Of a stretch of DNA of 26,796 nucleotides, positions 1 to 26,796 are shown one piece after another; position 1 is the stretch's first letter, and the number at the start of each line of letters is the position of its first letter. The notes beneath the pieces are model-generated. The model ran no database searches. It was not told where the DNA came from and saw nothing but the letters and a program-made list of their open reading frames with translations. The stretch is from a virus: the IMG/VR virus record IMGVR_UViG_3300005663_001170, positions 1-26,796 of that record; one strand, 5' to 3'. The translations under genes were made by a program, and so were the position numbers.

Positions 1-1
1 G

Positions 2-76
2 ATTATAGCTAAATTTGATAACGCCCATTTAAAGCTTTATCCTGGTTTACTCTTTAAAGAAGAAAAAAATTTTTAG
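2..76 (+). CDS. 3' end of an unidentified gene (partial)
   Basis: An open frame enters from the left edge and ends at a TAG at 74-76, giving a 24-residue C-terminal tail ending in EEKNF. It is too short to identify. The 71 bases after it, up to the next possible start, are very A/T rich and hold only a weak 5-bp inverted repeat (CTCTT/AAGAG, 121-135) and no convincing promoter. It could be a chance open frame. Confidence 0.3.
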   Translation: MIAKFDNAHLKLYPGLLFKEEKNF

Positions 77-147
77 ATTTTTTTCGGTATCAGGGAAAAA
101 AAAGTTTATTTTTATATCTCCTCTTTTTTGAAGAGAAATAATCCTTT

Positions 148-1605
148 TTGACCATTAATAAATTTTATGGTCAGGCCATTAATCCATCCCAATCTGATAT
201 TTCTGAAATAATAATTGCCGGCAGTGATGTACAAATGATAACATTTGGCGATACGGCTAATGGTACTATTGATAATATCAGAATAACTCAGGTTGGTTCA
301 TACATTCGTACTATCAAGATGCACAGTAATCGTCCTGGCATGATGACGATTAATAAAGTTCAGCTTATTGCTGTTGACTATGCTAACCTTCGTGTTGCTG
401 TTGAGTTCACTTTAGAATCAGCTACAGATAATTTCACTCGCGGGAAAATCGTTGAAGTAGACTCAAGAGAGTTAAATGATGAAGAAGTAAGAATTAGCTT
501 GGAACTTAGTTCAATCAATCCAGCAGATCTATTTATGATTATGGGAGCTTACCGGATTAAACCTTCTTTTCCTGCAATACCAGGCAGTGAAGGAGTTGGG
601 AAAATAATTGAAAGAGGATCTAATGTTACAAATTTACAAATAGGAGACAGAGTTGTTATTCCATTTTATGCAGGAGTTTCTACCTGGGGCGAAGAAATCA
701 TAATCGAATCATCCAAAACTATTCAAGTCCCTTTAGATAACAAAGCCAGTATCCAACAAATTGCGATGGCCTCCATTAACCCTCCATCAGCATACTATAT
801 GTTAACAAAATATGAAAAATTAGAGAAAGGAGATTGGATAATTCAAAATGCTGCTAATTCAGCAGTCGGAAGCTGTGTAATTGGCTTTGCAAAACTATTG
901 GGTTTGAAGACAATCAATATAGTCAGGAGGGAAGAGGTTTTGGAAGAAGTTAAAAATTTGGGAGGGGATATTGTTTTACTCGATGGACCTGATCTAGTAA
1001 AAAGAGTAGTAAAAGAGAAGAATATATATAGAATAGATTTTAATCAGGGGGTTGACTGCAGGCTGATGACAGAAAAAAAAGCGGATCTCATTAAGGGCTT
1101 ACCAATATTTCCCTTTCGGTTTGCATTTGACGGAATGCATGAAGATGGTTATTGGCAAAGAGCCACAAAAATTATGATTGACAGAGGATACAAAAGATTT
1201 ACAAACTATGTACTTTTTAACTTTAAAGACACTTCGGAAGATTTTTATTATAGATTAAAATTACATTCCGAACTTTCATATAAATACAAAGCAGAAATTG
1301 ACGCTTTTCCAATGAAATATAAACCAATATTAAATATACAAAAACAAAAAAATTATGTAGGTATAAACTGGACTAAAAAAGAACTGAGCGGGTTTAATGC
1401 CTTGATAGGAAATCATTCAGGTACTGGTATAGTATCAACAAGAAACAGGAAGGTGTTTAATAATAATGCTATAAACGAATTTGAATATTTCTACGGTAAG
1501 AATGAAAAGGAATTTAAAAGATTAATAAACTACGAAAACATACGTGAATTATGCAAACGCAAAAGCATGAAAAATATTATAAAAGCAGCAAAAATAAAAA
1601 AATGA
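148..1605 (+). CDS. Composite reading frame: unknown segment + truncated MDR reductase + truncated radical SAM protein
   Basis: One uninterrupted 485-codon frame starts at a TTG (148) without a clear Shine-Dalgarno site and ends at 1605, overlapping the terminase start as ATGA. Three parts are visible. Residues 1 to about 95 match nothing I recognise. Residues about 96-290 read as the N-terminal catalytic domain and start of the cofactor domain of a medium-chain (zinc-independent, quinone/enoyl reductase type) dehydrogenase. From about residue 292 the text is the C-terminal half of a radical SAM protein of the kind often found beside phage terminases. Neither enzyme is complete: the reductase lacks its C-terminal half and the radical SAM part lacks the CxxxCxxC cluster motif. 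A working fusion enzyme is unlikely. It is either a recombination scar or an assembly chimera. Confidence 0.5.
   Translation: MTINKFYGQAINPSQSDISEIIIAGSDVQMITFGDTANGTIDNIRITQVGSYIRTIKMHSNRPGMMTINKVQLIAVDYANLRVAVEFTLESATDNFTRGKIVEVDSRELNDEEVRISLELSSINPADLFMIMGAYRIKPSFPAIPGSEGVGKIIERGSNVTNLQIGDRVVIPFYAGVSTWGEEIIIESSKTIQVPLDNKASIQQIAMASINPPSAYYMLTKYEKLEKGDWIIQNAANSAVGSCVIGFAKLLGLKTINIVRREEVLEEVKNLGGDIVLLDGPDLVKRVVKEKNIYRIDFNQGVDCRLMTEKKADLIKGLPIFPFRFAFDGMHEDGYWQRATKIMIDRGYKRFTNYVLFNFKDTSEDFYYRLKLHSELSYKYKAEIDAFPMKYKPILNIQKQKNYVGINWTKKELSGFNALIGNHSGTGIVSTRNRKVFNNNAINEFEYFYGKNEKEFKRLINYENIRELCKRKSMKNIIKAAKIKK
433..1014 (+). pseudogene. Medium-chain dehydrogenase/reductase fragment (MECR/quinone reductase-like)
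   Basis: Within the composite frame, the strings SSINPADLFM and PAIPGSEGVGKII are typical of the N-terminal GroES-like domain of zinc-independent medium-chain reductases. They are followed by NAANSAVGSCVIGFAKLLG, the glycine-rich cofactor-binding turn of this family, and VVRRE/LGGD-type text after the first Rossmann strands. Family members are about 320-340 residues; roughly 190 are present here, ending just after DLVKRVV. The expected next segment (a GIDAVGG-type strand) is replaced by radical SAM sequence. This looks like a bacterial housekeeping gene rather than a phage gene. Boundaries are approximate. Confidence 0.65.
1015..1605 (+). pseudogene. Radical SAM protein, C-terminal fragment
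   Basis: From about 1015 the frame reads RIDFNQGVDCRLMTEKKADL, then RFAFDGMHEDGYW, NYVLFNFKDTSEDFYYRL and AFPMKYKP. These fit the second half of the radical SAM barrel, where FNQGxDxRL is a common strand, and the C-terminal region of phage-associated radical SAM proteins encoded just upstream of the large terminase. The N-terminal half with the three cluster-binding cysteines is absent, so the product cannot be an active radical SAM enzyme. The 3' end overlaps the terminase by four bases, so this half is in its native phage context and the upstream part is what was replaced. Confidence 0.6.
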
Positions 1606-3152
1606 TTCTTACGGCAGAAAAAAAAATACAGTTAAATGCTTTAATCGATGCAAGGAAAAGTTTAAGAGTAAAAGGTAATCACTTAAAATTTATGCAGCAC
1701 TGTTGGAGAAAAAATAAAAAGTTATATCCATTTATAATCGGATTCCACACAAAACGAATTTGTAAAAGAATCGATAAGGCTATTGATGATTATAGAAATG
1801 GTGAATCATCCTATCTACTAATTTCAGTACATCATAGATCCGGTAAAAGTGACATAGTATCAAGATACTTAGGGCCTCATTTTTTAGGTGAATTCCCAAA
1901 CGACGAAGTTATGCAGGTGACATATAAAGCAGAATTTGCCGCTTCCTTTTCAGGCTATGGCCGGGAAATAATGAGATCACAAATATATCAAGAACTATAT
2001 CCTAATGTTAAACTGTCAGATGATACGAAGAAAAAAAATGAATGGCTGATTGCAGATAAGACCAGAATAAATACAGGTGGGAAATTATACGCATCGGGCC
2101 TGCATTCCGGATTAACAGGAAACGGTTTTTCACTTGGAATATTAGACGATTACTGCAGCGGCAGGGCAGAGGCTGAAAGTTTAGTACAAAGAAATAATGC
2201 CTGGGACGCTTTCACAAATGATTTTATGACACGTATTGCCCCGGTAGGGATAGTTATTATATTAGCAACGCAATGGCATTGGGATGATATTAACGGGCGT
2301 ATTCAACAGGCTATGAAAGACGATCCAAATTTTCCGCGATTTGAAACAATGGTTTTCCCGGCAAGGTCCAGAGATTACAAAGGGCCCGGTAGATATTCAG
2401 GAAAATATTTATTTTTAGAACGCTTTTCGGAAAAATGGTATTTAACGCAGTATGCTACATTAGGAAAATATGGATCTCAGGCCCTACTAGATTGTAATCC
2501 GCAATTAAGAACAGGCGGTCTATTATCACTAGACGGCATAATACTTGAAGATTTAAAAAACTTTCCGGATCTGTTCAGATTAAAATTTGCGCGTATATGG
2601 GATTTAGCACACACAGCAAAACAAAGACAAAAAGACGATCCGGATTATACAAGCGGAACATTACTTGCATTTGAAATGCGACAAAACGATCCGGTATTAC
2701 ATTTATGGATAAAACACGTAATACGATTCAGACATGCAGCAACAAAAAGAGATACTGAAATAAAACGAATTGCCGAAATTGACGGCCCTTTCGTAAAGCA
2801 GGCAATCGAAGATTCGCCAGACGCAAAAGATGCACACGATTATATTAGAAATGCACTTCCTAGTATAAGTTGGAATAAAATAAATATTACAGGCGGAGAC
2901 AAAACCGTAAGAGCAACCCCGCTGGAATCTATATTTGAAACACCTGGACATGTGCACGTTGCAAAAGAAAATTGGTATCGAGATTGGCTAGATGAAATAA
3001 TTAAATTTGACGGCCTAGGAACAAGCCACGACGATCAAGTGGATAACCTATCTGCAGGATACATTTTTCTTATAACTAACACGCTACGAATGAGTGATAA
3101 ATTAAGAAAGTCACTTGCACAAAGACGAAAAAATATTTATAATAACGCATGA
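1602..3152 (+). CDS. terL: Phage terminase large subunit
   Basis: ATP-driven DNA packaging motor and headful nuclease, docking on the portal. The start chosen is ATG 1602, overlapping the preceding TGA as ATGA; an in-frame ATG at 1551 would add 17 Lys-rich residues. In the 516-residue product, HHRSGKSD (about 77-84) is the deviant Walker A, LGILDD (178-183) the Walker B and ATQWHWDD (222-229) the coupling motif. The C-terminal RNase H-like nuclease carries IWDLAHT (Asp334), an ED pair near 403-404 and SHDDQVDN (Asp477/478/481), matching the TIGR01630-type large terminase C-terminus. No small terminase gene is visible; its usual place is the disrupted upstream region. The stop overlaps the portal start (ATGA). 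Confidence 0.95.
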   Translation: MILTAEKKIQLNALIDARKSLRVKGNHLKFMQHCWRKNKKLYPFIIGFHTKRICKRIDKAIDDYRNGESSYLLISVHHRSGKSDIVSRYLGPHFLGEFPNDEVMQVTYKAEFAASFSGYGREIMRSQIYQELYPNVKLSDDTKKKNEWLIADKTRINTGGKLYASGLHSGLTGNGFSLGILDDYCSGRAEAESLVQRNNAWDAFTNDFMTRIAPVGIVIILATQWHWDDINGRIQQAMKDDPNFPRFETMVFPARSRDYKGPGRYSGKYLFLERFSEKWYLTQYATLGKYGSQALLDCNPQLRTGGLLSLDGIILEDLKNFPDLFRLKFARIWDLAHTAKQRQKDDPDYTSGTLLAFEMRQNDPVLHLWIKHVIRFRHAATKRDTEIKRIAEIDGPFVKQAIEDSPDAKDAHDYIRNALPSISWNKINITGGDKTVRATPLESIFETPGHVHVAKENWYRDWLDEIIKFDGLGTSHDDQVDNLSAGYIFLITNTLRMSDKLRKSLAQRRKNIYNNA

Positions 3153-4669
3153 GTTTAAGAACAGCACTATCTAATTGGGTTTTTAGTTGGTTTAAAAGTA
3201 GAGACGATGTTTCAAATCCTACAAAACGACAGCGGAGATCCCCTGTTGATGTTGATTTTACTGACTCCATGCAATGCAACGCAGAATTAACAAAAGGGTT
3301 ATATCACAACAGTTATCCTGGATTAAAACTATCCGGAGCCATGGCATACACACCCATAGCAACGCCAATTTGGTTTATGGGAATTCCTGTTGCATCTACC
3401 GCAGAAGATAACGAAGATATAAACGACAAATTAAAAGAAATAACAAAAGATAAGGTCCAGGATTTTTCAGAAATACATTTACAATCTCACAGAGATGGGA
3501 CCTGCTGGATCTATCCGTATTATTCGAATAAAGATGGTAAAGTAATATGGGAATTTATACAGGATGAAACAATAACCGATATAATAAGAGATATAAACAC
3601 AGGTGAAATAATAAAACTGATAACCGATGAGGAAATTACTATCTCAACAGATTACGACACAGTCGTTACAGTAAGACGGCAACGAATATTTACTAAAATT
3701 AAAGTAGAAACAAAATGGCTTAAAGGGTCTGGAAGCATACCAGGACAATTAAAAGATAGCGCAAAAAGAAATGTGGCAGGAACAATACCGATTCACTTTT
3801 CAAATAATAAAGACGGAAACGAGATCCGGGGACATTCTGATTATGAACGTATATTATCGGACCTTAAAAACTACCATGATATTGATTATAAATGGTCTTT
3901 ATTCTTATCAAAGTTCGGGCCGAAAATGGTTGTTGAATTAGAAGATGTTAAAAAATGGCTTGAAAATAATGGCTATAATGATCTTAATGATATAAACATC
4001 GCAACCGATGATATATTTTTAAATTATTATGATAGGGAAAAAATAACTTATATATTTCCGGAAGGGGCTTTTGTAGCATATGATCAAGCTCTTAAAAAAA
4101 TATTCCGTAAACTTGTTGAAGGTTCTGGTATATGTGAAATTCTATGGGGCAATAAAGTAAGCGGAAACTTGGGATCTTATGAAGATCAAATGGACCAGGT
4201 TGTTAAGCTTGTAAATGAAAAGAGAAGACAAAAAACAAAATCATATAATAAATTATTTCTTATAACCCTGCAGCTTGAAATGTTGGCAAGTATAAAAACT
4301 ATACCAGAGATAGAAATTAAAATAGAATGGGACTTCCTTGCTGCAATAAGCGAAGAAACAAAATCCGTTATATTTAAAAACTTTGCAGAAGGAGTTGCAA
4401 CATTAATAGATGCTGCAGGAATAACAATCGAACAATTATTTAATTTATGGGATAAATTATATCCAGGTTCAACAGAGGATGATTTTGAAATGTTTAGAAA
4501 AGGTCTTGTGGCAATGGCTGAACATAAACAATATAAGGATGCTTCTTTAGAAATCGCGGCAGATTTTAGAGGCGATCAAAGGATAGATGAAAATGAGGAA
4601 ACAGTATTAAATAAATCAACAGATGCGGCAAAAGAATTACAAAAAATCCTATATAATAAACAAAAATGA
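3149..4669 (+). CDS. Portal protein
   Basis: A 506-residue protein directly after the large terminase and before a MuF-like gene, the invariant place of the portal. Length and character suit the SPP1 gp6-like portal family: an N-terminal segment with IATPIWFMGIPV, a central wing region (DGTCWIYPYY then an acidic/aromatic strand), a helical stem region around residues 300-420 with EGSGICEILWGN, and an acidic, lysine-rich C-terminal tail. The portal forms the dodecameric channel at one capsid vertex. It is linked to its neighbours by four-base overlaps (ATGA) at both ends. Identification rests on order, size and composition, not on a catalytic signature. Confidence 0.85.
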   Translation: MSLRTALSNWVFSWFKSRDDVSNPTKRQRRSPVDVDFTDSMQCNAELTKGLYHNSYPGLKLSGAMAYTPIATPIWFMGIPVASTAEDNEDINDKLKEITKDKVQDFSEIHLQSHRDGTCWIYPYYSNKDGKVIWEFIQDETITDIIRDINTGEIIKLITDEEITISTDYDTVVTVRRQRIFTKIKVETKWLKGSGSIPGQLKDSAKRNVAGTIPIHFSNNKDGNEIRGHSDYERILSDLKNYHDIDYKWSLFLSKFGPKMVVELEDVKKWLENNGYNDLNDINIATDDIFLNYYDREKITYIFPEGAFVAYDQALKKIFRKLVEGSGICEILWGNKVSGNLGSYEDQMDQVVKLVNEKRRQKTKSYNKLFLITLQLEMLASIKTIPEIEIKIEWDFLAAISEETKSVIFKNFAEGVATLIDAAGITIEQLFNLWDKLYPGSTEDDFEMFRKGLVAMAEHKQYKDASLEIAADFRGDQRIDENEETVLNKSTDAAKELQKILYNKQK

Positions 4670-5637
4670 CAAGTGCAGAATATAAAAGAATATATTCACG
4701 TACCCTGAGAAGCGGTTCAAGAATAACCAGAGATATAATTAAACAACTACAGTTGACTTTTAATGATGCTGCAAGGCTGGCAGCCACGCAGGTAAGAAAT
4801 GCAGAGCTTGCGGGCCTATCGGATCTTACAGTACAGTCATGGCGGAATATTCAATTATCACTACAAGAAGGATCTTTAATGATTACAGACCGGCTTGCAG
4901 AGTTGTTGAATAGAAATTTAATAACCGTCGCAAATAAAGTAACAAGTATCGATAGAACATATTTAGTTAATATAATAATAGAAAATAATATCAAGTTAAG
5001 TTTATCAAATATTCAAAATATATTTACAGGCGTCAATCAAAATGTTTTATTAGCAACCTTGAATCGAATATATGCAGACGGATACACGTACAGCCAAAGA
5101 ATTTGGAATGTTGGCCTTAACTATCAGGAAAATATTAGAAGACTTATCACATCTGATCTGGCAGTAGGCAGGGACCTTGTACAAACAGCCAGAGATTTAG
5201 AAGTATATGTACTTAAGGACCGGGCCGCGGTTGCTCAACGATGGGGGGATTTATTAAAGGGAAATACTGATTGGTTAAGACGGATAGGAAAAGATATTGA
5301 TTATAATGCTTTGAGAGTAATACGATCCGAATTATATGCATCCCTGCAGAGTGCATCGGCTTTAAGCGGGGCAGCAAATCCGGGTGCTTCAGGATGGTAT
5401 ACATGGACCCGACAAAATTCTATTGATTGGGGTTGTAACTGTCCGGATAATGCTGCAGGCAGCCCGTACACATTACACGGTTTACCATCGTATGATCATC
5501 CTAATTGTCTATGCATTGTTACGCCGATTTTAAGAAATAGAACTCAATTTGTAAACGATTTAAAGAAATGGTCGAACGGTGGATCGGTTGACTATATTGA
5601 TTCATGGTATTATAATTATTATCAATTCGCAGCTTAA
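4666..5637 (+). CDS. MuF-like minor head (head morphogenesis) protein
   Basis: A 323-residue protein with a mostly helical N-terminal half and a C-terminal MuF-type domain. The signature is C257-N-C259-P, then a loop, then H278-P-N-C281-L-C283, the HPxCxC pattern of phage Mu F / SPP1 gp7 head-morphogenesis proteins, which probably binds a metal. A preceding helix carries RVIRSELYASLQSA, also typical of the family. These minor head proteins associate with the portal and enter the capsid. The start ATG overlaps the portal stop as ATGA. There is no fused toxin domain, as some MuF proteins have. It is the last gene before a structured intergenic region and a promoter. Confidence 0.85.
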   Translation: MTSAEYKRIYSRTLRSGSRITRDIIKQLQLTFNDAARLAATQVRNAELAGLSDLTVQSWRNIQLSLQEGSLMITDRLAELLNRNLITVANKVTSIDRTYLVNIIIENNIKLSLSNIQNIFTGVNQNVLLATLNRIYADGYTYSQRIWNVGLNYQENIRRLITSDLAVGRDLVQTARDLEVYVLKDRAAVAQRWGDLLKGNTDWLRRIGKDIDYNALRVIRSELYASLQSASALSGAANPGASGWYTWTRQNSIDWGCNCPDNAAGSPYTLHGLPSYDHPNCLCIVTPILRNRTQFVNDLKKWSNGGSVDYIDSWYYNYYQFAA

Positions 5638-5644
5638 AAAATAA

Positions 5645-5714
5645 AGTAGGGTGGTGTAATGGGAACATACCGTAAGGAAATACGGAGATGTAGGTTCGAA
5701 TCCTATCCCGTTTT
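5645..5714 (+). tRNA. tRNA-like element with non-standard anticodon arm
   Basis: The intergenic DNA carries both internal tRNA consensus boxes exactly: A-box TGGTGTAATGG at 5652-5662 and B-box GGTTCGAATCC at 5693-5703. A cloverleaf can be drawn: D stem 5654-5657/5667-5670; T stem 5690-5694/5702-5706 with a 7-base loop; acceptor 5645-5651/5707-5713 with five of seven positions paired (one is a G-T wobble). The anticodon arm (5670-5674/5681-5685) pairs perfectly but has a 6-base loop AGGAAA without U33, and shares C5670 with the D stem. No CCA is encoded. A decoding tRNA is therefore unlikely; a decayed tRNA or a tRNA-like processing signal fits better. Confidence 0.35.
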
Positions 5715-5719
5715 GTTTT
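5682..5719 (+). terminator. Possible rho-independent terminator (alternative fold of the tRNA-like region)
   Basis: ACGG (5682-5685) can pair with CCGT (5708-5711) around the inner stem GTAGG/CCTAT (5690-5694/5702-5706), with an asymmetric internal loop, followed directly by TTTTGTTTTT. This would end the terminase-portal-MuF transcript just ahead of the promoter at 5738. The ACGG strand is also part of the CCGTA/TACGG hairpin (5670-5685), so the two folds exclude each other. Confidence 0.4.
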
Positions 5720-5737
5720 TAATTCACAACCTGAGTA

Positions 5738-5766
5738 TTGACAAATATGGATAATTTTGTGATTAT
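5738..5766 (+). promoter_or_regulatory. Strong sigma70-type promoter for the head-shell genes
   Basis: A perfect -35 TTGACA (5738-5743), a 17-base spacer, and -10 GATTAT (5761-5766) preceded by TG at 5758-5759 (extended -10, TGtGATTAT). The predicted start site is near 5773, at the first base of the Shine-Dalgarno GGAGGGG (5773-5779), so the leader before ATG 5787 would be only about 14 bases. It would drive the protease-scaffold, decoration and capsid genes up to the terminator at 8693-8719. Confidence 0.65.
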
Positions 5767-5786
5767 ATAAATGGAGGGGCTTTTAT

Positions 5787-6965
5787 ATGCCACCAAAACA
5801 ACTAAAAGAAATACAGTCTGGTTATAGATGTTTGAATTATGCTATAGCAGAAATAAATATAAGTCCAGATTCTATACCGAATACAATCCCTGCAGAATAT
5901 TTAAAAGAATGGCAAGCAGGAGATCCAGATCCATATTATAAAATACAGATGATAGAATATCCTATTTTATCAAACAGAATAAATTATCAAGAATCATTTT
6001 TTAAATCCTTTATATCTAAATTAAAAGAAAGACCGATCCCGGGAAGTAAAGCGGGCCATAATATGTGGTGGGGAGCCAGACCGGAAACAGATTTTATTAT
6101 GATAGGTGCTAAACTTGAAAGTAATGGAGACGGAACAGGAAAGGTTTATTTTAAAAATTATATTCCGCCAAAAGGCGAAAGCGGCAATAATGAGAATTTT
6201 ATAATTGAAAATAAAACTGACATGGTACATTATTCTCTTGTATCCTGGCCACGAACAGAAAGGTACGAGGACGAAGAAGGGAACGAAATTACAAATGCAA
6301 TCGAGTCAATGAAAGGAGAACGAAACGACGCAGTAGAATACGGGCTTGGAGGTATGAAACAAACAACAAATGCAGGAGAAAACGAATATAACAAAGGTCT
6401 TAACGAACTGAATAAATTAACTATTAATTTACCAGATCTTACAGATAATAAAAGCAAGGGAGAGGGAAACTTGACTAAGGAAGAACTTTTGAAAAAAATC
6501 AATACCCTGAGAGAAAACGGCGATCTTACCCTACAGGAAATTGCCGAATCAATGGGCTTGAAAAATCAAGTCGTGAAAAGCGAACATACCGAAGCTTTAA
6601 AAATTGTTAATGCAATTAAAAAGCTTGGTATGGAAAATCCTATTGAAGATATAAAAGCTTTAAAGGAAATAATCGAATCCGATAAGGAAGCGGTTTTAAA
6701 TGCCAGACTTGATAAAGAATTTGGTACAAATCCGGATGCTGAAGATAAAGAAAATTATTTACGGATGCATGCAGGAAACCAGATAGCAAATATAAAAGGA
6801 AAGGATCTTGAAGAAAAAATTGAAAACGTAAAAAAAGATTCAATTACTATTAAATTTGCAAAAGAAAGAGCGGATTACAATGCGGATGTAAATACTATCG
6901 GTATTGTTGAAACAACCAAAAAGAAAGTACCTGTAAAAACAGGACGCAGAATCGACAAGGTTTAA
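5787..6965 (+). CDS. Prohead protease fused to scaffold
   Basis: A 392-residue protein preceded by a strong Shine-Dalgarno GGAGGGG seven bases before ATG. Residues 1 to about 160 look like a prohead serine protease of the Mu I / S78-like group: IPGSKAGHN places a candidate catalytic His91, and DMVHYSLVSWPRTE places the candidate nucleophile Ser150 or Ser153. Residues from about 170 on are hydrophilic, charged and helical (KEELLKKINTLRENGDLTLQ), as in assembly scaffolds, ending in a basic tail. Such fusions template capsid assembly and then digest the scaffold. Position between the MuF-like and capsid genes supports this. The exact catalytic residues are inferred from spacing only. A nested scaffold start lies at 6471. 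Confidence 0.75.
   Translation: MPPKQLKEIQSGYRCLNYAIAEINISPDSIPNTIPAEYLKEWQAGDPDPYYKIQMIEYPILSNRINYQESFFKSFISKLKERPIPGSKAGHNMWWGARPETDFIMIGAKLESNGDGTGKVYFKNYIPPKGESGNNENFIIENKTDMVHYSLVSWPRTERYEDEEGNEITNAIESMKGERNDAVEYGLGGMKQTTNAGENEYNKGLNELNKLTINLPDLTDNKSKGEGNLTKEELLKKINTLRENGDLTLQEIAESMGLKNQVVKSEHTEALKIVNAIKKLGMENPIEDIKALKEIIESDKEAVLNARLDKEFGTNPDAEDKENYLRMHAGNQIANIKGKDLEEKIENVKKDSITIKFAKERADYNADVNTIGIVETTKKKVPVKTGRRIDKV
6471..6965 (+). CDS. Putative nested scaffold protein (internal start)
   Basis: Inside the protease-scaffold frame, an in-frame TTG at 6471 (codon 229) is preceded by a purine run AGGGAGAGGG (6457-6466), a better Shine-Dalgarno match than at many start sites in this window. 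It would yield a 164-residue scaffold alone, beginning LTKEELLKKI (initiator Met for Leu). Separate production of scaffold from an internal start in the protease gene is established for phage lambda (Nu3 inside C). Here it is an inference from the ribosome-binding site, frame and the domain boundary. A second in-frame ATG at 6354 has GGAGG only one base away, too close for efficient use. Confidence 0.4.
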   Translation: MTKEELLKKINTLRENGDLTLQEIAESMGLKNQVVKSEHTEALKIVNAIKKLGMENPIEDIKALKEIIESDKEAVLNARLDKEFGTNPDAEDKENYLRMHAGNQIANIKGKDLEEKIENVKKDSITIKFAKERADYNADVNTIGIVETTKKKVPVKTGRRIDKV

Positions 6966-6975
6966 GGGGTAAATT

Positions 6976-7386
6976 ATGAGTGATGTAAATTTACCGGCAG
7001 ATCCAGATACAAGAGCAGATTTTGCCAATTTTGTATTAGAAGAAAATTGCGATCATATACCTATTGTTGCAGAAGCAGCTATGACATATCGGGACATGAT
7101 TGTAATGGAACCCTGGTGCGGAATAGCAGATCATACTTTGGCTATAGGGGCCGCCGGAACACTACACGTTAAAAGAGGTATACTTGTTAGATCTTCACGG
7201 ATTGAAACGGGAACCGTATTTGCTTTATTCGGACAAGAAGTATGGTTCAACGCAGTAACGGGGGAATATATAGACACAGAAGCTGAGGATCTTTTTCTTG
7301 TCGGTTATGTTCGCGAAGTTGTTAATGCCGACGGCAGATTCGGATTTGAAAAACGTCGATATGTTATTGAAGGGGAGGCAACCTAA
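6976..7386 (+). CDS. Capsid decoration (cement) protein, DUF2190-like
   Basis: A 136-residue beta-rich protein immediately before the major capsid gene. The segment IGAAGTLHVKRGI, then TGTVFALFGQEVWFNAVTGEY and LFLVGYVREVV, resembles the small DUF2190/gpD-like decoration proteins, in which short strands alternate with a GDxVYWDxxTG-type turn. They bind the outside of the expanded shell and stabilise it. A Shine-Dalgarno-like AAGGGGT precedes ATG 6976, and the TAA shares its last base with the ATG of the capsid gene (TAATG), so the two are translationally coupled and made in comparable amounts. The family assignment is from pattern and position. Confidence 0.65.
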   Translation: MSDVNLPADPDTRADFANFVLEENCDHIPIVAEAAMTYRDMIVMEPWCGIADHTLAIGAAGTLHVKRGILVRSSRIETGTVFALFGQEVWFNAVTGEYIDTEAEDLFLVGYVREVVNADGRFGFEKRRYVIEGEAT

Positions 7387-8651
7387 TGAAAGAATTGATT
7401 GATTATAAATTAACCCCTGAGAAACTTATTCAAAGGCGCGTTAATAACGAAGAAGGAATTGACTCTGCTATATTTGAAGGTACTATTAAGAATTACACAG
7501 GTAAGGAAAAAATAGTAAAATATAAAAATATAGATGAAGAATTAAGATCTTTTGTTGTACCAGCGGGTAAATTGTGGAATCGAAAATGTGCTCAATACAA
7601 TGAATTTTGGAATCGAATTGAAGATCAACTTAAACTTGTAAAAGATCAAATAGACAGAAAAGTAAACATTGAACAATTTCCGGATGATTATTATACCTTA
7701 ATTGATATAATGAGAATTGATATTACAAGACGCAGAATTCAGGAAATGGATTACACCGGTGAAATGACAAACGAGATTACAAATGTTAACTATTCAAAAA
7801 CAGTCGGACTTAACGAATTCAGAGATTATACCGGAGCTTTCAAAACTATGCATGCTACAAACGACACTGTACCAATGATAGAACAGAAAACCGGAGAAAC
7901 TGGTTCCGTTGAAATGGCTTTACAGGCATTAGGGCATCAAAGATCCCTTGAAGATGAATTATACAATTTAGATATTTATTCGCTCGAAAAAGTTAATAGA
8001 GCAGTCACAAGAGCGCATGTCGGTTGGAGAAACGATCAATGTTTAGGAATGCTGATTGCTTTAACCGCAGCGAATGCCTGGGCAGCAAGACAGCAACAGC
8101 CCGCAATAAATATCGCAGGACAGACAGCCGAAGAAAATATATATCAGACTCTTGATACAGCAATCGAAAGACTGATTAACTTAAACGATCCGCAGACAGA
8201 ACAACCGATCGATGCTCCAAAATTAGTATTAGCTTGTAGACCTAACGACGTGAGACGAATCAACAAAGCTATAAACGGAGTAATAAATCTATACAGAGGT
8301 CAGCCTTCAAATTATGCTGCACTAACAGACATAACAGAAATATGGCCCTACAGAGGGGACGTATTTTATCGCGGACCTGATAGAATCGTATACGACGGAA
8401 TTGCAGAAAACACAGCTTATTTATTTGTACCTGGTTCCGCAGGATCTCCATTCTGGACTTTGGTTAAACGTCAGTTAACACAGGAAATCGGTAGAGGCTC
8501 TGTATTACAACTATCCAGGGAACAAAGAGCTTGGTATTTTGTACAGACTCAATACGCGAAAGAATTCTTGGGAGAAACAGACGGTTGCGCAAATGGAACA
8601 GGTTTTGTAATAGAAATTACATTACCAGATTCAGGTGCAGACGAAACTTAA
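7386..8651 (+). CDS. Major capsid protein
   Basis: A 421-residue protein with the position (after protease-scaffold and decoration protein, before a terminator) and size of an HK97-fold major capsid protein. Most of the N-terminal 120 residues are charged and helical, fitting an N-arm or delta-like domain. The middle has MIEQKTGETGSVEMALQALG, like an E-loop followed by the spine helix, and the C-terminal half has the alternating helices and strands of the P and A domains (TAANAWAARQQ; APKLVLACRPNDVRRI; YFVQTQYAKEFLG). It builds the icosahedral shell. No fold signature is decisive from sequence alone, so the fold is inferred. It is the last gene before the rho-independent terminator. Confidence 0.8.
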   Translation: MKELIDYKLTPEKLIQRRVNNEEGIDSAIFEGTIKNYTGKEKIVKYKNIDEELRSFVVPAGKLWNRKCAQYNEFWNRIEDQLKLVKDQIDRKVNIEQFPDDYYTLIDIMRIDITRRRIQEMDYTGEMTNEITNVNYSKTVGLNEFRDYTGAFKTMHATNDTVPMIEQKTGETGSVEMALQALGHQRSLEDELYNLDIYSLEKVNRAVTRAHVGWRNDQCLGMLIALTAANAWAARQQQPAINIAGQTAEENIYQTLDTAIERLINLNDPQTEQPIDAPKLVLACRPNDVRRINKAINGVINLYRGQPSNYAALTDITEIWPYRGDVFYRGPDRIVYDGIAENTAYLFVPGSAGSPFWTLVKRQLTQEIGRGSVLQLSREQRAWYFVQTQYAKEFLGETDGCANGTGFVIEITLPDSGADET

Positions 8652-8692
8652 AATAACAAGTTTATTAGAAGCATAAACTTTTTTTCCAAACG

Positions 8693-8719
8693 GGGGCTTG
8701 AAATATAGCCCCTTTTTTT
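8693..8719 (+). terminator. Rho-independent terminator after the capsid gene
   Basis: GGGGCT (8693-8698) pairs perfectly with AGCCCC (8707-8712) around the 8-base loop TGAAATAT, followed by seven T residues (8713-8719). It closes the head-shell operon and insulates it from the accessory cassette. Confidence 0.9.
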
Positions 8720-8726
8720 ATATAGT
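8698..8726 (+). promoter_or_regulatory. Promoter of the glycan-modification cassette, overlapping the terminator
   Basis: TTGAAA (8698-8703) and TATAGT (8721-8726) are separated by exactly 17 bases, a near-consensus sigma70-type promoter. The -35 begins at the last stem base of the preceding terminator hairpin and otherwise occupies its loop. The predicted start site (about 8732-8734) coincides with the ATG of the first glycosyltransferase at 8732, and no Shine-Dalgarno site precedes that ATG, so the transcript may be leaderless. Confidence 0.6.
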
Positions 8727-8731
8727 AGACC

Positions 8732-9448
8732 ATGCAAATAATCACAGTACAATTTAATTATCCGGACAGATCAAATTATAAAATCCTTTTAGATGTATTC
8801 AGATATTCTTGTCAGAAATATATGCCAAAAGTTAAATTCAATTCAATTTGTATTGAGGCCCCGGAAAATAAAACAGGCCGGGCCCTTAACTTTAATTACA
8901 ATACAATCAAGTTGGAAAAGTGGGTACAGTTTTTAGAATCAACAAAGGATGATAATGTAATATTGGCTGATTGTGATATGATAGCAATAAGATCCGCCGA
9001 GCATGCTTTTAAATTTGATTTTGATATAGCATATACAGAACGTACCAGGATTAAAAGAATACCCAATAACGGCGGTATTATGTTTGTAAAAGTCAACCAC
9101 AAGTCGGTAAACTTTTTTAAGGAAATGCTTAAAATAAATATCAAGATGCTACACGATAGCAGATTCCATCAATTATGGCGGAGTAAATATGCAGGAATGA
9201 ATCAAGCCGCTTTTGGATATATGACAGAAACGTATAGGGATAAAATAAATCTACATAAATTTAAGACGATAGAATTTAATGCTGTTGATTGTGACTGGCC
9301 GAGCATAAACGATAAAACCATATTCGTACATTGTAAATCCAAATTAAGAAAAATGATACTGAAGGAAAATCCAGGCCGACCGGAATATAAAAAAGCCGCT
9401 ACTTTGTGGTACGGATTACATAAGGAAATGGTAAATAAGAAAAAATAA
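8732..9448 (+). CDS. GT-A-fold glycosyltransferase, copy 1
   Basis: A 238-residue enzyme of the nucleotide-diphospho-sugar transferase type, likely cytoplasmic (no signal peptide or membrane segment). After an opening strand MQIITVQF, the metal-binding DxD is D80-C-D82 at the end of a hydrophobic strand (VILADCDM). NNGG at 112-115 and YAGMNQAAFGYM at 153-164 form the acceptor/donor loops, and FVHCKSKLR near 198-206 supplies a late His as in GT8-like enzymes. The donor sugar and acceptor cannot be told. It is the first gene of the accessory cassette, with its own promoter and no ribosome-binding site. It is a clear paralogue of the protein encoded at 12910-13716 and a more distant one of that at 9668-10339. 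Confidence 0.75.
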   Translation: MQIITVQFNYPDRSNYKILLDVFRYSCQKYMPKVKFNSICIEAPENKTGRALNFNYNTIKLEKWVQFLESTKDDNVILADCDMIAIRSAEHAFKFDFDIAYTERTRIKRIPNNGGIMFVKVNHKSVNFFKEMLKINIKMLHDSRFHQLWRSKYAGMNQAAFGYMTETYRDKINLHKFKTIEFNAVDCDWPSINDKTIFVHCKSKLRKMILKENPGRPEYKKAATLWYGLHKEMVNKKK

Positions 9449-9461
9449 AGGAGAAATAGAA

Positions 9462-9659
9462 ATGGAAAAAGGTATATGTGAACATTGCAATTTTTGGATC
9501 GATAGATATGGATTTAGGGGTGAAGAACTTAGAATTGATGCGGAATGTAGAAAAAACGCACCTAGAAATATAAGAGAAAACGATCCGGAACACAAAAGAA
9601 TATTTCCAGTAACTAATTGTAATGATTTATGTGGAGATTGGGAAAAAATAAAGCAATAG
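9462..9659 (+). CDS. Small cysteine-rich phage protein (probable zinc binder)
   Basis: A 65-residue protein, ATG 9462 preceded by AAAGGAG. The cysteines C6-xx-C9, C29, C53 and C57, with CEHCNFW at the start and LCGDWE at the end, match a widespread small family in phage and prophage genomes with the layout CxxCxxW...C...P...CGxWE. Four of the cysteines probably hold a zinc ion. Its function is unknown; members commonly sit among structural genes. Here it lies between two glycosyltransferases, 13 bases after the first and 8 before the second. Confidence 0.65.
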   Translation: MEKGICEHCNFWIDRYGFRGEELRIDAECRKNAPRNIRENDPEHKRIFPVTNCNDLCGDWEKIKQ

Positions 9660-9667
9660 GTAATAAA

Positions 9668-10339
9668 GTGAAACTAATTACGGTATACTTTGCAAGAAGC
9701 AGAAACTATAAAAACTTTTTAACAGTATGGTTAAAATCTGCAAAAAAAATAATGCCTAATATTGATATAAAAGTAATAAAACCCAAACAGTCAAAATGTA
9801 TAGATCATAAAAGAGATACAGCCATAGCATTTAATGAAGCCGCTTATTATGCCCTTAAAAGCAAAGAGCCGTTAATCATAACCGATGTTGATATGATGTT
9901 TATGAATCCGGTTGATACAATCCTGGACCGCAAATTTGACATAGCTATAACTGTAAGAAAATACAGAGCAAAATATAATACCGGATTATGGATTTATAAA
10001 CCATCAAAAAGGTCAAGAAAGTTTGTACATAGTTGGATACAAAATACAAAATGGATTGTAGAGAATTTTAATAAGTGTACTGAACTAATTGGTACTCATG
10101 GCGGAATAGATCAAGCTTCGTTATGGATGACAATAAACAAAATACAAAATATAAATATTCTTGAATTGCCCTGTCAGGTATGGAATGCATGTCAAACGGA
10201 ATGGGAAAAAGTTGATAGACATACTAAGATAATACACGTAAAATCAAAATTAAGATTAACAGCAACCGGTCGGAATGAAGTACCGGAAAATATGCAATAT
10301 TTAAAACCGTTAATAAAAAAATGGAGATCTTATTTATAG
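9668..10339 (+). CDS. GT-A-fold glycosyltransferase, copy 2
   Basis: The start is set at GTG 9668, not at the upstream in-frame ATG 9629 that lies inside the previous gene: from GTG the protein begins (M)KLITVYFARSRNYK, aligning with the openings of the two paralogues (MQIITVQF..., MKIVSVQF...). The 223-residue enzyme has D73-V-D75-M after a hydrophobic strand (LIITDVDM), NTGLWIYK in the position of the NNGG loop, GGIDQASLW in the position of GMNQAAFGY, and IIHVKSKLR near the C-terminus. It has diverged further than copies 1 and 3, so it probably uses a different donor or acceptor. The final TAG is followed by GGGG, which serves the next gene. Confidence 0.75.
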   Translation: MKLITVYFARSRNYKNFLTVWLKSAKKIMPNIDIKVIKPKQSKCIDHKRDTAIAFNEAAYYALKSKEPLIITDVDMMFMNPVDTILDRKFDIAITVRKYRAKYNTGLWIYKPSKRSRKFVHSWIQNTKWIVENFNKCTELIGTHGGIDQASLWMTINKIQNINILELPCQVWNACQTEWEKVDRHTKIIHVKSKLRLTATGRNEVPENMQYLKPLIKKWRSYL

Positions 10340-10347
10340 GGGGAAAA

Positions 10348-10893
10348 ATGAAAGGACATTGTTATTGGTTAACAGGACTTCCATGTTCAGGGAAAACAAC
10401 TATAATAAATGAGCTCGGAGCAATTTTAAATGGTGCCAGCGTACAGCATCACATTTTAGACGGAGATGTTTTTAGAAAGAATATCACAAACCATTTAAGC
10501 TTTAGCAATGAGGACAGGCGAAGAAATTTGTTAATAGCTGCTAATATAGCTAAAATATTAATACTCCATGATATAATTGTTTTGTGTGCATTTATATCCC
10601 CTTTTGTATCTGTAAGAAAAGAAGTAGAAAAAATCATCGGCGAAGAAAATTACACAGAAATATATATTGAGGCAAGCAGGGAAACTTGTATTAAAAGAGA
10701 TGTGAAAGGAATGTGGAAAAAAGCTTTAAACGGAGACCTGCACGCATTTACAGGAGTCGGAAGTGTTTACGAAATGCCACTAAATTCAATAACTATAAAT
10801 ACGGAAAAGAAAAAAGTTTTTGAATCTGTTTCAGAATTAAAAAAAATAATAGAAGGATCTGGTAAATCGTGGGTTCCAACATATCAAATATAG
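10348..10893 (+). CDS. cysC: Adenylyl-sulfate (APS) kinase
   Basis: Phosphorylates adenosine 5'-phosphosulfate at the 3' position to make PAPS, the universal sulfate donor. The start is ATG 10348, preceded by AGGGGG; an upstream ATG at 10321 lies inside the previous gene. In 181 residues the family motifs appear in order: P-loop GLPCSGKTT (10-18), LDGDVFRKNI (37-46), FSNEDRRRN (52-60), CAFISPF (80-86, Ser84 matching the reactive serine position of E. coli CysC), DVKGMWKKA (118-126) and FTGVGSVYE (134-142). All known active-site segments are kept, so it should be active. It stands alone: no ATP sulfurylase (sat or cysDN) or PAPS reductase is nearby, so APS must come from the host. The sulfotransferase at 12338 is the obvious consumer. 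Confidence 0.93.
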   Translation: MKGHCYWLTGLPCSGKTTIINELGAILNGASVQHHILDGDVFRKNITNHLSFSNEDRRRNLLIAANIAKILILHDIIVLCAFISPFVSVRKEVEKIIGEENYTEIYIEASRETCIKRDVKGMWKKALNGDLHAFTGVGSVYEMPLNSITINTEKKKVFESVSELKKIIEGSGKSWVPTYQI

Positions 10894-10959
10894 GATGGCA
10901 TGATTACCGAGTGTAAATAAATGTGTGTATGACCCAAGTCTATATTTTAGGGGGTAAGA

Positions 10960-11118
10960 ATGGCGCTCAATAAATGTGAAGTATGTTATAATAATATATA
11001 CAGAGAAGATCTTTGTAAAAACTGCAAAGAGCTATTGAAAAAAATGATTAAAAGTAAAACGTTAAAAGATGAATATAGACCACTTATAAACGGGAGTTAT
11101 TATGATAGTACCCGCTGA
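10960..11118 (+). CDS. Small zinc-ribbon protein (52 aa)
   Basis: A short frame starting at ATG 10960 with the strong Shine-Dalgarno AGGGGG about six bases upstream, ending at TGA 11116-11118 inside the next gene. The 52-residue product has two CxxC knuckles, C6-EV-C9 and C19-KN-C22, then a lysine-rich helix (KELLKKMIKSKTLKDEY), so it is probably a zinc ribbon with a nucleic-acid or protein-binding tail. The 66 bases between the APS kinase and this gene hold no other signal I can support. Its role in the cassette is unknown. Confidence 0.6.
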   Translation: MALNKCEVCYNNIYREDLCKNCKELLKKMIKSKTLKDEYRPLINGSYYDSTR

Positions 11119-11704
11119 ATGTATAAAATGGATAAATCTTCAAAGAACTAAATATAAAAATCCTATCAATCAATTTAAAGATCAAATACAAAAAGAATAT
11201 CTTGAAATGAGAGAATATTTACCGACCAGCGTTGAGTCAATACTCGACATAGGTTGCGGGCTCGCAGGAATAGATATTTTACTTTCAAAGCATTATGGGA
11301 AACCAGAATTATTCTTAATGGATAATAGTGAAGTAAATGGACAAGTTGTTTATGGATATGATAGACGCCGGTCATTCTATTCTTCATTTGAAGCAACAGA
11401 AGCACTTCTAAAAGCTAATTATATTGAAAATTATAATCTTATTGATATAAAAGAAAAAAGATTACCGGTCTTTAAAAAAATAGATCTTGTAATATCATTA
11501 TTATCATGTGGTTATCATTACCCTGTTACTGAATATCTGGAATATATAAATACAATATTATCTGAAAATGGAACTTTGATTATTGATATAAGGGAATTGA
11601 CAGATGGTATTGAAGTTGTACAAAAAGTATTTCCGAAAATAAAAGAAATCAGTTATTATAATAAATCAATAAGAATATGTGCGAGGCGAAATGAGAAGAA
11701 TTAG
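11102..11704 (+). CDS. Class I SAM-dependent methyltransferase, copy A
   Basis: A 200-residue Rossmann-type methyltransferase. Motif I is SILDIGCGLAGID (46-58); LFLMDNSE (70-77) carries the acidic residue that binds the ribose of SAM; IDLVISLLSCGYHYPV and the strand GTLIIDIREL complete the fold. The substrate is not evident; small enzymes of this shape methylate sugars, lipids and small molecules. It begins inside the preceding zinc-ribbon gene (17-base overlap) with GGGAG ahead of its ATG, and its end overlaps the next methyltransferase by 14 bases. Its place between an APS kinase and a sulfotransferase points to glycan or small-molecule tailoring rather than DNA methylation, and there is no (D/N)PPY motif. 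Confidence 0.8.
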   Translation: MIVPAECIKWINLQRTKYKNPINQFKDQIQKEYLEMREYLPTSVESILDIGCGLAGIDILLSKHYGKPELFLMDNSEVNGQVVYGYDRRRSFYSSFEATEALLKANYIENYNLIDIKEKRLPVFKKIDLVISLLSCGYHYPVTEYLEYINTILSENGTLIIDIRELTDGIEVVQKVFPKIKEISYYNKSIRICARRNEKN

Positions 11705-12338
11705 ACGAATGATAGGAAAGCGAAGAAATTTAAATAGACCGGGAGTTAGTTTACCAGAATATTTTAAGTACAAAAAAAGAAAGGGCAGCAAGCGTAAAAG
11801 ATGGGATGCTATATTGTCAAGACTGCCTGCTAACATGCCCCTACTTGGTGTCGAGATAGGCATATTAAACGGTAATACGTCACATAGGATATTAAGACAA
11901 AGACCGTTATTAAAACTTTATATGGTCGATCCCTGGATTTCCCCGGAAGAAGGATCAAGTTATTTTAAAACGGGTGATGATAATGCACGTAAGCCAGCAC
12001 AAGAACATGAAAAAGCATATATATTGACATTAAAGAGGGTAGAGTTTGCAGGTGATAGGGCTATGATTATGAGGATGTTTTCACATGAAGCAGAGCAGAA
12101 AATAGAAGATGGTTTGCTTGATTTTGTTTTTATCGACGGTGATCATTCATATATCGGAGTAAGTAAAGATATAAAATTGTGGCTTCCAAAAATTAAAAAA
12201 GGCGGATGGATCGGCGGCCATGATTATCACCATGAAACAAGACCTAATCTTCAGGGTGTAACAGTTGCTGTTGACGAAGTTTTTGCAAAGAGCAAAATTG
12301 AAATAGACGATAATCATACTTGGTTTGTGAGAATATAA
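11691..12338 (+). CDS. Class I SAM-dependent methyltransferase, copy B (Methyltransf_24 type)
   Basis: The start is ATG 11691, preceded by GAGG; a GTG at 11679 would add four residues. The first 40 residues are very basic. In 215 residues, VEIGILNGNTS (54-64) is motif I, YMVDPW (77-82) the SAM ribose site, FIDGDHSYIGVSKDI (147-161) the hallmark of the TylF/CmcI-like Methyltransf_24 group, and GGWIGGHDYHH (171-181) adds acidic/His residues that in relatives bind a divalent metal for catalysis. Members O-methylate sugars and other hydroxyl groups. It is unrelated in sequence detail to copy A, so two different methylations are likely. The TAA overlaps the next ATG (TAATG). Confidence 0.82.
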   Translation: MRRIRRMIGKRRNLNRPGVSLPEYFKYKKRKGSKRKRWDAILSRLPANMPLLGVEIGILNGNTSHRILRQRPLLKLYMVDPWISPEEGSSYFKTGDDNARKPAQEHEKAYILTLKRVEFAGDRAMIMRMFSHEAEQKIEDGLLDFVFIDGDHSYIGVSKDIKLWLPKIKKGGWIGGHDYHHETRPNLQGVTVAVDEVFAKSKIEIDDNHTWFVRI

Positions 12339-12913
12339 TGATAGTAATGATACTTGGAATGTCAAAAAGCGGTACAACACTGGCAGCAAGAACGCTGGAT
12401 GCTGCAGGAATAAACTTTAGTCCAGAAAAAAAGCGGGCTGATTATCCTTCCTGCCCTTATGAGAATTTGGAAGGTTGCAGAATATGCATGGAACAGATTG
12501 AGATAGATAGAAAAAAATCTTTATATTACCCAACTAAAATAAAAGATAGCACAAGAATTGTCTCTTATATAAAAATGAGATCAAAGCAGGATAGAAATTG
12601 GGGGTTTAAATTTCCTTACCTTACTTTTGTATATCATATATGGAAGAAATATTTACCGGAAGACCATATTGCAATAGCATTAAAAAGAACTCTGGAAGGA
12701 TTATTATGGCATTATAGTAAAAAAGGAAAAATAATATTAACGGAAAATAAAAAACAAACAATATTAAACATACAAGAGAAATATAATAACCTTATAGATA
12801 ATTATGGAATACCTGTGATACAATTTGAGGACTTTATTAATAAAGGGCCAATAGTACTAGAAAAAATAATCGGTCGTAAATTGCCAGATGTGAGGGATGG
12901 GAAAAAACATTGA
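12338..12913 (+). CDS. Sulfotransferase-like protein (PAPS-dependent)
   Basis: Predicted to transfer sulfate from PAPS to a hydroxyl or amine of a glycan. The start ATG 12338 overlaps the previous stop; a TTG at 12320 is less likely. In 191 residues, GMSKSGTT (7-14) is the 5'-phosphosulfate-binding loop, in the variant used by sulfotransferases rather than a kinase P-loop. KFPYLTFVYHIWKKYLP and IAIALKRTLEGLLWHYS (112-127) sit where the 3'-phosphate-binding Arg and Ser segment lies, and VIQFEDFINKGPIVLEKIIG (160-179) matches the usual family C-terminus (YExF...P...L..I..F.G). It is shorter than typical 250-300-residue members, so the acceptor lid is small. The APS kinase 1.4 kb upstream supplies its co-substrate. 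Confidence 0.75.
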   Translation: MIVMILGMSKSGTTLAARTLDAAGINFSPEKKRADYPSCPYENLEGCRICMEQIEIDRKKSLYYPTKIKDSTRIVSYIKMRSKQDRNWGFKFPYLTFVYHIWKKYLPEDHIAIALKRTLEGLLWHYSKKGKIILTENKKQTILNIQEKYNNLIDNYGIPVIQFEDFINKGPIVLEKIIGRKLPDVRDGKKH

Positions 12914-13716
12914 AAATAGTTAGTGTACAATTTGATTATGGCGGATTACAAAGTTATAAAAAATTATCGCAGGTTTTTGCTTATAGCGTAAAAAAGAATT
13001 GTCCGGATGCAGATTTAGAATTAATAAATGCAAAACCACCAGAAATAAAAAGGAAAATCAGAAGTAAAAGCTTTGCAACTAATACTTTAAAAATAAAATT
13101 ATGGCTTAATGCATTAAGAAGTACGACGGACGATGTTGTATTTATGGATTGTGATATGATTGTTCTTAAAGATATATCATCAGCTTTTAAAAATGATTTT
13201 GATATTGGATATACGAAAAGAACCGGATCGAGAATTCCTTATAATGGCGGTGTTGTATTTGTTAAAAATACCCCGGAAGCTATAAAGTTTATTGAGCACT
13301 GGAAAGAAATAAACGACAAAATGTATAATGATTATACTTTCCATCATACATATAGAAATAAATACGCAGGAATGAATCAAGCGGCGTTCGGTTATATAAT
13401 GGAAACCGGAGGATATAAGACAAAATTAAAAAAGTTTAGTTGTGATATATGGAATGCATGTGTAGAAAATTGGCCGAAAATAAATGATGAAACACGAATT
13501 GTACATATTAAAGGGGCTTTGCGAAGATCCGTATTGATGAATAGATCAATAGCCGGGTGTAGGTTCAGACGTGCAATAATACTTTGGAGAAATTTAGCAA
13601 TAGAAGCAGGATTAATACACGCGCCGAAATTAGATGTTAATACAGCAACGCCAATAACACCCCACCCGCTTATAAGAAAAGTAAGAGGATTAAGAAGATC
13701 TCGAAGAAGGTATTGA
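12910..13716 (+). CDS. GT-A-fold glycosyltransferase, copy 3
   Basis: A TTG start at 12910 overlaps the previous TGA (TTGA); from it the protein opens MKIVSVQFDY, aligning with the other two copies. In 268 residues, D80-C-D82-M (same position as copy 1), YNGGVVFVK (111-119), KYAGMNQAAFGYIMET (151-166) and RIVHIKGALRR (196-206) are conserved. It shares KYAGMNQAAFGY exactly with copy 1 and extends about 30 residues further, with a Pro-containing, Arg-rich tail (RKVRGLRRSRRRY). It closes the accessory cassette; 30 bases later the connector genes resume with no terminator between, so its transcript may continue into them. Confidence 0.75.
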   Translation: MKIVSVQFDYGGLQSYKKLSQVFAYSVKKNCPDADLELINAKPPEIKRKIRSKSFATNTLKIKLWLNALRSTTDDVVFMDCDMIVLKDISSAFKNDFDIGYTKRTGSRIPYNGGVVFVKNTPEAIKFIEHWKEINDKMYNDYTFHHTYRNKYAGMNQAAFGYIMETGGYKTKLKKFSCDIWNACVENWPKINDETRIVHIKGALRRSVLMNRSIAGCRFRRAIILWRNLAIEAGLIHAPKLDVNTATPITPHPLIRKVRGLRRSRRRY

Positions 13717-13746
13717 TTAAAAATACTTATAGGAGTACTATGGATT

Positions 13747-14238
13747 ATGGCTACTACAACCGATATTAGAAATTTAAGAATTGACGTGAGTGATCCTCCG
13801 GATATAAATCATATAATATCCGTTGCAACAGATACGGATCTACCAACAAAACCAAAACATCAAACAGTATATTATATAACAGACACTGAAAGATATGTAC
13901 AAACTGAAAAGACGATTGACGCAAGTGCAGCCGATTATATAAACGTTGAATTGTTTTTATCTGACAGTAAGATTGAAAGTCTTATAGATGCTAGCGGTTA
14001 TGATAAGGCCCTGTACAAAGTCGTCAAACTTATTGCATCAAAACTTGGGAGTAAACTTCTACTTGTCAAAAATGCCAGTGGTGCAGAATCTATCGAATAT
14101 TTAAAACTTCTTGATTTATACAAATACTATAAAGGTATTGTCGCAGATTTTAAAGAAGAAGAAAAAGACAAAAGCAGTAATGATACTGGCAGATTAGGAC
14201 AGACAAGTTATACACAAATAGCCGGGGGCAATCTTTGA
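13747..14238 (+). CDS. Probable head-tail connector (adaptor) protein
   Basis: A 163-residue acidic protein whose position, first of the connector genes after the capsid block and accessory cassette, fits the adaptor that docks under the portal. It has a beta-rich first half (QTVYYITDTERYVQTEK) and a helical second half (SLIDASGYDKALYKVVKLIASKLGSKLLL, split here by a turn) as in gp6-like adaptors. An AGGAG lies 11 bases before ATG 13747; an out-of-frame ATG at 13740 opens only a nine-codon frame. The assignment rests on order and secondary-structure impression. Confidence 0.5.
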   Translation: MATTTDIRNLRIDVSDPPDINHIISVATDTDLPTKPKHQTVYYITDTERYVQTEKTIDASAADYINVELFLSDSKIESLIDASGYDKALYKVVKLIASKLGSKLLLVKNASGAESIEYLKLLDLYKYYKGIVADFKEEEKDKSSNDTGRLGQTSYTQIAGGNL

Positions 14239-14645
14239 AATTCTTTAATAAGCAATTATTAAAACAAGCCAGGGATTCCATAAAAAAAATGATAGATGAA
14301 AGCCCGGAGAATATAACTATATATAGAAAGCCAATGGTTGACGACGGGTACGACGGTGAAGTTATAGATCCATACGGTGAAGGAATTCCGAATTATTTAA
14401 AAGTAAGATTGAGTCAAGAAAAGAAATATGCTAATTATGAACGGGCTCCGGTCGGGCTATCTACAAATTTAGTAAGATATATTATAACGGATTATAAATC
14501 TATTATATACGATGGTGACACATTCAATTCATCTTTTGATAAGGAATTTATAATTAAAGCAGTAGATCCGTTGATAAAATTTGGCGGACTTATTGGTTAT
14601 CAAGCGCCGCTTGTAGAGGCTGTTACGATGACAACGGAAACATAA
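14235..14645 (+). CDS. Probable head-closure / head-tail joining protein
   Basis: A 136-residue protein starting at TTG 14235, overlapping the previous TGA (TTGA), with GGGGG upstream. The N-terminal helix (KQLLKQARDSIKKMI) is followed by NITIYRKPM and later VRYIITDYKSIIYDGDTF and EFIIKAVDPLI, the pattern of small beta-barrel head-closure proteins (SPP1 gp16 / HK97 gp9 type), which describe the strand 'I.GD.F....KEF.I.AVDPL'. It would stop DNA leaking and form the interface to the tail. The position after the adaptor supports this. Confidence 0.55.
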   Translation: MKFFNKQLLKQARDSIKKMIDESPENITIYRKPMVDDGYDGEVIDPYGEGIPNYLKVRLSQEKKYANYERAPVGLSTNLVRYIITDYKSIIYDGDTFNSSFDKEFIIKAVDPLIKFGGLIGYQAPLVEAVTMTTET

Positions 14646-14658
14646 AGCAGGGGGATTA

Positions 14659-15282
14659 ATGCCAATAGGAATTATTACAAACCCACAATATAGAACTTTA
14701 AAAGTTGGTGATATTTCAAATGGAAATTACATGCAAGTATTAGCTGATGGAACTATTAGGCTTGAAGGCGATGCTCGAACATGGACTGACTTTTCAGTAC
14801 CATTGACAAGAGATAAACAAGGACAGGCAAGTAAACCAGATTATGATTTTACAAATTTAGGTTTATTATTTCCGCAAAATAATGAAACAGAAGAAATATA
14901 TTTAAATTTACAAATGTTACATCAAAAAGCCTTAAGTTTATCAATCAACATGCATGTTCATTATATTCAATCTGCAGCCGAGCAACCAATATTTGAATTG
15001 CAATATAAATTTTATAATAATGGCGGTGATGTTCCCGGGAGTTGGACTACAATTGATACTTCTGCAAATAAAGGAAGATATACATGGACTACAAACGACA
15101 TGATGCAAAAAGGAAATTTCCCAACCATAGCAGCGCCGGCAAATGAAATAGTAAGCGCAAATCTTGATGTAAAATTATATAGGCAAACGGGTGACGGATT
15201 AGCAGGAGATGTATTAACAAAATATGTTGATTTTCATTTTCAGATTGATAGTTTAGGAAGTGCGCAGGAGTACTTAAAATGA
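14659..15282 (+). CDS. Virion structural protein, beta-sandwich, unknown role
   Basis: A 207-residue protein with GGGGG ahead of ATG 14659. It contains WTDFSVPLTR, PDYDFTNLGLLFPQNN and an alternating strand MLHQKALSLSINMHVHYIQ, then FELQYKFYNNG and SWTTI. This resembles a recurrent phage structural family in which a W-D-L/F-P-rich strand pair is followed by a 'P-H-x-H-W'-like strand, found near connector genes. It has no signal peptide, coiled coil or enzyme motif. Function is unknown; an external head fibre or neck decoration is possible. It is coupled to the next gene by ATGA. Confidence 0.5.
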   Translation: MPIGIITNPQYRTLKVGDISNGNYMQVLADGTIRLEGDARTWTDFSVPLTRDKQGQASKPDYDFTNLGLLFPQNNETEEIYLNLQMLHQKALSLSINMHVHYIQSAAEQPIFELQYKFYNNGGDVPGSWTTIDTSANKGRYTWTTNDMMQKGNFPTIAAPANEIVSANLDVKLYRQTGDGLAGDVLTKYVDFHFQIDSLGSAQEYLK

Positions 15283-15563
15283 TAACTACAAAAAGAATAA
15301 ATAGAACAACCTGGACGGCAATAACAACGGCAGGTCAACAGGGGACCTGCTGGATGTATGAAAATATAAAAGGGGAAGGCGGTGTTTTTATATCACATTC
15401 AAATACTGGATCTCTGCCAAGAATAAGAATAGGATTCAGAGTATGGAAACCAAACGATAATACAAATATTTGCTTGCTCGGTCCCGATGATTTAAATGAT
15501 ATTTTTTATGCAAGATGTTTGAATGCTAGTGAAGAAGTAAAGCTTTGTGTAGATGTAATATAG
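15279..15563 (+). CDS. Small beta-rich structural protein, unknown
   Basis: A 94-residue protein coupled to the previous gene by an ATGA overlap. It has no recognised family. It is beta-strand rich (TTWTAITTAG, GGVFISHS, RIRIGFRVWK, VKLCVDVI) with four cysteines (C24 and three in the C-terminal half) not in a metal-binding spacing. Size and coupling suggest it forms a complex with, or decorates, the same part of the virion as the 207-residue protein before it. Confidence 0.45.
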   Translation: MITTKRINRTTWTAITTAGQQGTCWMYENIKGEGGVFISHSNTGSLPRIRIGFRVWKPNDNTNICLLGPDDLNDIFYARCLNASEEVKLCVDVI

Positions 15564-15572
15564 GAGAAAAAA

Positions 15573-15815
15573 ATGACTGTACCGAAAACAATAAAATTGC
15601 CCGATGATGCATCGAGCGGGCCAATAAAAAAACCAGATGAAACTATAATCTTAAACCCTATATTTGAAAAAAAATATTTAACAATTCAAGAAGTACTTAG
15701 TTGCATAAATCATTTTAGTGCTGTATTATTAGCGGATGGATGTTACACTGGTGAAGAAGAACATAAAAGATATTTACAACAGACGCCTGGCAATGGTGTA
15801 CGCACTTTCCCTTGA
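15573..15815 (+). CDS. Hypothetical protein (80 aa)
   Basis: An 80-residue protein with a good Shine-Dalgarno (TAGGAG, seven bases before ATG 15573). It opens with a proline/lysine-rich segment (MTVPKTIKLPDD, IKKPDETIILNP) and ends in a short helix (IQEVLSCINHF) and a polar tail. No family is recognised. The last 80 bases overlap the next gene in another frame. It may be a small neck or tail component, or a helper of the completion protein that follows. Confidence 0.5.
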   Translation: MTVPKTIKLPDDASSGPIKKPDETIILNPIFEKKYLTIQEVLSCINHFSAVLLADGCYTGEEEHKRYLQQTPGNGVRTFP

Positions 15816-16095
15816 TTATGCTGCACGAGTAATAAATTTCTTCTGGTCTGTACAACCCCCGAAGCCTAATTCAGAAGGTTTATTCTGGACAAACAGAACC
15901 GGACAGGCTGCAGCAAGAATGTTTACAGATGCTAAAATTGTAAACAATGTTGTAAGCTGGTTTATGGCACATGGGGTACAATATGGTGTTTATTTAGAAC
16001 TTGCAAATGATAGAAGATACGCGGCTATAAATCCCGTCATGGTAAAATTCACAAGATATTTTATAAGAGATTTAAATAAATTATACAAGGGTTGA
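15736..16095 (+). CDS. Tail completion / neck protein, HK97 gp10-like
   Basis: A 119-residue protein ending in YGVYLELANDRRYAAINPVMVKF, which matches the C-terminal signature of HK97 gp10-like proteins (Y...lEfG....rPflrPAl), with LFWTNRTGQAA in place of the usual 'TGxLR' segment. These proteins act at the tail end that joins the head. The start is uncertain: ATG 15736 gives an 80-base overlap with the previous gene and a helix KKNIKDIYNRRLAMV; ATG 15793 would cut the overlap to 23 bases but also the helix. Neither has a good ribosome-binding site, so translation is probably coupled. Confidence 0.65.
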   Translation: MDVTLVKKNIKDIYNRRLAMVYALSLDYAARVINFFWSVQPPKPNSEGLFWTNRTGQAAARMFTDAKIVNNVVSWFMAHGVQYGVYLELANDRRYAAINPVMVKFTRYFIRDLNKLYKG

Positions 16096-16099
16096 TAAT

Positions 16100-16456
16100 A
16101 TGACAACTAAAATAGTTGAAAGATTAAAAACAGGAACGATTAAACATGTTGTACAATTCGGAGTTGAAAAATTGCCTGCCCCGCCTTATGTAGTAGTCAA
16201 GCCAGAAAAAGATCCATTAGATCGAGGCACTATGGTTAGAATAATTGCGCATTTTTTACCGGGGCAAAATATATTTTTAGATGATTATATAAATAAGGAA
16301 GTATTTGATTTATTAGATAATTTTTCTGCAGAATCACGAAATGGGAATTACAATACTCTTTTGACAGAGAATGATTATAATGATATAATTATTGGCAATG
16401 ATGATAAAACGATTAGTAAAGAACGGATATTTTTATTGCCAATGATTATAATTTAG
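16100..16456 (+). CDS. Probable tail terminator protein
   Basis: A 118-residue protein between the gp10-like protein and the tail tube gene, the usual place of the tail terminator. It opens with a helix (KIVERLKTGTIKHVV), then LPAPPYVVVKPEKDP, an internal strand VRIIAHF, a second helix with DDYINKEVFDLLDNF, and a hydrophobic final strand (ERIFLLPMIII), the alpha/beta layout of gpU/gp17-like terminators, which often show 'P..PYvvv' early. It would cap the tail tube and set its end. It starts four bases after the preceding stop codon. Confidence 0.55.
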   Translation: MTTKIVERLKTGTIKHVVQFGVEKLPAPPYVVVKPEKDPLDRGTMVRIIAHFLPGQNIFLDDYINKEVFDLLDNFSAESRNGNYNTLLTENDYNDIIIGNDDKTISKERIFLLPMIII

Positions 16457-16497
16457 GAGAATGGCGCCATATTATTAAACCTTAAGGAGTTAAAATT

Positions 16498-17430
16498 ATG
16501 GCTGAGAGAGCAACAGCAAGATACGGATTTGGTTTAGTATTCACCAGATTCATGCCGTTAAATGACGATTTGACGATTCCAATACCCGAAAGAATACTGG
16601 GCGGCGCAGGCCCGTTTGATTTTTCAGATGTTGACAGCATTGCAGCAGTAGAATTGATAACTAAAATTGATAATGAAGCTGCAGAAACAGTAACAGTGGA
16701 TTTGTCCGGAGTAGTAGATCCTACAGCTGTAACGGTTGCGGAATTATTTGCAGCAATAAACGTTGCAGGACCCACAGATTTAACGGCTTCTGAAGATGCT
16801 ACAACAGGCAGAATTATGATGGCTTACGATCTATCGGATGACGTTGGCTATGTACAGATTTACGGAGAATGTGCAGAGATTGCAATGTTCGGTCAGGGCT
16901 TTGGGGTAAGATTTGTAAAAAGTGATACTTTGAAATCTCTAAACGGTATACCGAATATGAAAGACGAAGAAATATTTGAGACTGCAGATGCGATGGGTCT
17001 TGATACTACTGCAATATCCGATGGCTATAGAAAAGGAATTGCTATTACATTTGTGGATTCTGCAGAGGATTGGGATTTACTTGCATTAATGGAGAATGGA
17101 TATCATGTTGAATCAAATGAAGATGGTAATGAAGAATATGATACCCCGACTTCCGAAGATAGTAAAATATATTTCTTTTGTGAAGTGTTTTATACTCAAT
17201 ATACGCGGGGTGAAAACAAAGAAGGTGAAATAGTCAATTATGTTCAGAAACTTTACAGAACATGTAAAGGAAATGTTGGAGAAAGTTCACACGAACGAGG
17301 ATTCATGGATGGAAATTTTACGATTATTGGAACATCATACAAAGATCAAGATGAAAATCTTTTTGGTGATACTCGTAGAACAAAATTGAGCATAGAGGCA
17401 TACCAGGCATTAGACGTTTATAACGTATAG
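16498..17430 (+). CDS. Major tail (tube) protein
   Basis: A 310-residue, acidic, beta-rich protein with AAGGAG ahead of ATG 16498, located between the putative terminator protein and the tail chaperone: the position of the tube subunit. It opens ATARYGFGLVFTRFMPL, has an internal segment with repeated valine/threonine strands (TVTVDLSGVVDPTAVTVAEL, residues about 62-81) that may be an inserted surface domain, and a C-terminal half with WDLLALMENGYHV and YRTCKGNVGESSHERGF like tube proteins. The 41 bases upstream include the palindrome ATGGCGCCAT (16461-16470), part of a five-codon frame; I assign it no function. Only one tube gene is present and there is no sheath gene. Confidence 0.7.
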   Translation: MAERATARYGFGLVFTRFMPLNDDLTIPIPERILGGAGPFDFSDVDSIAAVELITKIDNEAAETVTVDLSGVVDPTAVTVAELFAAINVAGPTDLTASEDATTGRIMMAYDLSDDVGYVQIYGECAEIAMFGQGFGVRFVKSDTLKSLNGIPNMKDEEIFETADAMGLDTTAISDGYRKGIAITFVDSAEDWDLLALMENGYHVESNEDGNEEYDTPTSEDSKIYFFCEVFYTQYTRGENKEGEIVNYVQKLYRTCKGNVGESSHERGFMDGNFTIIGTSYKDQDENLFGDTRRTKLSIEAYQALDVYNV

Positions 17431-17437
17431 GTTCGAC

Positions 17438-18115
17438 ATGGAAAAAGAAAAAGAATTTAATGAGAGTGCGTCCCTTGAACAGATGGGGGACGCGCAATAT
17501 CCAATATTGTCCGTACTGTTTAACGGGACTCCTGTTCTTGTAAAAATAAAAGAACTCAATCAAGCAAATATTATGGCGTGCGGAGATTTTTCTTTAATTG
17601 AAACCTTAGAAGATAAGATCGGTCTGAAATCTAAAAATATAAAAATACGCGATATTATTGCATACGCAGAACGGAATCACGCAATAGTTAAAGAAGCCCT
17701 TGTCAGCCCGACCTATGAACAGATTTTTGAAATGATAGGTATAGATCCGAGTATCAAAGAAAAAAAGAAACTAATCGGGGAATTGAAAAAAAAGATTACA
17801 CAGTTAAAACCAGGGCCGAAAAGATCCGCGATAGAAGAAGAACTTGATACACTAAGAATCAGATGTAATTATTTTCTACCGGATGATTTTATAAGCTGGA
17901 TAGTTGCGTATACATTAAAAATAAATAGAACAGATATAAAAAAAATAACCGAGAAAATACTTTTAGATTCTGCAATATTAGCTAAACTTGGAAACGACAA
18001 TCCTGCAAATCATATTGACGGGGATTTTACGCCCTTTAATAAAGATGACATAAATCGTAGGGCGTGGATAGAACATGGTAAATTCATGCAGGAAAATAAA
18101 AAAAAGGTTAGATAA
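17438..18115 (+). CDS. Tail assembly chaperone
   Basis: A 225-residue hydrophilic protein between the tube and tape measure genes, the fixed place of the chaperone that coats the tape measure during assembly. It is helical throughout, with a coiled-coil-like KEKKKLIGELKKKITQLKPG stretch near residues 107-126, LPDDFISWIVAYTLKINRTDIKKITEKIL and an end like tail chaperones (DGDFTPFNKDDINRRAWIEHGKFMQ). Many phages make a second product by -1 frameshift. Here A_AAA_AAG does occur three codons before the stop, but the -1 frame ends at once, so a single product is likely. The next gene begins on the base after its TAA, in the same frame. Confidence 0.65.
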   Translation: MEKEKEFNESASLEQMGDAQYPILSVLFNGTPVLVKIKELNQANIMACGDFSLIETLEDKIGLKSKNIKIRDIIAYAERNHAIVKEALVSPTYEQIFEMIGIDPSIKEKKKLIGELKKKITQLKPGPKRSAIEEELDTLRIRCNYFLPDDFISWIVAYTLKINRTDIKKITEKILLDSAILAKLGNDNPANHIDGDFTPFNKDDINRRAWIEHGKFMQENKKKVR

Positions 18116-21100
18116 ATGGCTGTTGATGCTGGAACAATTTATTCAGAAGTACGCATTGATATAAATAAACTTAATGGGGACATTAGGCAAATTGAAACCC
18201 GTCTTAATCAATTCGCAAATAAAAATAAACAGAAATCCACAGAGGTAAAAAATTCCTGGTCAAATGCTTTCAAGCAAATGAACCTTGCGGGCGTAGCAGC
18301 GTTTGCGGCAATTGTCATGGCTGTAAAAGGGGCCACAACTGCATTCACTAGTTACGAACAATCAATGGCAAATGTACGGTCCGTCACAGATGCAACAGCC
18401 GAGGATTTTAAAAAACTAGAAGACGCTGCAATAGCGGCCGGAGAATCAACCAGGTTTACAGCAACGCAAGCCGCAGAAGCTTTATACTTTTTAGGGTCGG
18501 CGGGGTTTAGTGCCAAGCGAAGTATAAACGCTTTACAGGGTGTTTTACAATTAGCAGGTGCAACGCAATCGGATCTTGCTTCTACTTCCGCAACTATGGC
18601 CGCAACGCTTGCACAATTTTCGCTTGCATCAACAGAGTCAACAAGAGTGTCAAATGTATTTGCTGCAGCAATTGCAAATTCCCAAGCAACAATGGAAAAA
18701 CTTTCTTTGGCTTTGAAAAAAGTTGGACCAATAAGCGGAGCCTTTGGAATTTCTCTTGAAGAAACGACAGCAAATCTTGAAGCATTATTTACAGCGGGAT
18801 TGACGGGTCAGGAATCGGGCGTTGCATTAAGAAATATAATGTTAGGATTAACAAAAGAAACAGGACCTTTAATTGCAAAATTAAAAGAACTTGGAATTGC
18901 ATTTGAAGATGTTAATCCACAGGAAGTCGGCTTGACAGATGCAATACAAACTTTGGCAGAATCAGGAGTAGATCTTGCACAAGTCTTTGAGACAAGAACG
19001 GTCGCAGCTATTTTATCGCTTGCGGAAACCGGGGGCCCTGCATTAAGACAACTTGAAGCAGACATTACAGATACTAATAGAGCCGCTGAAATGTATGCAA
19101 TTCAAAATGATACGCTTGCCGGATCTATGGACTTTTTTAAATCGGCTATGGAATCGGCATCTATAAAATTAACAAAAGAATTTGCCCCGGCAATCAGGGG
19201 AGTCGTAGATTTTTTAACCGATGCGATCAGGGCTTTTAATGGTTTACCCGGACCAATAAAAATTGCAATTGTAGCACTTGCAACCATCGGTCCTGCTATT
19301 GCCGCAATTTCGGCGGCAGTTGCATTATTGTCAGCTTCATTCGGCGGTATATCTGCAGCTTTAATGGTACTAGGTGGGGCTGTTGCCTTAACCGGAGTAC
19401 TACACAGAATGCAGGATATAACCAGAGAAGCAAAGTTAGTAAATTCCTTTTTAGAAAGAGCTGTTGCAAATGGCGAAGATTTAAACGAAAAAATGGTAGA
19501 AATGGCCAGAGTGACAGGAAAGTCACTTGAAGAAATTAAAGATATAGTACGTGAAAATGATAATATAAATGAAAGTTTATTAATACAAGATGAGCTTAAT
19601 CAAGATATAGTTGATAAATATACAAGGAGAATCGAACTTTTAGAAACGGAGTTAGAACTTAACGCTGAATTATTAGTAAGCCAGGGAATTTCCGGTTTTT
19701 TATATAGAGCGCAGCTTGAAATTATATTGGGAATATTGGAGGCAAGAAAACAAGCGCGTGCTGTACTTGAAGCAGAAATAGAATTAAGAAAAGAACAAGA
19801 AGAAGCCGAAAGAATAAGACTTGAAAAAGAGAAAAAAAGATTAGATGATTTGGCAGACCTACAAGAAGAATTTAGACGGTTACAATTAACAGAAGAACAA
19901 AGAGCAATTGAGGATTTAGAAACCGATAGAGATAAATATATGGAGGGCGGGATTGAAACCGAAGAATGGTATCAACAAGAGCTTGCAGCTATAAGGGAAA
20001 AATATGCGGAAGAAGAAAGCGGAGAAAAAAAAGAAGCCGAAAGAATAAGACTTGAAAATGAAAAAATAAATTTACAGAAACTTGTAGAGATACAAGAAGA
20101 ATTCAGGCGTGAACAACTTACCGCAGAAGAAAGAGCACGTGAAGATTTAGAAATACGCAGAGCCGAACTTTTGCTGGCTGGAATTGACGATGAAATATGG
20201 TACCAGGAACAGCTTGCAGCTATAAGAGAACAATTCAGAAAAGAAGAAAAAGAAAAAGAAGAACGAGAAGATCCGAGAGCCGAACAAAGAGAAAAAGAAA
20301 TTGCAGATACTAAAACACTTATTGAACTTAAAGATCGGTATCAGCAAAAACTTGAATCATTAAAGCAGACAGCAATTGAACAGCTTGAAGCTGACAGAGA
20401 AAGAACCATAGAAGAAATTAAAAACAGTGATGCTACAAAAGAAGCAAAAGACGAAGCTATAAAAGCAGTAAAAGAATATTATGATTTATTAATTGATAAT
20501 ACAGCAAACGCAATTTTTCAAGATACTTTTATGTCAATGATAGATACAGTACTTTCAGGATTCAGTGGATTATTTAGTGCGCTATCTGCATTGTCAGCAG
20601 CATTGACAGCCAACCGAATTGCGGATCTCGATGCATGGCTACAAGCAGAACTTGAAGCGGCCGGACTAGTAGAAGAAACAACGCTTGAAAGACTTCAAAG
20701 AGAATTAGACGCAGCTATTGCAGCGGGTGATTCAGAGACAGCCGATAAATTAAGACAAGATTTATTGCGCGAACAAATTGAAGAAGATTATCAAAAAAAA
20801 TTAGCACAAATAAAATATGAAGGCGAATTAAAACAATGGAAATATACTCTGGCTATAGGAATTGCAAGTGCTGCTAGTGCAATACTTTCGGGCTATGCAT
20901 CTAAACCTTTTTTACCAGTAGGTTTACTTGCGGGAATATTAGCAACCGCAAAATCAGGAATACAAATCGCGGCTATTAAAGCACAAGAACCAAAACCCCC
21001 TGCAGCGGCAACAGGCGGACTTGTATTACCATCAAGTACAGGCGGGACCCTGATCAATACTGCAGAAAATAGAGCGCCAGAATTATTATTAAACGGTGGG

Positions 21101-21271
21101 GCATCGGGAGAAGCTTTCTTAAATGGATTTGCTCAAAGGATTGCAGATATTATAAATGCTGGGAATGGCAATGGGATAACAATACCAGTTCATTTATATA
21201 TAGACGGTAAGAAGGTTGCGGAATCGAGCGCAAAATATTATAATAAGGGAATAGTGAGGATTGATCTGTGA
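18116..21271 (+). CDS. Tail tape measure protein
   Basis: A 1051-residue protein of the TP901-type tape measure family. The conserved core runs from about residue 79 to 330 (SYEQSMANVRSVTDATAEDF, STRFTATQAAEALYFLGSAG, MEKLSLALKKVGPISGAFG, LEALFTAGLTGQESGVALRN). A hydrophobic stretch at about 379-430 (IAIVALATIGPAIAAISAAV onward) and another near 915-960 are likely membrane-active segments. Residues 563-716 are a duplicated charged coiled coil (see the repeat entry). The family rule of about 1.5 angstroms per residue implies a tail near 150-160 nm. It probably threads the tail lumen and may insert in the host membrane at DNA ejection. The GTGA overlap couples it to the next tail gene. Confidence 0.93.
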   Translation: MAVDAGTIYSEVRIDINKLNGDIRQIETRLNQFANKNKQKSTEVKNSWSNAFKQMNLAGVAAFAAIVMAVKGATTAFTSYEQSMANVRSVTDATAEDFKKLEDAAIAAGESTRFTATQAAEALYFLGSAGFSAKRSINALQGVLQLAGATQSDLASTSATMAATLAQFSLASTESTRVSNVFAAAIANSQATMEKLSLALKKVGPISGAFGISLEETTANLEALFTAGLTGQESGVALRNIMLGLTKETGPLIAKLKELGIAFEDVNPQEVGLTDAIQTLAESGVDLAQVFETRTVAAILSLAETGGPALRQLEADITDTNRAAEMYAIQNDTLAGSMDFFKSAMESASIKLTKEFAPAIRGVVDFLTDAIRAFNGLPGPIKIAIVALATIGPAIAAISAAVALLSASFGGISAALMVLGGAVALTGVLHRMQDITREAKLVNSFLERAVANGEDLNEKMVEMARVTGKSLEEIKDIVRENDNINESLLIQDELNQDIVDKYTRRIELLETELELNAELLVSQGISGFLYRAQLEIILGILEARKQARAVLEAEIELRKEQEEAERIRLEKEKKRLDDLADLQEEFRRLQLTEEQRAIEDLETDRDKYMEGGIETEEWYQQELAAIREKYAEEESGEKKEAERIRLENEKINLQKLVEIQEEFRREQLTAEERAREDLEIRRAELLLAGIDDEIWYQEQLAAIREQFRKEEKEKEEREDPRAEQREKEIADTKTLIELKDRYQQKLESLKQTAIEQLEADRERTIEEIKNSDATKEAKDEAIKAVKEYYDLLIDNTANAIFQDTFMSMIDTVLSGFSGLFSALSALSAALTANRIADLDAWLQAELEAAGLVEETTLERLQRELDAAIAAGDSETADKLRQDLLREQIEEDYQKKLAQIKYEGELKQWKYTLAIGIASAASAILSGYASKPFLPVGLLAGILATAKSGIQIAAIKAQEPKPPAAATGGLVLPSSTGGTLINTAENRAPELLLNGGASGEAFLNGFAQRIADIINAGNGNGITIPVHLYIDGKKVAESSAKYYNKGIVRIDL
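19802..20263 (+). repeat. Tandem 77-codon duplication in the tape measure gene
   Basis: Two in-frame copies with a 231-base period (19802-20032 and 20033-20263, residues 563-639 and 640-716). Both begin GAAGCCGAAAGAATAAGACT and share EAERIRLE.EK, QEEFRR.QLT.E.RA.EDLE, I..E.WYQ.ELAAIRE/EQLAAIRE. Copies are diverged but still recognisable at the DNA level, so the duplication is fairly old. It would lengthen the tail by one repeat, roughly 11-12 nm. Confidence 0.85.
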
Positions 21272-21975
21272 AAGTAATTTTCGATAATATAGTTTTAGAT
21301 TCTACCTTAAGCAGTTTAAATGCATCTTTAAATTACCCTGTTGAGAATTTACAGGATAGTATATTAAAAAAACGTTATCAAAGTGTAGTTACAAGTGATA
21401 CAATTACAATAGATTTTTCAGAAACTTTAACAGTATCAAGTTTTTGGTATGTTTATACGAATGCAACTTATTTACAATTACGATTATATGTTGGATCTGA
21501 TAGTCTGGTTTTTACTTTAACTATAAATAATCCGGAAAGTTATATTGACGCACATTATTTTTCGGCGGTTGATGCTGATTATGCAGAGCTTGATATTATA
21601 GGGCCAGAGAATGTTTACTTGGGTGTGATCGCATTAGACGATCCGGTTGAATTTCCAGATCCTGAAAATGTCTGGACGGAAGGATATCAAGATAATAGTT
21701 CCGTAAATGAGAATGACGACGGGAATACCCTGCAGGATTATATAAAACCACTAAAAATAAATAATTGGAAATTTAGAGATGTTACAAGATATGATTCTAA
21801 TTATTATAAGGATCTTTACGAGTTAACCGGAATCGGAAAAATAATATGGGTTGATGCTTTCGAGGATAACCATGATTTTTTAAAACCGTTATATTGTAAA
21901 ATGACAGCACCGTTGCAGCCAACGAAAAACGGACGGCGTTATAATTTTGAATTGAATATTAAAGAGGCACGATAA
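21268..21975 (+). CDS. Tail protein after the tape measure (possible distal tail-like)
   Basis: A 235-residue protein starting at GTG 21268 (GTGA overlap with the tape measure stop). The first 130 residues alternate short strands (MKVIFDNIVLD, TITIDFSETLTVSSFWYVY, LRLYVGSDSLVFTLTI, YAELDIIGP), suggesting a jelly-roll, galactose-binding-like sandwich. The second half ends with FLKPLYCKMTAPLQPTKNGR and YNFELNIKEAR, typical of the last strand of phage tail-tip proteins. Position first after the tape measure suits a distal tail or tip component. No closer family is recognised. Confidence 0.5.
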   Translation: MKVIFDNIVLDSTLSSLNASLNYPVENLQDSILKKRYQSVVTSDTITIDFSETLTVSSFWYVYTNATYLQLRLYVGSDSLVFTLTINNPESYIDAHYFSAVDADYAELDIIGPENVYLGVIALDDPVEFPDPENVWTEGYQDNSSVNENDDGNTLQDYIKPLKINNWKFRDVTRYDSNYYKDLYELTGIGKIIWVDAFEDNHDFLKPLYCKMTAPLQPTKNGRRYNFELNIKEAR

Positions 21976-22151
21976 TGATTATAGGAATAGTTTGTAAATG
22001 CAAATGCACAAAAGAGTTTATTATAAACATCTCAGAGACAAATATTTTAGATAGTTCATCTATGAAAATATATAATGAATGGGAATGTTCGAAATGTACA
22101 GAGAAACCAGAACCGCCAAAAGTAAGAGTATTAAAAAACTTAGCTTTTTAA
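21975..22151 (+). CDS. Small zinc-ribbon protein (58 aa)
   Basis: A short frame whose ATG shares a base with the previous TAA (TAATG) and which ends at TAA 22149-22151. The product has C7-K-C9-K-C11 near the start and C38-SK-C41 later, a treble-clef or zinc-ribbon spacing in which four cysteines can bind zinc, then a Pro-Lys-rich tail. It fills the only sizeable gap between tail genes and is translationally coupled to them, so I consider it real. Small zinc proteins at this place are unassigned; a tail assembly or metal-binding role cannot be told. Confidence 0.55.
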   Translation: MIIGIVCKCKCTKEFIINISETNILDSSSMKIYNEWECSKCTEKPEPPKVRVLKNLAF

Positions 22152-22163
22152 GGAGAAAAGAAA

Positions 22164-23018
22164 ATGCCAATAGTTAGAATACCAGATCCAAACGCATTGC
22201 CAACAATACAAAATGACTTTGTTAGACAAAATAATAAATCCGCAGTTAATTTTTTGCAGGTCAATAAACCGATATGGGACGATGCAACTAATATAGTTCA
22301 AGGTGCAATCTTTCAGATCGGAGGGACTGTTTATTATTGTAATGCATCAACGGCGATCGGCGGTGCTCCTTCTGCTTATATAAAACTAACTCCGAGCGGA
22401 GACGGATCAATAGTTACGCCGACTTATGTTGCGGACTTGACAGGCGTATCTTGGAATAATGCCTATAATGGTTATTATGATGTTGGTGGTAATGCTTATA
22501 TATTTGACGAACTTATTGCAATTGTAGCTGGAGAAATAGTTGGAGCAAAAACAAGATTGTGGCGAGCATTTCAAATCATGTTATCTCTGAATGTAACTTT
22601 TACTGCAAATCCAATATTTTCAGGAGATCCTACATTTTCAGGTAATGCAACTTTTGATAATGGAATTATAGCTAATGGTGGAATAACTGAACACTCTATA
22701 ACCTATAAAGATAAAATAATGGATATAGGTGATTGGAATATGAATTTAACTGGTTCTATTTCAATAGCTCATGGATTAAATGTTAATAAGATAAGAAGTG
22801 TTCTAAGTCTAATTCAAAGCGATAGTGGTGTAATTTTAGATCCGGATGGGAAATATGATGGTACTGTTGGAGGCATAGGACATTATGTATATATAAATGG
22901 TGCTAATGTATCGGTAGTAAGAAGGACAGGAAGTGTGTACGATATATCTCCAAACTATAATGCAGTAAGTCCTGAAATATCAACAAGAGGCTGGATAGTA
23001 ATAAAATATGTGGTTTAA
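22164..23018 (+). CDS. Tail appendage / fibre-like protein
   Basis: A 284-residue protein with a strong Shine-Dalgarno (AAGGAG) before ATG 22164. The glycine/asparagine-rich, strand-forming text, with a short repeat ANPIFSGDPTFSGNATFDNG around residues 152-171, is typical of trimeric phage fibres. The C-terminal third (GIGHYVYINGANVSVVRRTG) looks like a globular beta tip. A segment AIFQIGGTVYYCNAST (about 49-64) is like a small carbohydrate-binding fold. It is the likely adhesive appendage or its base, encoded directly before the central tail-tip protein. Target is unknown. Confidence 0.55.
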   Translation: MPIVRIPDPNALPTIQNDFVRQNNKSAVNFLQVNKPIWDDATNIVQGAIFQIGGTVYYCNASTAIGGAPSAYIKLTPSGDGSIVTPTYVADLTGVSWNNAYNGYYDVGGNAYIFDELIAIVAGEIVGAKTRLWRAFQIMLSLNVTFTANPIFSGDPTFSGNATFDNGIIANGGITEHSITYKDKIMDIGDWNMNLTGSISIAHGLNVNKIRSVLSLIQSDSGVILDPDGKYDGTVGGIGHYVYINGANVSVVRRTGSVYDISPNYNAVSPEISTRGWIVIKYVV

Positions 23019-24863
23019 ATGATAATATCTGAAATATCAAAATATTATGAATCAGAAGCTCAAACAAATGTTGCACCGTTTATATATCAACAGCAACCGG
23101 CAACCCACGTAACAGCGCCATATTGGATAGATATATTCGGGGCAGCAGATGAAAGCATACTATTTAATATGTATATAAATGATTTTATCAGGGATTATTA
23201 TAATAATTATTCAGAAGTAAATAGCCTGCTTGACTGCATAGATACAGAGCAGTCATTTTTTTGGTTATCAACATCTTACATTTTATATAATCATTATGAG
23301 CATGATTACTCACCGTTCACAGATAATTATTATGAATATGGCCGGGCGTTTGGATTCAATAATAAATTCCCGATATATATTGACGATGTTTTTTATGATG
23401 CACTAATGAAAACAATACCGTCAATTGCGCAACAGCAGGATCTTGTCAATTATGAAAAGTTAGCAGGCATGACAGGATCTATTGAATATGCAAATACTGA
23501 AGGACAGTTTGATGAATTTATTGATACTGATATAACCGGTACAAAAAATAGATTATATTATCTTGATGCTATATATGGAATAGAAAACTATACAAGATCG
23601 CAACTTGTTTCATTAGCTTCATATTTTATAGAGGACGATAGTATCAGTTTAAATAAATATTCTACCGATTTACAGGATTTGAGATTTAAACAAAATATTG
23701 AAATACCGATAGAAACTTTTAACACGACTGAATATCCAGATATAAAAGATAGTTATGTAGACAATATAATTCCTTTATTGTACGGACAAGTGAGAAGATC
23801 CGAAGCGATCCCAATTGATGGTGAGCTGGGAACCGGAAACGATATAAATTTCAGGCAAGCTCTTATTTTAACAAGCCTCGGAACTGTACAGGTAGAAATA
23901 GATGATCAGTGGACTACCAAAACCCCAACGGCTACAAATTTAACACTTGGAGAATTTACACTTGCAGAAGTAGACGGCAGGAAAGCAAACGGAGAACCAT
24001 ATAATTGTAGAGTTGTTGATTCAATAGGAATACCGAACACATATTCATCTGATATAATAATAGATATGAACGAACGATTTATTAATGTGTCTTATAATAA
24101 TAGTCTATATGATATTTCAGAATGGGAGTCAGAAGAAATACAACTTGAATCAATAGGTATAGTTTTTAATAAACCTGTAAAATTATATGAAGCAATTCGC
24201 ATGGTACAGGCTGGATCTAATGTTGGATTCAGATATGAAATAGCAGCGGATGGAAGGCGGACAATACGAATCGACGATCCGGACAGAACACCCGTTGAAT
24301 ATATTATAAGGAATCAAATTAAAGGGATTATAGAATCATCTATAGAAACAAATAAGAAATTACTTTCGGCAATTGTAAAAGTTAAATATTCAAAGGATTA
24401 TAATTCAGATAAATATTTATCTGTTACTAATTCAGATTATCAAAATGTTGTATTAGAAAAATATAGAGAGCAACCGACGGTTGAAATTGAAACGGATCTT
24501 ATTACTCAGGTCCAGGCAGAAGCCAGAGCCGAGTTATACGCTTCCAGATTTTCAAACATGCCAAGAATCGTACCATTAAATATAATGGGTATTGATTATT
24601 ACACGTTGAGAATATATGATGTTATTGAAGCAGAGCTAACACTTGAATTTGTTAATGCTGATACTGGAGAGATTAAGGGAGATCGGGAATTTTTCGGAGT
24701 ATGGAAAATACAGGTATTAAGTATAGATCCGGATTTTGCAAATCAAGGAAATAATATCACTGGCTATTTAGTTGAGCAAATCGAACCTATAAATGTTGTT
24801 AGAATATCAGAACCCGGAGTAATAAGAATGGTAGATAATATATATAAAAGGAAGGTTTATTAA
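23019..24863 (+). CDS. Central tail-tip (baseplate hub-like) protein
   Basis: A 614-residue protein whose ATG directly follows the previous stop codon. Residues about 245-260 read YVDNIIPLLYGQVRRSEAIPI-like text, the 'P..YG.v.g...i' motif of gpJ/gp27-type tail-tip hub proteins. It is followed by beta-rich domains and by QAEARAELYASRFSNMPRIV and LNIMGIDYYTLRIYDVI, typical of the hub's C-terminal part. The N-terminal 200 residues are unusually rich in Tyr, Asp and Asn. There is no recognisable lysozyme or peptidase domain. It probably forms the trimeric tip that opens on host contact. Confidence 0.65.
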   Translation: MIISEISKYYESEAQTNVAPFIYQQQPATHVTAPYWIDIFGAADESILFNMYINDFIRDYYNNYSEVNSLLDCIDTEQSFFWLSTSYILYNHYEHDYSPFTDNYYEYGRAFGFNNKFPIYIDDVFYDALMKTIPSIAQQQDLVNYEKLAGMTGSIEYANTEGQFDEFIDTDITGTKNRLYYLDAIYGIENYTRSQLVSLASYFIEDDSISLNKYSTDLQDLRFKQNIEIPIETFNTTEYPDIKDSYVDNIIPLLYGQVRRSEAIPIDGELGTGNDINFRQALILTSLGTVQVEIDDQWTTKTPTATNLTLGEFTLAEVDGRKANGEPYNCRVVDSIGIPNTYSSDIIIDMNERFINVSYNNSLYDISEWESEEIQLESIGIVFNKPVKLYEAIRMVQAGSNVGFRYEIAADGRRTIRIDDPDRTPVEYIIRNQIKGIIESSIETNKKLLSAIVKVKYSKDYNSDKYLSVTNSDYQNVVLEKYREQPTVEIETDLITQVQAEARAELYASRFSNMPRIVPLNIMGIDYYTLRIYDVIEAELTLEFVNADTGEIKGDREFFGVWKIQVLSIDPDFANQGNNITGYLVEQIEPINVVRISEPGVIRMVDNIYKRKVY

Positions 24864-25735
24864 TGTCTACATTATATCAAAGAATAATTGAATTGTCAGA
24901 TACGGAAATAGCAATTAGTTTGTTACATTATTTAGAATCAGATATATCAACAGATGGTAAAACAAAAAAAGTATTACTAAGTGAAATATCAGATCTTATT
25001 AATGCCACAATTAGAGGCGCTATAATATCAGAAGCACGATCTTATAATGTCAATAATGTAAATAATACGAATTATAATATATTAGATGGTGACGGCTATA
25101 ACGAAATAAATATAAATCCGTCAAGTGCAAATAGAGAAGCCAAATTTCCAGATCCTACATTGGCAGTAAATTTAAATAGAAAATTAAAAATTAGAAATGG
25201 CGGTAACGGAACTCACAAAATAACTTTAACTCCATTTGCGGCAGAGACTTTTAATGTCATGTCAGGAAATGAAGAATGGACTTTATCGAGTTTTGAATTA
25301 ATACAAGCCGGTGATTGGTGTGAGTTTATAGGTAACGGTACTAACTGGATAAAATGTAATGAGCCTTATTGGCATAAGTTTAATAATCCGGCAACTGGAG
25401 CAAAAGTAAGTAAAACAACAGGGTGGACAGCAGATCAATTTACTCCTGGTGGATTTGAGATTACATTTTCAGAAGCACCTATCGGATCAATTGCTGTTAG
25501 AGATGTTATATCACAAGGCGGAACTCAAAGTACTATATTTTATAGAAAAAGTGGTGATACTAATATTTCTAATACTCCAAGTGGATCTAGTGAATTATCC
25601 CATGTTTTAATGTTTTCAGATGATGATGTAATACAGGGGGTGTACTGGATGAGTTCTGATTTAAAAATACAAATTGCAGTTACTAATGTGAACACAGATG
25701 TTAATGTTCAATATCCAATAGAATATTTACAATAA
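24863..25735 (+). CDS. Tail fibre or tip structural protein
   Basis: A 290-residue protein, TAATG-coupled to the hub gene. A helical start (LYQRIIELSDTEIAISLLHYLE) is followed by asparagine-rich text and a segment INPSSANREAKFPDPTLAVN...LKIRNGGNGTHKITLTPF...EFIGNGTNWIK, a beta-helix-like strand series found in the shafts of phage tail fibres. The C-terminal 120 residues form another beta domain (FTPGGFEITFSEAPIGSIAV). It is the last structural gene before lysis genes, fitting a receptor-binding fibre. No lyase or esterase motif is seen. Confidence 0.5.
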   Translation: MSTLYQRIIELSDTEIAISLLHYLESDISTDGKTKKVLLSEISDLINATIRGAIISEARSYNVNNVNNTNYNILDGDGYNEININPSSANREAKFPDPTLAVNLNRKLKIRNGGNGTHKITLTPFAAETFNVMSGNEEWTLSSFELIQAGDWCEFIGNGTNWIKCNEPYWHKFNNPATGAKVSKTTGWTADQFTPGGFEITFSEAPIGSIAVRDVISQGGTQSTIFYRKSGDTNISNTPSGSSELSHVLMFSDDDVIQGVYWMSSDLKIQIAVTNVNTDVNVQYPIEYLQ

Positions 25736-25744
25736 GGAAATAGA

Positions 25745-26059
25745 ATGACTATAGAAGTATTAACATCAGAAGTAGAAAATATAAAAAAAGAACATGATAA
25801 ATGTGAAAATAGACAGAAAGGAAAACAAGACGAACTGCAAGATCAAATTAATGATCAAGAAGTTAAGCAGTCAACTGATAAAAGAAAAATATACGATCAT
25901 GTAAATGAAATAGAAAAAAAATTGATGGTTGAAATCGGTGCAGTTGCTAAAGATGTACGAGATACCAAATGGTCAATAGTAAAATGGTTGTTTATTGTTA
26001 TGGGTGGGAGTGCTTTATTGCAAGGCGCTATTAATAAAATATTTAATTTAGGGGGATAA
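25745..26059 (+). CDS. XhlA-like membrane-anchored lysis protein
   Basis: A 104-residue protein with a long charged coiled coil (about residues 5-72) and one C-terminal membrane segment (about 78-97, WSIVKWLFIVMGGSALLQGA). This is the layout of the hemolysin XhlA family, which acts with a holin in phage lysis. It begins ten bases after the last tail gene and ends two bases before a holin-like gene. A pinholin partner or holin regulator role is inferred. Confidence 0.6.
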   Translation: MTIEVLTSEVENIKKEHDKCENRQKGKQDELQDQINDQEVKQSTDKRKIYDHVNEIEKKLMVEIGAVAKDVRDTKWSIVKWLFIVMGGSALLQGAINKIFNLGG

Positions 26060-26060
26060 A

Positions 26061-26282
26061 ATGAGCTTGAAAGGCCGAAAATGGTTCGGGTATATATTTA
26101 CATCAATATTGATTCTAGTAATAGGCATATTAATATTAATAATTAAACCGGATATTTTTATAGGTACAGCATTATATATAATGTGTGGATTGGTAGGAGT
26201 CTATTTAATATTTGCAGCATCAAATATTATAAAGTCTTTTATAACTTCCGCATGGTTCCAAGAAAAGTTGTCAGGTAAATAA
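26061..26282 (+). CDS. Two-TM holin-like protein
   Basis: A 73-residue protein with two membrane segments (about 10-29 and 32-53) separated by a short turn with Pro30-Asp31, and a basic start (MSLKGRKW). This is a class II holin layout; both ends would be cytoplasmic. AGGGGG lies before ATG 26061. It is placed between the XhlA-like and spanin-like genes, so it most likely permeabilises the inner membrane to let the endolysin through. No endolysin is found in the window. Confidence 0.65.
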   Translation: MSLKGRKWFGYIFTSILILVIGILILIIKPDIFIGTALYIMCGLVGVYLIFAASNIIKSFITSAWFQEKLSGK

Positions 26283-26285
26283 TGA

Positions 26286-26660
26286 ATGAAAAATATAATA
26301 ATCGGTTTAGTCGGATTGATAATCTTAATCTCAGGAATATTTATCTATGTTAAAATTCAAGATAATAATAGTATTGATGCTCTTAATATTGCCGTTGAAA
26401 ACTATCGCACAGGAACAGAACAGTTACTTGATGAAATTGCAGAACTTGGAAAACAACTTATTATATATGAATCAATTATCATTAAAGCAGAGAATAGAAA
26501 TACAGAACTTGGAAATATCCTTAACGAGTCAGCAAAAGAAATCGAACGAAGCATTAATAGCACAGAGAGAATTAAAGATATTACTTCAGAATTTGAAAAT
26601 GCAGTTAAAGACAGCTTATCAATTATTGAAGAACTCAGAGAATACGATTTTACAGAATGA
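26286..26660 (+). CDS. Inner-membrane spanin-like protein
   Basis: A 124-residue protein with an N-terminal membrane anchor (about 3-22, IIIGLVGLIILISGIFIYV) and a periplasmic coiled coil rich in Glu, Asn and Leu, the layout of Rz-type i-spanins. ATG 26286 is four bases after the holin stop; an out-of-frame ATG at 26282 opens no useful frame. A second signal-bearing frame begins inside it at 26347 in the +1 frame, as Rz1 does inside Rz. Function in outer-membrane disruption at lysis is inferred from layout. Confidence 0.6.
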   Translation: MKNIIIGLVGLIILISGIFIYVKIQDNNSIDALNIAVENYRTGTEQLLDEIAELGKQLIIYESIIIKAENRNTELGNILNESAKEIERSINSTERIKDITSEFENAVKDSLSIIEELREYDFTE

Positions 26661-26796
26661 AGAACAGTTTAATACTGACATGGAAAATTTAGGAATTAGT
26701 ATTATGTCAGATAAAAGAAAATCTTTTTTTAAGGGCTTAATGATAGGGCTTGGAGCCGGCGGGGCCGCTTTGATAATATTAAGTATATTTAATTAA
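26347..26796 (+). CDS. Overlapping spanin-partner-like protein with signal peptide and C-terminal membrane segment
   Basis: A 149-residue frame in +1 relative to the previous gene, overlapping it by 314 bases and running on to a TAA at the window end. The N-terminus is a signal sequence (KFKIIIVLMLLILPLKTIAQ, about residues 3-22), followed by a coiled coil (LMKLQNLENNLLYMNQLSL and beyond) and a C-terminal membrane segment (about 129-148, GLMIGLGAGGAALIILSIF). It has no cysteine, so it is not a lipoprotein like a classic Rz1 or u-spanin. AGGA lies 11 bases before ATG. The 3' 136 bases are not shared with any other frame, which argues that it is a real gene. Confidence 0.55.
   Translation: MLKFKIIIVLMLLILPLKTIAQEQNSYLMKLQNLENNLLYMNQLSLKQRIEIQNLEISLTSQQKKSNEALIAQRELKILLQNLKMQLKTAYQLLKNSENTILQNEEQFNTDMENLGISIMSDKRKSFFKGLMIGLGAGGAALIILSIFN

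What the first reader, a model, noticed from the sequence alone, without database searches (positions are those of the whole stretch)
8732..13716. Phage-encoded sulfo-glycan modification cassette inside the head gene block
Seen: nine collinear genes between the major capsid and connector genes, with three GT-A glycosyltransferases, an APS kinase with all catalytic segments intact, a sulfotransferase-like protein with the GMSKSGTT PAPS loop, two different SAM methyltransferases and two small Cys-rich proteins. Known: APS kinase makes PAPS, and sulfotransferases use it to sulfate hydroxyl or amino groups; glycosylated virion proteins have been reported in some phages. Inference: together these form a pathway that builds a methylated, sulfated glycan, most likely on virion proteins given the late, head-block location, or else on the host surface to block other phages. 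A dedicated phage PAPS-plus-sulfotransferase system for glycan sulfation is, to my knowledge, not a described system.
Basis: partly seen in the sequence, partly recalled or inferred. Interest (0 to 1): 0.92.

Follow-up and report, generated by a model that had tools for sequence, protein, structure and literature searches.

The report
Phage sulfated-sugar cassette among head genes
A phage of unknown host carries, among its head-building genes, a set of enzymes that looks able to build a sugar chain and decorate it with methyl and sulfate groups, probably on the virus particle, and related sets recur in other phages, where the role of sulfate-transferring enzymes is still an open question.

Summary
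Window 8732-13716 carries nine collinear genes inside the head block: three paralogous GT-A glycosyltransferases, a full APS kinase, two methyltransferases, two small Cys-rich proteins and a small sulfotransferase-like protein. The last models confidently (pLDDT 91). On realignment its nine best solved structures are PAPS sulfotransferases, though guanylate kinases lie within about 1 Z. It keeps the K-S-G-T PAPS loop in 11 of 11 homologues and has no Walker A lysine. It is the least diverged of 14 proteins compared with a sister phage.

The cassette recurs: in 18 related virus contigs it sits in one of four slots between terminase and the connector-type gene; 10 of the 18 carry the sulfotransferase. 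APS kinase occurs in 3 of 11 distinct sulfotransferase contigs, twice fused to a nucleotidyltransferase domain. Among 44 virus records tested, all 9 with a full-length APS kinase have a sulfotransferase, against 2 of 35 with truncated CysC-like kinases.

Best reading: a phage PAPS-plus-sulfotransferase arm added to a virion-glycosylation cassette of the mycobacteriophage or PBCV-1 type. Enzyme identities are well supported. Sulfation itself and the target (virion, not host surface or DNA) are inferred. New variant of a known kind.

The parts
8732..9448 (+). GT1, GT-A glycosyltransferase (fold by homology to GT3), DCD motif
   Evidence: 44% identical to GT3, DxD Asp pair conserved; PF03407 20.6 bits, just below cut-off 22; 65% identical in L003
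9462..9659 (+). small Cys-rich protein, 65 aa
   Evidence: ORF; no Pfam, PHROG or NCBIfam match; no BLAST match in L003
9668..10339 (+). GT2, divergent GT-A paralogue, DVD motif; GTG start at 9668 preferred to the listed 9629
   Evidence: PF03407 18.4 bits, below cut-off
10348..10893 (+). APS kinase (CysC), stand-alone, 181 aa
   Evidence: PF01583 8e-42; TIGR00455 148.7 bits above cut-off 138.7; PDB APS kinases E down to 1.4e-35; catalytic segments present
10960..11106 (+). small Cys-rich (zinc-ribbon-like) protein, 49 aa
   Evidence: weak zinc-ribbon hits only
11102..11704 (+). MT1, class I SAM methyltransferase (weak family match)
   Evidence: Methyltransf_23 E 0.0023, BioC E 1.4e-5, both under cut-off; 62% identical in L003
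11691..12338 (+). MT24, Methyltransf_24-type SAM methyltransferase (ORF open from GTG 11679)
   Evidence: PF13578 56.5 vs 26.3 bits; PHROG 2675 'DNA methyltransferase' 4e-27; MT24 relatives in 14 of the 18 related cassettes, window included
12338..12913 (+). ST, small PAPS-sulfotransferase-like protein, 191 aa, SKSGTT loop
   Evidence: AlphaFold2 pLDDT 91; top nine VIA rows all sulfotransferases, Z 10.9-11.8, guanylate kinases next at 10.7; K-S-G-T invariant in 11 of 11; lowest pN of 14 genes compared
12910..13716 (+). GT3, GT-A glycosyltransferase, DCD motif
   Evidence: PF03407 31.7 vs 22 bits; AlphaFold2 pLDDT 89; glycogenin Z 16.7 and PBCV-1 capsid glycosyltransferase 2p6w Z 16.6, rmsd 3.0, 192 aligned
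6976..7386 (+). flank: phage cement (head decoration) protein
   Evidence: PF09956 34.2 vs 24 bits
7386..8651 (+). flank: major capsid protein (assigned by position and size)
   Evidence: phrog_3116, unknown function, 4e-8; no Pfam match; syntenic in related contigs
13747..14238 (+). flank: head-tail connector candidate (assigned by position)
   Evidence: no informative family match; follows the capsid gene directly in relatives that carry the cassette in another slot

Best explanation
A glycan-modification cassette, probably expressed late with the head genes. Three soluble GT-A enzymes build a short glycan. One or two SAM methyltransferases methylate it. The APS kinase converts APS (presumably made by the host's ATP sulfurylase) to PAPS, and the small sulfotransferase uses PAPS to add sulfate to the same glycan. 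The likely acceptor is a head or tail protein made and assembled in the same cytoplasm, so the mature particle would carry a methylated, sulfated sugar coat. Shown here: the genes, families, folds, conserved active-site motifs, purifying constraint, recurrence and confinement to the head block. Inferred: enzymatic activity, the order of steps, timing of expression, that CysC serves this ST, that the acceptor is a glycan, and that the glycan is on the virion.
For: (1) Enzyme identity: CysC; ST fold and PAPS loop; GT-A/GT8-like fold, whose near-best matches include the PBCV-1 enzyme that the PDB title describes as involved in glycosylating that virus's major capsid; PF03407 hit in 17 of 17 aligned GT relatives at E <= 0.01; Methyltransf_24.
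(2) Linkage: GT-GT-MT1-MT24-ST-GT is collinear in L003 (one extra gene inserted, CysC elsewhere), at 49-73% identity.
(3) Confinement: in 18 related contigs the cassette occupies four slots: capsid/connector 8, portal/MuF 3, MuF/protease 2, terminase/portal 5. Recognised head or packaging genes lie on both sides in the same locus in 16 of 18; in L019 the contig ends in the first GT, and in L021/L048 the cassette is split over the two ends of one contig.
(4) PAPS link: of 44 virus records tested, a sulfotransferase match (PF13469 or PF03567, E <= 0.01) is present in 9 of 9 with a full-length APS kinase and 2 of 35 with a truncated relative. After removing the three records found through ST or GT and collapsing duplicates: 4 of 4 versus 2 of 35, p = 1.8e-4; against records of 13 kb or more, 4 of 4 versus 1 of 13, p = 0.002.
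(5) ST has pN 0.164, the lowest of 14 genes compared with L003 (capsid 0.374).
(6) No flippase or polymerase family in the cassette; eight of nine proteins have low hydropathy maxima, which suits a cytoplasmic protein acceptor.
(7) Precedent: tandem GTs plus an O-methyltransferase act on mycobacteriophage capsid and tail tube (passages).
Against: No biochemical or virion data. The window ST is under Pfam cut-offs. The usual 3' PAP-binding Ser after the conserved Arg is not evident (recalled motif; H125 in the window). A profile of ST found no sulfotransferase among PDB sequences, and hhalign with another phage sulfotransferase was not significant. CysC is missing from 8 of 11 distinct ST-bearing contigs (several are fragments), so PAPS would then come from the host. 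In L003 CysC lies among connector/tail genes, outside the cassette. In the association test, the window, L003 and L058 sulfotransferases count as matches although they score below the Pfam cut-off. MT24 matches a PHROG called DNA methyltransferase. The slots may simply be cargo hotspots: in L059 the terminase-portal gap also holds DNA-methyltransferase-like and other genes, and a paper on Burkholderia prophages describes unrelated cargo inserted between conserved phage genes (PMC2920897, passages). Loci were gathered around GT or ST hits, which biases what flanks them.
Confidence: 0.5

Rival explanations
1. The cassette modifies the host cell surface (LPS, capsule or another glycan) with a methylated, sulfated sugar, to block superinfecting phages or alter the infected cell.
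For: Sister cassettes contain a UDP-glucose/GDP-mannose dehydrogenase and a TupA-like ATP-grasp (PF14305), which I recall from surface-polysaccharide loci. A sulfated capsule is reported in a marine Vibrio (PMC11641403, listing and start of abstract only). A paper on cyanophage S-SCSM1 discusses phage genes for host surface modification (PMC9602691, passages).
Against: No flippase, polymerase or lipid-carrier enzyme family in the window cassette. The genes sit between packaging/head genes in 16 of 18 related contigs with both flanks visible.
Confidence: 0.23
2. The GT/MT/ST enzymes hypermodify phage DNA (sugar plus sulfate on a modified base) to evade nucleases.
For: MT24 matches PHROG 2675, annotated DNA methyltransferase. 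Phages glucosylate DNA in other systems (recalled).
Against: No thymidylate-synthase/hydroxymethylase family in 20 of 20 family records, many of them fragments (control rang in 9 of 14 genomes). No Tet/JBP in 20 of 20, but its control rang nowhere, so that is uninformative. The GT fold is glycogenin-like GT-A, whereas the T4 DNA glucosyltransferases are GT-B (recalled).
Confidence: 0.08
3. CysC is an auxiliary sulfur-metabolism gene (assimilatory sulfate reduction) and only happens to sit beside the glycan genes.
For: cysC is often listed as a viral auxiliary gene (recalled; a viral-ecology paper in the listing, PMC9529941, uses the word 31 times). Truncated CysC-like kinases occur in viral records without a sulfotransferase (33 of 35). 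PAPS reductase genes occur as phage cargo (passages).
Against: No PAPS reductase in any of the 10 CysC-bearing records searched (control rang in 14 of 14). No PF01747 ATP sulfurylase in 17 of 17 records (control 5 of 14). Full-length CysC tracks sulfotransferases.
Confidence: 0.08
4. The 12338 product is a small P-loop kinase, not a sulfotransferase, and the cassette makes a methylated but unsulfated glycan.
For: Guanylate kinases score Z 10.7 against 11.8 for the best sulfotransferase; kinases fill most of the Foldseek list. Pfam support for the window protein is below cut-off.
Against: No Walker A (GxxxxGK[S/T]); K-S-G-T invariant in 11 of 11. PF13469 is matched at E <= 0.1 by 9 of 11 members, best E 1.9e-6, against AAA_18 in 1. 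CysC present in 3 distinct ST contigs.
Confidence: 0.1

Closest known systems
Mycobacteriophage (cluster O) virion glycosylation: three tandem glycosyltransferases plus an O-methyltransferase acting on capsid and tail tube (Freeman et al. 2023, not held; known here through passages of PMC11600133)
   Same: three tandem GTs with a methyltransferase encoded by the phage; GT plus MT logic
   Different: no sequence match of window GT1 or GT3 at E <= 0.01 in 50,697 phage records; the window adds CysC and ST and sits inside the head block
PBCV-1 capsid glycosyltransferase (PDB 2p6w/2p72/2p73)
   Same: among the best fold matches of GT3, Z 16.6, rmsd 3.0 over 192 residues, tied with glycogenin; virus-encoded GT for the major capsid protein (PDB title)
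   Different: algal virus (recalled); 14% identity; no sulfation enzyme known to me there
PAPS sulfotransferases (TPST1/2, STF1, Cur/Ols sulfotransferase domains)
   Same: fold and PAPS loop
   Different: 191 aa, smaller; under Pfam cut-offs; substrate unknown
Phage-encoded sulfotransferases in marine OM43 phages and cyanophages (PMC10580990, passages)
   Same: Sulfotransfer_3-type genes in phages, function stated as unclear
   Different: the passages list the gene with other auxiliary genes and give no such neighbours; here a cassette with GTs, MTs and APS kinase in the head block
Bacterial CysC APS kinase
   Same: full domain, above equivalog cut-off
   Different: phage-borne; in two sister phages fused to an NMNAT-like HIGH nucleotidyltransferase domain

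Membership tests
PAPS sulfotransferase superfamily | PAPS (5'-PSB) loop [K/R]xGT[T/S] and no Walker A lysine | tested here: met
   SKSGTT at 9-14, no Walker A; K10 S11 G12 T13 invariant in 11 of 11. Motif definition recalled.
PAPS sulfotransferase superfamily | sulfotransferase fold | tested here: inconclusive
PAPS sulfotransferase superfamily | 3' PAP-binding Arg...Ser motif | tested here: inconclusive
   R117 invariant in 11 of 11; the expected Ser is H125 in the window (motif recalled)
Pfam PF13469 Sulfotransfer_3 | curated score of 27 bits | tested here: not met
   window 17.1 bits; 9 of 11 homologues hit at E <= 0.1, best 1.9e-6. So not filed as a PF13469 member.
APS kinase (CysC) | equivalog domain score and catalytic segments | tested here: met
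   TIGR00455 148.7 vs 138.7; motifs; activity not tested
GT-A glycosyltransferase, GT8/glycogenin-like | GT-A fold with DxD | tested here: met
   GT3 model, glycogenin Z 16.7; D80 and D82 invariant in 17 of 17. GT1 and GT2 were not modelled.
Phage virion glycosylation system | tandem GTs with a methyltransferase in the phage genome | tested here: met
Phage virion glycosylation system | glycan on virion proteins | not testable with these tools
   needs mass spectrometry of virions
Serotype-converting surface-glycan system | polytopic flippase or membrane glucosyltransferase in the cassette | tested here: not met
   no such family hit; hydropathy maxima low except CysC 2.23, read as its buried core
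Assimilatory sulfate-reduction auxiliary genes | PAPS reductase with APS kinase | tested here: not met
   0 of 10 CysC-bearing records; control 14 of 14; records are fragments
DNA hypermodification cassette | base hydroxymethylase (thymidylate-synthase family or Tet/JBP) | tested here: inconclusive
   PF00303 0 of 20 with working control; PF12851 0 of 20 with silent control; records are fragments

The most novel reading that the evidence does not exclude
A phage-encoded sulfation system: phages carry their own PAPS supply (APS kinase, in sister phages fused to an NMNAT-like nucleotidyltransferase domain that might make APS and so act as a compact non-homologous PAPS synthase) together with a small head-block sulfotransferase, and use it to build a sulfated, methylated glycan on the virion capsid. 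It would be, as far as I know, the first sulfated phage particle and would explain why phages encode sulfotransferases.
Probability: 0.38. Interest if true: 0.85.

Novelty: new variant of a known kind. Interest (0 to 1): 0.65.

Why it matters
Sulfotransferases are annotated in phages with function stated as unclear (PMC10580990, passages). This cassette gives a concrete, testable role: sulfation of a phage-made glycan, with APS kinase, glycosyltransferases and methyltransferases side by side in the head block, and related sets across a phage family. A sulfated capsid would change particle charge, adhesion to mucus or matrix, and recognition by antibodies or host defences, and sulfate labelling would give a direct assay.

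Tried and rejected
Genome-contig scan with the two-sequence ST alignment: 51 pattern matches, no relative. A second scan with GTs gave three loci: a SAR86 MAG contig, Pelagibacterium limicola, a Cloacimonadota MAG contig; none gives the window's host. Named phages: no match for ST beyond noise (E 0.9 and 2), none for GT1, GT3 or MCP; the 15 listed terminase matches (of 36) are 25.6-29.5% identical, to varied phages. Host remains unknown.

Profile ST against PDB sequences and hhalign with a phage Sulfotransfer_3 protein or with CysC were all non-significant, so sequence alone does not settle the ST. MT24 against PDB found nothing; the GT profile found one hit at E 0.33.

Considered and put aside: that the nucleotidyltransferase domain fused to CysC in L003 and L058 is an ATP sulfurylase. 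Its nearest solved sequences are NMN adenylyltransferases and no PF01747 was found, so its substrate is left open. The viral contigs with a HIGH domain beside a truncated CysC-like kinase were not counted as sulfation systems.

How counts were made. Searches examined 44 records: G000 plus 43 of the 80 loci (itself capped at 80 of 150), picked by eye as those whose match reached the kinase part, thinned by eye for likely duplicates; 37 loci were not tested, several with a truncated kinase. G047/G049 and G051/G052 are near-identical. PF00685 gave 4 of 44, none over its cut-off, all in records already positive for PF13469. The PF03567 control rang in none of 14 genomes. A first test with PF13469 alone (7 of 9 vs 1 of 35) is superseded. 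Absence of ST in GT contigs was judged by BLAST within the loci only. In one search the protease/scaffold, TMP, g15573 and g21268 genes were not compared; g21268 is 71% identical over the 151 residues held, close to ST.

Change on checking: confidence lowered from 0.52 to 0.50 and the novel case from 0.40 to 0.38 after adding the cargo-hotspot evidence and the Foldseek ranking.

Full report
WHAT IS THERE. The window is a 26.8-kb IMG/VR virus fragment. A longer contig matches window 1007-5633 and 5713-26796 at 99.9-100% (G001, 48.6 kb). The gene order is terminase, portal, MuF-like protein, protease/scaffold-like protein, cement protein, major capsid candidate, then nine genes at 8732-13716, then connector-type and tail genes. 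Two start sites should be moved: GT2 to 9668, MT24 probably to 11691. 'Major capsid' and 'connector' are names by position only; the portal match is weak (phrog_146, 5.6e-4).

APS KINASE. The kinase passes the curated equivalog threshold (TIGR00455 148.7 vs 138.7 bits), matches solved APS kinases at E down to 1.4e-35, and keeps Walker A, DGD, KGMW, FTG and YExP segments.

SULFOTRANSFERASE. The 12338 product is below Pfam thresholds, so I collected homologues. Scans of viral contigs gave 12 loci, 11 distinct sequences including the window's. The alignment keeps K-S-G-T at the PAPS loop in 11 of 11. The regular expression G.[PSH][KR]SGT[TS] hit 21 of 3506 ORFs of 100 aa or more in the loci then held, all copies of this family. 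The AlphaFold2 model has pLDDT 91, pTM 0.87. Foldseek's best PDB match is sulfotransferase STF1 (E 6e-4), but ranks 2-4 are kinases and 15 of the 50 listed rows are sulfotransferases. In the viral library the best match is named a glycosyltransferase and the second a phage sulfotransferase. Fold alone does not separate the two; the loop, the absent Walker A and the Pfam hits (9 of 11 to PF13469 at E <= 0.1, best 1.9e-6) do. Against: hhalign and profile searches found no significant sequence link to solved or other phage sulfotransferases.

GLYCOSYLTRANSFERASES. The three are paralogues. GT3 models at pLDDT 89 and matches glycogenin (Z 16.7) and the PBCV-1 capsid glycosyltransferase (Z 16.6, rmsd 3.0, 192 aligned), which are tied. 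PF03407 is hit by 17 of 17 aligned relatives.

RECURRENCE AND PLACE. A GT scan returned 39 loci. Of these and the ST loci, 18 distinct contigs, the window included, share the window's head genes. The cassette lies after the capsid gene in 8 (window, L003, L012, L014, L019, L029, L053, L054), between portal and MuF in 3 (L024, L025, L027), between MuF and protease in 2 (L022, L023) and between terminase and portal in 5 (L021/L048, L057, L058, L059, L061). Terminases of L058, L059 and L061 were confirmed with PHROGs. Head or packaging genes flank it on both sides in the same locus in 16 of 18; in L019 the contig ends in the first GT, and in L021/L048 the cassette is split over the two ends of one contig. 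Ten of the 18 carry the ST, 14 an MT24. Against L003, ST is the least diverged of 14 genes compared (pN 0.164; capsid 0.374). Sister cassettes add a UDP-glucose/GDP-mannose dehydrogenase and a TupA-like ATP-grasp. Two cautions: the loci were centred on GT or ST hits, and the slots can hold other cargo, as in L059, where DNA-methyltransferase-like and other genes share the terminase-portal gap.

THE PAPS LINK. CysC passes the cut-off in 3 of 39 records of the GT survey (G000 and G001, the same phage, and G002) and in 1 of 10 ST records (G043). So 3 of 11 distinct ST contigs have it; no record outside these passes the cut-off. In L003 and L058 it is fused to a HIGH-type nucleotidyltransferase domain with an ISGTKERE motif; in L003 it lies downstream of the cassette. 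A scan for that fusion found more phages. Of 44 records tested, 9 have a full-length APS kinase (over 140 bits) and 35 a truncated relative (under 75 bits). A sulfotransferase match (PF13469 or PF03567, E <= 0.01) is present in 9 of 9 and in 2 of 35. In 6 of the 9 the match is above the Pfam cut-off; in the window, L003 and L058 it is below. Removing those three and collapsing duplicates: 4 of 4 versus 2 of 35, p = 1.8e-4; against records of at least 13 kb, 4 of 4 versus 1 of 13, p = 0.002. In L064 the sulfotransferase gene overlaps the end of the kinase gene; in L067 one gene lies between them. No PAPS reductase is present in 10 CysC-bearing records, which speaks against sulfur assimilation. 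The HIGH domain is nearest to NMN adenylyltransferases; no ATP sulfurylase family was found, so whether it makes APS is open.

MECHANISM. Most likely: host APS is converted to PAPS by CysC; GTs assemble a glycan on a virion protein in the cytoplasm; MTs methylate it; ST sulfates it. My odds: CysC near certain; GTs and MT24 high; ST about 0.85; CysC feeding ST about 0.8; acceptor on the virion about 0.6; whole statement 0.50. The rivals are not all mutually exclusive. The host-surface rival (0.23) is favoured by the dehydrogenase and ATP-grasp relatives and weakened by the lack of membrane export parts and the head-block position. DNA modification (0.08) lacks a base hydroxymethylase of the thymidylate-synthase family (one search is uninformative).

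KNOWN VERSUS NEW. GT plus O-methyltransferase cassettes modifying capsid and tail tube are known in mycobacteriophages (PMC11600133 passages citing Freeman et al. 2023; the original was not held). Sulfotransferase genes in phages are known, function unclear (PMC10580990 passages). Four further phage papers that pair the words PAPS and sulfotransferase turned out, in the passages, to concern PAPS reductase (PMC10434257, PMC3118219, PMC2920897, PMC10269572). I found no report of a phage cassette joining PAPS supply, sulfotransferase and glycosyltransferases in searches, which cover open-licence papers only and whose listings were capped. I therefore call it a new variant of a known kind.

Noticed in passing
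window 1-1006: N-terminal part of an MDR oxidoreductase (ADH_N) runs in one ORF into sequence without a Pfam match; the near-identical contig G001 begins at about window 1007 and lacks it. Possible chimeric join or alternative left end.
   Followed up: partly
window 5634-5712: A segment with a tRNA-like ARAGORN hit (5643-5715, anticodon undefined) between MuF and the protease gene is absent from G001; the aligned ends overlap by 18 bases, suggesting a short direct repeat.
   Followed up: partly
L003:8472-9326 and L058:6721-7590: APS kinase fused to an NMNAT-like nucleotidyltransferase domain; kinase first in L067.
   Followed up: partly
L071-L113 (for example L092, on a 326-kb contig): Many viral contigs carry a HIGH-type nucleotidyltransferase gene beside or near a truncated CysC-like kinase; no sulfotransferase match in those of them that were tested. 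Function unknown.
   Followed up: no
L067:7706-10846: Phage cluster with two sulfotransferase-like genes (one below Pfam cut-offs), a PIG-L deacetylase and a CysC-HIGH fusion.
   Followed up: partly
L142 (SAR86 MAG contig) and L143 (Pelagibacterium limicola): Related GTs in what looks by eye like phage head/tail gene blocks, three in tandem in L142; the isolate could be an experimental handle.
   Followed up: partly
G012:13119-13655: PAPS-reductase-family gene in one ST-bearing phage contig that lacks CysC.
   Followed up: no
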